Below, in pieces: positions 1 through 64,000 of a DNA stretch of 64,000 bases. Source of the DNA: Microcaldota archaeon. GTDB taxonomy: Archaea; Micrarchaeota; Micrarchaeia; Norongarragalinales; Norongarragalinaceae. Both the position numbers and the translations under genes were made by a program. Location: positions 62,001 through 126,000 of the forward strand of contig JACQQD010000009.1 of the NCBI GenBank assembly GCA_016207165.1. The letters run 5' to 3'. Positions within the stretch are counted from its first letter, which is position 1; each line of letters begins with the position of its first letter. The notes beneath the pieces were generated by a model. It did not search any database, had not been told where the DNA came from, and saw nothing but the letters and a program-made list of their open reading frames with translations.

Positions 1-345
1 GTCAAAGACGCGTCCGTGGGGCAAAATCGACAGCACGTTGGAAAACGAGCCGGTGATGACGGCGATTTTGAAGCTGTTTTTCTTGAGCCAGGAAACAAAG
101 GGCAAAAAATTGTCACGGTACTGGATGCGGGAGGCCACGGCGTGCAAGTCGTTTTGGGTCAGGCCGGCCAATGCCCTGGTTTTCAGGTGGATGGTTTCGC
201 TGAAACGGTGTTTTCCTTCCATGGTTTCCCGGGTGATTTTGGCGACGTAGGCACGCTTTCCGGCGAGGTCCGCAAGTTCGTCGATGATTTCCTGGCGGAT
301 GAGCGTCGAATCGAAATCAAATGAGATGAGGCGTTCTTCAAGCAC
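1..345 (-). CDS. serB: Phosphoserine phosphatase-like HAD hydrolase, truncated by the window start (C-terminus missing)
   Basis: Not in the ORF track; reverse-strand translation reads VLEERLISFDFDSTLIRQEIIDELADLAGKRAYVAKITRETMEGK (HAD motif DFDST); GTG start near 345 overlaps the serA 3' end. Confidence 0.8.
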   Translation of the reverse strand, partial: MLEERLISFDFDSTLIRQEIIDELADLAGKRAYVAKITRETMEGKHRFSETIHLKTRALAGLTQNDLHAVASRIQYRDNFLPFVSWLKKNSFKIAVITGSFSNVLSILPHGRVFD

Positions 346-1303
346 GCTGAACCACCGGGAGTTGGTTGACGGAGGCAACGGGCTGGCCGTTCAAGGCATC
401 CAATAGAAGCTGTGCGGCCAGGACCGAAGCGTTGCGCTGGCTTTCCTGCGTTGAGGCGCCCAAGTGCGGCGTGGCGACCACGCGGGGGTGGGCCACGAGT
501 TTTGCGGACGTGCTTTCAAGGGGGATGGGCTCCTTTTCAAAGACGTCCAGTCCCGCGGCCGCGACTTTTCCGGTGTTTAGCGCATTCAGGAGGGCTTGCT
601 CGTTGATGATGCCGCCGCGGGCCGCGTTGACCAGCATTATGCCGTCCTTCATTTGGTTGAACGCGTGGACGTCAAGCAAGTTGCGGGTGGAGTCGTTCAG
701 CGGTGCGTGGATGGAGAGGATGTCGCTTTGCGTGTACAGTTCCTCCAATGAAGCCATGGTCACGTGCATGGCGGCGGCTTTTTCTTCGGCCAGGAAGGGG
801 TCGTACGCCAGGACGTGAGCACCGAAGGCGTTCAGGATTTTGGCCACGATTTTGCCGACGGCGCCCACGCCGATTAGTCCCACGGTTTTTCCGGCGATTT
901 CCGTGCCCGTGAATTTCGTTCGCTCCCATTGGTTTTGCTTCATGGTTTCCAGGGCGGGTTTGAGTTGGCGGATGGCGGCCAGCAACAACGCCACGGCCAT
1001 TTCGGCGGCGGCTTGCGCGTTGGCTCCCGGCGCGTTGACCACCATTATTCCAAGGCGCGTGGCTTCTGGGACGTTGATGTTATCCACGCCGGTTCCCGCT
1101 CTGCCGACGGCTTTCAGGTTTTTTCCGGCGGAAAGAACGGCGGCGGTGACCTGGGTGCCGCTGCGTACCATGAGGGCGTCGTATCCTGGAATTTTTCCGG
1201 TGAGTTGGGCCTCGTCCATCCCGTAGGCTTCGTCCACGGCCGCCTGGCTTTTCAGTAGGGTCAGGGCGTCGGGGTGGATTTTGTCGGTGACGAGGACTTT
1301 CAT
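338..1303 (-). CDS. serA: D-3-phosphoglycerate dehydrogenase
   Basis: MKVLVTDKIHPDAL..., GLIGVGAVGKIVAKI Rossmann motif, NAARGGIINEQAL and TPHLGASTQESQ signatures; start trimmed from the 1375 ORF start. Confidence 0.93.
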   Translation of the reverse strand: MKVLVTDKIHPDALTLLKSQAAVDEAYGMDEAQLTGKIPGYDALMVRSGTQVTAAVLSAGKNLKAVGRAGTGVDNINVPEATRLGIMVVNAPGANAQAAAEMAVALLLAAIRQLKPALETMKQNQWERTKFTGTEIAGKTVGLIGVGAVGKIVAKILNAFGAHVLAYDPFLAEEKAAAMHVTMASLEELYTQSDILSIHAPLNDSTRNLLDVHAFNQMKDGIMLVNAARGGIINEQALLNALNTGKVAAAGLDVFEKEPIPLESTSAKLVAHPRVVATPHLGASTQESQRNASVLAAQLLLDALNGQPVASVNQLPVVQRA

Positions 1304-2385
1304 TGCGCGGTCACCAATTCCGTTGGATGCATGACGCGCATCAGTGCTTCGGTGCAATGCGCCATGCTTCGGCATTCTTGGGGGCCGATGTGGGCGATGC
1401 GCAGCATTTTTTCTTTCCAGACGCCTTGGCCGCCGGCGATCTGGATGCCTTGTTTCGCCAAGGCGTTTTTGATTTCTTTGGCTTGGTCTGTGAGAAACGC
1501 GGTGATGGTGGCGGATTGGAAGCCTTGTTCGGCAAAGTTCTCAAATCCGGTGGCTTCCACGGCCTCTCGGGCCATGCGCGCCGCGTCCTCGTGCAGTTGA
1601 ATGCGGGCGTCCAGTCCCTCTTCAAACAATTCCTGCAACGCGTTCTGAAGGCCGTAAAACGTGGGCAAACTGGGGGTGTACGGCGTTTCGTTTCGCTCGT
1701 AGAATTTCTTGTAGCGTTTGAGGTCCAAGCCGTAGGTAGGAATGCGTTTTTTGGATTCGATTTCTTGCATGGCTTCGCTTGAAACCATCACAAACCCCAG
1801 TCCCGGCGGCGCCGCCAGGCTTTTCTGGGAGGCGGAGGTGCACGCGTCGATGCCCCACCCCTTGCAATCCAGTTCCATGCCGCCCAAGGAACTGACGGCG
1901 TCCACGAGGATGCGGGCGCCGTTTTTCTTTGCCACGCTCGCCACGCCTTTCACGTCGTTGGTCACTCCGGTGGCCGTCTCGTTTTGCACCATGCACACCC
2001 AATCCGGTTTTTGTTCTTCAATGGCTTTCGCCGCGCGCTCGGCGTTGATGCCTTTCCCGTCTTGGATGTGGAGCGCTTGGGTGCCCTCCGGGTTGTAAAT
2101 GCGGCAGGCCTGGTACAGCCGTTCCCCGAACTCGCCGTTGACCAAGCACAGTGTTTTGGTTTCAGGAACCAGGTTGGCCACGGCCGCTTCATTGGCCAGG
2201 GTGCCTGAACCGGTGATGCAATACGCTTGGGCTGCGTCGGGGGCTTTGAAAACCTGTTCCAATTTTTGCGTGCAGTCCAAAAACGTGGCGCGAAAATCCG
2301 GGGATCGGTGCGAGATCATGGGTTTCTGCATGCCTTCCAAAACAGAATCGTTGACGGGGACGGGTCCTGGGACAAACCATTTCAC
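1300..2385 (-). CDS. Class V aminotransferase (serine-pyruvate/alanine-glyoxylate type), probably the phosphoserine aminotransferase of the operon
   Basis: MKWFVPGPVPVNDSVLEGMQKPMISHRSPDF, DAVSSLGGMELD, SASQKSLAAPPGLGF (PLP Lys); 4-bp overlap with serA. Confidence 0.88.
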   Translation of the reverse strand: MKWFVPGPVPVNDSVLEGMQKPMISHRSPDFRATFLDCTQKLEQVFKAPDAAQAYCITGSGTLANEAAVANLVPETKTLCLVNGEFGERLYQACRIYNPEGTQALHIQDGKGINAERAAKAIEEQKPDWVCMVQNETATGVTNDVKGVASVAKKNGARILVDAVSSLGGMELDCKGWGIDACTSASQKSLAAPPGLGFVMVSSEAMQEIESKKRIPTYGLDLKRYKKFYERNETPYTPSLPTFYGLQNALQELFEEGLDARIQLHEDAARMAREAVEATGFENFAEQGFQSATITAFLTDQAKEIKNALAKQGIQIAGGQGVWKEKMLRIAHIGPQECRSMAHCTEALMRVMHPTELVTAQ

Positions 2386-2513
2386 GAAAAACCACCTGGA
2401 AACGTTTTGGGGGTATGGGTGGTTTCGAGGTATTTAAGCGTGCTCCACTTTTGGCCAATTGTTTAGGCATTTTTTCGATAGTTTTATTAGTTTTTGGAGT
2501 GTTTACTTCATTG

Positions 2514-2966
2514 ATGGAATTCAGGTTGGATGAAAAGGACCGGGCGATTTTGTCGGAATTGCGGCGGGACGGATCGCTTTCGGAGAAGAAGCTGGCCCAA
2601 AAGACCGGCATTGCCATGACCACCGTTCACCACCGGTTGGTTCGTTTGAAGCGCGAGGGCGTCATCACGCAGTATACCGTTCGATTGAATTTCGCGAAAA
2701 TCGGCCAGCCCATCACCGCGTACGTGTTGGTCAAGGCCGCGCCGCAGGCGGACCAAAAAAAATTGATGGAGTACTTGGCGAAGCTACCGAACATTTTCGA
2801 GGTGGCCATGGTCACCGGGGAGTTTGATTTGTTGTGCAAGGCGCGCGTGTCGAGCATGGAGGCGCTGAATTCCTTGATCGTACGGCATTTGCGTAAGCAG
2901 AAGGCCGTCAACGAAACGCGGACCATGATTTCGTATGAAACCGTCGAGCTTTCCGGCATGGGCTGA
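2514..2966 (+). CDS. Lrp/AsnC family transcriptional regulator
   Basis: LDEKDRAILSELRRDGSLSEKKLAQKTGIAMTTVHHRLVRLKREGVI helix-turn-helix plus RAM-like C-terminal domain; divergent from the serine operon. Confidence 0.9.
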   Translation: MEFRLDEKDRAILSELRRDGSLSEKKLAQKTGIAMTTVHHRLVRLKREGVITQYTVRLNFAKIGQPITAYVLVKAAPQADQKKLMEYLAKLPNIFEVAMVTGEFDLLCKARVSSMEALNSLIVRHLRKQKAVNETRTMISYETVELSGMG

Positions 2967-2974
2967 ACGGTTCT

Positions 2975-4528
2975 TTACGTGAGCAGCGTTTGCCTGAAGT
3001 TTTCGGGGTCAACTGGTTCAAAGCGGGCGAAGAAGTGGTCAAACCCGTTGTTTTCGAAGTTTCCGGTGATGCGCACGCCGCTTGAAAGCTCTTTTCGGCG
3101 TTTGGAAAAGTCGGCGAAGCACGCGGCCGTGTACAGCATGTGCTCGGAGGCGTAGGTGAGGCGGGGGATGGCCAACCGCAGGAAATCGTTTTTGGCGGGG
3201 GCCAGGCGTTTTCCATTCCCATCTTTTTTGGCGTACATGACGTCGCCGATTTCGACGCCTCGGATGCCGTATTTGGCAAATAACGCGAGGCTGAGCGTCC
3301 AGCCGCGGTATTGGTCTTCCGGCACGCCGTCAAGGAATTCGCGGGCGTCCACGTACACGGCGTGGCCGCCGCAGGGGTGAACCAAGGGCACGCCGGCGGC
3401 ATGCAGCAGTCGGTGGAGGTACTGGACTTGGCCGACGCGCTGGCGGAGGTAGTCTTCTTGCGTGGTTTCGCGTAGTCCTTGGGCGGTGATTTCCAAGTCG
3501 CGTCCGGCCAGGCCTCCGTAGCTGATGAATCCGTCGCGCATGATGGTCAGGGTCTTGGCGTGGTAGGCGACTTTGTCGCCCGCGAAACCGTTGCGGATCA
3601 AGATCGCGCCGCCGATGTTGGCTTTCGCGTCTTTTTTGGCCGAAAACGTGGCGCCGTCGACGTAGGAGAACATGTCGCGGACGATGTCACGGATGGTTTT
3701 CTGGTTTTGTCCGGGTTCTTTTTGTTGGATGAAGTACGCGTTTTCGGCGAACCGGCACGCGTCGAAAAACAGGGGCACGTGGTTTGCGTCGCAGATTTGC
3801 CGCGTGGCCTGGATGTTCTCCAGGGAGACGGGTTGGCCGCCACTGGTGTTGTTGGTGATCGTCAGGAAAACCGCTCCCACGCCGCCTTGGGCGATGCGTT
3901 CTTTGAGGCGGTTTGGCTCCAAGTTGCCTTTGAAGGGTGCGTCGTGGTCCAGGGGTTTTTCGTAGGCTTCGCAGTACAAGTTTTCCGGGGCGTGGCCGGT
4001 GATGTTTGTAACCCAGCCGTGCGTGGTGTCAAAGGCGGTGTTGAACACGATTTTCTGGTTTTCCTTGACGATTCCGGCTTTTTTGAGCGCTTCCAAGAAC
4101 GTGCTTTCCGCGGACCGGCCTTGGTGCGCCGGAAGGATGGTGAACTCGTTTCCGCAGACTTCCTTAAAGGCGTTTTCAAATTCCAAAAAGCTCTTCGAGC
4201 CCGCGTACCATTCCGTGGCCTGCATCAAGGCGGCCCACTGCTTGTCGCTCATGCTTCCGGTTCCGGAATCCGTGAGAAAGTCCACGAGCACGCCCGTGTT
4301 TTCTCCGACGTGGAAAACGTTGTACCCCGCGTTCTTGAGTGCGTCCAAGCGTTGTTCGGTGCTCATGGCGGTTCCGGCCACGTGCTGGGTGGACTTGATT
4401 AAAAACGGCTGTGCTTCGGCTTGCGGCATGAGGGATTGAATGGCGTTCGTGGTTTCTTCCAGGCTTTGCGAACCGTTTTCAAGTTTTTCCAGTTCCAGTT
4501 GGATGATTTTTGAAAGGGCCTGGTTCAT
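2975..4528 (-). CDS. Beta-eliminating lyase (tryptophanase / tyrosine phenol-lyase family)
   Basis: 517 aa; ILPAHQGRSAES, ITNNTSGGQPVSLENI, FFDACRFAENAYFI, FSAKKDAKANIGG (PLP Lys region). Confidence 0.88.
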   Translation of the reverse strand: MNQALSKIIQLELEKLENGSQSLEETTNAIQSLMPQAEAQPFLIKSTQHVAGTAMSTEQRLDALKNAGYNVFHVGENTGVLVDFLTDSGTGSMSDKQWAALMQATEWYAGSKSFLEFENAFKEVCGNEFTILPAHQGRSAESTFLEALKKAGIVKENQKIVFNTAFDTTHGWVTNITGHAPENLYCEAYEKPLDHDAPFKGNLEPNRLKERIAQGGVGAVFLTITNNTSGGQPVSLENIQATRQICDANHVPLFFDACRFAENAYFIQQKEPGQNQKTIRDIVRDMFSYVDGATFSAKKDAKANIGGAILIRNGFAGDKVAYHAKTLTIMRDGFISYGGLAGRDLEITAQGLRETTQEDYLRQRVGQVQYLHRLLHAAGVPLVHPCGGHAVYVDAREFLDGVPEDQYRGWTLSLALFAKYGIRGVEIGDVMYAKKDGNGKRLAPAKNDFLRLAIPRLTYASEHMLYTAACFADFSKRRKELSSGVRITGNFENNGFDHFFARFEPVDPENFRQTLLT

Positions 4529-4537
4529 GGTCTTTCC

Positions 4538-4897
4538 TCAATCGATGACGCCGCCGCCTTCCTCGTGCCGTACGATGAGTTGGAGTAAATTGTTGGCCAT
4601 GTCGAATCCTTGCGCTTTGCACGTCAAAACGCTCAGGGCAATTGGTTCCCCGCGTTTCTGGGCCAACGAAATCTGTTCGCTCGTTACATGATGGATTTCT
4701 TGGCGGCCAGGAACCAATACGTATATTGACTTAGGCAACTTGGTTTCGTGGGGCCGGCGCCGGATATCCCTCACGAACATGCCGTCTGATGGTTTGAAGC
4801 CGACGTTTGGCCCGTTGGTGGGCCTCCAATCTTCTGAAGGCGTCCAATTACGGAGTTTCGCGTGTTCGACAAGACGTTGAATGTTTTCGTTGATCAT
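4538..4897 (-). CDS. Hypothetical protein, 119 aa
   Basis: Open frame filling the gap between two genes on the same strand; no family recognised. Confidence 0.6.
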   Translation of the reverse strand: MINENIQRLVEHAKLRNWTPSEDWRPTNGPNVGFKPSDGMFVRDIRRRPHETKLPKSIYVLVPGRQEIHHVTSEQISLAQKRGEPIALSVLTCKAQGFDMANNLLQLIVRHEEGGGVID

Positions 4898-4929
4898 GGT
4901 GTCCTTGGGGTACTTTGGGCGCCCAGATA

Positions 4930-5811
4930 TTAAACCCTTGATTTGTTTTGTCCCTGCCGCGTCAACACGACGACTCCAAACCCGATGAGGGCGGCGCCGG
5001 CCAATTGAATGGCGGTCATGGATTCGCCGAGAAACGCCATGGCGATGAGGGCGGTGGAGATGCCGGCGGTGAAGTTGGCCAGCGAGGAAATCGAGGGGCC
5101 TTCCGCGTCAATGGCGCGGAACAAAAACAGGATGGCCAACGCGGTGGTTAGGCTTGAACCCACGACTTCCAGCCAAACCGGTTGCAGGGTGTGCAATTGG
5201 TTAGGCGCCAACACGACGACGAGGCCCAGCACGAACAAGGCGCTGAAGAAAAAACGGGCGTAGCTGACGGAGTCCGGCTTCGTGTGGTCCATGATTTTCT
5301 TGCTGTACGCGTTGTTGAACGCCAGACACAAAACGGCTCCGAACACCGAAGCGTCTCCGATGTTGACAGTGGAAAAGTCTTGCCGGAAGGCAAGCAATGC
5401 CGCGCCGGCGGTCATGACAACCAAAATGGCGTAGAAATGCTTGGGCAGGGATTCCTTGACGAGGGCTTTGGAGAACACGACGGTGAACACCGGAATGAGG
5501 GCCAACAGAAAGCCGAGGTTGGTGGCGGTGGTGTGGACGAGGCCGAACATGATGAACAAGTACCCCAAACCCGATGACGTGATGCCGTTGACGGCCAATT
5601 CTTTGGGGTATTTTCGGATGGCGTCCACGGTTTTTTGGTTGAGGAAGAACGGCGTTAACGCCAAAACGGCGACGAGGTTGCTGGCCAAAGCAAACCAGTA
5701 AATGTTGGCTCCGGCGTCCACCGCGATCTTGGTCAGGATGACGGAGGCGCCGGTCAGTATGGAGAACGCGGCGAGGTTTTTCACGGCGTCGGGTTTCATG
5801 GAAGCGTTCAC
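4930..5811 (-). CDS. EamA/DMT-family transporter
   Basis: About 10 hydrophobic segments, DMT-like internal repeat, e.g. GLGYLFIMFGLVHTTATNLGFLLALIPVF. Confidence 0.85.
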   Translation of the reverse strand: MNASMKPDAVKNLAAFSILTGASVILTKIAVDAGANIYWFALASNLVAVLALTPFFLNQKTVDAIRKYPKELAVNGITSSGLGYLFIMFGLVHTTATNLGFLLALIPVFTVVFSKALVKESLPKHFYAILVVMTAGAALLAFRQDFSTVNIGDASVFGAVLCLAFNNAYSKKIMDHTKPDSVSYARFFFSALFVLGLVVVLAPNQLHTLQPVWLEVVGSSLTTALAILFLFRAIDAEGPSISSLANFTAGISTALIAMAFLGESMTAIQLAGAALIGFGVVVLTRQGQNKSRV

Positions 5812-5864
5812 GGCAAACCGGCTTTTATAGGCGTTTGGGCAATAGCTTGTCCGAGTGATTTTTT

Positions 5865-6419
5865 GTGTCTTTAGAAAAAACCATTGCGCGCATTGACGGG
5901 GAATTGTCGGAAAAGGAAAAGCGCCAGGACGTCGTTTTGGCGGATTCGCGGGTCGTGATTCGAAACTGCGCGAAAGCGATCCGGCACCTTCATACGGGCG
6001 ACATGGCGGAGGCCAAGAAAGTCGTCAAGGCGTTGGACGCCGACGTGGCGGCTTTGAAAAAAGTGGCCCAGGACTTTGAGCACATTGCTTCCAGCGCGTA
6101 CCAGGAGTACGTGGAAATCAAGTGCCTGCTTTCGTTGTTGGAGAAAAAAGAGCTTCCGACTCCTGGTGACCTCAAGGTGGATGACCAGAGTTATTTGGCG
6201 GGGTTGGCGGACTGCGTGGGAGAGCTTCGGCGGTCGCTTCAATTGGCGCTGAAGGCCGGAAAGAAAAAAGACGCGGATTACTTGTTTGGAAAAATGAATT
6301 ACATTTACGACCATTTGATGTTGCTGAAGTACTCCAGTTCCCTGGTGGGGCCCTTGAAGCGGAAGCAGGACATGATTCGAAGCCAAGTCGAACAAGCGCG
6401 AAGCGAGCTCTTGCGATAG
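5865..6419 (+). CDS. Translin family protein
   Basis: 184 aa helical protein, RQDVVLADSRVVIRNCAKAIRHLHTGD...YLFGKMNYIYDHLMLLKYS; GTG start. Confidence 0.75.
   Translation: MSLEKTIARIDGELSEKEKRQDVVLADSRVVIRNCAKAIRHLHTGDMAEAKKVVKALDADVAALKKVAQDFEHIASSAYQEYVEIKCLLSLLEKKELPTPGDLKVDDQSYLAGLADCVGELRRSLQLALKAGKKKDADYLFGKMNYIYDHLMLLKYSSSLVGPLKRKQDMIRSQVEQARSELLR
6369..6419 (+). repeat. Direct repeat copy 1: in-frame 3' end of the translin gene
   Basis: 51 nt gacatgattcgaagccaagtcgaacaagcgcgaagcgagctcttgcgatag; 49/51 identical to 6498-6548. Confidence 0.95.
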
Positions 6420-6497
6420 GAATTTGATTCGCGCGCAAGTCGGGGGTTCGGGGAAGCGTAGGACTATAGGGGGCGGAGCCCCCTGTGGTCCGGCAAC
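6420..6497. repeat. 78-nt GC-rich spacer with strong hairpin between duplicated translin 3' ends
   Basis: Contains ggactatagggggc-gga-gccccctgtggtcc (14-bp stem including two G:U pairs). Confidence 0.8.
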
Positions 6498-6548
6498 GAC
6501 ATGATTCGAAGCCAAGTCGAACAAGCGCGAAGCGAGCTTTTGCGTTAG
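6498..6548 (+). repeat. Direct repeat copy 2: untranslated copy of the translin 3' end including stop codon
   Basis: gacatgattcgaagccaagtcgaacaagcgcgaagcgagcttttgcgttag; encodes the same DMIRSQVEQARSELLR* with two synonymous changes. Confidence 0.95.
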
Positions 6549-6557
6549 TTGCCGCGT

Positions 6558-6764
6558 TTACTCTTGGTTGAACGTTTTTTCGTCCGGCGTTTCCGTGTTG
6601 GACTGAATTTGATTGGCTGGTTTCACGGTTTTTTCTTGTTTCGCGTCTTCGCTTTGGTTTTCGTCGTGCCCGACTTCGGCCTGGAATTGGATGGTGGAGT
6701 AGATGCCGACGATTAGAAGTCCGATTAAAATGATGACGCCGGCGGTGGCCAGGTTCAGTTTCAT
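6558..6764 (-). CDS. Small single-pass membrane protein, 68 aa
   Basis: MKLNLATAGVIILIGLLIVGIYSTIQF TM segment then acidic tail; upstream gaggtg SD. Confidence 0.65.
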   Translation of the reverse strand: MKLNLATAGVIILIGLLIVGIYSTIQFQAEVGHDENQSEDAKQEKTVKPANQIQSNTETPDEKTFNQE

Positions 6765-6806
6765 GAATAAAACGCACCTCTGGTTTTCATAGCTTTTTTT
6801 GGGGTT

Positions 6807-7409
6807 TTATGGTTTTCGGGCCTCGAACACGACGAGGTGCTCGAAGAAGAAATCCGCTTTTGCGACTTCTTGTACGGTCAAGCCTTTTTTTTCCAGGGCT
6901 TTTTGCGTGATTTCGTTGCCGGATTGGCCGTCGGTCGCCGAAACGGAGCTGTTCAGGATGTATGCCGCACCGTCTTGGGCCAAGTGCTTGTCGAATTGGT
7001 CCAAAAAGGGATTGATCAGGCGGCGTCCGTCCGCTCCGCCGTCCAATGCTTTGTTGAGGGGTTCCCCAAGTTTCTCCGCTTCAGCGGTGGGTAAGTACGG
7101 AGGATTGAAGAACAGGGTTTCAAAGTTGCCGCGGATGTTGGAGAACAGGTCGGTCAACACGGTCTCAAAGGGCTGGTGTAACTGGTTTTGCGCCACGTTT
7201 TTTTTCACGGCTTCCAGCGCCAACGGGTTTTGGTCGGCGAAGGTGACGCGAATGATGGGGCGCGTCATGGCGTAAAGGCCCACGATGCCGCTGCCGCAGC
7301 ACATGTCCAGCACCCGGCCTTGGGCGTTTTTAGCGGCGGTTTCGGCCAACAAGTGCGAGTCTTCTCGGGGCGCGTAGACGTGGGGTGGCGTGTGGATGGT
7401 GAGGGGCAT
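6807..7409 (-). CDS. HemK/PrmC-like (Mtq2-type) SAM-dependent methyltransferase
   Basis: VLDMCCGSGIVGLYA SAM motif and FFNPPYLP (NPPY) motif. Confidence 0.85.
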   Translation of the reverse strand: MPLTIHTPPHVYAPREDSHLLAETAAKNAQGRVLDMCCGSGIVGLYAMTRPIIRVTFADQNPLALEAVKKNVAQNQLHQPFETVLTDLFSNIRGNFETLFFNPPYLPTAEAEKLGEPLNKALDGGADGRRLINPFLDQFDKHLAQDGAAYILNSSVSATDGQSGNEITQKALEKKGLTVQEVAKADFFFEHLVVFEARKP

Positions 7410-7429
7410 GACGCGGGATATCCCTGTTT

Positions 7430-9505
7430 TTAGGTGCGTTGTTGGCGGGCGACTTCGTCGAGGTGCTCTTTTCGGAGCATGAAGGCTACGGCCACCAGGA
7501 CCAGCATGAGGATGATGACGGCGATCAAGAGCCCGCTGAGGCTGAACAGCCGGCTCTCGGCGTTCAGCGGCACTTGGACGGTTTGGCTTTGCACGCCTTC
7601 CTGGGATTGGGCTTGGACCGTCAGCGGGGCGGCGGCCAGGGCCGTGAACGTCACGGTTTGCTGTTCGCCGGGTTCAAGCTGTGAAATGGTTTGGATGCTT
7701 CCGCCGGAGTTCACGTTGACTTGGTTTAACGTCTTCAATCCGTTGTTGTAGACCACGACGGTGTACGTCACGTCGTTTCCGTTGCGGTTGACGGTGGTGA
7801 CGGCCACGTCCAAGTGGGAGGGGGCTTCGCGGATTTGAAGCACGGTGGCGATTCTCGTTTTTTCGCCTTCATCGCTTTCCGCCGTGATTTGGATTTGGCG
7901 TTGCTGGGTGGACTGGTCTACGGGTATGTTGAAGGCGATGTCAAATGGCGCGGTTTTGCCGGGCACGATGTGCTTTTGTTCCGCGGATTGCGTCACCCAA
8001 TTTTCCGGCAATCCGTCCACGCGGACGCGGACGTTCGTCTGGGTTTTGGCGTGGGCGTTGGTCACGGCCACGCGTTCCGGTTCCGTAATGCCTGCGTAGA
8101 CGTCGTATACTTCGGGTTTGATTTCCAAAAAGCTTTTGCCGGGTTGCAGGCTCGAGGAAACGACCATGTACGCGTTCAAGGATTTTCTCACGCGGCCGTC
8201 GCTGACGGTGACGTCCAATTTGTGTTCGCCCAGTTGCGCTTGTTTGGTGCTGCCCACGGCAAGGGTGACGGCCTTGATTTGGCTGGGCGAGAGGGTGAAC
8301 GAGGGGGCGTCGACGCGGAAGTCAAATTCGGCGGGAGGATTGGCGGTCACGGTGTACGTGCGCGCGATGGTGCCGGTGTTTCGGACCGTGAACGCGATTG
8401 GGCTTTGCTCGCCGCGCGTGATGGGGTAGGATTCGTTGGCAAACACGGTGAAGTCGCGTTGCGCGTCCACGACGAAGCACAGGGGTTGCTCGAAAACGAC
8501 GTAATCCTGGTAGCGGCCGCGGAGAATCACGTGGTACTCGTCTAGCACCGTGGTGGACGGCGGATTGAGGATCCATTTGAGTTCTTGGTAGTCGCCGGGC
8601 GCGATGTCCAGGGCTTGGGTGTCCAAGTGCGACGCGTCGCGGGAGTACTGGTTGCCGACGAGTTCGAATTCAAAGGGGCCTTGGACTTCCCCGTCGTTGC
8701 GCAACCGGAACGTGTGCGTGGTTTCTTGTTCGTGTTTGACCAGTAGGCAACTGGAAGGCGTGTCCTGGAGTTGGAGTTTTAAAAGGTCGGAAAAGACGAA
8801 GACTTGGCGTTTGACCAAAAACGAGTGTTCGCAGCAACCCGAACCGTCAAACGCGTTGATGACGAACAACACTTCGTACGTGTTTCGGGGGGTGCCAGCC
8901 GGAATGTTGACTTTGGCTGTCACCGTTTTTTCGCCTTGCGCGGGAACATCGATGTCCACGTAGTCAAAGTCCGTGGACTTTTCCAGGGGGCTGATGACTT
9001 TGAGGCGGGCAAATCCGCGTTCGTTTTGGTGGTTGCGGATGGAGACTTCAAAGGAAACGGTTTGTCCGGGTCTGGCCGACGAGTTGCCTTCGGGAAACAC
9101 GCGGACGCCAAACGCCTTGGTTTCCAGCGGGTCGGCGGTCCGCACGTCGAGGCTGAAATTCAGGACGTCGCAGGCCACGCTGTCGGACGTCACGGTCACG
9201 GGGATGGAGTGGTTGCCGGTCTTGTCGGCGTCTACAACCAGAGTCAGGGTCCGGGTTTCCGATGGCGTGAGAACGGCTTGCGAGGAGGGCTGGAATGTGC
9301 AGGTGAGGCCTTGCGGACAGGTGCCGGACAATTGAACGAGTTGGGGCTGGAGGCCTTCGTTGAAAAGCGTAATGGGGTACGCGGCTTGGAGTCCTTGCGT
9401 GGTTTGCGCCGAAAGCGTGGTGGACACGTCTAAAAAGTTGCACGACGCCGATACGAGCGGCAAAAGCAATAGCACCAGCCAGTAGCGGGCGTACATGGAT
9501 TCCAT
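7430..9505 (-). CDS. Secreted/surface protein with repeated Ig-like (CARDB/COG1470-like) domains, C-terminal TM
   Basis: Signal peptide MESMYARYWLVLLLLPLVSASC, repeated beta-sandwich-like segments, C-terminal LIAVIILMLVLVAVAFML; start trimmed from 9607. Confidence 0.75.
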   Translation of the reverse strand: MESMYARYWLVLLLLPLVSASCNFLDVSTTLSAQTTQGLQAAYPITLFNEGLQPQLVQLSGTCPQGLTCTFQPSSQAVLTPSETRTLTLVVDADKTGNHSIPVTVTSDSVACDVLNFSLDVRTADPLETKAFGVRVFPEGNSSARPGQTVSFEVSIRNHQNERGFARLKVISPLEKSTDFDYVDIDVPAQGEKTVTAKVNIPAGTPRNTYEVLFVINAFDGSGCCEHSFLVKRQVFVFSDLLKLQLQDTPSSCLLVKHEQETTHTFRLRNDGEVQGPFEFELVGNQYSRDASHLDTQALDIAPGDYQELKWILNPPSTTVLDEYHVILRGRYQDYVVFEQPLCFVVDAQRDFTVFANESYPITRGEQSPIAFTVRNTGTIARTYTVTANPPAEFDFRVDAPSFTLSPSQIKAVTLAVGSTKQAQLGEHKLDVTVSDGRVRKSLNAYMVVSSSLQPGKSFLEIKPEVYDVYAGITEPERVAVTNAHAKTQTNVRVRVDGLPENWVTQSAEQKHIVPGKTAPFDIAFNIPVDQSTQQRQIQITAESDEGEKTRIATVLQIREAPSHLDVAVTTVNRNGNDVTYTVVVYNNGLKTLNQVNVNSGGSIQTISQLEPGEQQTVTFTALAAAPLTVQAQSQEGVQSQTVQVPLNAESRLFSLSGLLIAVIILMLVLVAVAFMLRKEHLDEVARQQRT

Positions 9506-9614
9506 GTGCTTTTTTGGCTTTAAATAGACCACTGAATCGGGGTTGCATTTGAGCTGAAAAACGCGGGAACGGGGGGAATATGGGGGTGTGTGTCGCGTTG
9601 GCCCCAATCGGCTG

Positions 9615-10742
9615 TTACTTGTTGGCGGGCCAGCGTCCGCGCACTTCCATGGCCGCCTGAACGCGTTCTTGCGCGATTTGAAGCGCGATGGCTCGCGAGT
9701 ACTTCTTTTCGTCTCGGCGGCGTTGGAGCACCGTTTTGGTGTTGGTCGTGATCTTGCGTTTGACGACGTCGAACATTTGTTCGGGAGTCATGTGTTCCGT
9801 TTCGCACCAGGATGAGATCACGCCGCCGGCGTTGGCCAGAAAGTCAGGCAAGACGATGAGGCCTTTCTTTTCGAGTTCCTCCTCGATTTTGGGGGCGATG
9901 GGCAGGTTGGCGCCCTGCGAGATGACTTTGGCTTTGACTTTGGCTTTGTTGGCGTCGGTAACCACGTCGGGCCGAGCTCCGGGCACCAAGACGTCGCATT
10001 GGACTTCGAACAAGGCTTTGGCGTCCAATTTTTGGCCGTCTTTGTAGTTCGTGACTTTCCCGGTTTCCATCTTGACTTTTTCAAGTTGGTCCACGTCCAA
10101 TCCTTTGGGGTTGTATATGGTGCCGGACGAGTCGGAAACCGCCACGGTCTTGACGCCGTGGTCGCGGAAGAATCGAGCCGTAAACACGCCGACGTTGCCG
10201 AATCCTTCAATGGCGCAGGTGGCGCCTTGCGGCTGCATTTTCAATTCGTCCATGGCGCAAAGTGCGGAGTGCACTACGCCAAAACCGGTGGAACCCAGTT
10301 CGTGGGGCAGTCCTTGGATGGCGGAGGGTTTTCCGGTGACTACGCGGTAGTCTCCTGCTTCATCCATCATCCACGCCATCTCTTTTTCCGTGACGTTCAT
10401 GTCTGGTCCGCCGATGTAGACGTCGGGCAGTACGATTCTGAGTTTTTCCATGAAGGCGCGCATGAAGGCTTGCTTGTCGACTTTTTTTGGGTCTGCTTTG
10501 ATGCCGGATTTGCCGCCGCCAAATGGAATGTCGGCCAACGCGTTTTTCCACGTCATGGCTCTGGCCAATCGGCAGACTTCTTGCGTGGAAATGTCGGGGA
10601 CCATGCGGATGCCGCCTTTGGCGACTCCGCGGGCCGTGTTGTCGATGCAGGCCACGCCTTCCATGCCGGTTTTGGGGTCGTAGACGTTGATGACGTATTC
10701 AGGGCCCCATTGATCGGGCGTGATTTCGGGGGTAGACAACAT
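9615..10742 (-). CDS. gdhA: Glutamate dehydrogenase (Glu/Leu/Phe/Val dehydrogenase family)
   Basis: GGIRMVPDISTQEVCRLARAMTWKNALADIPFGGGKSGI, GGPDMNVTEKEMAWMMDE; gaggtg SD upstream of 10742. Confidence 0.92.
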   Translation of the reverse strand: MLSTPEITPDQWGPEYVINVYDPKTGMEGVACIDNTARGVAKGGIRMVPDISTQEVCRLARAMTWKNALADIPFGGGKSGIKADPKKVDKQAFMRAFMEKLRIVLPDVYIGGPDMNVTEKEMAWMMDEAGDYRVVTGKPSAIQGLPHELGSTGFGVVHSALCAMDELKMQPQGATCAIEGFGNVGVFTARFFRDHGVKTVAVSDSSGTIYNPKGLDVDQLEKVKMETGKVTNYKDGQKLDAKALFEVQCDVLVPGARPDVVTDANKAKVKAKVISQGANLPIAPKIEEELEKKGLIVLPDFLANAGGVISSWCETEHMTPEQMFDVVKRKITTNTKTVLQRRRDEKKYSRAIALQIAQERVQAAMEVRGRWPANK

Positions 10743-10906
10743 GGCGTTTCGGCACCTCAAATGCTTTTTTTTTGTTTTTGTTGGCTGCTTCGCATTAAAA
10801 GAGTTGGGTTGATTTTCTTTCTTCCCTTTCTTCGTGCGGCGCTTACCGCTTTATCGGGAAAACTTATTTAAGGATTGATTTGTTCGACAATGCGCGTTGG
10901 CGCTGC

Positions 10907-11377
10907 TTACCTCCGGTGTCGTTCGATGAATTCGGGGTTGAGCGCCAGGGGTTCCCGGGCTCTTGATTGCAATAGGATGTCTTGCTGTTTGAGCGGGTGC
11001 ACCCAGTTTCTCCGGAATGAGTCGTAGCCTGTGGGGGCCAGTTCGCCCATTTGTTCACCCACGGCGTCTTGCAGTTCAGTAAGCGTGAATTGCCGCTCGT
11101 GTTCGCCGCGTGCCATGGCATGCATTCTCTGAAGCAGAAGCGTCAAAGCGATTTTGGCGCGGACTTCTTTTTCATGGAGTTCCTCGAGGATTCGCGGTTG
11201 AACTCCTGGAATGCGGTGGTCCCACTCCGCAAGAAGTGCGCCGAGATGAGGGATGAGCCGTTGGGTCCGTTCATCCATTTTTGGCTTGGCGGATTTTTTC
11301 CCGGCTTGAAGTCCTCCCAAGTTGGTCGTCTCGCGGTTTCGGACCGTTCGCCTGTAATTGGGTCCTCGCGTGGCCAT
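10907..11377 (-). CDS. Hypothetical protein, 156 aa
   Basis: Open frame immediately downstream of glyA on the same strand. Confidence 0.5.
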   Translation of the reverse strand: MATRGPNYRRTVRNRETTNLGGLQAGKKSAKPKMDERTQRLIPHLGALLAEWDHRIPGVQPRILEELHEKEVRAKIALTLLLQRMHAMARGEHERQFTLTELQDAVGEQMGELAPTGYDSFRRNWVHPLKQQDILLQSRAREPLALNPEFIERHRR

Positions 11378-11387
11378 ATGCTTGTTT

Positions 11388-12632
11388 TCACAAGTCCTCG
11401 TACAAGGGAAACTGTTTGCACAAGTAAAGCACGCCGCGTTTGACGGCTTCCAGTTCAGACGGTTTGTCCCAGCCTCGGATGGCGCGGGCCATTAATTGGC
11501 CGACTTCCTGCATTTCCGACTCTTTCATGCCGCGGGTGGTCAGAACCGGCGTGCCGAGGCGGATGCCGGATGGGTCAAAGGGTTTTCTTGGGTCAAAGGG
11601 AATGGTGTTGGCGTTCACCGTGATGTGGGCTTGGTCCAACGCGGTTTCCGCTTGCTTGCCGGTGACGTTCAGGGGACGCAAGTCGGCGAGAAGCAGGTGG
11701 TTGTCGGTTCCGCCGGTTACAAGCCGGATGCCTTCCGCACTCAAGGATTCGCCCAAGGCTTTGGCGTTCTTGACGATTTGCCGGGCGTAGTCTTTGAACT
11801 CGGGTTTAAGCGCTTCCGCAAAGGCCACGGCTTTTCCGGCGATGATGTGTTCATGGGGTCCGCCTTGCATTCCGGGAAAAACGGCTTTGTCGATGGGTTT
11901 GGCAAATTGTTCCTTGCACATGATCATGGCCCCCCGCGGTCCGCGAAGGGTCTTGTGTGTGGTGGTTGTCACCACGTCGGTGAAGGGAAACGGTGACGGG
12001 TGAACTCCGCCTACAACCAGGCCGGCGATGTGGGAAATGTCGGCCATGGAAATGGCGCCCACGCTTTGAGCGATTTCGGCGAAGCGCTTGAAGTCGATTC
12101 GTCTTGGATACGCGGTGGCGCCGGAAACAATCATTTTCGGCTTTTCAGTTTTAGCCTGTTTTTCGATGGCGTCGTAATCTAAAAGCTCCGTGTCTTTTTG
12201 TACGCCGTATTGCACGAACTGGTATGCTTTTCCGGAAAAATTGACGGCGTGCCCGTGCGTGAGGTGGCCGCCTTCGCTTAGCGACATGCCCATGATTTTG
12301 TCGCCCAATTGCAGTAACGCGAAATAGACTTCCAGGTTGGCTGGCGAACCGGAGTAGGGCTGGACGTTGACGTGTTCCGCGCCAAACAGTTTTTTGGCGC
12401 GTTCAATGGCCAAGTCTTCCATTTGGTCGATGACTTCGTTCCCGCCGTAGTATCTTTTGTGGGGGTATCCCTCGGAGTATTTGTTGTTCAGGACGGAGCC
12501 CATGGCTTCCAGAACGGATGGAGACACCATATTTTCCGAGGGGATCATCTCGAATACGGTCTGCTGGCGCTTGATTTCGGATTGGATGATTTGCGCGACC
12601 TTGGAGTCGGTCTTCTGGACGTGTTCAAGCAT
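11388..12632 (-). CDS. glyA: Serine hydroxymethyltransferase
   Basis: [51 protein letters not shown] (PLP Lys). Confidence 0.96.
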
Positions 12633-12690
12633 TCGAAAAAACCACCTTGTGTTGGCTTTGCGGCGTGAAATCTTTTAAGGCTTATGTACG

Positions 12691-15600
12691 TCACCGTGCA
12701 AACAACGTGCTTCCAACCAGGATGCCGTTGGCCCAGTACGTTCCCGTCGGGCCGTCCGGCAGAATGTCGTAGGTGGCCCCGGTTTCATAGGACTCCACAC
12801 GGATTCGGGTCACTCGTCCATGGTCGACGTCGTCGCCAATTTTCAGTTCATCCACGTTGCGTCCGTCGGAAAGGGGATGCCCTTGTGATATCCGCGCTTG
12901 CCGTCCATCATCCAAGACGAGGTGAACGATTTTTTGTCCAGGTTGCGTGCTTCGGCTCGTGGCCTTCAAAACGACGCCCACGGTTTTCTTTCCTTCCGCG
13001 TTCGTGGTGTACACGGCATCTCCTTGGCGTAGTTGCTCGACGGGCACCGGGCCTTTCGGCGTGTCGATGCGCGTTCCTTTGGCCAGGCAAATCGGGCAAT
13101 TCAATGCACTTGCCGTTTTTTCGTTGATGGTGGCCGTTTGGCTGGCCACCGTTCCCTTCACCAAATACGTTCCCCCGCCTTGGTTTTGCGTGCCGGAAAT
13201 TTTTTCGTGCGTGGAAAAGTCAAATCCGTTGCCGTTGCTTGTCATTCCAATGGCGCGCAAGCGCTTGTATTCCCTGTAGACCTCCAGTTTTTGGTCGTCC
13301 GTAAGCGTCTGGACGCCGGCCAGATTCAGGTGGCGTAAAATGACGGCGTATTCAACGGCGTCTTCGGGCGCTGAAACGTATTCTTGGGCGTGCTGTTTTT
13401 CCAGGTCCAAGCTCCCTATGGGGTAGTAATCGCGGTCGCAAAAGTCAACGCTTCCAGTCAGCGCCGCCTTGACGGAATACCTGGACTCCGCCAAGTCTCC
13501 GGGAGACGGATTTGGGGTGCATACTGGAGCAACCGGGCAGCCGTTGGCATCGGTTTGGCCATTGGGGTAAGTGAGGGTTCCCCCGATGCAGCCGGGCATG
13601 GCGACGGTCGGGCACACCGGCGCGCCCATGGTGCAGGTTGCTCCCGCGGAGCCGTCGTAGTAAATCATGTAGCCTTTGCCGGGCTCCAATGGCGTAGAGG
13701 GGTCGACGTTTTGGAATTGCGCGGATTGGCTGGGCAAGCCCAGAGCGGTGCGCACGAAGATGGATGGAGTTGTAGCCGGTGGAGGAGTTGGTGAAGGGGT
13801 CGCGCTCGGTGAGACCGTGGGTGCACCCGCGAGGCAACATTGGTAGGCTTGCAGTTGTCCGGAGCCGCAGGCGGCGGCCGCGACGCCGTCTGGATCAGAA
13901 ACCAACCAATTGGTTGGACACTGGCCTTGGAGCCGGCATTCGCCGTTCTGCGTGGTGCAGGCGTTGGGGGTGGGACTTGGCGTGGTGGCGGTTCCGGTGG
14001 GTAGGCTAAGTTTGTGGAGTTTTCCGGTGCTAGTCCACGTGCTGGTCAATAAGTTGTATTGGCCGGGGACGCTGGCGTAGCCCACGGAGCCGGGAGCCAA
14101 GACCCAGGATCCGACGCCTTCCGGTGTCGGGTACGCGGCGGCCAAAACCGTCATGTCGGACAAGCGCACGCCCGTCCAGCCGCTTTGGGAACCCAGCACG
14201 TAGGCGATGTCGTTGTTGGCGTCGACCACAGCGGAAAGGGCGTTTGGGACGCTGGCCGAGGCGACTAAGGTAAAGTCGTTGGCGCGTCGTTTATTCAATG
14301 CCCCGTTGTGCACGTAGTAGACGACGCCTCCGGATTGGTCGTTGACGGCGCCGACGGGGCTGCCGATGGGGCTGTTGGTTTGGCTGGCGGTTTGCAGGGT
14401 GGCCACGTTGATTTTTCGTGCGGTTTTGTCCGCCAGGATCGTCGAACCCGTATATATGTTGACGGTGTCGGTGACGGCGCCGATGAGGAGGTTGTCGGGA
14501 ATTCCGGATTGCTGGGCGACAATGTTCAACGTGACGGGATCCATTTTCACGAGTTGTTGGTCGCTGGTTTCCGCGTACAAGTTGGGCCCGATGGACAACG
14601 CGTTCTTGATGGCGGTGCTGGGATATTCTTTCGTGGATTGCTGGGTCAAGTCCGACGCCCGGTAGCGGGTAATCTTGGTGGAATACGTTCCTCCGAATCC
14701 GCCGAAGTTGCTGGCGGGGGTGGTGACTTGCCAGTAGTAGACGTTGCCGCTTTGCTCGTGGTAGTACAGGAATCCGTAGGGGCCGCCGTCCGTTGGGATG
14801 GCGACTTGGTTCTGGATTTGCAGGGTGTCCAACCGGATTTTCAGGATTTTAGTCACGACGGGGTAGACGGTTCCTTCTTGAAGCGTGCCATAGGCGTATA
14901 CGCCGTCGGAGTCCACGGCTAATTGTGTGATGTCGGCTTGGGGTGGGGTGAGTTCCAAGGTTTGAGTGATGGTGAACGCGTTGGGCGTCGGGGTTGGTGT
15001 AGGAGTTGGGCTTGAACTTGCTGTTGGCGTAGCGCATTGGTATTGATAGCACGGGCACGGAGCGGAGGCGCAAGATGGACACAATGGTTGGTTGCGTTGC
15101 TGGCAGGTTTGCCCGCTTTGGCATTGCGTGAGTCCATCGGGGCAGAGGAATGTGTTTGGCGTCGGAGTGGGCGTTGCGGTCGGTGTAACGTAGGCCGGGC
15201 AATTTCCTCGGATGGCGTTGAACGTGGCGGGTTGCGGCGGGCCTGCGATGAAGGTGTAGCCGGTTCTTAGAATGGGGGCATAGGTTTGGGCGGGTTTGTC
15301 TTCCCACGTCAGGCTGCAGGCTTGTTCTCCGTACACGAGGTATCCGACGGGGTACTGAAGCGAAGGCAATTGGTTTTGGTTCAGGGGCGAGAGTTCACCG
15401 AGGCCCTGGATGTATTCGAGGAACAAGTATTTGCCGAAGGGGTCCCGGCATGAGGTGGACAATAGCGCGCCGTCGCCCAAGGGTCCGATGGCGGTAAAGC
15501 CGGCGGGTATGTTGACCGTCTTTTTGGGGATTGGAGGCGGGCACTCGCCGGGAACGTACGGAATGGCGTCCGCGAGGCGGGCTTCGCAGGCGTTGGAGAA

Positions 15601-17496
15601 TTGCTGGGTTTCCTGGTAGCATACCGGCGCGTATTGACCTTGGCAGTTAAGGTTGGCGCACGCGCCCGTGCTCCACGGCGTGGCGCCGGGTGTTTTTTCG
15701 GCTTCGCAGGCGTTTATATACGTTACAAAGTCAAATCCGCAGACCAATGGGCCTTCGGTGCCGCATGCACAGTTTTCTCCTTGGCACGTTTCTCCGCCGA
15801 CGTTGACCGTCACGCACTTTTTGATGAGGTCCACGGACGTCAGCCGTAGCGTGATGCCAGTGCTTTTGGCCAGGTTGTCGTTTTCCTTGGAGTACTTGCC
15901 TAACATGTAGGTGCAGGCCGCGGAGTACGTGCTGCAGGCGATGGCTTTGCTGCGCTGTCCGGTTTGCGGGTCCAAGGTGTCGCTGGTGCTTTCGACTTGG
16001 AACACGGCGCGCTCCAAGGCGATGTCTTTGAGGGAGTAGTTGTAGATGACTTCGCCAAGGCCTCCGGGATTGAATTCCAGGCCTTCGTTCAGGCACACTT
16101 TTCTCGGCGTGCCGCCGGTGGGCGGCTTGAGGGGTGGATCAATGGGTTTGGGCAAGTCCAGGGTGACTGCGTTGCTTCCGGATTGCAGGGTGACGTCTTT
16201 GGAAACGGAGGGCTCGCCCACTACCGACGTGGCACTGACCAGCACGCTTACCAGACTCAGGTCGGTGAATCGCGCGATGCCGCTTTCGTCGGCCACTTGC
16301 GTGCGGTAGTCGATGGTTTGGTCGAATACTTTCTTGAGCACGGCCACGCGGGCTTGGGCGGCGGGGGTCGCGTCGTTGTTTCGCACGGTCACAGTCAAGT
16401 CCGCCAATTGGGTGCCGGCGGGAAGGGCTTCCAACGTCAAGGTGACGTCGTTTCCGGGTTCGAATTGGGCCGCCTTATCATTGAAGCCGTCTTTGGAGGC
16501 CAGCACGCCGTACGTTTTTCCTTTTTCCAGGGTCGCCTCGATGCGCCCGGATCCTTCCGTTAATTGGTCGAGGATGGCGGGGCTGGCAAAGACTTGGATG
16601 CGTGCCCCGGAAACGGGTTGGCCGTCTTGGTTTACCACGTTGATGCGGCTTGTGCCGGTGTTGGGTCCGGTTGTCGCGGTCAAGAGTACTTCCGTTGTCA
16701 CTTCGGCGGCGTTAATCGAAACGCCTTGGATGTCGCTTGGAACAAACCCTTGCTTTCGGGCTTGAAGGGACACCGTTGAACCTTGCTTGACGCCGAATTG
16801 GAGGGTGCCGTCGCTCTCCGTGGAGCCTTGCGCCAGAAACGTTCCGGTGGCGCCGTCGTACAGCGTCACCACGGCGTTTCCGATGGGTTGGCTGGTGGTT
16901 TTGTCTTTGACGGTGACGTTCAGGCGGGCGTCCGCCACGTAATGCGTTGGCCTTGGAGTTGGAGTACTTTCACTGCCTCCGGTTGGCGTGGGCGTGGGGC
17001 TGCCGGACCCGCCTCCGGGAATGGTGGGCTGGGGTTTGGGGGTGGGAAGCGGCGGTATTTTGGGCGGGTTGGCAAAATCCAGTTTCCTGGGGTCCGGTTT
17101 TTCCTTGAGCTTGATTTGTTTGCCGTCGGGGTCTTGCGGGTCGTAGTGGCCGATGGCGTCGTCGTAGCCGTTGCGCGTGACTTTGTACGTGTAGCGTTGG
17201 TTGGGGTCGACTCCGGGAAACATCGCTTTGCCGTTTTCGTCCGTCACGGCTTCCCCGATTTTGTTGCCGTTCTCGTCGAAGAGTTCCACCAACGCGCCGG
17301 CCAAGGGGTTGCCGTTCTCGTCGGTAATCGTCAACGTCAGGCTCTGGGTGGACTTGTAGTACAAGTAGCCTCCGAAGAGAAGGACGAGCAGTATGATGAC
17401 TCCCGACAGGATGGTGACGGCTTTTTTTTCGTCCATGTCTTGGACGACGTCATCCAGTTTCTCGGTCAAATCCTTCCAAATGTCCGACAAGCTCAA
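12691..17496 (-). CDS. Large surface protein: N-terminal TM, carboxypeptidase-regulatory-like repeats, Kazal-like repeats, Pro/Thr linkers, propeller-like region, C-terminal Hint domain
   Basis: 1601 aa; TM ILSGVIILLVLLFGGYLYY; CACGTEGPLVCGFDFVTYINACEA and CQGQYAPVCYQETQQFSNACEA; CLAKGTRIDTPKGPVPVEQLRQGDAVYT...QARISQGHPLSDG...TYWANGILVGSTLFAR. Confidence 0.85.
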   Translation of the reverse strand: MSLSDIWKDLTEKLDDVVQDMDEKKAVTILSGVIILLVLLFGGYLYYKSTQSLTLTITDENGNPLAGALVELFDENGNKIGEAVTDENGKAMFPGVDPNQRYTYKVTRNGYDDAIGHYDPQDPDGKQIKLKEKPDPRKLDFANPPKIPPLPTPKPQPTIPGGGSGSPTPTPTGGSESTPTPRPTHYVADARLNVTVKDKTTSQPIGNAVVTLYDGATGTFLAQGSTESDGTLQFGVKQGSTVSLQARKQGFVPSDIQGVSINAAEVTTEVLLTATTGPNTGTSRINVVNQDGQPVSGARIQVFASPAILDQLTEGSGRIEATLEKGKTYGVLASKDGFNDKAAQFEPGNDVTLTLEALPAGTQLADLTVTVRNNDATPAAQARVAVLKKVFDQTIDYRTQVADESGIARFTDLSLVSVLVSATSVVGEPSVSKDVTLQSGSNAVTLDLPKPIDPPLKPPTGGTPRKVCLNEGLEFNPGGLGEVIYNYSLKDIALERAVFQVESTSDTLDPQTGQRSKAIACSTYSAACTYMLGKYSKENDNLAKSTGITLRLTSVDLIKKCVTVNVGGETCQGENCACGTEGPLVCGFDFVTYINACEAEKTPGATPWSTGACANLNCQGQYAPVCYQETQQFSNACEARLADAIPYVPGECPPPIPKKTVNIPAGFTAIGPLGDGALLSTSCRDPFGKYLFLEYIQGLGELSPLNQNQLPSLQYPVGYLVYGEQACSLTWEDKPAQTYAPILRTGYTFIAGPPQPATFNAIRGNCPAYVTPTATPTPTPNTFLCPDGLTQCQSGQTCQQRNQPLCPSCASAPCPCYQYQCATPTASSSPTPTPTPTPNAFTITQTLELTPPQADITQLAVDSDGVYAYGTLQEGTVYPVVTKILKIRLDTLQIQNQVAIPTDGGPYGFLYYHEQSGNVYYWQVTTPASNFGGFGGTYSTKITRYRASDLTQQSTKEYPSTAIKNALSIGPNLYAETSDQQLVKMDPVTLNIVAQQSGIPDNLLIGAVTDTVNIYTGSTILADKTARKINVATLQTASQTNSPIGSPVGAVNDQSGGVVYYVHNGALNKRRANDFTLVASASVPNALSAVVDANNDIAYVLGSQSGWTGVRLSDMTVLAAAYPTPEGVGSWVLAPGSVGYASVPGQYNLLTSTWTSTGKLHKLSLPTGTATTPSPTPNACTTQNGECRLQGQCPTNWLVSDPDGVAAAACGSGQLQAYQCCLAGAPTVSPSATPSPTPPPATTPSIFVRTALGLPSQSAQFQNVDPSTPLEPGKGYMIYYDGSAGATCTMGAPVCPTVAMPGCIGGTLTYPNGQTDANGCPVAPVCTPNPSPGDLAESRYSVKAALTGSVDFCDRDYYPIGSLDLEKQHAQEYVSAPEDAVEYAVILRHLNLAGVQTLTDDQKLEVYREYKRLRAIGMTSNGNGFDFSTHEKISGTQNQGGGTYLVKGTVASQTATINEKTASALNCPICLAKGTRIDTPKGPVPVEQLRQGDAVYTTNAEGKKTVGVVLKATSRSTQPGQKIVHLVLDDGRQARISQGHPLSDGRNVDELKIGDDVDHGRVTRIRVESYETGATYDILPDGPTGTYWANGILVGSTLFAR

Positions 17497-17612
17497 GGAA
17501 TGTCTCTACCCCGTTTGAGGTTTTACCACGGTTTACGCGTTAAAAACGGTTTTGATTTCCTGGATTTCACTGGAAACGTTTATTTTACCTGGAATTGATT
17601 GATTTGCTTTGC

Positions 17613-18203
17613 ATGGCTGAAGAAAGCGATTTTGTTAGAAGAGCCAAGAAAGCACACGGCCTGACCTCACAAAGTCCCCCCGGTTTTCCCGATCTCCGGC
17701 TTGCGCGCATTGCCGCCGCGCACCACAAACCTGAAGCTTCCGTTGAACCTCGAACATTGCAGGAAGGCACGCTTGCGGGAATGAAGGAAGCCCTCGATTC
17801 CGTGCGTCACCGCAAAATGGTTCCACACTGGAGAGATGAACTTAAAAAAGCGGGTTTTGACTCTGCACACAATGAGGCGTTGGCGGAATTTCTGGCGCAC
17901 GCCTCCCACCGCGGAAATAGTGCAGCCGCCAAAAATTTGCTTTACGCCTTGATGCGGTTGGAGACCTTGGAGGCGTGGGAGGACCACCTCCAGTTTTTGG
18001 AAGGCATGGCCAGCGACCGGGACTTCGTGCGCGCGGTCATGGATCACGTCAAGACGCAGAATTGGCCGGATTACACGGATTCGGAGACGCCGGATGGACG
18101 GGTGCGCGAGCATTTGGGCGACTTCAAGAACGCGTTGGAAAGGCTGCGCATGCCGCCTAAATGGAGGCCAGAAAAAAAGGCGTCACGCCGGAGAGGCTCG
18201 TGA
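17613..18203 (+). CDS. Hypothetical protein, ~196 aa
   Basis: Open frame, MAEESDFVRRAKKAHG...; converges on and overlaps the HAD gene by 47 bp. Confidence 0.55.
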   Translation: MAEESDFVRRAKKAHGLTSQSPPGFPDLRLARIAAAHHKPEASVEPRTLQEGTLAGMKEALDSVRHRKMVPHWRDELKKAGFDSAHNEALAEFLAHASHRGNSAAAKNLLYALMRLETLEAWEDHLQFLEGMASDRDFVRAVMDHVKTQNWPDYTDSETPDGRVREHLGDFKNALERLRMPPKWRPEKKASRRRGS

Positions 18204-18804
18204 CGAAGGCATCGGCTTTCCTTTTTTCTTGTTGGATGCGCCGGTTTTCCACCATGACGACTTTCATTCCGGCCTTTTTCGCTCCAAGCAATCCGGCGTT
18301 GGAGTCCTCAATGACCACGCATTCCTTGGCGGGCACGCGAAGTTTTTCGGCCGCCTTGAGGAAAATGTCTGGCGACGGCTTTCCGTGCCGCACTTGGTCG
18401 CCGCCCACCACGGCGTCAAAAGCGTTTTCCAAACCGATTTTCGGCAACAGCAATTCCAGAAGCCACGTGTTGGTGGAGGAAGCCAAGGCCAGGGGGTAGC
18501 CGGATTTTTTTAGCGACAGAACCAATTCGGTGGCGCCGGGTAGGCTTCTCGCGGTCTTCAGGATGACGTCCAAGTATATTTCGTCGCGTTCCAGGTTGAG
18601 GGCCTCGATTTGCTTGGCCGATACGGTGATGCCGGCTTTTTCGTGGACGCGCCGGATGTTTTCCCTTGCGGGAATGCCGGTGACTTCCTGCGGAGTTTCG
18701 TCAAACGGAATTTTGTGCCGCCGCATGAGTTCGGAAAAAGATTCAAAGTGCTGGGGTTCGGAGTCCAGAATCACGCCGTCAAAGTCGAAGATGACGGCCT
18801 TCAA
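18157..18804 (-). CDS. HAD-superfamily phosphatase (beta-phosphoglucomutase-like)
   Basis: MKAVIFDFDGVILDSEPQHF, ALASSTNTWLLELLL, GKPSPDIFLKAAEKL, CVVIEDSNAGLLGAKKAGM. Confidence 0.9.
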   Translation of the reverse strand: MKAVIFDFDGVILDSEPQHFESFSELMRRHKIPFDETPQEVTGIPARENIRRVHEKAGITVSAKQIEALNLERDEIYLDVILKTARSLPGATELVLSLKKSGYPLALASSTNTWLLELLLPKIGLENAFDAVVGGDQVRHGKPSPDIFLKAAEKLRVPAKECVVIEDSNAGLLGAKKAGMKVVMVENRRIQQEKRKADAFVTSLSGVTPFFLASI

Positions 18805-19658
18805 TCCAACCGCCTTAGGATTTGGTCCACGGCAAAGGCGATGTCTTGGGCTTCCGCCACCTGGACGCGGAGCTTCGAGACGAGTTGGCGGAGTTGCTTG
18901 ACGGTTCCAATGAGAAGCACGTCGGACTTCTCGATTTTATTGGAGATGCAGTCCTTGTGCACGGCCGCGTCGCCTCCCAAAGCCAGCATTTCCTGTTTGA
19001 GGATGTTGGCCATGGTCGCGCGCACGTTTTCCAGTCGAATGACCAACGAAATGGTTTTTTGCGCCATGGACTTGACGGAATACGTGTCCTGTACCCCGAT
19101 GTCGCGCATGCGTTTTTCGGCGTGTCCGATGGACGGAATTGTTTCCAGGGTGGCGTGGACTGCCGGGAGTTTGGAATCCATTTTCTTCACGGATTTTTTT
19201 TCTTGTTCGGGTAATTCGTCCCAGAGTTGTTGCACGGTTTTCTTCAGGACGGGGTGCAAGAGATGGGGTGCCACGTCTTTTAACGGCGCCAGGACGAACG
19301 CCCTCTCCGCGATTTTTGGGTGCGGGACGATGAATCCGTCCTGGTTGCCGACGAACGCGTCGTAGAACAAAAAGTCGATGTCAATGTTTCTTGGACCGTT
19401 TTTGGATTGCTTTTTTTTGCCGAGTCTTTTTTCCACGCTTTGGATGGCGGCCACCACTTCCTTGACGGGTTTCTCGGTGTAGGCTTTCACCACGGCGTTG
19501 AGGAACTCAGGTTGGTCCGCGTTGTATTTGGGTTTCGTTTCGTAGATGGGGGAACCGTTCACGTTGGCAAAATCCTGTCCCAGGGCGTGGACGGCGCGTT
19601 GGAGGTTTTGTTCGCGGTTGCCGACGTTGGAGCCCAAACCCAAGTAAACGTAAGCCAT
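18801..19658 (-). CDS. folK: HPPK (FolK) fused to a domain resembling the N-terminal extension of some DHPS proteins
   Basis: YLGLGSNVGNREQNLQRAV, GPRNIDIDFLFYD, VPHPKIAERAFVLAPL; then ILKQEMLALGGDAAVHKDCISNKIEKSDVLLIGTVKQLRQLVSKLR. Confidence 0.88.
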   Translation of the reverse strand: MAYVYLGLGSNVGNREQNLQRAVHALGQDFANVNGSPIYETKPKYNADQPEFLNAVVKAYTEKPVKEVVAAIQSVEKRLGKKKQSKNGPRNIDIDFLFYDAFVGNQDGFIVPHPKIAERAFVLAPLKDVAPHLLHPVLKKTVQQLWDELPEQEKKSVKKMDSKLPAVHATLETIPSIGHAEKRMRDIGVQDTYSVKSMAQKTISLVIRLENVRATMANILKQEMLALGGDAAVHKDCISNKIEKSDVLLIGTVKQLRQLVSKLRVQVAEAQDIAFAVDQILRRLD

Positions 19659-19736
19659 GTGAGGTTTGTGCACGCCAACGTTTTTCTGGGCTTTGCCCCT
19701 CGTAGGTGCCGGGCGGTCTCCTTCTTTTTCGGGCGT

Positions 19737-20897
19737 TTAGAGGCCCTTGGGCTTCTTCTTTTTGATGCGCGTGAAAAGGGCGTATCCGCCAGCGGTCAAT
19801 AGAATGACTAACCCGATGATCCAGGCGCTGCCTTCAAAGGCGGCCGTCACCAAACCCGTGAGTCCGCCGGGTGCCGGAGTGGCCGTGGCTTGAATGGTTG
19901 GAGCAGGCAATGCGGCCTGCGCGGGTGCTGGAGTTGCGGTGGCCTGCGCTGTTGGCGAAGGTGCGACTGGAGCCGGAGTGGCTGTCGTGCTTCTGGACGA
20001 GGGCGGCAGGCCCCCCGTTCCGCCTCCGCTGCTGGTAGTTGTGCCTGCGGCAGGAGCAGTTGGGCTGGGGCTTGCGGAAGGCGAGGGAGTGGGCGTCGCG
20101 CCTCCAGGGGGCGCTGGCGGGGAGCCGACGACGCCGTACGGCGTTCCGGCGGCGATGGTGAACGTGACGCGGTTGTTGGCAATATCCAGGGTGAACGGCG
20201 TGATTTGAACCCACTTTGTGCCGTCAAACCTCATGGGGACAATAGCGCTTTCGTCGATGCCCGCGTCGTTGTAGCAGAGCGTGACTTGGGTTGCAGCTCC
20301 GGTGACCGAGATTTCGTAGCCGCCCAAAAACGTGTTCCCGGCCCCGATTCCCACGGTTCCCGGAAGCGCGCTGCTGTTAAGCGCAGTGACGTTGTTGATG
20401 GTTACCGCTGTAGGCGTCGAAACGTTGATGTTCATGTCCAGGCAAGTGCCTGAGACGTGGATGGGCGAGTCGGGAAGGGCCAACAGGTGCACGTCACTGA
20501 GCGAGCCGTTGACGGTGACGTTTTGTTGAGCCGGAAACGCAAAACTCAAGTCCAGTTGCGTGATGGCGCTGGATTCAAATGATGCGGTCTGGCTGGCTTG
20601 GACCCGTCCGATGAAAAACGTGACGGTTTGGCCTTGCTGCAATTCGTCGCCTTGGACCAATAGTTTGGTTTGGCTCGATGACGGTCCGCCGTACGTTCCG
20701 GCTTGTTCGCTTTGCACGCTTCCAGCGTTTTGGGCGTTAACCATTGCGGACACCAGGGTGCCGACAGGAATGCCGACGCCGTTTGCGGTCGCGTTACCAA
20801 AAAACAGGTGCGGCAATTGGGGCGCCGCACCCACCGGCAACGCGAAGACCAGCGCCAATGCCGTCAACGCCAGAAAAGCGTGTTTCAACACCATCAT
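19737..20897 (-). CDS. Secreted surface protein with Pro/Thr/Ala-rich stalk and C-terminal TM anchor
   Basis: Signal peptide, low-complexity ATPAPVAPSPTAQATATPAPAQ stalk, C-terminal WIIGLVILLTAGGYALFTRIKKKK. Confidence 0.75.
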   Translation of the reverse strand: MMVLKHAFLALTALALVFALPVGAAPQLPHLFFGNATANGVGIPVGTLVSAMVNAQNAGSVQSEQAGTYGGPSSSQTKLLVQGDELQQGQTVTFFIGRVQASQTASFESSAITQLDLSFAFPAQQNVTVNGSLSDVHLLALPDSPIHVSGTCLDMNINVSTPTAVTINNVTALNSSALPGTVGIGAGNTFLGGYEISVTGAATQVTLCYNDAGIDESAIVPMRFDGTKWVQITPFTLDIANNRVTFTIAAGTPYGVVGSPPAPPGGATPTPSPSASPSPTAPAAGTTTSSGGGTGGLPPSSRSTTATPAPVAPSPTAQATATPAPAQAALPAPTIQATATPAPGGLTGLVTAAFEGSAWIIGLVILLTAGGYALFTRIKKKKPKGL

Positions 20898-20938
20898 GTC
20901 AGTTTTGCACCAAAATTTCCTGTTTTTTAAAAATTAAA

Positions 20939-20966
20939 AGGGTGCCGGACACGAAGCGTGCCCGGC
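20939..20966 (-). terminator. Hairpin plus T-rich tract downstream of the 20975-22534 gene
   Basis: Minus strand gccgggcacg-ctt-cgtgtccggc then acccttttaattttt. Confidence 0.55.
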
Positions 20967-20974
20967 TTCCATTT

Positions 20975-22534
20975 TCAATCGTCCTGGCCCACGAACAGCG
21001 GCGTGGTCGTCTGGCCTGGCAGGGTGTCGTCGTTCTGCAGGAACGTCCAGTACCCGCCGAAGTTGTAGACGCTTTGCTCGCAGCTGTTGTCCGGTGAGGC
21101 GCCGGATTCCTCAATGTTCGGAATCCAGCTGAACCCGTTCTGGCTGAAATACCACGAGCCCCAGTCGGTGGAGTAACTGAGGTACTGTTGAGGACTGACG
21201 ACCAACTCCAACGCGCGGTTTCCGCTGGCATCGTAGACGACCGGGTTGAAGGTTTGCCCAATGCACGTGTTCCCTTGGACGTAAATGTAGGACAGGCGGC
21301 AGTTTCCAGGAGAGTATTCTTCTTCGCAGTAATACTCTTCGGGGTACTCCCAGTAGTCCGACAGTTCCAACGTGGGCCCAACCAGGCTCCAGCCTTCGGC
21401 CAATGGTTTGCTGGGAGGCGAGGTCACGCCGCGGTCGATGACCAACCCGAGTTGGTTGCGGGCCGTGGAGTGGAAGTAGTATCCCTCCAACGGCTCCATG
21501 GATCCGTCGGTGACCAGTTGCCAGGCTTGGGATGCGCTGTCAAAGGATAGTACGGCGTCAACGCTTTCCGCCATGAAGACTTGGTCTTGTTCCAAGGCGA
21601 TGGGGCTGGAGCGCAGAGTCCAGCCCTGTTCCAATGGTACGGTCAAGTCCGTGATGGTGACGGTGAGGCTGGTTTCCGCTTGGTTTCCTTCGCGGTCCGC
21701 CACGGTGACGGGCAGTTCAAATTCGCCCAATGCGATTTTCTGGGACAAAAAGAAGCCCATGTCGTCGTAGCTGATGACTTCATAGTCAAGCAGGCCCGAG
21801 ATGTCCGTCAGCGGACAGTACCAGAATGAATATTGAGGGTCTCTGTCTCCGCCGTAGAACTCACGGATTTCGTAATTTGCTAAATAGCTCTGCCATTGCT
21901 CTTCATTGAAGCTTTCCACGTCCGATATGCGGGCGAACATGGCGTTCAGAACCGTGCTTAGGTTCAAGGTTACCGAGTTGATGCCTGATTCCTCGTCGAA
22001 AGTCTCAATGTTGATGTACGTGCACTTGGGGTCGTAAAAGTATGCGCCATCGGCTCCGTAGTCTTCCAAGTCCAAAAAGCTGTGATCCAGTTCAGCGCTT
22101 TCGATGGTGGGAGCCTCGTTGTCGACGAGGATGAATACGGAAGAGGCGGTTTCCACGGCTTCGCCGGGGCCCTCTATGGTTTCAAACGTTGAATTGACTT
22201 GAAGGACGACGTCAAAAAAGTTGCCGCTTTCAAAGGCGTTGGTGTCCCACGTGGCCAGGGTGCTTTCTTCAATTTGCTCGGTTCCGCCTCCAAGGCGTGT
22301 GCAGCCATCGAAGTTGTCCCGTTCCCCGGATGGGCACACGAACACGTCGAACAGGAAGCTGGTCAGGGGGTCTTCGCCGTTGTAAAGCGCGGAGCCTTGC
22401 ACGTTGACGGTGCCGCTGACGGTGTCCTCAGTTCCAGGAGACGTGATGCTGGCGAAGCTGGGCCCTTGAGCCGAAACGAAAACTGCGGCAAACAACAGTA
22501 GCGCAAATCCGAACGACAATGCCTTCATGAACAC
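20975..22534 (-). CDS. Secreted protein of unknown function
   Basis: N-terminal signal peptide MKALSFGFALLLFAAVFVSAQ; 519 aa, acidic, Ig-like segments. Confidence 0.7.
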   Translation of the reverse strand: MFMKALSFGFALLLFAAVFVSAQGPSFASITSPGTEDTVSGTVNVQGSALYNGEDPLTSFLFDVFVCPSGERDNFDGCTRLGGGTEQIEESTLATWDTNAFESGNFFDVVLQVNSTFETIEGPGEAVETASSVFILVDNEAPTIESAELDHSFLDLEDYGADGAYFYDPKCTYINIETFDEESGINSVTLNLSTVLNAMFARISDVESFNEEQWQSYLANYEIREFYGGDRDPQYSFWYCPLTDISGLLDYEVISYDDMGFFLSQKIALGEFELPVTVADREGNQAETSLTVTITDLTVPLEQGWTLRSSPIALEQDQVFMAESVDAVLSFDSASQAWQLVTDGSMEPLEGYYFHSTARNQLGLVIDRGVTSPPSKPLAEGWSLVGPTLELSDYWEYPEEYYCEEEYSPGNCRLSYIYVQGNTCIGQTFNPVVYDASGNRALELVVSPQQYLSYSTDWGSWYFSQNGFSWIPNIEESGASPDNSCEQSVYNFGGYWTFLQNDDTLPGQTTTPLFVGQDD

Positions 22535-22695
22535 TCCCCCACCCGCCGTATTGAGACGAAGTCTTTAAACGGCGTAAGCCAATGCACGACCCGTCAGCTA
22601 TATCTGTTTCTATATAAACACTATAGTTATTTTTTTAACAAATGGGACTGCGGTGTGTGTGAAACAAAAGCCACTGGTTTCCATCGGCAACTCGG

Positions 22696-23859
22696 TTACC
22701 GCTGGATTTGAACGGATGCTTGGGCTGTGTTTTTGAGTGCCGAGGGCTTGACCGCCCGTACGGTCACGCGTTTGGCTCCGAGTTTTTTGACGGCGTCGGC
22801 GACCGCTTCGCCCAGAGATTCCAGGAGGTTGAAGTGTCGGCTTTCCGCGGCGTTTTTCGCGGCTGAAACGATGGCGCGGTAGTCCAACGTTTTTTTCAAG
22901 TCGTCGGTCTTCACGGCTTTTTTGAGGTCCAAGAACGCGTGCACGTCTACGACGACGTCTTGGACCGATTTTTTTTCCCACGCGAGCACTCCGACGTGGG
23001 CTTTAACCCGCAGGTTTTCCACGCGGATGCCGTCCTCAGGTGAATCCGCTTGGATGGCCCACGCCACGTCCACGGCTTTTTGGCAGGCCGCCACGTCGTG
23101 AACGCGCAACACGTTCGCCCCGTTCAAGACGCATGCCGTGACCGCGGCCAGCGTGCCTTCCAGGCGGTTGGACGCCTTTTCTCCCGTGATTTTGCCGATG
23201 AAGCTTTTGCGGGACACGCCGATGCACACGGGGTAACCGAATTGAAATTGCTTCAAGTTGGCAAGCAATTCCAGGTTGTGCTCCAAGGTTTTCCCAAACC
23301 CGATGCCGGGGTCAATCAGGATGCTTTGGATGCCGTTTTTTTTGGCTTGGCGGGCTTGCATCAATAGAAATGCCTTGACTTCTTCCACCACGTCTTGGTA
23401 TTTCGGGTTTTCCTGCATGGTCTGCGGCGTGCCTTGCATGTGCATGATGACGGCCCCGGCTTTCGCGTCCGATACCGCGTCCATCATTTCCGGGTTCGTC
23501 AGTCCCGTGACGTCGTTCACCATGTGCGCCCCGGCGTGCAAGGCGGCTTTTGCGACGTCGGGCTTGTACGTGTCCACGGAAATCATGGCTTGTGTTTCTT
23601 GGGCGAGTCGTTCAATCACGGGTAGGATGCGTTTTTTCTCTTCGGCCATGGAGACGGCTTTCGCGCCGGGCCGGGTGCTTTCGCCGCCGACGTCGATGAT
23701 GGCGGCGCCTTCCTGGATCATTTGTTTGGCGTGCTTTACGGCCGCTTCAAGGTCCTTGAATTTGCCGCCGTCGGAAAAACTGTCGGGCGTGACGTTCAAA
23801 ATCCCCATGAGCTTCGGGCGGGAGAGGTCAAGCACTTTGTTTTTGGCGTGAAATTTCAT
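22696..23859 (-). CDS. folP: Dihydropteroate synthase fused to dihydroneopterin aldolase (FolP-FolB)
   Basis: GILNVTPDSFSDGGKF, DVGGESTRPGA, DPGIGFGKTLEHN; C-terminal LRVKAHVGVLAWEKKSVQDVVVDV...TLDYRAIVSAAKNAAESRHFNLLESLGEAVAD. Confidence 0.92.
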   Translation of the reverse strand: MKFHAKNKVLDLSRPKLMGILNVTPDSFSDGGKFKDLEAAVKHAKQMIQEGAAIIDVGGESTRPGAKAVSMAEEKKRILPVIERLAQETQAMISVDTYKPDVAKAALHAGAHMVNDVTGLTNPEMMDAVSDAKAGAVIMHMQGTPQTMQENPKYQDVVEEVKAFLLMQARQAKKNGIQSILIDPGIGFGKTLEHNLELLANLKQFQFGYPVCIGVSRKSFIGKITGEKASNRLEGTLAAVTACVLNGANVLRVHDVAACQKAVDVAWAIQADSPEDGIRVENLRVKAHVGVLAWEKKSVQDVVVDVHAFLDLKKAVKTDDLKKTLDYRAIVSAAKNAAESRHFNLLESLGEAVADAVKKLGAKRVTVRAVKPSALKNTAQASVQIQR

Positions 23860-24637
23860 TTTGAACGAACTCCTGGAATGCGTGTTGAAGCGTTTGCGTG
23901 GTTTTCCCTGCCCTGATTTTTTTCCCGTCTACTTTGGTTAGGGAAACGACTTGTTTGAGGGTGGAGGTGAGAAACGCTTCATCGGCTCCAAAGAGTTGTT
24001 CTTTGGATAGGGATTCTTGGCGGACGTCGAACCCGTTTTGTTTGGCCAATTCGATGACGGCGTGGCGCGTGATGCCTTCCAGAACGCCGTCTTTCGGCGT
24101 GGTGATCGTGTTGCCGTGGATGCAAAAGAGGTTGCTGGTGGTTCCTTCCAACACGTTTCCTTTTTGGGTGAAGATGGCTTCGTCGCATCCCGCTTTTTTG
24201 GCTTGCTTTCTCGCCAGCACTGACGTGAGGCAGTTGAGGGTCTTGGCTTTGGCGACATCGCGGTGGAACGGCACGGTCACCGCGGAAAACGTTTTCGGGA
24301 TTTGGCCGAGGGGTTTGGCCATCACGATGAGGCTTGGCGTTGCCGTTCCCCAGTCGCTTTGGCTTCCGGCGGTCAAGACCACGCGGAGGGCGGCTTGACT
24401 GAGGCGGTTGGCTTGAATGGTTTTTTGAATGGCGTTTTGGAGGTCTTTTTTTTCGGGTGCCGGCAACTGGATTTCGCGGGCGGACTGTTGTAAGCGTTCG
24501 ATGTGCTCGTCCATCTTGAAGGCGGTGCCTTGGTAGACGCGGAGGGTCTCGTACACGCCGTACCCGTACAAAAGGCCTTCGTCAAATACGTTGATGTGAG
24601 CGTCTTGAACCATCTGCCCACTGACGAAAACCAGCAT
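23828..24637 (-). CDS. pabC: Class IV aminotransferase-fold enzyme, likely 4-amino-4-deoxychorismate lyase
   Basis: NVFDEGLLYGYGVYETLRVYQGTAFKMDEHIERL, EGTTSNLFCI; placed between folP and pabB. Confidence 0.78.
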   Translation of the reverse strand: MLVFVSGQMVQDAHINVFDEGLLYGYGVYETLRVYQGTAFKMDEHIERLQQSAREIQLPAPEKKDLQNAIQKTIQANRLSQAALRVVLTAGSQSDWGTATPSLIVMAKPLGQIPKTFSAVTVPFHRDVAKAKTLNCLTSVLARKQAKKAGCDEAIFTQKGNVLEGTTSNLFCIHGNTITTPKDGVLEGITRHAVIELAKQNGFDVRQESLSKEQLFGADEAFLTSTLKQVVSLTKVDGKKIRAGKTTQTLQHAFQEFVQNEISRQKQSA

Positions 24638-24685
24638 GAATTGTTGGGTGGCGTGCCCGATTAAAAGCTGTTCTTGTCCGAGTCG

Positions 24686-24952
24686 TTAATTTTTTTGAAG
24701 TCTTTTAATGGCTTCAAAAACCTCTTTTTCAGCCATTCTGGCAATTTTGAAATACCCGGTTCCGTACGGTTCAAGCGGCGTATGTTCTACGTGGTAACCT
24801 TTTTCCATGAGGCTGGTCATGATGTTTTGCAAGTCAAATTGTTTGCCGCCGCGTATTTCCTCGTATTTGACGCAGTAGTACGGTCCCTCCACCCAAACGT
24901 GTCGTATGTTGGCATGCGGGCACAGCTTCCTTTCAAGTATTTTGTGCGGCAT
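24686..24952 (-). CDS. Hypothetical protein, 88 aa
   Basis: Open frame between pabC and pabB. Confidence 0.5.
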   Translation of the reverse strand: MPHKILERKLCPHANIRHVWVEGPYYCVKYEEIRGGKQFDLQNIMTSLMEKGYHVEHTPLEPYGTGYFKIARMAEKEVFEAIKRLQKN

Positions 24953-24997
24953 TTGATCAGTCTACTTCACGATGACGGCGGACTTAACTCTTCTTTT

Positions 24998-26368
24998 CTA
25001 GCGCAGAGCCAGCTTCATGGCTTCCGCTTTGTCCAAGCTTTCTTGGTACTCTTTTTCCGGTACGGAGTCCGCCACGATGCCGCCCCCGGCGTGAAAATAC
25101 GCGGTTTGCTTTCCGTTTTCGTCTTTCTTAAAATACAGCGTGCGGATGAGGATGTTAAACGCCGCGTCGCCGTTCCAACCGATGAATCCCAATGAACCGG
25201 TGTAGGGCCCGCGGGCAACGGGTTCGACTTCCCTGAGGATTTGCATGGTTCTGACTTTGGGGCAGCCCGTGATGGTTCCTCCGGGAAACAAGGCGGAAAG
25301 CGCGTCAAAGGCGGTGGCGTCTTTTTTGAGGGTGCCTTGGATTTGGCTGACCAGATGCATGACGTGGGAATAGCGTTCCACGGTGAAGCCTTCTTGAACC
25401 AAAACGGTGCCGGTGAGGCTGATTTTTCCGACGTCGTTGCGTTCCAAGTCGACCAGCATGGCGTGTTCCGCGTTTTCTTTCGCGTTTTGTTTGAGTTCCA
25501 GTTCCAGTTGCTGGTCTTTGGCCTTGGTTTTGCCTCGTGGGCGAGTGCCGGCGATGGGTCGCGTAGTGACGGTTTGGCCGTTGATGGAGAACAAGAGTTC
25601 CGGGGACGCGGAGGCGATGGTCGTTTCTGGCGTGGTGAAGTAGGCGGCGTAGGGGGAGGGATTGATTTGGTTTAGTTTGATGAACACGTCGAATGGGTTC
25701 TTGGTGGTTTCCGCTTGGAAGCGTTGAGACAAATTGGCTTGAAAGGTTTCTCCGGTCTTGATTTTTTCTTTTATGGCGTTGACGGCGGCGAGGTATTGTT
25801 TTTGGGTGAAGTTGGACGCGATGTTTCCGGTTTTGCCTTTACGGGTTCTGGTTTTCGGTTTCCGGTTTTTTGGATTGATTTCTTGGAGTAGTTTCAGGCT
25901 TTTTTCTTGATCGCCGAATGAGAGCACTTTTTTTTTCTGGTGGTCAAAGGCCAGGCCGTGGTCGAAGAACAAAAAGTGCAGCCATGGCAGGTGGAGGTCG
26001 TCGGTTTTGGGTTTTGGGGCGTCTTCCAAATAATGCAGTGCCTCGTAGGACGGGTAGCCGACCATGCCGCCTTGGAAGGGCGGGCCGTGTTCGGACCACG
26101 TTTTGTTTTTGCGGTGGATTTCGTAGAGTTCTTTCAGGATTTCAAGGGGTTTTCTTGGGTCGGGTTTGCCGTTGACCCAACACGTGGCGCCGCGGGCCTT
26201 GAATTCGAGGAAGGGGTTGACGCAGAGGTACGACCAGCGGGCCGGGGGTTCAAGCGAACTTGACGGATGGGTCGTTACGTTCGTTTGTGGGGGGGAGTAA
26301 AGAAGGACGGCGTTTTCCGGGTTGAGGGCTGCAAACGCGTCCAGGGGGTTGAACCAAAAAGGGGGCAT
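24998..26368 (-). CDS. pabB: Aminodeoxychorismate synthase component I (anthranilate synthase I family)
   Basis: IKTGETFQANLSQRF, PELLFSINGQTVTTRPIAGTRPRG, LVDLERNDVGKI, SALFPGGTITGCPKVRTMQIL; start trimmed to MPPFWFN. Confidence 0.9.
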   Translation of the reverse strand: MPPFWFNPLDAFAALNPENAVLLYSPPQTNVTTHPSSSLEPPARWSYLCVNPFLEFKARGATCWVNGKPDPRKPLEILKELYEIHRKNKTWSEHGPPFQGGMVGYPSYEALHYLEDAPKPKTDDLHLPWLHFLFFDHGLAFDHQKKKVLSFGDQEKSLKLLQEINPKNRKPKTRTRKGKTGNIASNFTQKQYLAAVNAIKEKIKTGETFQANLSQRFQAETTKNPFDVFIKLNQINPSPYAAYFTTPETTIASASPELLFSINGQTVTTRPIAGTRPRGKTKAKDQQLELELKQNAKENAEHAMLVDLERNDVGKISLTGTVLVQEGFTVERYSHVMHLVSQIQGTLKKDATAFDALSALFPGGTITGCPKVRTMQILREVEPVARGPYTGSLGFIGWNGDAAFNILIRTLYFKKDENGKQTAYFHAGGGIVADSVPEKEYQESLDKAEAMKLALR

Positions 26369-26373
26369 TGCGT

Positions 26374-27963
26374 CTATCCGTATTTTTCCTTGACTTGCCT
26401 GATTTTCTCGTCGATTTTCTTCTCGGATTCGATGCGTTCCAAGCCGGTTTGGTTGCGGTGCACGAACTTCATGTATTTGGTCAGGCGGGGCTGGGCTTTG
26501 GCGGCTTCGTCGGCCATGGCTACCGCAACGCGTCGGTAGTCGGGGTGGCCTTGGGGCATGGAGCGTAGTTCCACGAGGTGGTAAAGCGCCCGCAGGTTCA
26601 ATGTGAAGTACCACTGGAGTCGAAACGCCATGGGCACGACGTACTGGGCCTGTCCGGGTTGGTCTTTGAATTCGTTGTACGCGTTTTGGGCCGAAAGCAG
26701 GGGGGCGGTGAATTGTTCTTTCAGGTCCGCGTCCACGATTTCAGGCGGCAGGTCAAAGCCGTGGTTGGTGGTCAAAAGCTGGCGGTGTTGGGTGAGCATG
26801 CGGTGCCTCTGCAAGTCGCGGTACGCGCCGTAGTTGGCTTGTATTGAAAATGTGTAGTTGGCGTGTTCAAAGGCTCGGCCGGGTTTGTGGCGGCGGTTCT
26901 GGCGGTGGGCGCAATACGCGTCAAGGACGTGCTGTTTTTGGTCGGGCGTCATTTTGGAAACGGTTTGCTTGAGCGTGGCCAAGTCGGCGTGGCTGGATTC
27001 GTATAATATGGCGGCCACGATTTTGTCTTCCGCCTTTTCGTCGTATTCCACTAGGATGACTTCCCTGTTTTGGGTGGAAGAAGGCGTGGCGATGGCTTGG
27101 AGTTGCGCCTGGGTTTGCTGGAAGAAGGCCTGCGTGGCTTTTCCGTGCTTGTCGTTGGCTCGCTTGACGAACGACGGAACTACTTTTTCGAGTTCGGCGT
27201 GCATGGCGGCGGCCGTGTCGCGGGCTTCCTGGAGCGGGGAGGCATACATTTTCAAGAGCAGGTATTCAAAGGCGCGTCCGTTGCCGAAAAGCCCCACGTT
27301 GGTTTGCGTGGCCGCCGGCAGCAAGCCCCGGAGGATGTCGCAGACTTTGGCGCGGGTAGCGCTTTGGTAGGCGCGGTCAGAGGAATCGGTTTGAGGGAAT
27401 TTTTCCTGGACGTATTTGGTGACGGGGTCCATCAAGGTGGTGTACGCGTCAAAGAGTGCGTCGCAGGTTTTCTCGTAGAGCGCGGAGTCGGTTTCCATCA
27501 GCAGCGGTTCGCGGTAGTAGGCGTATTTCCCGTTTTTTTTCTGGTTGAAGTAGACGTACCGCGTGCTTTTCTCTAAGGGGCTCAACCCGATTCGTCCGTC
27601 TTCCAGGATTTTGGTGACCACGTTGGACGTATTCTCGATGGCGATGTGGGCTCCGCCGAGTTCCGCCACCGAATCGTCGCCGAATCCGACCAGGACGCGG
27701 TCGTAGAATTGTTCGGCTTTTTGGATGGCCACCGTCTCGTCTTTTGTTGGCGCGGAAACGATTTGGTCAAATGCCATGTCTTGGTCCTGGATGAATTCGT
27801 CCAAGAGCACGCGGCGCAGGCTCTTGGTGGTGCGGCTGTACCTGGAAAACAAGGCGCCTTTGACGACTTCCGGGAGGTTGCGCAGGGCGAAGACGTCTTG
27901 GTCTAAGTTGGTAAAATAGGGCTTGAGGATGGCTTGCTCTTTGTCGTTGAACTCCATGAGCAA
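26374..27963 (-). CDS. Tandem double-domain ThyX-like flavin-dependent thymidylate synthase
   Basis: 529 aa; N-half ILEDGRIGLSPLEKSTRYVYF, C-half AYRDLQRHRMLTQHRQLLTTNHG. Confidence 0.75.
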   Translation of the reverse strand: MLMEFNDKEQAILKPYFTNLDQDVFALRNLPEVVKGALFSRYSRTTKSLRRVLLDEFIQDQDMAFDQIVSAPTKDETVAIQKAEQFYDRVLVGFGDDSVAELGGAHIAIENTSNVVTKILEDGRIGLSPLEKSTRYVYFNQKKNGKYAYYREPLLMETDSALYEKTCDALFDAYTTLMDPVTKYVQEKFPQTDSSDRAYQSATRAKVCDILRGLLPAATQTNVGLFGNGRAFEYLLLKMYASPLQEARDTAAAMHAELEKVVPSFVKRANDKHGKATQAFFQQTQAQLQAIATPSSTQNREVILVEYDEKAEDKIVAAILYESSHADLATLKQTVSKMTPDQKQHVLDAYCAHRQNRRHKPGRAFEHANYTFSIQANYGAYRDLQRHRMLTQHRQLLTTNHGFDLPPEIVDADLKEQFTAPLLSAQNAYNEFKDQPGQAQYVVPMAFRLQWYFTLNLRALYHLVELRSMPQGHPDYRRVAVAMADEAAKAQPRLTKYMKFVHRNQTGLERIESEKKIDEKIRQVKEKYG

Positions 27964-27996
27964 AGTTTGTTAAGCGGCCGGTCAAACTTTAATCTT

Positions 27997-29214
27997 ATGC
28001 ATGTCCGCGAAGCGCGCCGGTGGCTGGAGGACTTGGCGCAGCCGGATTCGTGGCATTTGTCGCGCATGGAGCACTTGGTCAAGGACTCGGGCTTGGATTT
28101 GAATCGCTTTGAGTCCGTGTCCGTGGCCGGCACCAACGGCAAGGGCTCCACGTCGGCGTTCATTGCTTTCATTTGCAGGGCCGCAGGGCTGAAAACGGGT
28201 TGGTACACGTCCCCTCATTTGTTGGATGTGCGGGAACGCATTTGGGTGGACGGCCGGTTCATTTCCGAGAAGGAGTTCGCGGCCGTGGCGTCTTGGGCCC
28301 AGCCGTTGGTGGAAAAGCACCACGCCAGTTACTTTGAGGCCCTCACGTTGATGGCGTTCAAGCATTTCTTGGATCAAGGCGTGAAAATCGCCGTGCTGGA
28401 GGCGGGTTTGGGCGGCCGCTTGGATGCCACGGCGGTGGCCAAAGCCCAAACCAGCGTGGTGACGAACATCGCGTTGGAGCACAAGCTGCGTTTGGGCAAC
28501 AGTTTGACGAAGATCGCGTATGAAAAAGCCGGCATCATCCAGCCAAATGCCGTGGTTTTTACCGCCGCAAAGGGCGAGGCTTTTGACGTACTTGGAAAGG
28601 CCGCCGCGGAAAAAAAGGCGACGCTTTCCAAGGTGCCGCCGTTGCCGGTGGTGCAATCCACGCCGCTCGGCGTGCGGCTTGGGGCCAAAACGGTTCATTT
28701 GGGTTTGGATGGGTTGTTCCAAGCTGAGAATGCGGCGTTGGCCGTCGCCGTAGCCGGGGCGCTTAAGCGAAAAGGCTTCAGCATTTCCGTTGAGGCCGTG
28801 GCGTCGGGTCTAACATACGCGGTGATTCCCGGAAGGATGCAACGCATTGGCCGGTTCGTGGTGGATGGCGCGCACAACCCCGCGGCCATGGATGCGTTGG
28901 TTTCTTCCTTGCTTTCGCTGTATCCCGGAAAGCGTTGGCACGTCGTGTTCGGGGTTTTGGACGACAAGGATTACCCGGAGATGGTCCAGACGCTCTGCCG
29001 CCTGCCGTTGGACTCCGTCATGGTCGTCACTCCGAATTCGCCGCGGGGCTTGGATGCCGACACTCTTCTACCGTTTTTTTCCGAGCGCAAGGTTGACGCA
29101 GGCTTGGGTTCCGTGGACGCGTTGCCGGGGTTGTCCGGCGACGTGCTGGTGTGCGGTTCCTTGGTGTTGGCTGGCGAGGCCCTGGAAAAACTTGGAAAGC
29201 GCGTGGTGGCTTAG
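27997..29214 (+). CDS. folC: Dihydrofolate synthase / folylpolyglutamate synthase (Mur ligase family)
   Basis: SVAGTNGKGSTSAFIAFICRAAGLKTGWYTSPHL, VLEAGLGGRLDATAV, VVDGAHNPAAMDAL. Confidence 0.93.
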   Translation: MHVREARRWLEDLAQPDSWHLSRMEHLVKDSGLDLNRFESVSVAGTNGKGSTSAFIAFICRAAGLKTGWYTSPHLLDVRERIWVDGRFISEKEFAAVASWAQPLVEKHHASYFEALTLMAFKHFLDQGVKIAVLEAGLGGRLDATAVAKAQTSVVTNIALEHKLRLGNSLTKIAYEKAGIIQPNAVVFTAAKGEAFDVLGKAAAEKKATLSKVPPLPVVQSTPLGVRLGAKTVHLGLDGLFQAENAALAVAVAGALKRKGFSISVEAVASGLTYAVIPGRMQRIGRFVVDGAHNPAAMDALVSSLLSLYPGKRWHVVFGVLDDKDYPEMVQTLCRLPLDSVMVVTPNSPRGLDADTLLPFFSERKVDAGLGSVDALPGLSGDVLVCGSLVLAGEALEKLGKRVVA

Positions 29215-31076
29215 CGTTTCTTGCGCGGGGTTTTGCCGCCGTATTTTTGGTTGAGTTTTTCGTAGGTTTTCTCGCTGATTTTTCCTTCTAAAAGGCGTTG
29301 TTCCAACAAATCGATGCGCTGTGTCTTGCTTAATGGTTGGGGTTTCTGGGTGTAGGCGACCAGAAAGCCGACTAGAACCACCAGGACGATGACGAGTACC
29401 GCGCCTAGGAACGCGTTGGGCGTGAAGCCGGCGTTCTGAACCGTGATTTGAACCGATCCGTCGGGGGCGCTGGTTGGAAGGTCTTGGGGCGCGGAGTCGT
29501 TCTCGCGGACGTGCAATTGGTTGAGGTTGGTTTGCAGTTCTTCGGCAAGTACCTTGAGTTTGATGGCGTTGACGACGTGGGTGACGTCGTCGAGGCGTTC
29601 GGCTTCCTGGACGCTGTACAGGGCGTGGGCGTAATAGAGTTGGCCCCAGGCGGTTTCCTGGAATTGGCTCAGGTCGTCGCGTTTCGGCAAAAGAGGGTTC
29701 AGCGGCAGTTCTCCGCGGGTGGCAATGAGGCCGCGGGCTTTGGAGAACGCGATGGCAAAGGAGGCGTCAAAGGAGGCCGTCAAGTAGTCGCCTTGATCCA
29801 AGGCGATTTGCGCGGTGTCCAAGTGGAAGATGGATTCGGAGTCCAAGGGGTTTTGGCTGACGGTCTGGTTGGCTTGCGCGACCCGCGTTTCCGCGTAGGT
29901 TTTCCAGGCGTTGGGGTTCACGGCGCTGCCTCCAAGTTCCGTGGCGGCTTGGTTCATTTCCTTTGCGGCGTCAAACCAGTTCTGCGCGGCGGCTAAGTCT
30001 TCGGTTAGCGACAACGCGTTTTCCGCCAGCGCCGAGCGCTCGCGGATGTCCTGCACGCGTTGTTGTGCCCAGTACCAGCGAAGCCGGGCGCCGGCGAGCC
30101 ACTCCAGGTTCTGGTTGGTGGGCGCGGCAAACCGGTACGCGTTCATCTGGTTTTCCAGTTGGTCCACGCGGGCCAAAAGGTCTTGTTTGGATAGGTTAGA
30201 CAAGCCGAAGGCTTGTGCCTGGATGTTGGTGATGAAGGCTTCGTTGGCGGCGGAGTAGTAGTATCCGTTGGAAATCAGGGTGTTGGACGTGTTGAGGCCT
30301 TGGCGGAGCACGTGGGCGATGATGGTGTCGGGTTGCACGGCTTGGAGGTTGGCCTGCATTTTCCGGACTTGGTCTTCGGCCAGCGCCTTGAGCGTGTCCA
30401 CTTCGCTTGTTTGCGCGTCCGCCACCGAGTAGAGGTTCAGGGGAGGCTCGAGGCGGGGGGTGACGTTGATGCGTTCTCCGTTGGGGGTGAAGGTGTACTC
30501 GATGGATTCCTCGAAGCTCTTGGATTCCACGACTTGCATGCTCCACTGGTTTTCCGCGTATTGGGCGAGGTCCACGCCGTTTTGAATGCTTTGCCCCAAT
30601 GGAATCAAGACCAGCTTGATGCCGGTTTTCTGGGAGGCTTGGACTTTCTCTAGGATGCCTCCGACTTGTCCGATGGCGCCCGTGGATTCAATGGTTCCCG
30701 TAGCCGTCATGTCGGTGCGTGGTTTTTTTCCGGTGAATTCCGCGTAGGCCAAGAGGGCGAGGGCGTGGCCTCCGGAGGGGCCGTCGACGACTTCCGTGTT
30801 GGCGATGATTTTGAAGAACACGTCGTATTTTTTGAGGTCGACTCCGGCTTTTTGGGCGGCTTGTTGTGCCGCGACTTTCGCCGAGTTCTGGGTTTCCACG
30901 GAGATGAAGGGTTCCACGTCGACAAAAACGCCGCCGGAACCGGGTTGGACGCGGGCTTCAATGGTGGTCACGATGCCTTGGCCGTCGGTGGTCACCGCGG
31001 GCACGGCCATGCTGGTCAGGCCTGACGCCAGCGTGGACAGCACCAGGAGCAATGCCGCAAGAAAACGGTAGTTCAT
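29211..31076 (-). CDS. Secreted, membrane-anchored S16 (Lon-type) serine protease domain protein, COG1750-like
   Basis: Signal peptide; NTEVVDGPSGGHALALLAYAEF (Ser) and ATGTIESTGAIGQVGGILEKVQA (Lys); C-terminal TM. Confidence 0.8.
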   Translation of the reverse strand: MNYRFLAALLLVLSTLASGLTSMAVPAVTTDGQGIVTTIEARVQPGSGGVFVDVEPFISVETQNSAKVAAQQAAQKAGVDLKKYDVFFKIIANTEVVDGPSGGHALALLAYAEFTGKKPRTDMTATGTIESTGAIGQVGGILEKVQASQKTGIKLVLIPLGQSIQNGVDLAQYAENQWSMQVVESKSFEESIEYTFTPNGERINVTPRLEPPLNLYSVADAQTSEVDTLKALAEDQVRKMQANLQAVQPDTIIAHVLRQGLNTSNTLISNGYYYSAANEAFITNIQAQAFGLSNLSKQDLLARVDQLENQMNAYRFAAPTNQNLEWLAGARLRWYWAQQRVQDIRERSALAENALSLTEDLAAAQNWFDAAKEMNQAATELGGSAVNPNAWKTYAETRVAQANQTVSQNPLDSESIFHLDTAQIALDQGDYLTASFDASFAIAFSKARGLIATRGELPLNPLLPKRDDLSQFQETAWGQLYYAHALYSVQEAERLDDVTHVVNAIKLKVLAEELQTNLNQLHVRENDSAPQDLPTSAPDGSVQITVQNAGFTPNAFLGAVLVIVLVVLVGFLVAYTQKPQPLSKTQRIDLLEQRLLEGKISEKTYEKLNQKYGGKTPRKKR

Positions 31077-31162
31077 TGGAACTTCACGTAACGCAGGGCC
31101 TCCTCAAAAACGTTGCGCTGAACCTCGTATGCATGGAGCATGCTTTGTTTCAGGGGGCCGGT

Positions 31163-31447
31163 TTATTTGCCCAGGGCTTTTTTGAGTCCGCGGTAATCGG
31201 ATTCGTGCATGGCCACGGACACGCTTTCCTTGTTGCCGAACAAGTCGTAGTACGAGATTTGCACTTGGACTTTGTTCAGAGCCAAGTCCCCGGTTTTTTC
31301 CACGCTGATGACGTACGTGGTCTTGATGCGGACGGTTCGGCCGGCTTGGATGGTCAACACGTCGTCCGACACGCTGACGGACCCCGTGCCTTTGTCGGTG
31401 AACACCGTGTATTGCGCCGCCTTCATACCACGATCTTGGGGTGGCAC
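31163..31447 (-). CDS. Hypothetical protein, 94 aa
   Basis: Open frame with no competing ORF. Confidence 0.5.
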   Translation of the reverse strand: MPPQDRGMKAAQYTVFTDKGTGSVSVSDDVLTIQAGRTVRIKTTYVISVEKTGDLALNKVQVQISYYDLFGNKESVSVAMHESDYRGLKKALGK

Positions 31448-31494
31448 GTTTTTAAAGATTCCTCGCCCAAGAATACCTTGTAAAACCTTATTGT

Positions 31495-34347
31495 GTGATG
31501 GCCATGCAACCCCAAGAAATTTCTCCCGGTATCTTCGAATTTGCGGCGGAAGGCAAAATGAATGTGCCCGTTCGGCTGGTGGCCCAGCCCCACATGCTTT
31601 CGCACGTCATGTCCGACCGGACGTTGAGCCAAGCCAAGAACGTGGCCACGCTTCCCGGACTCTTGGAGGCGTCGTTTGTCATGCCGGACGCCCACGAAGG
31701 CTACGGGTTTCCCATCGGCGGCGTGGCCGCTTTTGACGCGGAAGAGGGCGTTGTTTCTCCTGGCGGAATTGGTTATGACGTGAATTGCTTGGATCCGGGC
31801 AGCCGAATTTTGACGGAGTTTGGCTCCGTGAAAACGATTGGGTCACTTGAATCAACGTTTGCCGATACCGATGTCTCGGGCGCGTATTCACTTTCGCTTC
31901 AAAAACAGGGCGGACGTCTTGCATCTTTGGATGGCTCAGCGCTCACTTCCCAAGCGTTGTTGGCGGTGATGAAGAAACCGGCTGACAAGAAAATGTTGAA
32001 AGTCACAACGAAAACGGGCAAAGAACTCATTTGCTCGGAGGACCATCCTTTGCGATTGGGTACTTCTCTTAAACCGGCTGGACAACTGCGCGTCGGTGAT
32101 TCGCTTTCAGTCAAGTACTTTGAAGGCGTCGACCACGAGCCGATTGAGAAGGAAGAACATACCGCGCTACTGGCCAGGATTCTCGGATACTTCTTTGGCG
32201 ACGGGACGTTGTGCTTTTGCGGAAAAAAACTGCGTGCCGCGGCCTACGGTAAAAAGGAAGACATGGATCAGTTGGCCGAGGACATTTCACGTCTGGGTTT
32301 TCATCCTCGAGTGATTACTCGCACGAGAAATCACGTGATTTCAAGCCGATACGGCGTGAAGACGTTTACCGGAACCACCAGTGAAGTCTACGTGTCTCAA
32401 AACGCGTTTTGCGAAATGCTTAGAATTGCGGGAATGCCGGTCGGAAACAAGTCGTTCTCAGAATATTACGTTCCGCAATGGATCATGGATTCGCCGCGCT
32501 GGATTCAACGGCTTTTCCTGTCTGGATTTTTTGGCGCCGAACTTTCCTCACCCCGAACGCACACAAAAACCGGTTTTGACATGCCTGTTTTAAGCATGAA
32601 CAAAAATGAACTGTACAAAGCCAATGCACGATTTTTTCTCATTCAGGTCATGCGGTTGTTGGAAGGCTTTGGCGTGCAAACAAGCAAGATTTCCGAACGG
32701 TTCGAAGACAACAACCGGAAAGGACCCGTTATCCGGTTGCGTCTGCTGATTTCCGGTGATGAGCAAAACCTAATCACTTTGTGGACGAAAGTTGGCTTCT
32801 CGTATAACCATGAGAAACAACAATTAGCAGAAATTGCCTGCCGGTACATCCTCTTAAAGCGAACGGCGAACAGGCAACGTGTTCAAGCCAATGCCCAAAT
32901 CCAATCGTACAAATGCAAAGGATTAACGTTGGGTGAGATTCAGAAGAGTCTGTCACCATCCGGCTTAACTTCTGGATTTGTTGAGAAGTGCTTCCAGAAA
33001 AACACGCCCAAGCGAATTCCACTTGATTTCATTTCATTTGAGGACTTCAAACGCCGCGCATTTCTTGAGTTATCCGCTTTCGGCGCGTTGCAGGACCCGG
33101 TAGAATCCATTCAAGAAATTCTTTACCAGGGAGACGTTTACGACATCACCGTTGCAAAAACACATAATTTCATTGCCAACGGCATCTTCGTGTCCAATTG
33201 CGGCGTTCGCCTGCTTCGCACCAATTTGGCGTTCGACGAAGTCAGACCCGAGTTGGGTGCCTTGACGGATGCCTTGTTCCGAAACGTCCCGGCTGGGGTG
33301 GGAACCTTAAGCAAGGTGCGTTTCACGCCCAAGGAATTAGAGGATTTTGCGGTGCACGGCCTGGATCACGCCATTGATCAGGGCTTTGGCGTGGCGGAAG
33401 ACAAGGCGCACTGCGAGGAAAACGGCGTTTTTCGGGAAGCGGATTATTCCAAGGTGTCGGATTTGGCCAAGAAACGCGGGGCCCCGCAGTTGGGGACCTT
33501 GGGCTCCGGCAACCACTTCCTGGAAATCCAGCGTGTCGAAAAAGTTTTTGACGCCGAGAAAGCCAGGGCCTTCGGTTTGGAGCAAGGCCAAGTCACCGTC
33601 ATGATTCACTCCGGTTCGCGGGGCTTCGGCCACCAGATTTGCGACGATAACATCCGCGTCATGCTTCGCGCCGCAGAGAAGTACGGCATTTTTTTGCCGG
33701 ACCGCGAATTGTGTTGCGCGCCGCTTTCATCCCCGGAGGCGCAAGACTATCTGGGGGCCATGCGGTGTGCCGGCAATTACGCGTTCTGCAACCGCCAGTT
33801 CATGACGCATTGGGTGCGTGAAACGCTTTCCGAGGTATTCCGCAAAGACTGGAGGGACTTGGGCGTGGAACTGGTGTACGACGTGTGCCACAACATCGCC
33901 AAATTCGAAAAGCACGACGTCCAAGGCCAGATGCGGGAGGTCTGCGTACACCGCAAAGGCGCCACGCGCGCGTTCTGGAAGGGCCGCTCCGAAATTCCGT
34001 CGGCCTACCGGGCCGTGGGCCAGCCCGTCATCATTCCGGGATCCATGAACACGTCGTCGTACGTGTTGGGTGGCTTGCCGGGCGCGTCCAAGACTTTCGG
34101 CTCGTCTTGCCACGGCGCCGGTCGGAGAATGTCTCGGCATGCCGCCATTGAACGATTCGATAGCCGCCAAATCGAGGCGGAAATGAAGGCCAAAGGGCAA
34201 TTCATCCGCGCCACCAAACCCAGGCTTTTAAGCGAAGAAGCCGGTGGAGCCTACAAGGACGTCGACGACGTCGTGGGCGCGGTTCAGAACGCCAGCATTT
34301 CAAACATCGTCGCCAAAATGGTTCCGCTTGGAATTGTCAAGGGTTAG
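31495..34347 (+). CDS. rtcB: RtcB tRNA-splicing RNA ligase precursor, interrupted by an intein
   Basis: Extein MPDAHEGYGFPIGGVAAFD, SPGGIGYDVN/CGVRLLRTN, GTLGSGNHFLEIQ, HSGSRGFGHQI, GSMNTSSYVL. Confidence 0.96.
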   Translation: MMAMQPQEISPGIFEFAAEGKMNVPVRLVAQPHMLSHVMSDRTLSQAKNVATLPGLLEASFVMPDAHEGYGFPIGGVAAFDAEEGVVSPGGIGYDVNCLDPGSRILTEFGSVKTIGSLESTFADTDVSGAYSLSLQKQGGRLASLDGSALTSQALLAVMKKPADKKMLKVTTKTGKELICSEDHPLRLGTSLKPAGQLRVGDSLSVKYFEGVDHEPIEKEEHTALLARILGYFFGDGTLCFCGKKLRAAAYGKKEDMDQLAEDISRLGFHPRVITRTRNHVISSRYGVKTFTGTTSEVYVSQNAFCEMLRIAGMPVGNKSFSEYYVPQWIMDSPRWIQRLFLSGFFGAELSSPRTHTKTGFDMPVLSMNKNELYKANARFFLIQVMRLLEGFGVQTSKISERFEDNNRKGPVIRLRLLISGDEQNLITLWTKVGFSYNHEKQQLAEIACRYILLKRTANRQRVQANAQIQSYKCKGLTLGEIQKSLSPSGLTSGFVEKCFQKNTPKRIPLDFISFEDFKRRAFLELSAFGALQDPVESIQEILYQGDVYDITVAKTHNFIANGIFVSNCGVRLLRTNLAFDEVRPELGALTDALFRNVPAGVGTLSKVRFTPKELEDFAVHGLDHAIDQGFGVAEDKAHCEENGVFREADYSKVSDLAKKRGAPQLGTLGSGNHFLEIQRVEKVFDAEKARAFGLEQGQVTVMIHSGSRGFGHQICDDNIRVMLRAAEKYGIFLPDRELCCAPLSSPEAQDYLGAMRCAGNYAFCNRQFMTHWVRETLSEVFRKDWRDLGVELVYDVCHNIAKFEKHDVQGQMREVCVHRKGATRAFWKGRSEIPSAYRAVGQPVIIPGSMNTSSYVLGGLPGASKTFGSSCHGAGRRMSRHAAIERFDSRQIEAEMKAKGQFIRATKPRLLSEEAGGAYKDVDDVVGAVQNASISNIVAKMVPLGIVKG
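31786..33198 (+). other. Intein (471 aa) in RtcB with LAGLIDADG-type homing endonuclease domain
   Basis: Starts CLDPGSRILTEFGSVKTIGSL, ends VYDITVAKTHNFIANGIFVSN before Cys+1; LARILGYFFGDGTL and IQRLFLSGFFGAE motifs; in frame both sides. Confidence 0.95.
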
Positions 34348-34398
34348 GAGTAAAACGGACTTACCGACCAAAGATCAAGTCGGCCGCTGGGTTGTGGC

Positions 34399-34743
34399 TT
34401 ATTGTCCCGGCAACGGCAGGCATTCGTAGACTTCGACTTGGCAGCCTTCCGCCCAACCCAGGTGCGGGTGGCCTTCCAAGAGTTTTTTGGCTTCGTCCAT
34501 GTTCTCGGCTTGAAGGACCGAGTAGCCCACGACGTCTTTTTGGCTGGGGCCGGACCCGTCTTTTTGTATGGCTTGCCCGTTTCCCAGCGGTGTTCCCATG
34601 TCAACCAAGTGGTCGCCGCATTTTCCAGCCCAATCCATGCAGGCCTTCATGCCTTCGGCTTGTTTTTCCGGGGGCGTATTTTGCGCTTGCGCTGCCGCCT
34701 CGGCGTTCATGTAGTACAATACTACAAATTTTGTCATGTTCAT
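34399..34743 (-). CDS. YCII-related domain protein
   Basis: MTKFVVLYYMN...GYSVLQAENMDEAKKLLEGHPHLGWAEGCQVEVYECLPLPG. Confidence 0.8.
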   Translation of the reverse strand: MNMTKFVVLYYMNAEAAAQAQNTPPEKQAEGMKACMDWAGKCGDHLVDMGTPLGNGQAIQKDGSGPSQKDVVGYSVLQAENMDEAKKLLEGHPHLGWAEGCQVEVYECLPLPGQ

Positions 34744-34868
34744 GCACCTCGTCTGCTGTCATGCCCTGAATGCCATTTAACCGTTGGGGCGCCGCGCCTG
34801 TCGAGCTACCATTTTTTTTGCCTCGCGGCCCGTGGCGTTTTTATAGCGGGACGGCGTTGGTTTTGGTT

Positions 34869-35228
34869 ATGGTGGACGTCTGGGGCCGCAACCGGCACTT
34901 GATGGTGGAATTAGCCAAAGTCGGCATGGCGTTGCGCAACGCCACTACGCCGGACCAAAAACAGGGGATGGAGGACCTCATGGTGTACCTTGCCTTGGAG
35001 TTGGAGAAGCGCGCGCGGTTTTCGCATTACTTTGACGCGGAAACCAATAAAGGCAAGCCGGTGAGTTGGTGGACGCGGGCGGCGCTCCAGTTTAAAATCG
35101 GCCACAAGGTGGCGCGGGAGATGCGGGCCGGACGCGCGGACGAGCACTGGATCAAGCAGCGCGTCGAATTCTGGTTGGAAAAAGCCATGCATTACTACGT
35201 CAACGGCAAGATTCCGGTCTTTGATTAG
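34869..35228 (+). CDS. Hypothetical protein, ~119 aa
   Basis: Open frame from MVDVWGRNRHLMVELAKVG; tttttatag TATA-like element upstream. Confidence 0.55.
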   Translation: MVDVWGRNRHLMVELAKVGMALRNATTPDQKQGMEDLMVYLALELEKRARFSHYFDAETNKGKPVSWWTRAALQFKIGHKVAREMRAGRADEHWIKQRVEFWLEKAMHYYVNGKIPVFD

Positions 35229-35803
35229 CCGTACAACTTGTTCTTGCGAATGTATTGGCTTACAGCATTGGGTAGCCTTGCCTTGGCGTTTTCCATTTTG
35301 GATTCGTGGATCCATTGCCGTATTTGGGTGCTGGACGCATCCACGCCGCTTGCATCCGCCATGATTTGAATGTGAGAAAATCCGCGCAGTGCCTTGGCTT
35401 TGATGGGGTAGCCCGGCCGTGAAACCACGGCAAAACGCGCGCGTTGGGCCAAGGCTGCAGAGTCCTTCCACCGCGGAAAGTCTGAAAGCAGGTCGGCGCC
35501 GATGACCCACGTGAACGCGTGTTCGGAGTGCGAGTCGGAAAGTTCCTTGAGCGTATCCGTGGTGTACGACGTGCCGCCGCGGCGGATTTCCACGTCGCTG
35601 ACTTTCGCGTTTGGAATGGAGGCTACGGCCAGCTTCGCCATGGCGAGTCGGTGTTGGGGGTTGACGTAGGGCTTTTCTTTTTTGTTGGGGTCGTTGGCCA
35701 CCACCAGCCACACTTCGTCAAACCGCTTGGACAAACGCGTTGCGACGTGGACGTGGCCCATGTGCGGCGGGTTGAACGTGCCACCCAATAGGGCGATGTG
35801 CAT
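35225..35803 (-). CDS. nadD: Nicotinate/nicotinamide-nucleotide adenylyltransferase
   Basis: MHIALLGGTFNPPHMGHVHVATRL, WVIGADLLSDFPRWKD, ASSTQIRQWI. Confidence 0.88.
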   Translation of the reverse strand: MHIALLGGTFNPPHMGHVHVATRLSKRFDEVWLVVANDPNKKEKPYVNPQHRLAMAKLAVASIPNAKVSDVEIRRGGTSYTTDTLKELSDSHSEHAFTWVIGADLLSDFPRWKDSAALAQRARFAVVSRPGYPIKAKALRGFSHIQIMADASGVDASSTQIRQWIHESKMENAKARLPNAVSQYIRKNKLYG

Positions 35804-35871
35804 GAGCGGTTTTTGCCGGTAAAGCTTTAAACCGCTTCGAAAGGCGGTCGAAGGGGCGTGGGGGCTTGGCG

Positions 35872-35913
35872 TCACTGGACGATGTGGTCCAGGGGTTGCA
35901 TGCGGTAGTTTTC
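35872..35913 (-). repeat. Direct repeat: untranslated copy of the 3' end of the glnA-linked Lrp gene
   Basis: Reverse strand gaaaactaccgcatgcaacccctggaccacatcgtccagtga = ENYRMQPLDHIVQ*; matches 35970-36011. Confidence 0.95.
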
Positions 35914-35969
35914 GCTTGGTCGCCCCGGGGAACCCAGGTTCCCCTGGCCCGCCCTGGGCCTCGCCCCTC
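35914..35969. repeat. 56-nt GC-rich element with two hairpins between duplicated Lrp 3' ends
   Basis: ccggggaacc-ca-ggttcccctgg and ggccc-gccct-gggcc. Confidence 0.85.
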
Positions 35970-36449
35970 CTATTGGACGATGTGGTCCAGGGGTTGCATG
36001 CGGTAGTTTTCTTTGATGACGTTGAGAACGACTTGCGTGTTGGAGCGCTCCACGTTGTCCAGTTTCAGGATTCTCTTGACGATGCGCGACAAGTCGCCTC
36101 GGTGCTTTACTCGGACAATGACCAGCGAATCCGCATCCCCGGTCACGTCGTAGACGGAAACGACTTCCGGAATCTTGGCGATTTCCTTCTGCACGCTCAA
36201 AAGCGCGCCCTTGTGGATGGTCACGCGAATGATGCCCATCAAGTCGTATCCCAGCGCCGGGTAATTCAAGTCCACGCCGAATCCCTGGATGATGCCTTTT
36301 TCTTCCAAGTGCTTGATGTGCTGGATGACGCTGGCCGGCGAGACCCCCAGCGTTGAGGCGATGGATCGGAAGGACTGGCGGCTGTTGGCCTTTAGTTCCA
36401 CCAGGATGCGTTCATCCAGCGGTCTTTTCTCATTCAGTTTTGCCTTCAT
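35970..36449 (-). CDS. Lrp/AsnC family transcriptional regulator
   Basis: DERILVELKANSRQSFRSIASTLGVSPASVIQHIKHLEEKGIIQGFGVDLNY HTH; divergent from glnA. Confidence 0.92.
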   Translation of the reverse strand: MKAKLNEKRPLDERILVELKANSRQSFRSIASTLGVSPASVIQHIKHLEEKGIIQGFGVDLNYPALGYDLMGIIRVTIHKGALLSVQKEIAKIPEVVSVYDVTGDADSLVIVRVKHRGDLSRIVKRILKLDNVERSNTQVVLNVIKENYRMQPLDHIVQ

Positions 36450-36478
36450 TTTAGTCCAAAACTAATACATTTGTTCGT

Positions 36479-36489
36479 TCTTTATAACC
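36479..36489 (-). promoter_or_regulatory. TATA box of the glnA-linked Lrp gene
   Basis: Reverse strand ggttataaag about 31 nt upstream of the ATG. Confidence 0.6.
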
Positions 36490-36525
36490 TTTTGTAAACG
36501 TTTGTTCTTTTTTCAACCTGAACGT

Positions 36526-36533
36526 TTTTATAG
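36526..36533 (+). promoter_or_regulatory. Putative glnA TATA box
   Basis: tttttatagg upstream of glnA ATG at 36586. Confidence 0.5.
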
Positions 36534-36585
36534 GTTTTCGGCATCCAAAGTGCATTCAATTGCCAATGGTGGGTGGTTTTGTTAT

Positions 36586-38025
36586 ATGAGCAAACAGGTG
36601 TTCGTGGAAGTGCCTAAACCGCAGGCGGGAATCGACGTCTTGTCCCGCATGAAGGAAGAACGCATTTCGTGGGTGGACTTGCAGTTCGTGGACCTGGTTG
36701 GCGCGCTTCAGCACATCAGCGTTCCGGCGCACACCCTGGACGAAAAAGACTTTGAAATCGGTGTCGGGAAGCTGGACGGCTCGTCGATCAAGGGTTTCAA
36801 GGAAATTTTTGAATCCGACATGCTTCTGTTGCCCATTGCCGAGACGTACCGCAAGATTCCGTGGGAACAGGATACGGCTAGAATTTTTTGTGGCGTCAAG
36901 GAAGTCTCCGGCTCCCGTTTTTCCAAGGACTCGCGGCATACGGCCGAGAACGCGGAAAAAGTGTTGGCTCAGAACGGGTTTGACACCAGTTACTGGGGTC
37001 CGGAAGCCGAGTTTTTCGTTTTCGACGAGGTGCACTACGACACGACGAACCCCCATCGGGGCCAAGGCTATTCCGTGGGCTCCATTGAGGCCGCGTGGAA
37101 TCCCACCGGAAAAGGGTACCCCATTGGGTTCAAGGGCGGCTATTACCCGGTGCCGCCGGCGGACACGTTGCAGGACCTCCGCCGCCGCATTTCCGACTCC
37201 CTGCAGAATGATTTCGGCATCCGGGTGGAAGCACACCACCACGAGGTCGCCACGGCCGGCCAATGCGAGATCAACATGCGGTTTGACAAGCTCACCTGCA
37301 TGGCCGACAATTTGTTGACGTTCAAGTACGTGGTGAAAAACCTGGCATACCAATCCGGCAAGATTGCCACGTTCATGCCCAAACCCATGTTCGGCGACAA
37401 CGGAAGTGGGATGCACACCAACCAAAGCATGTGGAACGCCGGCAGGAACCAATTCTACGACGCCAACGAGACGTACGCGCAATTGTCGCAGAACGCCATT
37501 TACTACATCGGCGGCCTCGTCGAGCACGGCCGCTCGCTGGCGGCGTTCTGCAATCCCACGACGAACTCGTACCGGAGACTGGTTCCCGGATACGAGGCGC
37601 CCGTGTACTTGGCGTACTCCAAGAGCAACCGGTCGGCATGCATCCGCATTCCGTACTACTTCTCCAACGAAGTCTCCAAACGCTTGGAGTACCGGGCCCC
37701 CGACCCCACGGCCAACCCGTATCTGGCGTTTGCGGCACTGGCGGCCGCGGGCTTGGACGGCATTAAGAAGAAAATCATGCCTCCCGCGCCTGTGGACGCC
37801 AACATTTACCACATGACGGTGGCGGAGCGCCGCCAGCACGGCATCAAGGAACTGCCTGGCGCCTTATTGGAGTCGCTGCACGAATTGGAGTCGGACCGCG
37901 ACTTTTTGAAGCCGATTTTCGCGGACGACTTGGTGGATTCGTACTTGACGCTCAAGTACGCGGAAGCCAACGCCGTTGGAACCCGGCCGCACCCGTATGA
38001 GTTTGACTTGTACTTGAACTCGTAA
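36586..38025 (+). CDS. glnA: Glutamine synthetase, type I
   Basis: DGSSIKGF, WGPEAEFFVFDE, MPKPMFGDNGSGMHTNQSMW, RIPYYFSNEVSKRLEYRAPDPTANPYLAFAALAAAGLDGI. Confidence 0.97.
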   Translation: MSKQVFVEVPKPQAGIDVLSRMKEERISWVDLQFVDLVGALQHISVPAHTLDEKDFEIGVGKLDGSSIKGFKEIFESDMLLLPIAETYRKIPWEQDTARIFCGVKEVSGSRFSKDSRHTAENAEKVLAQNGFDTSYWGPEAEFFVFDEVHYDTTNPHRGQGYSVGSIEAAWNPTGKGYPIGFKGGYYPVPPADTLQDLRRRISDSLQNDFGIRVEAHHHEVATAGQCEINMRFDKLTCMADNLLTFKYVVKNLAYQSGKIATFMPKPMFGDNGSGMHTNQSMWNAGRNQFYDANETYAQLSQNAIYYIGGLVEHGRSLAAFCNPTTNSYRRLVPGYEAPVYLAYSKSNRSACIRIPYYFSNEVSKRLEYRAPDPTANPYLAFAALAAAGLDGIKKKIMPPAPVDANIYHMTVAERRQHGIKELPGALLESLHELESDRDFLKPIFADDLVDSYLTLKYAEANAVGTRPHPYEFDLYLNS

Positions 38026-38090
38026 GCCCCGGGGGAAAGCGTTCCCCCTGGCGCTTACTCCGCCTCGCCCCCTTCGGTTGGGCGTGGCGG
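38023..38090 (+). repeat. GC-rich double-hairpin element directly at the glnA stop codon, similar to the element at 35914-35969
   Basis: taagccccgggggaa-agcg-ttccccctggcgctta then ccgcctcgcccccttcggttgggcgtggcgg. Confidence 0.75.
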
Positions 38091-38213
38091 ATTCAAGGCG
38101 GCCGTGAACGCTTTAAACCGCAACACCCAAAGGAAGGCAATTCGGGCCGGTTCTGCGAAAGCGGGCCGGCTCGTTTATTTCTTATTTGCAGAGACGAATC
38201 GTTTCCGCGTGAA

Positions 38214-38927
38214 TTATAGGACCGACGGCAAGTCGAGTTTGTGACGGTTTTGCTCCATGCGGTCCAGAACTTTTTTCACTTTTTCTTCCCCGAATTTTTG
38301 GAGGGCTTCGTTGGGCTTCGTGTCAAGAAGCTGGAGGATGGCGTCCAATTCTTGGTACGTCATTTCCAGTTCGTGTTCGTCGGTTTGGTCCGGCCACAAG
38401 CCGGCGGAGGGCGGTTTGTCGATAAAGTATTTTGGGATTCCGGCGTTTTTGGCCATTTGCCAGACTTGCGTTTTGTAAAGCGACCCAATGGGCAAAACGT
38501 CCACGCCGCCGTCGCCAAATTTCGTGAAGTAGCCCACGGAAAGCTCGCTTTTGTTTCCGGTGCCCACCACCAAGGCGTTGTGTTGTCGGGCTTTGGAGTA
38601 CAAGAAATTCATGCGGGTGCGGGCCATGATGTTACCCTTGTCCACCGGGTCAATGGCCTGAGATGCGTTCATGACGGCGTCGGCGGCGGCCCGAATGGAG
38701 GCGGCTTGGTAGTGTACGCCCAAGGATTGGGCAAACGCATTGGTTTGCTTCGTGTCGTCGGGGTGGTCCACGTAAGGCAGAAAGTAGGCGTACACGTTTT
38801 TGGGGCCGAGGGCCTGCGCGCACAGCCACACGGTCAACGCCGAGTCGATGCCGCCGGAGATGCCGACCACGGCATTGGTTTTTCCGGATTTTTCAAAAAA
38901 GCGTTTCAGTTTTTCAACAAGCGGCAT
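38214..38927 (-). CDS. nadE: NAD synthetase (ammonia-dependent type)
   Basis: VVGISGGIDSALTVWL (PP-loop), VVGTGNKSELSVGYFTKFGDGGVDVLPIGSLYKTQV. Confidence 0.94.
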   Translation of the reverse strand: MPLVEKLKRFFEKSGKTNAVVGISGGIDSALTVWLCAQALGPKNVYAYFLPYVDHPDDTKQTNAFAQSLGVHYQAASIRAAADAVMNASQAIDPVDKGNIMARTRMNFLYSKARQHNALVVGTGNKSELSVGYFTKFGDGGVDVLPIGSLYKTQVWQMAKNAGIPKYFIDKPPSAGLWPDQTDEHELEMTYQELDAILQLLDTKPNEALQKFGEEKVKKVLDRMEQNRHKLDLPSVL

Positions 38928-38928
38928 G

Positions 38929-39747
38929 TCAGGGCACCAGGTCCAGGGAAAAGTCCAGGGTTTTGGCGTGTTTGGTCAATGCCCCCATGGAAATATAATC
39001 CGGTTGCAGGACGGCGTAGTCCGCCAGGTTTTGTTTCTGGATGGCGCCGGAGACCTCGATTTTTACGTCCGGTGCATTTTGCCTCAGCCACCTGATAGCG
39101 GTTGCGGCGTCTTCAAGGATAAAATTGTCCAACATGATCAGGTCGGGTTTGGCTGTTGCCGCGTTTTTGACTTGGTCGACGCTTTCGCACTCGATTTCCA
39201 CGAATTTCCCGGTTTTTTTTCCGGCCGCCACCGCGTCGGCGGGGGAAGCAAAAAAGCGTAGGTGGTTTTCTTTGATTAGCACGGCTTCTTCCAGGTGGAG
39301 GCGGTGCGGCCAGATGCCCGCGATGTGCGCGGCTTTCTTGTCAAACGCGCCGAATCCCGGCATGGTTTTTCGCGTCAAAGCCATTTTTGTGTGGTCGTTC
39401 ACCACGTCCTGCATCCCTTTGCAGGCGGTGGCCACGCCGGACATGCGACCCAATACGTTGAGCGCCGTTCGCTCGACGCGCAAAATGTCGCGGTTGTTTC
39501 CGTGAATCTCTAGCACGGGTTGGTTGGATTCAAGGTGCGTGCCGTCTTGGGCCAGATTTTTTGCGTTCAGGCCGACGTGCTCGAAAAGAAATTGGGCTTC
39601 CTCCAAGCCGGCCAACACGCCTGGCTCTCGGGCGACGATGACCGCTTTGGCCGTTCTTTCAGGGGTGGCGTTGGACGTGACGTCGTTTTGGTAGTGGTCG
39701 TCTTGAAGAAAGCCGATGAGTTTTTTTTGGAGGTCTTGCGGCAACAT
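38929..39747 (-). CDS. nadC: Nicotinate-nucleotide pyrophosphorylase (quinolinate phosphoribosyltransferase)
   Basis: ERTALNVLGRMSGVAT, TRKTMPGFGAFDKKA, IECESVDQVKNA, DLIMLDNF. Confidence 0.93.
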   Translation of the reverse strand: MLPQDLQKKLIGFLQDDHYQNDVTSNATPERTAKAVIVAREPGVLAGLEEAQFLFEHVGLNAKNLAQDGTHLESNQPVLEIHGNNRDILRVERTALNVLGRMSGVATACKGMQDVVNDHTKMALTRKTMPGFGAFDKKAAHIAGIWPHRLHLEEAVLIKENHLRFFASPADAVAAGKKTGKFVEIECESVDQVKNAATAKPDLIMLDNFILEDAATAIRWLRQNAPDVKIEVSGAIQKQNLADYAVLQPDYISMGALTKHAKTLDFSLDLVP

Positions 39748-39751
39748 GGTT

Positions 39752-40495
39752 TCAGCCTATTTGGATGCGCGCATCTTTCCGCTGGATGGCCCAGAGCGCG
39801 GAGTACGCCGCCAAGGCACTGGTCTTCGAGTTTTCGACCAAAGGCGTGTTTTCAAATGTGAACGCGTACTTGCCGGTTTCGCCTTCAATTCGGATGGTGT
39901 GCGTGTTTTTCGTGGTTTTCGGATCCGAAATGACGCGCACGCGCGTCTGGTCAAACCCGATGCCAGCCAGGCTCAACGTGGCGGCGACGTTGACGTTTTT
40001 CGGGAATTCTCGGCAGGCATCGCGCGCCGAACCGTCAAAGACCACGGTTTCTTTTTCGTCGCTTCGGTCCAGGCTTTGGGGGTTTTTGCGGGTTTCAAGG
40101 GTTACGGTTTGTGGCCGGCAGGCTTGTAGCACGTCCAATCCGCCGATGGCGCCGGACGGAATAAAGAGCATGTGCCCGCTTTTTTCCGCGGCGTCTATCA
40201 GGAGGTTCAGCACGTAGTCGTCGGTGAATGCACCAACGGACATGACCAGCACGTCGCTTTGACGCAAACCATGCGTGAGGTAGGGCACGACTTCCTGGGA
40301 TGCGGCTTCCACGACGAGGTCCACGTCCGTGATGTCCTCCATCCGCGTGACAAGTTTCACGTTCTTGAACTTTTTTTCTTGGACCGTTTTTTCGGCTTTG
40401 GCGCGGTCGGCGTCCCAAACCAAGAACGCGTGTTCGGGCAAGTGCTGGACGAGAAACGATCCGATGGCGCCCAAACCAATCAATCCGATGCGCAT
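39752..40495 (-). CDS. nadX: L-aspartate dehydrogenase
   Basis: MRIGLIGLGAIGSFLVQ, LVVEAASQEVVP, IPSGAIGGLDVLQA; located between nadC and nadA. Confidence 0.9.
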   Translation of the reverse strand: MRIGLIGLGAIGSFLVQHLPEHAFLVWDADRAKAEKTVQEKKFKNVKLVTRMEDITDVDLVVEAASQEVVPYLTHGLRQSDVLVMSVGAFTDDYVLNLLIDAAEKSGHMLFIPSGAIGGLDVLQACRPQTVTLETRKNPQSLDRSDEKETVVFDGSARDACREFPKNVNVAATLSLAGIGFDQTRVRVISDPKTTKNTHTIRIEGETGKYAFTFENTPLVENSKTSALAAYSALWAIQRKDARIQIG

Positions 40496-40504
40496 AGCCT
40501 GTTT

Positions 40505-41518
40505 TCACGACAATTCGAACATGCGGTCCAACGCCTTTTTGGCTTTACGCCGCACGGTTTCGTCCACGTCAATGACTTGGTCTTCCGACGGGTTCTTCAG
40601 CGCGGAAAGCACGTTGATGAGGTTGTTCTTTTTCATGTAGGGGCAGAGCGAGCAGGTTCCGACGATTTGCTTTTTTGGGAACTCGGCGCGCATGCGGTCG
40701 CCCAACCCGCATTCCGTGACCAGCATGAACGTGGACGCGTCGGAGGTCTTCACGTAGCGGATCATGTCGGAGGTGCCGCCCATGCCATCCACTTCGGAGA
40801 TGACTTCGGGCCGACATTCCGAGTGGGCCACGATTTTCACGCCCGGATAGGCTTTTCGAACGGCCTTGACGCTTTCCGCGTCAAACTCGTCGTGCACAAT
40901 GCATTTTCCGTGCCAGCCAATGATTTTCTTGTCTGTGAGCTTCGCGAGGTTTTGGGCCATGAATTGGTCCGGCAGGAAAATGATTTTTTCGTCAGGCAAG
41001 TGGTTGATGATTTTCAGGGCGTTGGCGGACGTGCAGCACACGTCGGCTTCGGCTTTGACGTCCGCGGAGGTGTTGACGTACATGACCACCGGCGCGCCGG
41101 GATGCTTTTTCTTGAGGTCGCGTACGTCTTGGGCGGTGATGGATTCGGAAAGAGAGCAACCGGCGTCGGGAGCGGGGAGCAGGACGGTCTTTTCGGGCGA
41201 CAAAATCTTGGCGGTTTCGGCCATGAAGCGGACCCCGCAGAAAACGATGGTGTCGGCGTTGGTTTCCGACGCTTTTTTGGAGAGTTCAAACGAGTCGCCG
41301 ACGAAATCCGAGATGCCGTAAATGATGTCTGGAGTTTGGTACGAGTGGCCCAAGACAATCGCGTTTCTTTGTTTTTTGAGTTGGTTGATTTCCAAGGTCA
41401 GTGGGGCGTAAAGCTGGCATTCCTGCATGGTCCAGCCTAGGTGGCGGAGTTTTCCGTAGAGGCGTTCGGCTTCCTCTTGAACGGCCGGCAACGCGTGGCT
41501 GAGGGCCGCGTGTTCCAT
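40505..41518 (-). CDS. nadA: Quinolinate synthase
   Basis: NAIVLGHSYQTPDIIYGISDFVGDSFELSKKA, MYVNTSADVKAEADVCCTSANAL, VGTCSLCPYMKKNNL. Confidence 0.95.
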   Translation of the reverse strand: MEHAALSHALPAVQEEAERLYGKLRHLGWTMQECQLYAPLTLEINQLKKQRNAIVLGHSYQTPDIIYGISDFVGDSFELSKKASETNADTIVFCGVRFMAETAKILSPEKTVLLPAPDAGCSLSESITAQDVRDLKKKHPGAPVVMYVNTSADVKAEADVCCTSANALKIINHLPDEKIIFLPDQFMAQNLAKLTDKKIIGWHGKCIVHDEFDAESVKAVRKAYPGVKIVAHSECRPEVISEVDGMGGTSDMIRYVKTSDASTFMLVTECGLGDRMRAEFPKKQIVGTCSLCPYMKKNNLINVLSALKNPSEDQVIDVDETVRRKAKKALDRMFELS

Positions 41519-41630
41519 ACGCTAAAACCATTTTGTTCTTCATTTATAGCCGTATGGATGCTCGTCAAACAACGGGCTTGCCGGGTTGCGGAATATAGCC
41601 TTTTTATCCATCCGTTGCGCCTGTTTCTCA

Positions 41631-43442
41631 ATGGCGGTGAAGTTTTCCCCGAATAAGTTGTCATCGGTTGCCGAACAGATTCCTTGGAGCCGCGAGTCGC
41701 GGTTCTTCGGTTCCGCAACCGACGTGCACCGTTTTCGGCTGATTCCATCCGAGATTGACCCCAATCCCGAGTATCATTTGCAGGAAATTCTCCGTCAGTT
41801 TTCCGTTTGGCATCGGGTTCCCTTGAGCGCCCCCAAGGCCATGGAGCCACCGCGCGAGGTTCTCCAGCGCATTCAAGGAAAAATCAAGGCGGCGTTTCGG
41901 GTCATGCACCAAGCCCACGAGGGTCAGACGCGGCAGGCTTCCGGAGAACCGTATTGGACGCATCCCGTGCATACCGCGATTTGGGCGGCGCAAACCGCCA
42001 TGTCGTGGGAAGCCGTGTGCGCGGCGTTGCTTCACGACACCGTGGAGGATGGAAAAGTCAAATTGTCCGACATTCAACGGCAATTCGGCGACAACGTGGC
42101 TTACCTTGTTTACCGGTTGTCCAACTTTCGTTTCCGCAACGGCAAAGTCGTGAACGCTTGGAGCGACGATTACCACGCGGAACCCACCGAAAAAGACGTT
42201 CTCTTGGAAAAAAAGCATAAACTGGGGTTGGCGGCCCGAAAGCGCATGACGTTTCTCCGTGGACGCAATTATTCGGCGCGTTGGGAGCCCGTGGAAGTCC
42301 AAAACATGTTGAAGCGCTTTGAGCGGCAGGGCTACGCGCCGGAGTTTCTCAATCCCTTGGACATTCAAGCCATGATGATCAAGGGTTTGGACGTCGTCCA
42401 CAACGAGAACACGCAGTCGGGGTTGCCGGAGGAAAAAAGGCGGCGGTACGTGGAAAAACAGCAGGCGCTGGCGTTGGTGCACTTTTTGGAGGCGTTCAGC
42501 CCGGCGTACTTGGACTCGATTCCGTCGGAGCGGGCCGCACAATACCGCCAACCCGCCAACACGCAGGGGCCGTTTGGGTTTTACACGCGGCTGGCGGGAA
42601 GAAAGAAGCTGAATTTGGAGCGCCTTTCCCGTTTGCCGCCGGCGCACGCGCCCACCATCAACGTGCACGACAACGAGGATGGTTCGTACGACGTGCTTTT
42701 TCCGTATGCGGGGTTCGGTGGCGACAAGGCCGTCAATGACCAATTGTTTCTGGAACTCGTCAAGCAAATCCACCGGCGGCTGAATCCAGAAGGGGAAGTC
42801 ATTCACGATGAAAGCTTTTTGCCGCAGGGTTTTCCCCGTTTCCACGCCTTCCGCGTGCGTTTGGGAAACTTGGCTTTTGCGGATCTTGAAAGCGCGTTGC
42901 GGCACACGTACTTGAAGTATGCCGGGACGGCGTTTGAAACGGATGCCCACCAAGCCGATGCGGCCGGACTCTTTGCGGCGTACGAAGACCCAATGAAAAA
43001 AAGGGTGAGCATTTTCATTCCTGGAAGCGAATTTACGTTCGGAATCCGACCTGACCCGCACGAACATCCGGTTGAGTCGTTGGACCAGCTTCCCCACGCG
43101 ATTCGCGCGTTTTACCGGCACCGACACCCGGAGTTGGCGCAAGGCATTCACGTTGATGTCCCGGTTTCGCATCCATTCAATTCCACCATTTCCTTGCCCG
43201 TCAAATCGCCGCTGGACACCGTCGAGGGCTTGGAGCACCACTTGAAGCAGTTGGGTCACTACCTGGAGAACCTGAAGTTGCCGGATGCGGCGCCGGTTCC
43301 GCCAACGGACGAGGACCCCGATTCGGTTGATGCAAATGTTCGCGTCTCAAAGAAGTTCAAGCGGTACCGTTTTCAACGAAAAGGACCCAAGGGCAAAAGC
43401 GCGCCGCATGACCCATTCCAGCGTCCCAGAGACAAGGACTGA
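41631..43442 (+). CDS. RelA/SpoT-type HD hydrolase domain protein
   Basis: AHEGQTRQASGEPYWTHPVHTAIWAA...AALLHDTVEDGKVKLSDIQRQFGDNVAYLV and MIKGLDVVHNENTQSGLPEEKRRRYVEKQQALALVHFL; no recognisable synthetase domain. Confidence 0.78.
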   Translation: MAVKFSPNKLSSVAEQIPWSRESRFFGSATDVHRFRLIPSEIDPNPEYHLQEILRQFSVWHRVPLSAPKAMEPPREVLQRIQGKIKAAFRVMHQAHEGQTRQASGEPYWTHPVHTAIWAAQTAMSWEAVCAALLHDTVEDGKVKLSDIQRQFGDNVAYLVYRLSNFRFRNGKVVNAWSDDYHAEPTEKDVLLEKKHKLGLAARKRMTFLRGRNYSARWEPVEVQNMLKRFERQGYAPEFLNPLDIQAMMIKGLDVVHNENTQSGLPEEKRRRYVEKQQALALVHFLEAFSPAYLDSIPSERAAQYRQPANTQGPFGFYTRLAGRKKLNLERLSRLPPAHAPTINVHDNEDGSYDVLFPYAGFGGDKAVNDQLFLELVKQIHRRLNPEGEVIHDESFLPQGFPRFHAFRVRLGNLAFADLESALRHTYLKYAGTAFETDAHQADAAGLFAAYEDPMKKRVSIFIPGSEFTFGIRPDPHEHPVESLDQLPHAIRAFYRHRHPELAQGIHVDVPVSHPFNSTISLPVKSPLDTVEGLEHHLKQLGHYLENLKLPDAAPVPPTDEDPDSVDANVRVSKKFKRYRFQRKGPKGKSAPHDPFQRPRDKD

Positions 43443-43447
43443 CTGGT

Positions 43448-44413
43448 TCAGGGTTTCTCTTTGAAGGTGACGTGGATGAGGCGGAGGCCGGCATGGCTGA
43501 CTTCCGCGTGCAGGGGGCTTCCGGCGGAGCGGCTTTCCTTTTCGACGTTTTCCGCGTGGGTTTGGACGGCGTGGATGAATCGCCGGAATTCCGTGTTTGC
43601 CACGCCCATCGGCAATTCGATGCTGACGACGTGGCCTTCTCGGGTTTTCGTCGTGGCCGTCATGGCCGGTACGGATTGGCTTTTCTCCCGGTCGTAGAAG
43701 TTCAGGCCTTGCATGCGGTCTTGGACGTTTTGGGCGGCGTCCTCTGGCGTGATGGGCAGCGGCCCGTAGTCCATGATGACCAGGCCCCCGCGTCCGGACA
43801 AGTTCGGCGAGTGGGGGCGGCCGCCCGGCACGATTTTCTTGACGCGCGCGCCCAGGACGTGGTGGTGTCCGAAAATCACGCTATCGGTTCCTTCATCCAG
43901 GTGGGCTTGGACTTCTTCGAGGGTGGCGGGTTTGCCGGATGGATCGGGTTTCAAATCCGCGGGCGTGCTGGCGGCCCATAAATGGGGGATTTTCTGTTGG
44001 ACCCGCATTTGGGCGACTTTCTTGATGATGAGGGCCCCAATGGTTTTTTTCTCGACGCCGTCCAACAAGGCGTGGGCGTCTAGTTCCCTTTGGATGGCTT
44101 CACGGAACTCCCTGGGCATCTTGGTGGAAAGGATGAAACATGCCTGGGTGTCGCCGTCGGGCTTGGTTTTCATGCGAATGTCTTCATACGACGGGTTTCG
44201 TGGAAGCTGGGCTTGATCGAATCGCGCGGTGGTCACCACGCCAATGAGTTTTCCCTTAAAGAACGCGCCGATTTGGAATTCGGGGTTGGCTTTCATGTGG
44301 CGTTGGATGGTTTTGTCGTCGATGACGAGGTGGTGGTCGGGCTTCCATTTTTGTTGGTGGAGTTCCAAGGCGGCGTGGATTTCTTCGGGTTTAATGGCTC
44401 GGACTTCCAGCAT
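43448..44413 (-). CDS. GNAT-like N-terminal domain protein, 321 aa, function unknown
   Basis: N-terminal MLEVRAIKPEEIHAALELHQQKW...IGAFFKGKLIGVVTTARFD resembles GNAT. Confidence 0.55.
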   Translation of the reverse strand: MLEVRAIKPEEIHAALELHQQKWKPDHHLVIDDKTIQRHMKANPEFQIGAFFKGKLIGVVTTARFDQAQLPRNPSYEDIRMKTKPDGDTQACFILSTKMPREFREAIQRELDAHALLDGVEKKTIGALIIKKVAQMRVQQKIPHLWAASTPADLKPDPSGKPATLEEVQAHLDEGTDSVIFGHHHVLGARVKKIVPGGRPHSPNLSGRGGLVIMDYGPLPITPEDAAQNVQDRMQGLNFYDREKSQSVPAMTATTKTREGHVVSIELPMGVANTEFRRFIHAVQTHAENVEKESRSAGSPLHAEVSHAGLRLIHVTFKEKP

Positions 44414-44419
44414 AGTTCG

Positions 44420-44881
44420 TTAAAGCCCTTGGTCGTCTTTTTTCAGCTTTTCGGCTTTCTTTTTGAGGTAGCCGGCGACTTTTTTCCGTAGGGCCAAGTC
44501 GTTCACGGCCAGGATTTTGGCGGCGTACACGGCCGCGTTTTCGGCTCCCAGGATCGTGCCGTGCGAAACGCCGGGCGGCATGCGAAGCGAAGACCACACG
44601 TCAACCGCTTCGGTGCCCGGTGGGCAGGTGATGACGGGCCAGAACGTGGCGCATGCCAGCATTCCGGATAAGGCGTTGGAGAGGCCTGCGACGGCGACAA
44701 AAACGGTGGGCTCTTTGGATTGGTTGGCCGTTTCGGCCAATTCCAAAACTTTTTTCGGGGTTCGGTGGGCGGAAGCAATCCGGTATTCAACGGATACGCC
44801 GAATTCTTTTGCCGCGGAGCCGATTTGTTGGGCGAACGGCAAGTCGCTTTTGGAGCCCATGGCGATGATGATCTTACCCAT
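44420..44881 (-). CDS. purE: 5-(carboxyamino)imidazole ribonucleotide mutase / AIR carboxylase
   Basis: IIIAMGSKSDLPFA, YRIASAHRTPKKVLEL, VAGLSNALSGMLA. Confidence 0.92.
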   Translation of the reverse strand: MGKIIIAMGSKSDLPFAQQIGSAAKEFGVSVEYRIASAHRTPKKVLELAETANQSKEPTVFVAVAGLSNALSGMLACATFWPVITCPPGTEAVDVWSSLRMPPGVSHGTILGAENAAVYAAKILAVNDLALRKKVAGYLKKKAEKLKKDDQGL

Positions 44882-44887
44882 GTCCAA

Positions 44888-45793
44888 TCACCTGAATTTC
44901 TCTCCGGTCAACTGTTCGAACAATTCAATGTAGAGCCGGCTGGTTTCTTCAATCTTTTCTTTGGGAAGCGGGGGGATGTCTGGTTCCGCTTTTCCGGCTT
45001 TTCGGGCGGCGTACAAGGCTTCGTGGTACCCGGTTTCCCTGTAGTGGCTTCGAACAAACTCCTTGCTTTTCTCGACGTGGTTTCCTTTCTCAAATTCGGC
45101 GGCGTCCCAGAAGCGGTCCTCGTCGGCGGTGCCGAACGTGTCCACCACTATGAGTTCCCGGTTCTCGTCCAACGCGAACTCTTTTTTGCCGTCAACGTGG
45201 ATGAGTCCGCGTTTCTTGACGTGGTCGTTGATTTGCTCGTCGATGCGCAGCGTGGCTTCCCTCAGTTCATTCCACTGGTCGATGGATAACGCGGAAATTT
45301 TCATGGCTTCTTCTTTCGTCAGCGGCCGGTCGGTCTTCTCCAGTTTCGTGGTGACTTCAAAAAAGGGCTCCGGCAGCGTCTCGCCTTTTTTCACGGCGTG
45401 GCCCTCCGGGAAACCGATGTCCTCGGCTTTGACTTTTTCGTCCTGGAGGCGGTCGAAAAGCGAGCCGTAGGCGAAATAGCGGACGATGACTTCCAACGGA
45501 ATGAGGTAGTTGGTGGTTTTGGGAGTGATTTGGGAGTAGTCGTAAATCACGTTCACGCGCTTGACTTGCATCTGATTGGGGCCGGTGGTTTTGAGGTAAT
45601 GGCTTGGGATTTTGGCTTTCCGGCAGACGTCAAACCAGTACGCCGACGTGCGGCAGAGCGTTTCGCCTTTGAAGGGGATGTCAGAGGGAATGATTTTGTC
45701 GAACACGGACACTCGGTTGGAGAACTCAAATTCCAGGGTGTGCTCGTCGACTTCGTACACGTTTTTTACTTTTCCTTTGTGAAGCAGTTTCAC
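44888..45793 (-). CDS. purC: SAICAR synthetase
   Basis: LHKGKVKNVYEVDEHTLEFEFSNRVSVFDKIIPSDIPFKG, LIVVDTFGTADEDRFW. Confidence 0.94.
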   Translation of the reverse strand: MKLLHKGKVKNVYEVDEHTLEFEFSNRVSVFDKIIPSDIPFKGETLCRTSAYWFDVCRKAKIPSHYLKTTGPNQMQVKRVNVIYDYSQITPKTTNYLIPLEVIVRYFAYGSLFDRLQDEKVKAEDIGFPEGHAVKKGETLPEPFFEVTTKLEKTDRPLTKEEAMKISALSIDQWNELREATLRIDEQINDHVKKRGLIHVDGKKEFALDENRELIVVDTFGTADEDRFWDAAEFEKGNHVEKSKEFVRSHYRETGYHEALYAARKAGKAEPDIPPLPKEKIEETSRLYIELFEQLTGEKFR

Positions 45794-47106
45794 GGCTCGG
45801 ATTCCCTCCGGACGATGATGTCTTCGCGGTTGGGTCCCACGGACACGGAAAGCACGGGCACGCCAGCGTGCTTTTCCATGAAGGCCACGTATTTTTTGGC
45901 TTGAAGGGGCAACGCGTCAAAGCCTTTTGATTTTCCTTCGCGGCACACGGCGTTCCAGTCGGCGTCCTTGAAGCCGCTCAGGGTCTCGTACACGGGTTTT
46001 GCTTTTTCCAAAACAGAGTGGCGGGTTGGAAAATAGTCGTAGGTTTTTCCGCCGGATTGGTAGGCGGTGCACACCGGCAATTCGTCTAAATCCGAGAGGA
46101 TGTCCAGTTTCGTCACGTGCATGCCGTCGTAGCCGTTGAGTCGGTTTCCCAACCGGATGATGGTTAAATCCAGCCACCCGACGCGCCGCGGCCTGCCTGT
46201 CACGGTTCCGAATTCCTTGCCTTTGTCGCGAAGCGTTTCCCCGGCGTTTCCCTGGATTTCCGTGGGAAACGGTCCGGCGCCCACGCGCGTGGTGTACGCC
46301 TTGACCACGGTTTCCACGCGCTTTATTTTCTTTGGGGAGACGCCGGTGGACGCCGACGCGTTGCCGGCAACGGGTTGCGAGGAGGTGACGTAGGGGTAGG
46401 TGCCGAAGTTGTTGTCCAGCATGACGCCTTGCGCGCCCTCGAACAAGACGTTTTTTCCGGCGTCAAGCGCGCCATCGACTTCCTGGGACGCGTCGCAAAG
46501 ATAGGGTTCCAGTTGTCTTCCAAGTTCCGCGTATTCCTGGAACGTTTTTTCTTTTGAGGGCAATTGTTGGACGTTGAAGATTTCCTTCAAGGTTTTGGCG
46601 TGAACCGGATAGGATTTGTCCAACGCGGCTTCAAGTTGGACGGGGTTGACCAGGTCCTCCATGCGGATGCCCCACCGCGCGGCCTTGGACTCGTAGACCG
46701 GTCCAATGCCTCTTCCCGTCGTACCGATTTTGTGGGACCCGCTTTCTCGGGCCGCGTCCCAGTACAAGTGCCAGGGCATGATGACGTGCGCCCGAAAGTC
46801 CACGCCCAACAGGCTGGGGCCGATGCTTAACCCCATTTTTTCAAGGGTGTCCAACTCCTTTTTCAGCACCTTGGGGTCCACGACCACGCCGGAGGCAATG
46901 AGGCTCCGTTTTTTTCGGATGACGCCGGAGGGCATGAGCTGCAGTTTGAAGACTTGGCCGCCGGCGTGCACGGTGTGTCCCGCGTTGTTGCCGCCCTGGT
47001 AGCGGACCACGACATCGTATTCCTTACAAAGGTAGTCGACGATTTTTCCTTTGCCTTCATCGCCCCACTGGGCGCCAATGATGACCGTGCTTTTCATGGG
47101 CGTCAA
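45790..47106 (-). CDS. purA: Adenylosuccinate synthetase
   Basis: VIIGAQWGDEGKGKIVDYL, YQGGNNAGHTV, IGTTGRGIGPVYESKAARWGIR, FEGAQGVMLDNNFGTYPYVTSS. Confidence 0.96.
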   Translation of the reverse strand: MTPMKSTVIIGAQWGDEGKGKIVDYLCKEYDVVVRYQGGNNAGHTVHAGGQVFKLQLMPSGVIRKKRSLIASGVVVDPKVLKKELDTLEKMGLSIGPSLLGVDFRAHVIMPWHLYWDAARESGSHKIGTTGRGIGPVYESKAARWGIRMEDLVNPVQLEAALDKSYPVHAKTLKEIFNVQQLPSKEKTFQEYAELGRQLEPYLCDASQEVDGALDAGKNVLFEGAQGVMLDNNFGTYPYVTSSQPVAGNASASTGVSPKKIKRVETVVKAYTTRVGAGPFPTEIQGNAGETLRDKGKEFGTVTGRPRRVGWLDLTIIRLGNRLNGYDGMHVTKLDILSDLDELPVCTAYQSGGKTYDYFPTRHSVLEKAKPVYETLSGFKDADWNAVCREGKSKGFDALPLQAKKYVAFMEKHAGVPVLSVSVGPNREDIIVRRESEP

Positions 47107-47107
47107 C

Positions 47108-48496
47108 CTAGAATTTCGCGTCGACCGTGGACTCCTTGTAGTCGGACAGCTTTTGTTTCAGCCTGGCGGCCAAGCGCTTCGCTTTTTTCGCGGACAAGCC
47201 GACGTGTTTTTTGATGTCCACGTGCGACACCCTCTTTCTGAGCGGATTGTCTTTTCCTTGAAGGACTTGTTCCCAGGCGGCCATGCTTTCCTCGCGGAGT
47301 TTTTCGTGGGCCACTTGCCGGGACGCGCCTTTTTTTACGTAGTCCATGAGGAGCACTTCCGTCAAGGCAAACGGCGCGTGCACGTCGAGGTGTTTTCGCA
47401 CGACGGCGTCGTTGACTTGCAGTCCGTTTAGAATACGGTGGGACAAAAGCAGCATTTCGTCAAGCGCAAGGAAATCCTGTTCCATCCAAATGCGGCGGTT
47501 GGCGGAATCATCCAGCGTCCGCTCCAATGCGTTGTTTGCCGCATTCTCCCACGCGATGATGGGTGAGGCTGCAACGAGGCGCGCAAGTGAACACATTCGT
47601 TCCGAAGCCATGGGGTTGCGTTTGAACGGCATGGCGCTGGAACCCACTTGCTTTTTGTCGAAGGGTTCCTGGAGTTCCTGCTGCATTTGCAGGAGTCGCA
47701 CGTCCAAACCGATTTTGTGGAGCGTCTGCGCCAATCCGGCCAGGCAATCGGCCAGGATCAAGTCTTGTTTGCGGGGATAGGTTTGCGTGGCCACGTCAAA
47801 GGCTTGCAATCCCAGTTTTTCCAGGAAATCGGATTCCAGTTTCTCGACTTTTTTTTCGTCTTTCAAGAGTTCAAGAAAGCTCGCCGACGTGCCGACGGCG
47901 CCTTTCAGGCCCTTCGATTGCAAAACCAAAAGCAGCCATTCCAGGGTTAAAAGGTCGGCAAGCAGGTCTTGGGCCCAGACGGCAAAGCGGTATCCGAGGG
48001 TCGTGGGTTCGGCGGCTTGCAAGTGCGTGTACGCCACGCACGGCGTGTCCGCGTACTTCTCGATGAGCCGGTGAAGGGCGAAAAGCGTGGAAGCCGTGCG
48101 TTGGGCCAAGAGTTGGATGGCTTGCTTTTGGCGGAGCACGTCGGCGTTGTCCTGGATGTCCATGGACGTGGCGCCTACATGCAGTTTTCCGCCGCCGGTT
48201 TTGCATTGGGATGCAAACGTTTTCAGTTCAGCGACCATGTCGTGGCGGATTTGTTTTTCCAATTCAAGGGCTTTTTCCACGTCAACGTCGGGTACGTGTT
48301 TTTCGATGTCTTGGTACTCGGCTTTGGTCACCATTCCGGCTTGCATTTGCGCGTATGCGAGGGCTTGCCAGGTCTTGCGCCACGTCAGGCGCTTGTGGTG
48401 TTCCGAGAAAATCGACCGCATGGCCTCCGAGCCATACCGCCACGAAAAGGGCGACAAATAGTCGTTAAACCCGAAGGAGGCCACGGTTTTTCCCAC
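47108..48496 (-). CDS. purB: Adenylosuccinate lyase
   Basis: VGSSAMPFKRNPMASERMCSLAR signature, YTHLQAAEPTTLGYR. Confidence 0.94.
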   Translation of the reverse strand: MGKTVASFGFNDYLSPFSWRYGSEAMRSIFSEHHKRLTWRKTWQALAYAQMQAGMVTKAEYQDIEKHVPDVDVEKALELEKQIRHDMVAELKTFASQCKTGGGKLHVGATSMDIQDNADVLRQKQAIQLLAQRTASTLFALHRLIEKYADTPCVAYTHLQAAEPTTLGYRFAVWAQDLLADLLTLEWLLLVLQSKGLKGAVGTSASFLELLKDEKKVEKLESDFLEKLGLQAFDVATQTYPRKQDLILADCLAGLAQTLHKIGLDVRLLQMQQELQEPFDKKQVGSSAMPFKRNPMASERMCSLARLVAASPIIAWENAANNALERTLDDSANRRIWMEQDFLALDEMLLLSHRILNGLQVNDAVVRKHLDVHAPFALTEVLLMDYVKKGASRQVAHEKLREESMAAWEQVLQGKDNPLRKRVSHVDIKKHVGLSAKKAKRLAARLKQKLSDYKESTVDAKF

Positions 48497-48505
48497 CGTA
48501 TGCCA

Positions 48506-49231
48506 TCAATGGTTTTTTTGCTTATTAAAGCGTCCGTTGGTTGACGGACGCAGCGTGCCGTCGGCAATGCCTTTGAGGGTTTGCGGAAAAATGACGAAGT
48601 CGCCGGCTTTTTTGAGGCGTTCTTGGTGTTGGAGGGCGACTTTTTCGACTTGCGTTTTGTTTTGCGGGTCGAATCCTTTCGGGAGTTTCACGGCCACGGG
48701 ATTGGAGCGCATCAGAATGGGGCCCCCGTCAACTTCTTCAGACACCACGTGCGTGGTGGCGCGAAGCTGTTTTTCGCCGGCCAAAATCGCGTCGCGTACC
48801 GCGTGCGCGCCGGCGTATTTGCGTTTGCCGGTTTCGTTTGCAATGGATAAGTCGGCGGGGTGTACGTTGATGCCCAAAAACGCGTTGACCAACACCGTGG
48901 AGGCGATGGCCATGTACCCCGCAAAGGCCAGCACGTCGGGGTCGTGTCTCCGGAGTTTTCGGATGGTGATGCTGTCAAATTCGGCGCGAAGCGACAAGTC
49001 GGACTTCGGCTTGCCTTTTTTTTTGTAGAAGGCGACCAAATCGTTTTCCTCGCAGGGAATTTTGAACTTTTTGGCAAGCGCTTTGGCATTGGATTTTGGG
49101 TTGTCGGTGAAAATACAGACCACTTGATACGAGCGGCCGTTTTCTTCGCTTTCCAGAATGGATTTCGCCACCGACCCTTTGCCGCTCATGAGGATGGCCA
49201 CGCGCAGGGGTTTGGGAGGGGCTGGAGGCAT
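48506..49231 (-). CDS. purN: Phosphoribosylglycinamide formyltransferase
   Basis: VAILMSGKGSVAKSIL, LAFAGYMAIASTVLVNAFLGINVHPADLS, GPILMRSNPVAV. Confidence 0.88.
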   Translation of the reverse strand: MPPAPPKPLRVAILMSGKGSVAKSILESEENGRSYQVVCIFTDNPKSNAKALAKKFKIPCEENDLVAFYKKKGKPKSDLSLRAEFDSITIRKLRRHDPDVLAFAGYMAIASTVLVNAFLGINVHPADLSIANETGKRKYAGAHAVRDAILAGEKQLRATTHVVSEEVDGGPILMRSNPVAVKLPKGFDPQNKTQVEKVALQHQERLKKAGDFVIFPQTLKGIADGTLRPSTNGRFNKQKNH

Positions 49232-49268
49232 AAAGCCTAATATGGGTTTCGTGCATTAATGGCTTTTC

Positions 49269-50159
49269 ATGGCCGCCACGATTTTGAAGGGCAAACCCGT
49301 TGCCGAGAAGATCCGCGAGGACTTGGCGCAGAAAGCCGCGGAACTGGCCAAAAAAGTCGGCCGGCCGCCCGGCTTGGCCGCGATTTTAGTGGGTGAGGAC
49401 CCTGCGTCGCAGGTTTACGTGTCCATGAAGCACAAGGCTTGCCAGGAAGCCGGCTTTCATTCGGAACTCATTCAATTGGAGGAATCCATTCCGCAGGAGG
49501 AATTGCTCAAGAAAATACGGGAACTCAACCGCCAAACCACCGTGGACGGCATCCTGGTGCAACTGCCTTTGCCCAAGCACCTCAACGAGGAAGTAGTGCT
49601 TGAAGCGGTAGCGCCGGAAAAGGACGTGGATGGGTTCCACCCTCAAAACCAGGGAAAGCTTTTGCTGGGTTTGGAGGGTTTTGTGCCGGCCACGCCCAAG
49701 GGAGTGATGCGGATGCTGTCGGAAGCCGGCGTCGCGCTCAAAGGAAAGCACGCCGTGGTAGTGGGCCGGAGCAACATCGTGGGAAAGCCGTTGGCGCTTT
49801 TGTTGTTGCGGGAGGACGCGACGGTGACGATTTGCCACTCCAAGACCAAGAAACTGGAGGAAATCACGCGGCAAGCCGACGTCTTGGTGGCGGCGGTGGG
49901 CAAAGCCGGTCTGATCACTGAAAAGCACGTCAAGGACGGGGCCGTGGTCATCGATGTGGGCACCACCCGGGAAAAGGGAAGGCTTCGCGGGGACGTGGAC
50001 TTTGACTCCGTGGTAAAAATTGCCTCGTTGTTGACGCCGGTTCCTGGCGGAGTCGGGCCCATGACCATCGCATTGCTTTTAGAGAACACGTTTTGGGCGT
50101 ACCAAAAGCGGAATGGCTTGCAGGCTGGAACGAATGAGAATTCAATAAGGCAAGGATAA
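49269..50159 (+). CDS. folD: Methylenetetrahydrofolate dehydrogenase / cyclohydrolase
   Basis: VDGILVQLPLPKHLNE, PATPKGVMRML, VVGRSNIVGKPLALLLL, PVPGGVGPMTIALLLENT. Confidence 0.96.
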   Translation: MAATILKGKPVAEKIREDLAQKAAELAKKVGRPPGLAAILVGEDPASQVYVSMKHKACQEAGFHSELIQLEESIPQEELLKKIRELNRQTTVDGILVQLPLPKHLNEEVVLEAVAPEKDVDGFHPQNQGKLLLGLEGFVPATPKGVMRMLSEAGVALKGKHAVVVGRSNIVGKPLALLLLREDATVTICHSKTKKLEEITRQADVLVAAVGKAGLITEKHVKDGAVVIDVGTTREKGRLRGDVDFDSVVKIASLLTPVPGGVGPMTIALLLENTFWAYQKRNGLQAGTNENSIRQG

Positions 50160-50175
50160 CGCAAGGCTACGAAGA

Positions 50176-50964
50176 ATGACCAAGTTGGTTTTTACGGTGG
50201 ATGTGGACCGCGATGTGGCGTGGCCCATAAACGGTTCGCATGTGGGCGGCTCAAAGCACCACTTCGAGCCGTCGTTTGAGTCTTCCCAGAAAGGCTTTTT
50301 CGCTCTCCTGGAGTTGGTCAACGAACTTTCGGTGCCTACCACTTTTTTTTTCGAGGCCGCCACGGCCAAACGCATTGGCCCCGTGTGGTTGGGCCACGAA
50401 GTGGCGTGCCACGGGTTTGACCACGAGGATTTCACCGGCAAAAAAACGGGCCGTCCATTGCCTGCGGTAAAGCGCCGCGTCATCCTTCAAAAGGCCAAGA
50501 CGGAGTTGGAGGAGTTGTTTGAAAGCCGGGTTTACGGGTTCCGGGCGCCGTACCTGCATTGGGACGTGGCGTTGTTGGAGATGCTTGGCCAGAACGGTTT
50601 CGCGTACGATTCCTCCGTCGTGGCCGGCGAGTTGGAAAAACCGCCGTTGCCGGAATTGTTTTTGCCGAGTTGGAGGGACCAAAACGCAAAGGCGTTGTCG
50701 GGATACTTGTGGCCGCTCATGGAGGGAAAAAGAGCGGTGGAGGACTACGTGTTGGCCGTGAAACAAGCGGTTTCCCAAAACGAGCCTTACGTGGTGTTGG
50801 CCACGCATTCCTGGCACACGCACGCCTCCGTCGAAAAAGGCGTTTTAAGCGAAGGCCAGGCCAACCGAAACGTGGGCCGCGTCCGCGAACTCTTGGACGC
50901 ATTTTTGGGCTTGGACGGCCTGGAATTCGTTTTGGGAAAGGAGGCCGTGCAGGCAAAGCTTTAA
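50176..50964 (+). CDS. Polysaccharide deacetylase family protein
   Basis: LVFTVDVDRD, TTFFFEAATAKRIG, EVACHGFDHEDF, VYGFRAPYLHWDVALLEMLGQNGFAYDSSV. Confidence 0.85.
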   Translation: MTKLVFTVDVDRDVAWPINGSHVGGSKHHFEPSFESSQKGFFALLELVNELSVPTTFFFEAATAKRIGPVWLGHEVACHGFDHEDFTGKKTGRPLPAVKRRVILQKAKTELEELFESRVYGFRAPYLHWDVALLEMLGQNGFAYDSSVVAGELEKPPLPELFLPSWRDQNAKALSGYLWPLMEGKRAVEDYVLAVKQAVSQNEPYVVLATHSWHTHASVEKGVLSEGQANRNVGRVRELLDAFLGLDGLEFVLGKEAVQAKL

Positions 50965-50994
50965 GCGGTTTTGCGACCAAATCGGCTATTGCGT

Positions 50995-52542
50995 ATGTTT
51001 GAAAAACAAATCGACGTCAAGCGGGCGCTCATCAGCGTTTACAACAAGGATGGCGTCGGCGAATTCGCCTCGTTTTTGCACGGCTTGGGCGTGCAAATCA
51101 TTTCCACGGGTGGAACCGCGGCACTCATCAAGAAGCACGGCGTGCCGGTGGTGGACGTATCCGATTACACGGGTTTTCCAGAAATGCTTTCCGGCCGCGT
51201 CAAGACGCTTCACCCCAAGGTGCACGCCGGCATACTGTACCGACGCCAGTTAAGCCAGGACGTTTCCGCCATTGAAAAGCACGGCGTGTCCGGCATTGAC
51301 TTGGTCGTCGTCAACTTGTATCCCTTCCAGGAAACCGTTTCCAAAAAAGGCGTGACGCGCGAGGACGTCATCGAGAACATCGACATCGGCGGCCCCGCGT
51401 TGCTTCGCGCTTCGGCCAAGAACTTTGAGCATGTGGCCGTGGTGTGCGACCCGAACGACTACTCGGCTTTGGAAAAGGAATTGTCGGAGTTCAATGGCCG
51501 CCTTTCGTTTGAAACCAGGGAAAAACTTATGGTCAAGGCCTTTGAGCACACGGCGGCGTATGACGCCGCGATTTGCACGCAATTCCAAAACGAGCAGGAC
51601 GTGGACTTCCCTTCGTCGGCCACTCGTCACCTCAGGAAAGTCGCCGACTTGCGTTACGGAGAGAACCCCCACCAGAAAGCCGCGCTTTACTCCTGGAAGA
51701 CGGGACTGGCCCAAGCGGAACTTTTGTCCGGAAAACCCATGTCGTACAATAATTGGCTTGACGCGTATTCCGCGTACCGCATCGCCCGGGAATTTGAGGA
51801 CCCGGTGGCGGTGGTAGTCAAGCACAACAACCCGTGCGGCGGGGCGCAGGACGAAAACCTCGCGTCGGCCTTGAAAAAAGCGTTGAAGGCGGATCCCGTT
51901 TCGGCATTCGGCGGCGTGTACGCCTTCAATGGCCGCGTGGACGCCGAAACCGCTGAAGTACTCAAGGACTGGTTCGTGGAAGTCATCGTGGCAAAAGACT
52001 TTGACCAAACCGCCTTGGAAATTTTAGTCCAGAAACCCAACCGCCGGCTCTTGGATGCGTCGAATGTCTGGGATGCGCCGCTTCCACGGGAACTGCGCTC
52101 CATTGGGGGCTCGATTTTGTTCCAGGAAACCGATGACCAGCTTTACCAGGAAGTTCGGACGGTGTCCAAACGGCTTCCCAGCGCTTCGGAAAAAGACGAC
52201 TTGGATTTCGCGTGGCGGTTCTGCAAGCACGCCAAATCCAACGCCATCGTTTTTGCGAAAGACCGCCAAATCGTGGGAGTGGGAGCCGGTCAGATGAGCC
52301 GAGTGGATTCGGTAAAAATCGCCGTAATGAAAGCCGGAGAGGCCAAACTGTCCCTGCAAGGCGCCGTGATGGCTTCCGACGCGTTTTTTCCTTTTCCCGA
52401 CGGCATCCAACTGGCGGCCAAGGCCGGCATCACGGCCGTCATGCACCCCGGTGGCTCGCTGAAGGACCAGAACGTCATTGCCGAAGCCGACAAACTGGGC
52501 CTGGCTATGGTGTTCACGGGAATGCGGCACTTCCGCCATTAA
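50995..52542 (+). CDS. purH: Bifunctional AICAR formyltransferase / IMP cyclohydrolase
   Basis: RALISVYNKDGVGEFASFL, TGFPEMLSGRVKTLHPKVHAGIL, DLVVVNLYPF, RYGENPHQKAALY, VVKHNNPCGGA, DAFFPFPDGI. Confidence 0.96.
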   Translation: MFEKQIDVKRALISVYNKDGVGEFASFLHGLGVQIISTGGTAALIKKHGVPVVDVSDYTGFPEMLSGRVKTLHPKVHAGILYRRQLSQDVSAIEKHGVSGIDLVVVNLYPFQETVSKKGVTREDVIENIDIGGPALLRASAKNFEHVAVVCDPNDYSALEKELSEFNGRLSFETREKLMVKAFEHTAAYDAAICTQFQNEQDVDFPSSATRHLRKVADLRYGENPHQKAALYSWKTGLAQAELLSGKPMSYNNWLDAYSAYRIAREFEDPVAVVVKHNNPCGGAQDENLASALKKALKADPVSAFGGVYAFNGRVDAETAEVLKDWFVEVIVAKDFDQTALEILVQKPNRRLLDASNVWDAPLPRELRSIGGSILFQETDDQLYQEVRTVSKRLPSASEKDDLDFAWRFCKHAKSNAIVFAKDRQIVGVGAGQMSRVDSVKIAVMKAGEAKLSLQGAVMASDAFFPFPDGIQLAAKAGITAVMHPGGSLKDQNVIAEADKLGLAMVFTGMRHFRH

Positions 52543-52576
52543 ACCGGTTTAGAGTTTCGTGGGTTTTCACGGATTG

Positions 52577-52585
52577 CTATAAAAG
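52577..52585 (+). promoter_or_regulatory. Putative purF TATA box
   Basis: ctataaaag about 40 nt upstream of the GTG start. Confidence 0.55.
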
Positions 52586-52624
52586 GGTTTGCCGCCTTAG
52601 ATACAACTGGGTGGGACGCCTTCC

Positions 52625-54043
52625 GTGTGCGGCATCGTAGGAGTCATCGGCCAGGACAACGTCGCCTTGGACATTTACCAGGGCCTATTGGCCGTTCAGC
52701 ACCGGGGCCAGGATTCCGCGGGAATCGCGTGTTTTGACAAGGTCCGAATTAATTTAAAAAAGGGTTTGGGACTGGTTTCCGAGGTTTTCACCGAGGACAA
52801 CCTCTCGCGTTTAAGTGGGAAAGCGGGTATCGGGCACGTGCGGTATGCCACCGCGGGAAGCACTCCTTTGTTGGACATGTCGCCGTTTGTCGTCGACATT
52901 CCGCACGCCATCGCTTTCGCGCATAACGGCAACACGGTCAATTACCTGGATTGGGAGCAGGTTTTTCGGGAGCGCATCCAGTCGTGCTGTGACTCCGAGA
53001 TTTTGTTGCACTTGTTTTCCGATAAGTTAAGCCAGGACAAGCACTTGGACGTGGCATCCGTTTTTGACGCGGTTTTGTCGTTCATGAAGGACGTCAACGG
53101 CTCGTACTCCATTGTCGCCGTGGTCGAACGACTCGGGCTTTTGGCTTTCCGGGACCCCCACGCCAACCGCCCTTTGGTCATGGGAAAGCGCGGCAACGAC
53201 GTGGCGTTTGCTTCCGAGTCCGCGGCACTGGATGCCATGGGCTTTGAGTTGGTGCGTGATTTGTTGCCCGGCGAAGCCGTGTTCGTGGAACCCGGAGGCA
53301 TCATTCACGAGAAAGTGCTTCTCCCCAAAGCGCCGAGGCACTGCATGTTTGAGTGGGTGTACTTTTCGCGTCCGGACTCCGTTTTGGAGGGTAAAAGCGT
53401 GTACGAAACCCGCATCGCTCTTGGAAAACAATTGGCCAAGGCCATTGAGCGAAGCGATGCGGACTTGGTCATGGCGGTTCCAGACACGTCGCGTCCGGCG
53501 GCCGCCGGATTGGCTGAAGAATTGGGCAAGCCTTTGGCGGAAGGCATGATCAAGAACCGCTACATTGGCCGGACGTTCATCATGCCGACTCAGGAAGGCC
53601 GCGAACGCGCCATGCGCGTGAAGCTCAACACCGTCAAAAGCGTGGTGAAAGGAAAGCACGTGTTGATGGTGGATGACTCCATTGTGCGGGGCACCACGGC
53701 CCGGCGCATCGTCAAACTCGTCAAGAAGGATGCCAAAACCCTGCATTTGGCGTCCACGTGTCCGCCCATCAAGTACCCTTGCTTTTACGGCATTGATTTT
53801 CCGATTCCATCGGAACTGGTGGCCGCCACGGAAAAAGACGAGGATGGCGTCCGAAAGAAGCTGGGCGCCGACGCGTTGACGTACCAGTCCCTGGACGGGC
53901 TGAAAAAAGCGTTGGGCGTGAAAGGACTTTGCACGGCGTGCCTGGATGGGGATTACCCCACGGAGATTCCGGTGGACGTGCGCAAGAAGTTGGAGGCTGT
54001 TCGCGCCAACGAGCGCAAAAAGGTGGGAAGCGCGTATGTCTAA
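52625..54043 (+). CDS. purF: Amidophosphoribosyltransferase
   Basis: MCGIVGVIGQDNVALDIYQGLLAVQHRGQDSAGI (Cys2 nucleophile), VLMVDDSIVRGTTARRIV. Confidence 0.97.
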   Translation: MCGIVGVIGQDNVALDIYQGLLAVQHRGQDSAGIACFDKVRINLKKGLGLVSEVFTEDNLSRLSGKAGIGHVRYATAGSTPLLDMSPFVVDIPHAIAFAHNGNTVNYLDWEQVFRERIQSCCDSEILLHLFSDKLSQDKHLDVASVFDAVLSFMKDVNGSYSIVAVVERLGLLAFRDPHANRPLVMGKRGNDVAFASESAALDAMGFELVRDLLPGEAVFVEPGGIIHEKVLLPKAPRHCMFEWVYFSRPDSVLEGKSVYETRIALGKQLAKAIERSDADLVMAVPDTSRPAAAGLAEELGKPLAEGMIKNRYIGRTFIMPTQEGRERAMRVKLNTVKSVVKGKHVLMVDDSIVRGTTARRIVKLVKKDAKTLHLASTCPPIKYPCFYGIDFPIPSELVAATEKDEDGVRKKLGADALTYQSLDGLKKALGVKGLCTACLDGDYPTEIPVDVRKKLEAVRANERKKVGSAYV

Positions 54044-55403
54044 GGTACTGCTTGTGGCCGCCATCGGACGGGGCCACGCGTTGGCTAAAAAATTTCATCA
54101 AAGCGGGGTGGAAGTCTACAGCCTCATTCCGTTTGCCAATCCAGGCATCATTTCCTGTTCCAAAGAGCACCACGTGGTGGACATCACCAATGCACAGACC
54201 GTGGCCAAACACGCCGAACGCATCGACCCGGACTATGTGTGGGTGGCGGGCGACGAATCCATTGCCGCGGGGGTGGCGGACGCCGTTCAGGAAGTGGGTG
54301 TGCCAGCCATTGCTCCGCTTAAGACCGTGGCGAGGCTGGAAAGCGACAAGGCGTTTGCCCGCGAATTCATGAAAGAGTACGTGGGGCATGCCTGTCCGCG
54401 GTTTGAATGCTTTACCGACGCGGAGTCCGCCAAAAACCACATTGACGTCGTTCCATACGATTTCGTCATCAAACCCATGGGGTTGACCGGCGGAAAAGGC
54501 GTGAAAGTCTTGGGCAGCCAACTGAAAGACCGCGAGGAAGCCAAAGCGTACGCCGAGGAGGCCATCGCCGCCGACCGAATCGGAGGAATCGTGATTGAGG
54601 AAAAGCTGGAAGGCGAAGAATTTTCGCTTCAGTGCTTCGTGGACGGCGAGTCTTTTGCGGCCATGCCGTTGTGCCAGGACCACAAGCCCGCATATGACGG
54701 CGATTTGGGGCCCATGACGGGCGGCATGGGCACGTACACGTGCGAGGATGGACGGCTTCCCTTTGTCTCCGATGAGGAGTACGACGCGGCGTTAAACGTA
54801 GTTGAAAAAACGGTGTCCGGCGTGAAAGCAAAGACGGGCGAGGCCTTCAAAGGCGTTTTGTACGCGCAATTCATGTTGACGAGAAACGGGCCGTTTGTCA
54901 TCGAGTACAACGCGCGCCTTGGGGATCCGGAAGCCATGAACGTCTTGCCGCTGATGAAAACCAATTTCCATGACGTGTGCAAAGCCATCGTGGACGTGGA
55001 ACTCGAGCGCTTCAAAGTGGAATTCGAGCCGCAAGCCTCGGTGTGCAAGTACGTGGTGCCGGAAGGCTATCCGGAACGCAAAGACCAATTCGAGTTTTCC
55101 TTGGATGAATCCAAGCTTTCCGACGTGGAGTTGTTCTATTCCGGCGTGGAACAAAAAAACGGAAAACGCTTCACCACCGGCTCGCGGGGATTTGGCTTGA
55201 CCGCCCTGGGAGCCAACGTGGCTGAAGCGTACCAGAAGGCCGAGAACGCCTTAAGCCAATTGGACCTCAAGGGATTCCGCTACCGCAAAGACATTGCGTC
55301 CGAGGCAAGCATTGCGGCCAAGATCCAGCACATGGAATTGATTCGCGGAAGGCCGGCCACCGTGGTTCCAGCCCCTCCGGCGTCCACCATTGAGACGGTG
55401 TAA
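54036..55403 (+). CDS. purD: Phosphoribosylamine-glycine ligase
   Basis: FVIKPMGLTGGKGVKVLG, IVIEEKLEGEEFSLQCFVDGE, DHKPAYDGDLGPMTGGMGTY, EYNARLGDPEAMNVLPL. Confidence 0.94.
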   Translation: MSKVLLVAAIGRGHALAKKFHQSGVEVYSLIPFANPGIISCSKEHHVVDITNAQTVAKHAERIDPDYVWVAGDESIAAGVADAVQEVGVPAIAPLKTVARLESDKAFAREFMKEYVGHACPRFECFTDAESAKNHIDVVPYDFVIKPMGLTGGKGVKVLGSQLKDREEAKAYAEEAIAADRIGGIVIEEKLEGEEFSLQCFVDGESFAAMPLCQDHKPAYDGDLGPMTGGMGTYTCEDGRLPFVSDEEYDAALNVVEKTVSGVKAKTGEAFKGVLYAQFMLTRNGPFVIEYNARLGDPEAMNVLPLMKTNFHDVCKAIVDVELERFKVEFEPQASVCKYVVPEGYPERKDQFEFSLDESKLSDVELFYSGVEQKNGKRFTTGSRGFGLTALGANVAEAYQKAENALSQLDLKGFRYRKDIASEASIAAKIQHMELIRGRPATVVPAPPASTIETV

Positions 55404-55416
55404 ACCGATTGGCCTT

Positions 55417-55812
55417 TCACGCTTGGGCGAAGTACTCCTTCATGGGCTCGAAATAGTGGTCCTTCCAACCCGCGTCGTAACTTTTCCCTTGGCCTTTGGG
55501 AATGTTCGTGTGGTCCAAAGTCACTTGGCATCCATTCGCCGTCTTTTTGATCGTGAAGACGAGCTGGGAGTCCGGCGCGTCGTCCGGAAACTCGGAGGTT
55601 CTCCACGTCTGAACGATTTTGTTTCCCGAAACCAGCTCTGTAAAGTTTCCCCAGATGTAGCCGTCCCACGCCGTCATCTTGCCGCCGACTTTCGCGTCGA
55701 TTTTCGCGGTGCCGCCCGTTGACTGGGTGTGGCCGTTGGACGTCATGTACGCGTCGTACCACTGTTTTGGCGAAACGCCTTCAAATTCAACGGTTTGGTG
55801 CACTTCATCCAT
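55417..55812 (-). CDS. AHSA1/SRPBCC-like domain protein
   Basis: MDEVHQTVEFEGVSPKQWYDAYM...GGKMTAWDGYIWGNFTELVSGNKIVQTWRTSEFP...WKDHYFEPMKEYF. Confidence 0.85.
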   Translation of the reverse strand: MDEVHQTVEFEGVSPKQWYDAYMTSNGHTQSTGGTAKIDAKVGGKMTAWDGYIWGNFTELVSGNKIVQTWRTSEFPDDAPDSQLVFTIKKTANGCQVTLDHTNIPKGQGKSYDAGWKDHYFEPMKEYFAQA

Positions 55813-56218
55813 TTTTTTCAGCCTCCGGTTTTTTCCGCCGTCTGGCGTTGACGTTGGTTTCAATCAAGTCCGCAAGCAGGTCAGGGGTGATGCGGCCGTG
55901 CGTCGTGGTTTCCAATGGCGCCAACGTGAGCCAAAGAAATGGGCCTTGTTCTTCCTTTTGTAAATCAACAAGGCCTCCGCTTTTGCCTATTTTCGCTTCA
56001 TAATCTGCCTTGAGGCGGCTTAAGTCAGCGTGAACTTGGTTGCGGTGGCTGACCGTGGAATGCTCTAGAAGCACTCGAACCGGCATGCCGGCTTGGGCGT
56101 TGGCTGATTTGATTAGTCCGTTTGAAGCGTGCTGGCTTAAGAGCCCAATGAGGTCCTCGCGAAAGTTGCTGATGCTGGTTCGCTCCGTCCTGCGGGCACG
56201 GTACGATTTTGGCCTCAT
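55805..56218 (-). CDS. Hypothetical protein, 137 aa
   Basis: Open frame overlapping the AHSA1-like gene start by 8 bp. Confidence 0.55.
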   Translation of the reverse strand: MRPKSYRARRTERTSISNFREDLIGLLSQHASNGLIKSANAQAGMPVRVLLEHSTVSHRNQVHADLSRLKADYEAKIGKSGGLVDLQKEEQGPFLWLTLAPLETTTHGRITPDLLADLIETNVNARRRKKPEAEKNG

Positions 56219-56262
56219 TTTTTTTGTTTCCTCAACTCAGTTTTTTCTTGTCTTGGTTGTTT

Positions 56263-56673
56263 TCAGATTTCACGCCTTAATTGGGTAAGAATCATAGTCC
56301 CGTCTGGATTGTCTTTTCCGGCCAGAATGTAGCCGATGCTGGCGCTTCGATGATACGTTGGCGTGTCCTCCGTTCTGACTGGGCAGACACCAAGCATTTG
56401 CCGGAGGCTTTGGCCCGTGGACGAGAGGTGTCGTATGGCTTTTCGATGCCGACTGAATGCGTTTTCGTGCGCGCTTTGAATGGCATGTACCGCATGTCCA
56501 AGACGCATCTGAATTTCATGTTCAGTAACCTTCTCGTCGTTCACCGGAACGTGCACGAACACACCCGTTTCTTCATTGCCCACGACGTGGGCGCTTAATC
56601 CTTGTTCGCGCACTTCCTGCGCTACTTCTTGCGCAAAATTTCTTGCAGTAAAAAGACGTCGTTCCATGGTCAT
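56263..56673 (-). CDS. Hypothetical protein, 136 aa
   Basis: Open frame overlapping the purM stop by 4 bp. Confidence 0.55.
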   Translation of the reverse strand: MTMERRLFTARNFAQEVAQEVREQGLSAHVVGNEETGVFVHVPVNDEKVTEHEIQMRLGHAVHAIQSAHENAFSRHRKAIRHLSSTGQSLRQMLGVCPVRTEDTPTYHRSASIGYILAGKDNPDGTMILTQLRREI

Positions 56674-57704
56674 TCTTTTCCGTTGATGTGGACCGCGGGT
56701 GTCTTGGTGACGTGGCCAACGGTCTTGGCTTCCAGCTTGAATTTCTTGGCTTGTTTCAGCACGGCATCCGGTTCATCCGTTACCACGAGAAATCCGTTGC
56801 CCATGTTCCACGCCTTGTAGGCTTCCGATTCGGCAACGCCGCCCATTTCAATCAGGGTCTTCATGGCGTTGCAGGGCTCAAAAAGATCGGAAAGTTCTGC
56901 TCCAAGGCCGCCGGATGGCTTGAGTGCCCGCCCGAGTTTGCCGGGAATTCCTCCGCCGGTGACATGCGCCATGGCGGAGACGTGTGCCGCGGGTTGGCCG
57001 TCCACGCCGCCAAACAGGGACACGGCAAACCGCGTGTACAGCTTGGAGGGTGAAAGGATTTGTTCGGCGAGTTTGCGGTCTTCTTCGTGCCAGTTTTTTC
57101 CAAAGTGTTTTTCCATTATTTTGCGGGCCAAACTCAAGCCGTTCGAGCGGAAGCTGTCTTCTTTCAAGGCGACGATGGCGTGGCCGGCTTTCACGGCTTT
57201 CCCGGAAATGAGGCGCTCTTTTTTTGCAAACCAGGTGCAGGAGCTGGTCCAGTTCAAGCAAAAGGATCCGAATCCGCCGACTTTGGTTCCCAGTTCCGCG
57301 ATTTCGCCGTTGACCACGGCAACGCCGGCTTCAATGGCCGCCGCTTCCAGGCCTTGGGCCAACTGCAAAAGCGGTTTGGATTGGATTTGGTTGACGTCCA
57401 ACACGTTGGTGACGTAAAACGGCTCGCCGCCGCGCACCACGGCGTCGTCGCACACCATGGCCAGCAAGTCAAAGCCGAGGGTGTCGAATTTTCCGAGGCG
57501 TTCGGCGACTTCCGTTTTGGTTCCAACCCCATCGACGTTCTCGCCCATGACGCAGCCCACAGGAGGTTGAACGTAACGGAGGCCTGAAAAGTCGTCGAAA
57601 CCGGTTTGCACGCGGTTTTTCCACGTGCGTTTGGCGGCGGCATAGAAGGCTTTGGAGGCTTGGTCCCCCGCTTCCACGTTCACGCCGGCATCCGAGTATT
57701 TCAT
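56670..57704 (-). CDS. purM: Phosphoribosylformylglycinamidine cyclo-ligase
   Basis: MKYSDAGVNVEAGDQASKAF, GVGTKTEVAERLGKFDTLGFDLLAMVCDDAVVRGGEPFYVTNVLDV, AHVTGGGIPGKL. Confidence 0.94.
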   Translation of the reverse strand: MKYSDAGVNVEAGDQASKAFYAAAKRTWKNRVQTGFDDFSGLRYVQPPVGCVMGENVDGVGTKTEVAERLGKFDTLGFDLLAMVCDDAVVRGGEPFYVTNVLDVNQIQSKPLLQLAQGLEAAAIEAGVAVVNGEIAELGTKVGGFGSFCLNWTSSCTWFAKKERLISGKAVKAGHAIVALKEDSFRSNGLSLARKIMEKHFGKNWHEEDRKLAEQILSPSKLYTRFAVSLFGGVDGQPAAHVSAMAHVTGGGIPGKLGRALKPSGGLGAELSDLFEPCNAMKTLIEMGGVAESEAYKAWNMGNGFLVVTDEPDAVLKQAKKFKLEAKTVGHVTKTPAVHINGKE

Positions 57705-57763
57705 GCCAAATTCCTTAGTCGATTGGATATGTAAATAAAAAGCGTCCAAGGCAATATAAGCGC

Positions 57764-60679
57764 ATGGTGGCGCATCGCATTGAAGTGGCCTACCGGTTGG
57801 ATTCCCGCATCGCCCAGCGCACTGCTGGCTTGAAGGCGTTGGGTTTCAAGGTCGAAAACGTTCGGTTGGTGGACGTGTACACGCTTTCCCGCGACTTTTC
57901 GAGAAAGCAACTGGGGAAAATCGGCTCGATTCTGGCCAACCCCGTTTTTCAGGACTTCACCGTGGACAAGGCCACGCAAACGGATTTTGATTTTGCCGTT
58001 GAAGTCGGTTTTTTGCCGGGAGTGACGGACAACGTGGGCACTACCGCCCAGGAAATGATTGAGGACGCGTTGAAGGCCAAGTTCAAGCCCGGCGAAGCAG
58101 TGCACAGCTCGCAATTGTTCTTGTTTGACGGCGACTCCAAACAGGCCAAGGCTATTGGATTGGAGTTGGCCAATCCGCTCATCCAGCGCATCCACGCCAA
58201 GACGCGGCAAGGGTACGGTCAAGCGGGCATGGACGTGGTGGTGCCGAAAGTCAAACTCGACGAGTTGCTCAAAGCGGAACGCGTTGACTTGGAATTGGAT
58301 GACGAAGCCCTGGCGGAATTGGGCAAGAAAGGCATTTTAGACCCTAAAACAGGGGTGCGCCGCGGGCCCTTGGCGCTGGATTTGCCGTACTTGCATGCCA
58401 TCCGCGATTACTTTCTTAAACAGGGGCGCAAGCCCACGGACGTGGAACTGGAGTCCTTGGCTCAGACGTGGAGCGAGCACTGCAAGCACACCATTTTCGC
58501 GGCCGCCATGGACGACGACGTGCCAGAGGGGTTGTACAAGACGTACATTCAGGGGGCCACCCGCGCCGTGCGGAAAAAGAAGGGAAAAAACGATTTTTGC
58601 GTGTCGGTGTTTTCAGACAACTCCGGCGCCATTGTGTTTGACGAGGAATTTCTCGTCACGCACAAAGTGGAAACCCATAACTCTCCGTCTGCCCTGGATC
58701 CCTTTGGCGGGGCCATTACCGGCATCGTGGGCGTGAACCGGGACACCATTGGCTTTGGTTTGGGCGCCAAGCCGGCCATTAACGTCTACGGTTTTTGTTT
58801 TGGGAATCCGCAATCCAAGCCGCAGCTGTACCGGGGCAAGAACAAGGCCGACCCCGCCATTGCGCCGCGGCGCGTCATGGAAGGCGTGGTGCGGGGCGTG
58901 AACGCGGGAGGCAACCAATCCGGCATTCCCACGCCCCAAGGATTTTGTTATTTTGACGACCGGTACGCCGGAAAGCCGCTGGTGTTCGTTGGAACGGTGG
59001 GCGTCATGCCTTGCAAGATAAACGGCAGGAAGCTCTACGTGAAAAAAGCGGAGCCCGGCGATGTCATCGTCATGGTCGGCGGACGCGTTGGAAAAGACGG
59101 CATTCACGGCGCCACGTTTTCTTCCGAGGCAATGGATTTTGGCAGTCCGGCAACCTCGGTGCAGATTGGCGACCCCATCACCCAGAAAAAGCTTTCCGAT
59201 GCCTTGGTCAAGGAGGCTCGCGACTTGGGGTTGTACCACAGCATCACGGACAACGGAGCAGGCGGCTTATCGTGTTCGGTGGCGGAAATGGCCAAGGAAT
59301 GCAACGGGTGTTTCGTGGAATTGGACAAGGTGCCGTTGAAGTACCCCGGCATGGCTCCGTGGGAAATCTGGATTTCCGAGTCCCAGGAGCGGATGACGGT
59401 CGCGGTGCCACAAGAAAAACTCGAGGCGTTCATGGACTTGATGCAGCGGCGGGGCGTGGAGGCCACCGCCATTGGGTCGTTCACCAATTCCGGGCGGTGC
59501 GTGGTGGCGTACCACGGTGAAACCGTGATGGATGTTGGGTTAGGGTTTTTGCACGATGGATTGCCCAAAAAACACTTGCATTCCACGTTCAAGCCACTCA
59601 AGCACCCCGAGCCCAAGCCTTCAGCGAAAAAGGACTTCGGGAAAACGCTTTTGTCGATGCTCTCGCGCAAGAACATCGCGTCCACGGAATTTGTTTCAAC
59701 CCAGTACGACCACGCCGTTCAAGGAGGTCTTGTGGTTGGACCCCTCCAAGGAAAAGGCCGGGTACAGGGTCAGGCGAGTTTGACGAAAGTGGTGCTGGGC
59801 TCGAAAAAAGCGGTGGCGTTGTCCCAGGCCACTTACCCGCGGTACTCCGACATTGACGCATACCACATGGCCTGCGCGGGCATTGATTCGGCTATTCGGA
59901 ATTTGGTGGCGTTGGGCGCTGACCCCGAAAAAATCGCGTTGCTTGACAACTTCTGCTGGTGTTCGTCAAATGAACCGACTAGGCTTGGGCAACTCAAGCG
60001 CGCGGTGAAGGCCTGTTACGACGCGGCCACCGCGTTTGAAGCGCCGTTCATCTCCGGAAAGGACAGCATGTTCAACGATTTTTTGGGTTTTGACGGAAAA
60101 AACAATCCCGTGAAAATCTCGATTCCCCCGACTCTGCTTGTGTCCTCCATGGCGGTCGTGGATGACGCGGAAAAAGCGGTGACTTTGGACTCCAAAGTGG
60201 ATGGGGATACCGTGTACGTGGTGGGGCCCACGAAAAACGAGACGGGGGGTTCGGAGTACTTTGCGTGGCTGGGCTACTTGGGAAACCGGGTTCCAGAAGT
60301 GGATTTTGCCGCCAACAAGAAGCGTTATGAACGGTTCCATCAAGCCGTCCAAAAAGGCTTGGTCGCTTCGGCGTACCCCTTGGGCTTGGGGGGATTGGGC
60401 GTGGCGTTGGCCAAGACGGCCATCGCCGGAAAGTTGGGTTTGGACCTTGACGTCCAAACAGGCTTGAAACCCGACGAGTGGCTGTTCTCGGAGTCGCAAG
60501 GCCGTTTGCTGGTGACTTTGGACCCCAAAAACGTTGAAGCGTTTGAAAAGATCATGGGTTCCGACGCCGTGAAAATCGGGAAAGTCGGCGGCACGCGGTT
60601 GAGGGTCAACGACTGGCTGGACGTGGGCGTGGACGCGTTGGAGTCCGCGTACAAACAGGTGTTCTCCCATGGTGGATAA
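57764..60679 (+). CDS. purL: FGAM synthase: PurL with fused N-terminal PurS-like region (PurSL)
   Basis: N-terminal PurS-like segment; LAQTWSEHCKHTIF, FLVTHKVETHNSPSALDPFGGAITGIVGVNRD, VGGRVGKDGIHGATFSS. Confidence 0.95.
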   Translation: MVAHRIEVAYRLDSRIAQRTAGLKALGFKVENVRLVDVYTLSRDFSRKQLGKIGSILANPVFQDFTVDKATQTDFDFAVEVGFLPGVTDNVGTTAQEMIEDALKAKFKPGEAVHSSQLFLFDGDSKQAKAIGLELANPLIQRIHAKTRQGYGQAGMDVVVPKVKLDELLKAERVDLELDDEALAELGKKGILDPKTGVRRGPLALDLPYLHAIRDYFLKQGRKPTDVELESLAQTWSEHCKHTIFAAAMDDDVPEGLYKTYIQGATRAVRKKKGKNDFCVSVFSDNSGAIVFDEEFLVTHKVETHNSPSALDPFGGAITGIVGVNRDTIGFGLGAKPAINVYGFCFGNPQSKPQLYRGKNKADPAIAPRRVMEGVVRGVNAGGNQSGIPTPQGFCYFDDRYAGKPLVFVGTVGVMPCKINGRKLYVKKAEPGDVIVMVGGRVGKDGIHGATFSSEAMDFGSPATSVQIGDPITQKKLSDALVKEARDLGLYHSITDNGAGGLSCSVAEMAKECNGCFVELDKVPLKYPGMAPWEIWISESQERMTVAVPQEKLEAFMDLMQRRGVEATAIGSFTNSGRCVVAYHGETVMDVGLGFLHDGLPKKHLHSTFKPLKHPEPKPSAKKDFGKTLLSMLSRKNIASTEFVSTQYDHAVQGGLVVGPLQGKGRVQGQASLTKVVLGSKKAVALSQATYPRYSDIDAYHMACAGIDSAIRNLVALGADPEKIALLDNFCWCSSNEPTRLGQLKRAVKACYDAATAFEAPFISGKDSMFNDFLGFDGKNNPVKISIPPTLLVSSMAVVDDAEKAVTLDSKVDGDTVYVVGPTKNETGGSEYFAWLGYLGNRVPEVDFAANKKRYERFHQAVQKGLVASAYPLGLGGLGVALAKTAIAGKLGLDLDVQTGLKPDEWLFSESQGRLLVTLDPKNVEAFEKIMGSDAVKIGKVGGTRLRVNDWLDVGVDALESAYKQVFSHGG

Positions 60680-61466
60680 GGCGCTGATTTTCAGCGGGTA
60701 CGGCGTGAACTCCGAAATGGAGTCCGCCGTTGCCCTCCAGCGCGCGGGAATGGCGTCGGACGTCGTGCACGTCAACGACGTGATTGCAAAGCGCGTCAAG
60801 CTCAACGATTACCGGATGCTGGTGTTGCCCGGCGGTTTCTCGTACGGCGACGACACGGGGTCCGGCAACGCGTACGCCTGGCGGCTGCGCAACAACGTGT
60901 GGGACGAACTGCTTGAGTTTCTCGACGGCGACAACCTGGTCTTGGGCATCTGCAACGGGTTTCAAATCCTTGTAAACTTGGGGTTGCTGCCGGCGTTTGG
61001 CAAGAAGCGCGAGCGGACCGCCGCGCTCATGCCCAATCAAAGCGGCGTGTTCCAGTGCCGTCCAGTAACCCTCAAACCCGCGTCCGAATCGTTCTGGACC
61101 CGCGGAATTGAGCGCGTGGATTGCCCGGTGGCGCACGGCGAAGGCAACTTCTATTGTTCTGCCGGGGATTTGAAGCGTTTGGAAGAAAAAAAGTTGGTGG
61201 CGTTCCGGTACGTCAAGCCGGACTTGACTTTGGCCAACCGCGAGTTTCCGTTCAACCCCAACGGCGCGCTTTCTGACATTGCCGGAATTTTGTCGGAGGA
61301 CCGAAAAGTCTTGGGTTTGATGCCGCACCCCGAGCGCGCCATGGAATCCATTCAGTTGCGCGACGGTTTTCTGCAAAAAGAGTTGGCGCGTCGCGCGGGA
61401 AAGCGCCTTTCCATGGAATCCCACAACCTGCAGTTGTTCCGCAACGCCGTGAACTACTTCAAGTAG
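60669..61466 (+). CDS. purQ: FGAM synthase glutaminase subunit
   Basis: VLPGGFSYGDDTGSGNAYAWRL, GICNGFQILVNLGLLP, GLMPHPERAME; 11-bp overlap with purL. Confidence 0.94.
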   Translation: MVDKALIFSGYGVNSEMESAVALQRAGMASDVVHVNDVIAKRVKLNDYRMLVLPGGFSYGDDTGSGNAYAWRLRNNVWDELLEFLDGDNLVLGICNGFQILVNLGLLPAFGKKRERTAALMPNQSGVFQCRPVTLKPASESFWTRGIERVDCPVAHGEGNFYCSAGDLKRLEEKKLVAFRYVKPDLTLANREFPFNPNGALSDIAGILSEDRKVLGLMPHPERAMESIQLRDGFLQKELARRAGKRLSMESHNLQLFRNAVNYFK

Positions 61467-61469
61467 GCG

Positions 61470-61982
61470 TCAGTCGCCGGGCCGGCCCACGCCGTGAAGT
61501 TCGACGCGGTGGCCGAGTTTTTCCAAGAACTCTTTCAACCAGGTGGCCGTGGCTTTAGCCAAGCCGGGGTCTTGAGGGAATTTTTTCGTCAATGCGTACT
61601 CGGATTCCCGTGCGGCTCGGTCCAGGATCAACGTTTCCAGTAGCGCGACGTTGCCCGCAATTTTTTGAGGGGACGCGGCGTTTTTTTGTTGTTCTTTGAG
61701 CCGTGAAACAATGTTTTCAGTTTCAATGCGGCTGTTGAGTGCATCCAGCGAGGGGTACCGCTTAGTGGTTTGGCTTGTTCTCTCGGTCGTGAACTGTTGG
61801 TGGGGTTCCAGTAACCCATTGATGGCCTCTTTTAGCACCTCGGCATTGGCTTCATCCAAGGCGTCCGCGCCGTGGCCGACTACTTTTACTTCGTAGTCAC
61901 CTGCTCTCCAAGAATTTCTGGACTGGCTTTGGGCTGGCTTGAGCCGTGCCAGTTCGTTGACTTCCACGTGAAAAAAAGCCAT
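61470..61982 (-). CDS. Hypothetical protein, 170 aa
   Basis: Open frame convergent with purQ. Confidence 0.5.
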   Translation of the reverse strand: MAFFHVEVNELARLKPAQSQSRNSWRAGDYEVKVVGHGADALDEANAEVLKEAINGLLEPHQQFTTERTSQTTKRYPSLDALNSRIETENIVSRLKEQQKNAASPQKIAGNVALLETLILDRAARESEYALTKKFPQDPGLAKATATWLKEFLEKLGHRVELHGVGRPGD

Positions 61983-61990
61983 TACTTTTT

Positions 61991-62659
61991 TTACTCCGGT
62001 TTGGACGTTCTTTTTTCAGGGTGGCACAATTCAAAAAGAACGCGGTACGCGTTCAGGACGTCTTTTTCTTCTACAAAGAGAAGCATTTCCGGCACGCAAC
62101 TCATCAACTCGTACATGTTGATGTGGTTTCGAGCCAGTTCCATGCAAAGCACGTACATGATGCCCGGCGTGGTCACGGCGTCCGGATGCAAATGCATGTT
62201 GATTTCCGCGAGGCCGCGTTGCACCTTCAAGACGTTTTTCCGGGGGATGAGGTCCAGCATTTTTTCCGCGTTTTTCTCGTCCACCAACAGCTTGATGGAT
62301 TCTTCGCCTTGCACGATGCGCAACGTCTCGCCCCGCTCGTACTGCACCAAGGAGAACAACTTGGGCAAGACTTTCTGGGTTTCCTCGCCTTTAGTCAGTG
62401 CGATGTTGACGATGTGGCTTTTCGTGGAAATGTTGGAGTGGCGGATGACGTTTCGGGCGTTGTCCTGCCACTGCGGCGTCTTGCTTTGCTTGGGGTAGCG
62501 GCGGATGGCGGAAATCAGGGCGTCCTCGTTGCCGGCGATGCCGTTTTTTTGGCAGTGCCGCGCCAGGGCCCGCATGTTGACTAAGCCCCGCGACAAGTCC
62601 AATTGGATGGAGGGGTCTGCGTCGATGAGCTTCCACACCGAATCCCTAATATTTGTCAT
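61991..62659 (-). CDS. ACT-domain-like conserved protein, 222 aa
   Basis: C-terminal INMHLHPDAVTTPGIMYVLCMELARNHINMYELMSCVPEMLLFVEEKDVLNAYRVL has ACT-like character. Confidence 0.6.
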   Translation of the reverse strand: MTNIRDSVWKLIDADPSIQLDLSRGLVNMRALARHCQKNGIAGNEDALISAIRRYPKQSKTPQWQDNARNVIRHSNISTKSHIVNIALTKGEETQKVLPKLFSLVQYERGETLRIVQGEESIKLLVDEKNAEKMLDLIPRKNVLKVQRGLAEINMHLHPDAVTTPGIMYVLCMELARNHINMYELMSCVPEMLLFVEEKDVLNAYRVLFELCHPEKRTSKPE

Positions 62660-62710
62660 TTTGATGTCTAATGTGTCACTTATTTATATTTTTTGCCTTT
62701 TTTGTCACAA

Positions 62711-62720
62711 TTTATAAATA
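62711..62720 (+). promoter_or_regulatory. TATA box for the leuA-like gene
   Basis: tttataaata about 26-35 nt upstream of the ATG at 62746, consistent with a leaderless transcript. Confidence 0.65.
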
Positions 62721-62745
62721 GGGGTGGGCCGCCAGAAAAAAGGGT

Positions 62746-64000
62746 ATGGGCGTCAGCGTATCTTCGGTTCCAGTCCACGTTTTCGACACGACGCTTCGGG
62801 ACGGCGAGCAGTCGCCGGGCTGTTCCATGACCGCTGAAGAAAAGCTCATCATCGCCCGCCAATTGGTTCGGCTGAACGTGGACGTCATTGAAGCGGGGTT
62901 TCCCGTTGCCTCCAATGACGATTTTGATGCCGTCAAGCGCATTGCCGAGGAAATTCGGGTCCCCACAATAGCCGCGCTTTGCCGGGCCCAGCCCGAGGAC
63001 ATCACCCGCGGTGCCAAAGCCATTGAACCGGCGGCCAAGCCCCGCATCCACACGTTTATTGCCACGTCCGACATCCACCTCCAGCACAAGCTGAAGATGA
63101 CGAAACCCGAGGTGCTGGCACGCGTCAAGGAAATGGTGGGGCTGGCAAAAAGCCACGTTTCGGATGTGGAGTTTTCCTCCGAGGACGCGTCTCGAAGCGA
63201 TGTTTCATTTCTCAAGCAAGTCGTCCGCACCGCCGTGGACGCGGGGGCCACCACCATCAACTTGCCGGATACGGTGGGCTACGCGCAGCCGGCTGAATAC
63301 GGCGCCATGGTCCGGCAAATTGCGGACATGCCGGAATGTGCGGGGGTCACTATTTCGGTTCACTGCCACGACGACTTGGGCCTGGCCGTAGCCAATTCGC
63401 TTTCCGGAATTCAGAATGGAGCGCGGCAGGTGGAGTGTACCGTGAACGGCATTGGCGAGCGGGCCGGCAATGCATCCTTGGAAGAAGTCGTGATGAACCT
63501 CAAAACCCGGCCGCGCCTTTTTCATGCGCACACCAACGTGGTTTCCCAGGAGCTTTTCCGTACCAGCCGCCTCGTTGCGGAATTGACGGGTTCGCCCGTC
63601 CAGCGGAACAAAGCCATTGTGGGAGCCAACGCGTTTGCGCATGAGGCCGGCATCCACCAGCACGGGGTCCTTGCCAACCGCATGACGTACGAAATCATGG
63701 CGGCCGGGGACGTGGGATGGAAAGGCGAGGACTTGGTCATTGGCAAGCATTCGGGCAAGCATGCCATTCACGCGGTCTTGTCCGGCATCGGCATCGAATT
63801 GGCGCCGGACCAACTGCGGGAAGTCGTGGAGAAAGTCAAGGAGCTGGGTGACAAGCAAAAAGACGTAGGGTCCGATGACGTCATCGGCATTGCCGAGGAC
63901 GTCATGCAACGCGGACTGACGCCGGCGTTCTCGGTCCTGGATTACGTCGCCGTAACAGGCGACAAGGTGCCGGCCACGGCGACCATCAAGCTTTTCAAGG
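62746..64000 (+). CDS. leuA: 2-isopropylmalate synthase family protein (3' truncated by window end)
   Basis: Not in the ORF track; reads MGVSVSSVPVHVFDTTLRDGEQSPGCSMTAEEKLIIARQL...NLPDTVGYAQPAEY...SVHCHDDLGLAVANSL...TVNGIGERAGNASLEEVV...HEAGIHQHGVL. Confidence 0.93.
   Translation, partial: MGVSVSSVPVHVFDTTLRDGEQSPGCSMTAEEKLIIARQLVRLNVDVIEAGFPVASNDDFDAVKRIAEEIRVPTIAALCRAQPEDITRGAKAIEPAAKPRIHTFIATSDIHLQHKLKMTKPEVLARVKEMVGLAKSHVSDVEFSSEDASRSDVSFLKQVVRTAVDAGATTINLPDTVGYAQPAEYGAMVRQIADMPECAGVTISVHCHDDLGLAVANSLSGIQNGARQVECTVNGIGERAGNASLEEVVMNLKTRPRLFHAHTNVVSQELFRTSRLVAELTGSPVQRNKAIVGANAFAHEAGIHQHGVLANRMTYEIMAAGDVGWKGEDLVIGKHSGKHAIHAVLSGIGIELAPDQLREVVEKVKELGDKQKDVGSDDVIGIAEDVMQRGLTPAFSVLDYVAVTGDKVPATATIKLFK

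Follow-up and report, generated by a model that had tools for sequence, protein, structure and literature searches.

Within the window, i.e. the whole stretch of 64,000 nucleotides that was analysed, a translin-family gene is followed by a second copy of its own 3′-end, and the two copies are separated by a structured spacer. The arrangement is located in the gap between two convergent genes, the translin gene on the forward strand and an ORF for a small membrane protein on the reverse strand. The locus comprises the following features:

5865–6419, + strand: translin-family gene (PF01997, E 5e-8), the host of the element
6369–6419, + strand: gene-end copy 1, GACATGATTCGAAGCC...GAGCTCTTGCGATAG, functional and holding the stop codon TAG of the gene
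6420–6497, + strand: element between the copies, 78 nt, X-end type (93 bits with the covariance model R1)
6423–6432, + strand: left motif TTTGATTCGC, recurrent, though absent from some copies of the element
6442–6453, + strand: conserved unpaired block GGGGGTTCGGGG, from the alignment of copies
6461–6491, + strand: 14-bp hairpin GGACTATAGGGGGC-GGA-GCCCCCTGTGGTCC, from folding
6498–6548, + strand: gene-end copy 2, distal, outside the gene at its present position, ending in ...GAGCTTTTGCGTTAG
6558–6764, − strand: small membrane-protein ORF, convergent

The two gene-end copies are identical in 49 of 51 nucleotides and lie 129 nucleotides apart, measured from start to start; both differences are synonymous (CTC/CTT for Leu, CGA/CGT for Arg). 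The coordinates of the copies, their silent differences and the 78-nt spacer agree exactly with the original prediction, and folding confirmed the hairpin with a 14-bp stem that had been proposed for the spacer. Moreover, none of 200 shuffled versions of the 192-nt region folds as well as the region itself (z −3.6). The repeat obtained a score of 92, and since within-locus control pairs never exceeded 30, a chance origin is excluded. No further repeat of like size was found in the 2-kb neighbourhood. The layout is found again at approximately 40 other loci in several genomes as well as at a second place in the window, which in practice excludes an assembly artefact, and the existence of an element family rules out an accident confined to this locus.

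As had been anticipated, the gene stays intact, in that translin retains its own end and stop codon. The accompanying claim that the edge of the element supplies the stop codon is clearly borne out at the glutamine synthetase gene and is plausible at the Lrp/AsnC-like gene (see below), but it is doubtful at translin. Here, each copy has a TAG of its own, and the gene-side copy likewise specifies Leu-Arg-stop, but through different codons; a random edge would not re-encode these residues.

A family of short hairpin elements

The 78-nt spacer was used to search the genome of origin (G000; 1.27 Mb in 12 contigs), which revealed four strong places. Each lies directly 3′ of a gene end in the same orientation, and the end of the gene recurs beyond the element. 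The places correspond to translin (repeat of 51 nt), a pilin-like ORF ending in ENRDAMLGFLLR and a stop (35+ nt), tRNA-Arg (19 nt) and tRNA-Leu (a degraded repeat). The spacer is thus a repeated and structured unit, in line with the proposal that it represents a short inserted element, and the search for further duplicated gene 3′-ends suggested at the time uncovered the same arrangement at other genes. BLAST analysis of 98 relatives gave matches in 13 genomes. With the covariance model R1, copies were detected in 10 of the 11 family genomes (E ≤ 1) and in 15 of the 29 order genomes (E ≤ 0.01). The three species of the genus harbour 24, 17 and 27 R1 copies, and element-rich relatives contain about 10–27 copies each according to the covariance model, all counts being based on incomplete assemblies. 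Rfam 15 contained no matching family (the single hit, of 14.4 bits where the cut-off is 44.2, is at chance level), the phage and plasmid collections searched gave no match to the element, and in our literature searches such elements were found nowhere described.

The copies are about 50–190 nt in length and non-coding. The exact sequence TTTGATTCGCG occurs four times in the genome, each time within an element, and the unpaired block has sequences such as GGGGGTTCGGGG or GGGGGAATCCGGAG. The two-part stem of the copies ends where the element meets the second gene copy. Among 87 distinct copies, 88.7% of the cells pair and 12 of the 14 base pairs show compensatory changes; the covariation score of 0.413 compares with 0.201 ± 0.008 after shuffling and was reached in 0 of 500 shuffles. 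Two irregularities of the stem are conserved, a T.G wobble (75 of 86 copies) and, in most copies, an A.G mismatch, which suggests that the top strand is the one that is recognised. In some copies (L116, L124, L129 and the second copy at L105) extra hairpins are inserted within the loop of the main hairpin.

Besides this X end there is a second end type, Y, with the sequence GGTCG...CGACC, which was modelled as R2. Longer copies of about 130–190 nt contain both a Y and an X end, which face outwards. R2 detects two more elements within the window, listed here together with the adjoining genes, whose names were read by eye from the translated sequences:

35876–35913, − strand: distal 38-nt copy of the Lrp/AsnC-like gene end, identical, then GTGA (CAG TGA)
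35918–35969, − strand: second element, 52 nt long and with a Y end, immediately behind the Lrp/AsnC-like stop codon (R2, 59.7 bits)
35970–36449, − strand: Lrp/AsnC-like gene, ending in CAA TAG
35974–36011, − strand: gene-side 38-nt copy of the Lrp/AsnC-like gene end
36502–38025, + strand: glutamine synthetase gene
38022–38073, − strand: third element, Y-like, with the terminal stem GTAAG:CTTAC (R2)

Past the 38 identical nucleotides, the Lrp/AsnC-like copies continue with CAATAG and CAGTGA, respectively, which specify the same residues. No duplication was seen at the third element (38022–38073). Its terminal stem includes the glutamine synthetase stop codon and covaries with the usual GGTCG:CGACC.

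Duplicated gene edges and empty sites

A flanking direct repeat, which corresponds to the edge of the neighbouring gene, was present in 44 of the 77 family copies with flanks. Repeats were called at a score above 30, the peak value of 236 within-locus controls; a few cross-locus pairs scored higher, up to 90, and presumably represent homologous loci. After removal of one locus that had been fetched twice, 43 of 76 copies carry repeats, with a length of 19–107 nt and a median of 31. The 33 of 77 copies without detectable duplication include most tRNA copies in inverse orientation. The commonest source of the repeats are the 3′-ends of tRNA genes, followed by those of conserved genes and by a few gene starts. 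Of the copies themselves, 30 of 76 are located at tRNA 3′-ends and just one near the 5′-side of a tRNA. When the element follows the tRNA 3′-end in the same orientation (18 copies), a repeat is nearly always present (16), whereas only 2 of the 12 copies abutting the tRNA 3′-end inversely possess one. At the tRNA-Leu genes of G002 (L145) and G001 (L146), two elements form a tandem array and the tRNA 3′-end is present three times.

Apart from translin, the protein targets include SMC, TFB, topoisomerase VI A, triosephosphate isomerase, UMP kinase, an aminoacyl-tRNA synthetase, a DRG GTPase and an aminotransferase, as named by eye from their C-terminal sequences; near many copies, genes were called by ORF length. 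At four gene starts (L079, L081, L092, L096) the element is inverse and the start codon lies within the repeat. Translin, SMC, Lrp and other genes have remained intact after the duplication. A frame-programmed use of copy 2 was considered and rejected, since at most loci, unlike translin, SMC and UMP kinase, the spacing is not divisible by 3.

Distal copies often contain 1–3 extra bases 3–6 nt from the hairpin end (L031, L035, L082, L092, L095, L098, L105 and others), and in about eight tRNA distal copies GTTC is changed to GTTGC. Selection on the tRNA through disruption of the T-loop is a weakened explanation, because the change of 1–3 nt is not specific for tRNAs but also occurs in protein copies, and L105, L031 and L082 spare the T-loop.

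Translin orthologues are present in 27 of the 29 genomes of the order. The empty site that the original prediction had proposed to look for was found in two relatives, G001 and G002, where translin lacks the insert. Likewise, the start of thiI is occupied in G001 by an element with an exact 33-nt repeat and in G000 by an insert of its own, and is empty in G002; the DRG gene is filled in G010 and empty in G009. Compared with the gene of G009, the distal DRG copy of G010 has 8 and the proximal copy 11 differences in 33 nucleotides, a comparison that tests only weakly which of the two is native. In G008, an identical 140-nt unit, composed of 71 nt and a hairpin element, is present at two unrelated loci (set L134, L135, L136), and a third locus, L136, contains the right (element) part of the unit and is cut at the contig end. 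No repeat flanks the unit copies, an argument against a gene end invariably travelling with the element. A reading frame is open through the unit into differing downstream sequence.

The nature of the differences between the two gene-end copies is informative. In 12 pairs of protein-gene ends, hand-collected from the repeats together with SMC of G001, 46 synonymous codon differences stand against 6 non-synonymous ones. The expected number of the latter is 38.6 under full neutrality and 20.5 if half of the changes were neutral, and a value as low as 6 was obtained in 0 of 4000 simulations of the half-neutral case. When SMC is omitted, 17 synonymous differences face 3 non-synonymous ones, where 8.0 are expected even with half of the changes neutral (P 0.016). 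The DRG pair, the repeat of which is below the score cut-off, was left out of this test, and the Lrp pair was found afterwards. At translin and Lrp the differences are confined to the last 5–11 nt. The SMC gene provides the most extensive example: in G002 the 102-nt copies display 26 differences and encode an identical protein end, and their divergence equals that from the G001 gene. In G001, which likewise carries an element at SMC, the distal copy keeps the protein end common to both G002 copies and the proximal one is changed.

As the differences are overwhelmingly synonymous, both copies acted as functional gene ends while they diverged, and this bias, together with the SMC pattern, shows the distal copy to be more than a neutral relic. 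The pattern would be accounted for by an element that brings a gene end along or that switches between an integrated and an excised state. We consider an insertion accompanied by duplication of the gene end, taken alone, to be very probable, and this part of the original prediction stands. It had further postulated a very long target duplication; the repeat may represent such a duplication made by a transposase or else, as suggested by the synonymous differences, an att-like pair of gene ends.

Candidate mechanism and relation to known systems

We lean, with some reserve towards the chain as a whole, to a family of very short, non-coding mobile elements defined by their structure, of which the translin spacer would be one copy. 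These elements would insert at gene edges, mostly at tRNA 3′-ends and otherwise at the 3′-ends, sometimes the starts, of conserved genes, and would leave the gene edge on both flanks, so that the gene survives. The copy joined to the gene would be regenerated on insertion and the distal one would be the displaced native end, as at the att sites of archaeal integrases. An imported gene end is a debatable part of this scheme, as exact duplications such as that at thiI in G001 need none. The enzyme is envisaged to recognise the folded top strand at the end of the element and to act in trans, a tyrosine integrase being the leading but unproven candidate.

With a length of 50–190 nt the element is too short to encode an integrase. 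Tyrosine integrases (PF00589) are present in G000, G001, G002, G004 and G008; G009 and G010 gave no match to PF00589, though both carry many elements. A physical association could be discarded for the integrase genes examined, none of which adjoins an element, and R1 found no match in the surroundings of ten tyrosine integrases, examined as loci not exceeding about 18 kb. Moreover, no larger autonomous element was found in the 20 kb upstream of the single locus searched, L080, where the copy lacks a local repeat.

Several other origins have to be weighed against this mobile family with integrase-like gene-edge joining. A MITE-like DNA element, moved by a transposase with a wide staggered cut, would create true target duplications of variable length, and the bias towards gene edges would reflect survivorship in a compact genome. 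The exact duplications (at thiI in G001, L039 and L101) and the identical 140-nt unit at unrelated loci of G008 are compatible with such an element, the enzyme of which would act in trans. However, 19–107 nt are long and variable for known DDE or Cas1 insertion, the preference for tRNA 3′-ends is strong, and neutral decay of the distal copy would be expected, yet the differences are synonymous; we deem this origin rather unlikely. Retroposition of a structured RNA by target-primed reverse transcription would fit the conserved 3′-hairpin with its strand-specific wobble and the variation in both the left part and the duplication length. It is strongly disfavoured and has a very small chance of being correct, as a protein with the RVT_1 domain (PF00078) was found in 0 of the 29 order genomes, the controls being positive. 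Casposition was rejected: Cas1 was not found in the element-rich genomes but only in G003, G013, G016 and G022.

The elements might also spread mainly when incoming DNA recombines homologously at orthologous gene ends and an illegitimate joint forms at the hairpin, with no dedicated recombinase. Such a spread would account for gene ends whose differences resemble those between alleles of separate species, as in SMC, and for the fact that the same genes (SMC, thiI) are struck repeatedly in different species. It leaves unexplained how one element reaches dozens of different genes, why a fixed hairpin end lies at the joint and why identical units occur at unrelated loci, and appears improbable to us. 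Even less can be said for immobile functional 3′-structures, e.g. terminators or processing signals, at which replication slippage duplicated the gene ends. Their strong fold and their nearly always intergenic position adjoining gene ends would be in line with such a function, but the elements occur in both orientations to the genes, at gene starts as well as ends, with the same sequence at unrelated genes, in arrays, and with empty sites in relatives, which renders this origin highly improbable.

Archaeal integrated mobile genetic elements (iMGEs) use tRNA genes and the 3′-distal parts of protein genes, including an AsnC regulator, crenarchaeal att sites comprise 29–69 bp, and one archaeal integrated element replaced the stop codon of its target with its own (PMC6563490). 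The elements described here resemble such tyrosine-recombinase iMGEs in the origin of the repeats from tRNA and protein 3′-ends, their crenarchaeal-att-like length, the intact gene, the AsnC regulator as target, the replacement stop codon and the tandem arrays. They differ in their size of about 50–190 nt, the lack of genes, dozens of copies per genome, the many targets and one common hairpin; the smallest cryptic element in a survey of thaumarchaeal iMGEs has 2.6 kb and encodes an integrase (PMC6563490). Casposons are similar in that they insert at the 3′-ends of tRNA and protein genes. A further parallel is that the casposase of A. boonei reads the T-loop motif TCAAATC (PMC6614799), a motif often broken by 1–2 inserted bases in the distal copies here. 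Casposons produce a target duplication of 14–15 bp (PMC6614799), whereas the median here is 31, no casposon-type terminal inverted repeats were seen, and the element-rich genomes are devoid of Cas1.

The elements share with bacterial MITEs and palindromic repeats such as ERIC, RPE and NEMIS that they are short, non-coding, structured, intergenic and present in many copies. Those repeats create short or no target duplications, and to our knowledge none of them duplicates gene ends of 20–100 nt. Prophage e14 and phage 21 bring along the 3′-end of icd with mostly silent changes; unlike the elements here, they are full prophages with an integrase. In integrons, the IntI integrase uses the attC hairpin with its R boxes, and a duplication of gene ends is not expected upon attC insertion. 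The integrative elements known to occupy gene ends are kilobase-sized plasmids and viruses equipped with their own integrase.

Elements down to 52 nt with a gene-sparing layout, a conserved hairpin and dozens of different targets in one small archaeal genome would be smaller than any others of this sort, and their enzyme would have to recognise a fold and not a target sequence. Tentatively, they may constitute a new class: gene-less DNA of less than 200 nt, the folded single strand of which would be read by an archaeal enzyme and joined to gene edges, with a duplication of 20–100 nt of the host gene that would make insertion harmless, and which would have spread to a substantial fraction of the tRNA genes in one lineage. 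Across an archaeal order, the elements also reshape the 3′-ends of tRNAs and conserved genes, with effects on gene annotation and on alignments of gene ends.

A few further observations were made in these genomes. In G000, a tyrosine integrase gene (L214, C1 at about 153–162 kb) ends at a tRNA-Met; this locus and L217 of G001 both contain a packaging-type P-loop ATPase and similar structural-looking genes and are likely proviruses. Downstream of tRNA-His (L160, L161) we observed an A/T-rich hairpin, TTTCTTTTC...GAAAAGAAA, together with a reverse TTTGATTCGC motif, and the same combination is contained in the tRNA-Leu introns of L145 and L146; these hairpins possibly represent a second element family. 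Finally, TTTGATTCGCGCAC-like motifs lie behind the translin and SMC stop codons and at a third place (L162, L195 and L037 (G008)), each without a hairpin element, and are possible element remnants.

Follow-up and report, generated by a model that had tools for sequence, protein, structure and literature searches.

A family of short structured elements that probably replace the ends of conserved genes in Micrarchaeota

Introduction

Integrative elements that enter a gene and restore it with an end of their own have been described. Prophage e14 inserts into icd behind codon 362, and a 165-bp segment bearing 12 changes remains beyond the far end of the prophage (PMC11148124); islands at dusA supply a new 5' end to the gene (PMC4482086). 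In yeast, WHO elements produce arrays of repeated gene ends by homing (PMC7282813). Here, a 64,000-nucleotide stretch of an archaeal genome (the window) was found to contain repeated gene ends around short hairpin elements that carry no gene, and these elements were traced through the genomes of relatives.

Results

An Lrp/AsnC regulator gene in the window carries its 3' end twice. As noted in the preliminary description, the last 42 nt of the gene recur 98 nt downstream (minus strand, 36011-35970 versus 35913-35872; 39 of 42 positions identical), two hairpins lie between the copies (35960-35946 and 35944-35927), and the reading frame is intact, the changes being synonymous (CAA TAG versus CAG TGA, same protein). 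The copy at 36011-35970 reads GAAAACTACCGCATGCAACCCCTGGACCACATCGTCCAATAG, that at 35913-35872 is the same except for CAG TGA in place of CAA TAG, and both translate to ENYRMQPLDHIVQ followed by a stop. The exact part of the repeat is 38 nt at a spacing of 98 nt, far above chance in 64 kb. The features of this locus and of two other sites in the window are as follows.

35970..36449, minus strand: Lrp/AsnC regulator gene, adjoining glnA, intact (open reading frame; PF01037, E=1.1e-16; PF13412)
35970..36011, minus strand: Lrp copy L, functional gene end (...CAA TAG), apparently element-borne (repeat alignment; Lrp end of genome G001)
35918..35970, minus strand: structured core of type A (GGAGGGGCGAGG..GGGGCGACC), 53 nt (match to covariance model R1, 71.3 bits, C9:97918-97970)
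35946..35960, minus strand: hairpin 1 of the Lrp core, GGCCC-AGGGC-GGGCC (covariation)
35927..35944, minus strand: hairpin 2 of the Lrp core, GGGGAACC-TG-GGTTCCCC (covariation)
35918..35922, minus strand: terminal pentamer CGACC, which meets host DNA (boundary alignment, loop pairing)
35914..35917, minus strand: Lrp junction AAG+C, one extra base after three that belong to the gene and read AAA in the intact copy (like signature at about 20 other sites)
35872..35913, minus strand: Lrp copy R, apparently the displaced former gene end (...CAG TGA) (repeat; comparison with G001)
6003..6419, plus strand: translin gene, with copy L at 6369-6419 (PF01997, E=6.2e-8)
6420..6497, plus strand: second element, core of type B, junction CAA+C versus CAG (own copies in the genome)
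6498..6548, plus strand: copy R, apparently the displaced translin gene end (repeat)
38022..38074, minus strand: core of the subtype ending CTTAC, adjoining glnA, no duplication (R1 match, 50 bits)

The translin copies (6369-6419 and 6498-6548) are identical at 49 of 51 positions and encode the same protein. The Lrp and translin cases had been thought to mirror each other independently; the pattern is indeed the same, but they are not independent accidents, as both spacers belong to dispersed element families, the translin spacer representing another core type (B) that has copies of its own. A minority of cores adjoin a gene end directly without a repeat, exemplified in the window by glnA, which obtains its TAA stop from the core at 38022..38074. 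Elsewhere in the window, an RtcB-like reading frame of 950 aa (31495-34347, plus strand) looks intein-interrupted (motifs ...DVNCLDPGSR... and ...HNFIANGIFVSNCGVRL).

The Lrp spacer matches five other places in its own genome, a Micrarchaeota MAG of 1.27 Mb (G000). With covariance model R1, built from five core copies, 13 copies were counted in G000 (E<0.01), and four genomes of the same family hold 59 further cores (27 in G001, 9 in G002, 21 in G008 and 2 in G006), giving at least 70 copies over five genomes, of which G000, G001, G002 and G008 are the heavy carriers. R1 cores were absent from 55 other relatives. A pattern scan of GTDB genomes identified the carriers as groundwater Candidatus Micrarchaeota; two matches to a 24-base pattern outside Micrarchaeota (L111, L114) were taken as chance. 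An unbiased scan for direct repeats flanking a spacer returned ten matches in 464 kb of G000 plus the window, most of the gene-end kind and five with strongly folding spacers, and also brought up a third core type (C), while 736 kb of six other Micrarchaeota genomes yielded none with a strongly folding spacer. Three integrase-bearing Micrarchaeota likewise showed no gene-end repeats over the parts scanned (200 kb of G043, 113 kb of G033 and 120 kb of G016). The core matched no family among the Rfam covariance models. A viral source was rejected, as no IMG/VR contig matched any of three core patterns exactly. Thus, the Lrp case is not solitary, since dozens of gene ends are repeated around cores, and its hairpin region is a conserved, dispersed structured element rather than unrelated local sequence.

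The core has the layout GAGGGGGCGAGG[hairpin 1]A[hairpin 2]GGGGCGACC. Copy R, which corresponds to the gene from an internal point X onwards, begins at most a few bases beyond the core; in the opposite direction the core is bordered by a short linker, then copy L, then the gene body. About 60 cores are located at the 3' or 5' end of a tRNA or protein gene, with that end repeated across the core. The earlier placement of the repeat at gene 3' ends holds for Lrp and translin but is too narrow, as cores also occur at gene 5' ends and in tRNA genes. The 3' targets include Lrp, translin, S10, UPF0147 and ATP-citrate lyase, the 5' targets include ATP synthase D, ThiI and a glutamine amidotransferase, and in tRNA genes 3' parts starting in the T-loop are repeated. 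The flanking repeats measure 19-95 nt with a median identity of 91%, and their median score of 55 compares with 27 for the 99% level of the null.

Some variants of this layout were observed. Five tRNA units (L024, L025, L057, L078, L053) have two outward-facing cores, B or C inverted and then A, which are separated by the linker TTTGATTCGCG and resemble a left and a right end. In G008, many cores (L069-L075, L083) have an extra hairpin within hairpin 1.

Standard pairs make up 92.3% of the paired cells in 83 distinct cores. The covariation score was 0.327 on an alignment fitted to the model, which somewhat inflates it; shuffles gave 0.144 and slid controls no more than 0.089. Wobble pairs are one-sided (38 GU versus 5 AC), which points to the core strand as the functional single strand, either RNA or single-stranded DNA. 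Moreover, the last five bases of the core pair fully with the loop of hairpin 1 in 20 of the 26 cores that do not end in CGACC (shuffle mean 5, maximum 12), and this loop-end pairing holds over several different sequences. Cores of the CGACC type have one mismatch in most copies; the Lrp core is of this kind, its loop pairing partly with the terminal pentamer in the manner seen in other subtypes.

A complementary loop and terminal pentamer would suit a non-autonomous relative of IS200/IS605, with single-stranded hairpin ends, an internal guide pairing with the cleavage pentamer and an HUH enzyme as mover. The pairing itself is observed, recognition through it being putative, and the outward-facing core pairs at several tRNA loci agree with such an arrangement. 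Against it, Y1_Tnp (PF01797) is absent from all four heavy carriers, although this and the other enzyme absences are soft because the genomes are drafts (71-90% complete). Moreover, an IS605 insertion does not carry in a gene end. We therefore consider kinship with IS200/IS605 rather improbable.

When the core is taken to end with the terminal pentamer, the native sequence at X follows the motif RNNGARAW. Of 41 protein sites, 31 have A at position 4 and 35 have A or T at position 6, with information contents of 0.75 and 0.50, respectively, versus 0.39 for the 99.9% level of shuffles; the motif emerged on this pentamer alignment, which was revised once, an earlier boundary placement having given little. 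The tRNA T-loop sequence GTTCRAAT is an instance of RNNGARAW. The motif is weak and one-sided, unlike a typical two-armed tyrosine-recombinase site. Most protein sites lack GTT at positions 0-2, where the R box GTTRRRY of attC/attI was sought. At about 20 sites, including both window cases, one or two extra bases follow the first 2-4 bases of copy R; these may derive from the element's own junction.

These junctions also bear on homing without an integrase, in which a site-specific or RNA-guided nuclease would cut the empty gene and the occupied allele of a relative would be copied in with its gene end; the core could then be a guide RNA scaffold and the displaced end the guide. Loop-end pairing is reminiscent of the TnpB guide RNA, which we take as a lead only. 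The +1 insertions 2-4 nt from the core resemble end-joining scars, the wobble bias points to one functional single strand, and the anatomy and arrays are the same as those of the WHO elements at FBA1 (PMC7282813). However, a guide derived from copy R would be ruined by the +1 insertion, a common short motif argues for protein recognition, the units have no nuclease gene, and TnpB is absent from G000 and G001, making homing of this sort unlikely.

The Lrp gene end had been described as duplicated, but the repeat probably did not arise by duplication in place: the copy adjoining the gene body was apparently brought in by the element, and the far copy appears to be the displaced native end. This direction of replacement is drawn from an empty site and an array. 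In G001, the Lrp gene has no element and ends in ...GTG CAG TGA, as copy R does. The array L055 represents two serial insertions, and its middle copy is unbroken from the newer insertion point through the older one, which indicates that the middle copy had been the working end. Furthermore, codon differences between L and R in 28 genes, picked for frame confidence and with frames chosen by codon usage, comprise 89 synonymous and 18 nonsynonymous changes. L/R pairs often share only 76-90% of their DNA sequence while the protein is nearly always the same, and in UPF0147 all of the 17 codons that differ are synonymous. Since such mostly synonymous differences are unlike those of a freely drifting relic, copy R must have served as a working end until recently. 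The same counts ruled out target-site duplication, which would make copies identical at birth and leave the relic free to decay.

Slippage or a long target-site duplication around a palindrome or terminator would produce the repeats locally, and some pairs are 100% identical (38 nt in L023, 43 nt in L032 and 49 nt in L088). In other pairs the divergence reaches 24%, almost entirely synonymous, with a relic that was recently functional, and related cores stand at unrelated genes with an insertion motif in common; local duplication is thus hardly credible. The polarity could also be reversed, the gene-joined end being native and the core and far copy a foreign insert placed downstream. Divergence is symmetric between the two sides, and the crossed serine codons of UPF0147 in G000 and G001 fit either polarity. 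Yet the near copy's stop codons run into the core (CAATAGGAGGGG, CAGTAGGAGGGG, GCGTGAGGGGG), the far copy opens with the target motif, which is internal to the gene, and the native stop context in G001 agrees with the far copy, so that a reversed polarity seems highly improbable. The UPF0147 3' end is targeted in two species (L020, L038), with the serine codons crossed (AGC/TCT) as if the native end of each species were the insert of the other.

Discussion

An apparently element-supplied end with a displaced native end, together with a common recognition sequence, was found at these loci, as in gene-end-replacing integrative elements, and the cores very probably belong to a family of mobile units that replace gene ends. 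On the evidence of draft MAGs, we lean towards gene-less miniature integrative elements that are probably moved in trans by a tyrosine recombinase, while the identity of the mover as such an enzyme, considered by itself, is an evenly balanced judgement. The mobile unit would consist of a recoded gene end, a linker of 0-50 nt and a hairpin core of about 50-110 nt, in total about 100-200 bases. A circle whose junction reads core|NNN(x)GARAW..gene end might recombine with NNN^GARAW.. inside the host gene, giving native NNN with the element-borne end and stop, then the core, then the displaced native end. Insertion well inside a gene would survive only if the unit supplies the missing end. Aberrant excision, of the sort by which a phage acquires adjoining DNA, may be how units gain gene ends; their transfer to other strains or species would account for the divergence between L and R.

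The recombinase would be encoded elsewhere in the genome and act in trans; no unit is large enough for an integrase gene. Of six enzyme families searched, only PF00589 is common to all four heavy carriers, as proteins of about 400 aa that are 56-63% identical; TnpB, Y1 transposase, IS110, reverse transcriptase (RVT) and serine recombinase (Resolvase) were each absent from at least two of them and were rejected as the common enzyme. A PF00589 integrase is insufficient, however, because relatives without cores carry the same integrase family, and double-stranded DNA closed into a circle of 100-200 bp would be very stiff, which counts against the integrase model. Longer autonomous versions were sought and rejected: the integrase loci are without flanking type-A cores or gene-end repeats, and no tested integrase was core-linked. 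The core was also rejected as a provirus att site, as the provirus of L119 uses a 15-nt tRNA repeat adjoining an earlier-placed core. This provirus (L119 4885-16697, G000:C1) lies in an intron-containing tRNA gene and encodes an integrase, a serine recombinase, an AAA ATPase and unnamed genes; a related provirus-like cluster (L121 5877-13938, G001:C1) lies near a tRNA gene whose 3' end has a core.

If this reading holds, these are to our knowledge the smallest integrative elements that repair the gene they enter. Dozens of conserved genes carry a cassette (Lrp, translin, ribosomal protein S10, ATP synthase D, ThiI, tRNAs), and each end swap would leave a record in the genome, as the gene keeps working and the old end remains as a relic. 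Through such elements, short synonymous stretches of core genes could pass from one species to another, raising the question of which enzyme moves a gene-less unit of about 100-200 bp. A literature search with most subscription journals outside it returned no description of such elements, which is weak evidence of novelty. That they form a mobile-element class of their own, with a structured single-stranded core and an internal guide, mobilised in trans, replacing conserved gene ends and ferrying recoded ends between species, is a tentative proposal that we consider less likely than not.

The cassettes share features with several known systems. In e14 at icd and the dusA islands, as here, a slightly different element-borne end restores the gene at its 3' or 5' end and the old end lies on the far side, but those elements are prophages or islands described with one target gene, whereas the cassettes are about 100-200 bp long, carry no genes and use a single core family at dozens of targets in each genome. 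Archaeal tyrosine integrases in tRNA genes (reviewed in PMC8371274) resemble them in the tRNA targets, the insertion point at the loop edge and the restored tRNA; the cassettes differ in having no integrase gene and in occupying protein-gene ends as commonly as tRNAs. WHO at FBA1 likewise shows repeated 3' gene fragments, arrays and an element downstream of the gene (PMC7282813), yet WHO elements carry an endonuclease gene and mostly have one target, while the cassettes are too short for such a gene and their host is archaeal. Hairpin ends and an internal guide complementary to the end are common to the cassettes, IS200/IS605 elements and REP sequences, from which the cassettes are set apart by the gene-end cargo, no Y1 transposase having been found. 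Finally, integron cassettes, known also from archaeal integrons (PMC9668308), are small units with arrays and a structured end site, as here, but the gene-end cassettes are scattered over the genome instead of being gathered in one array.
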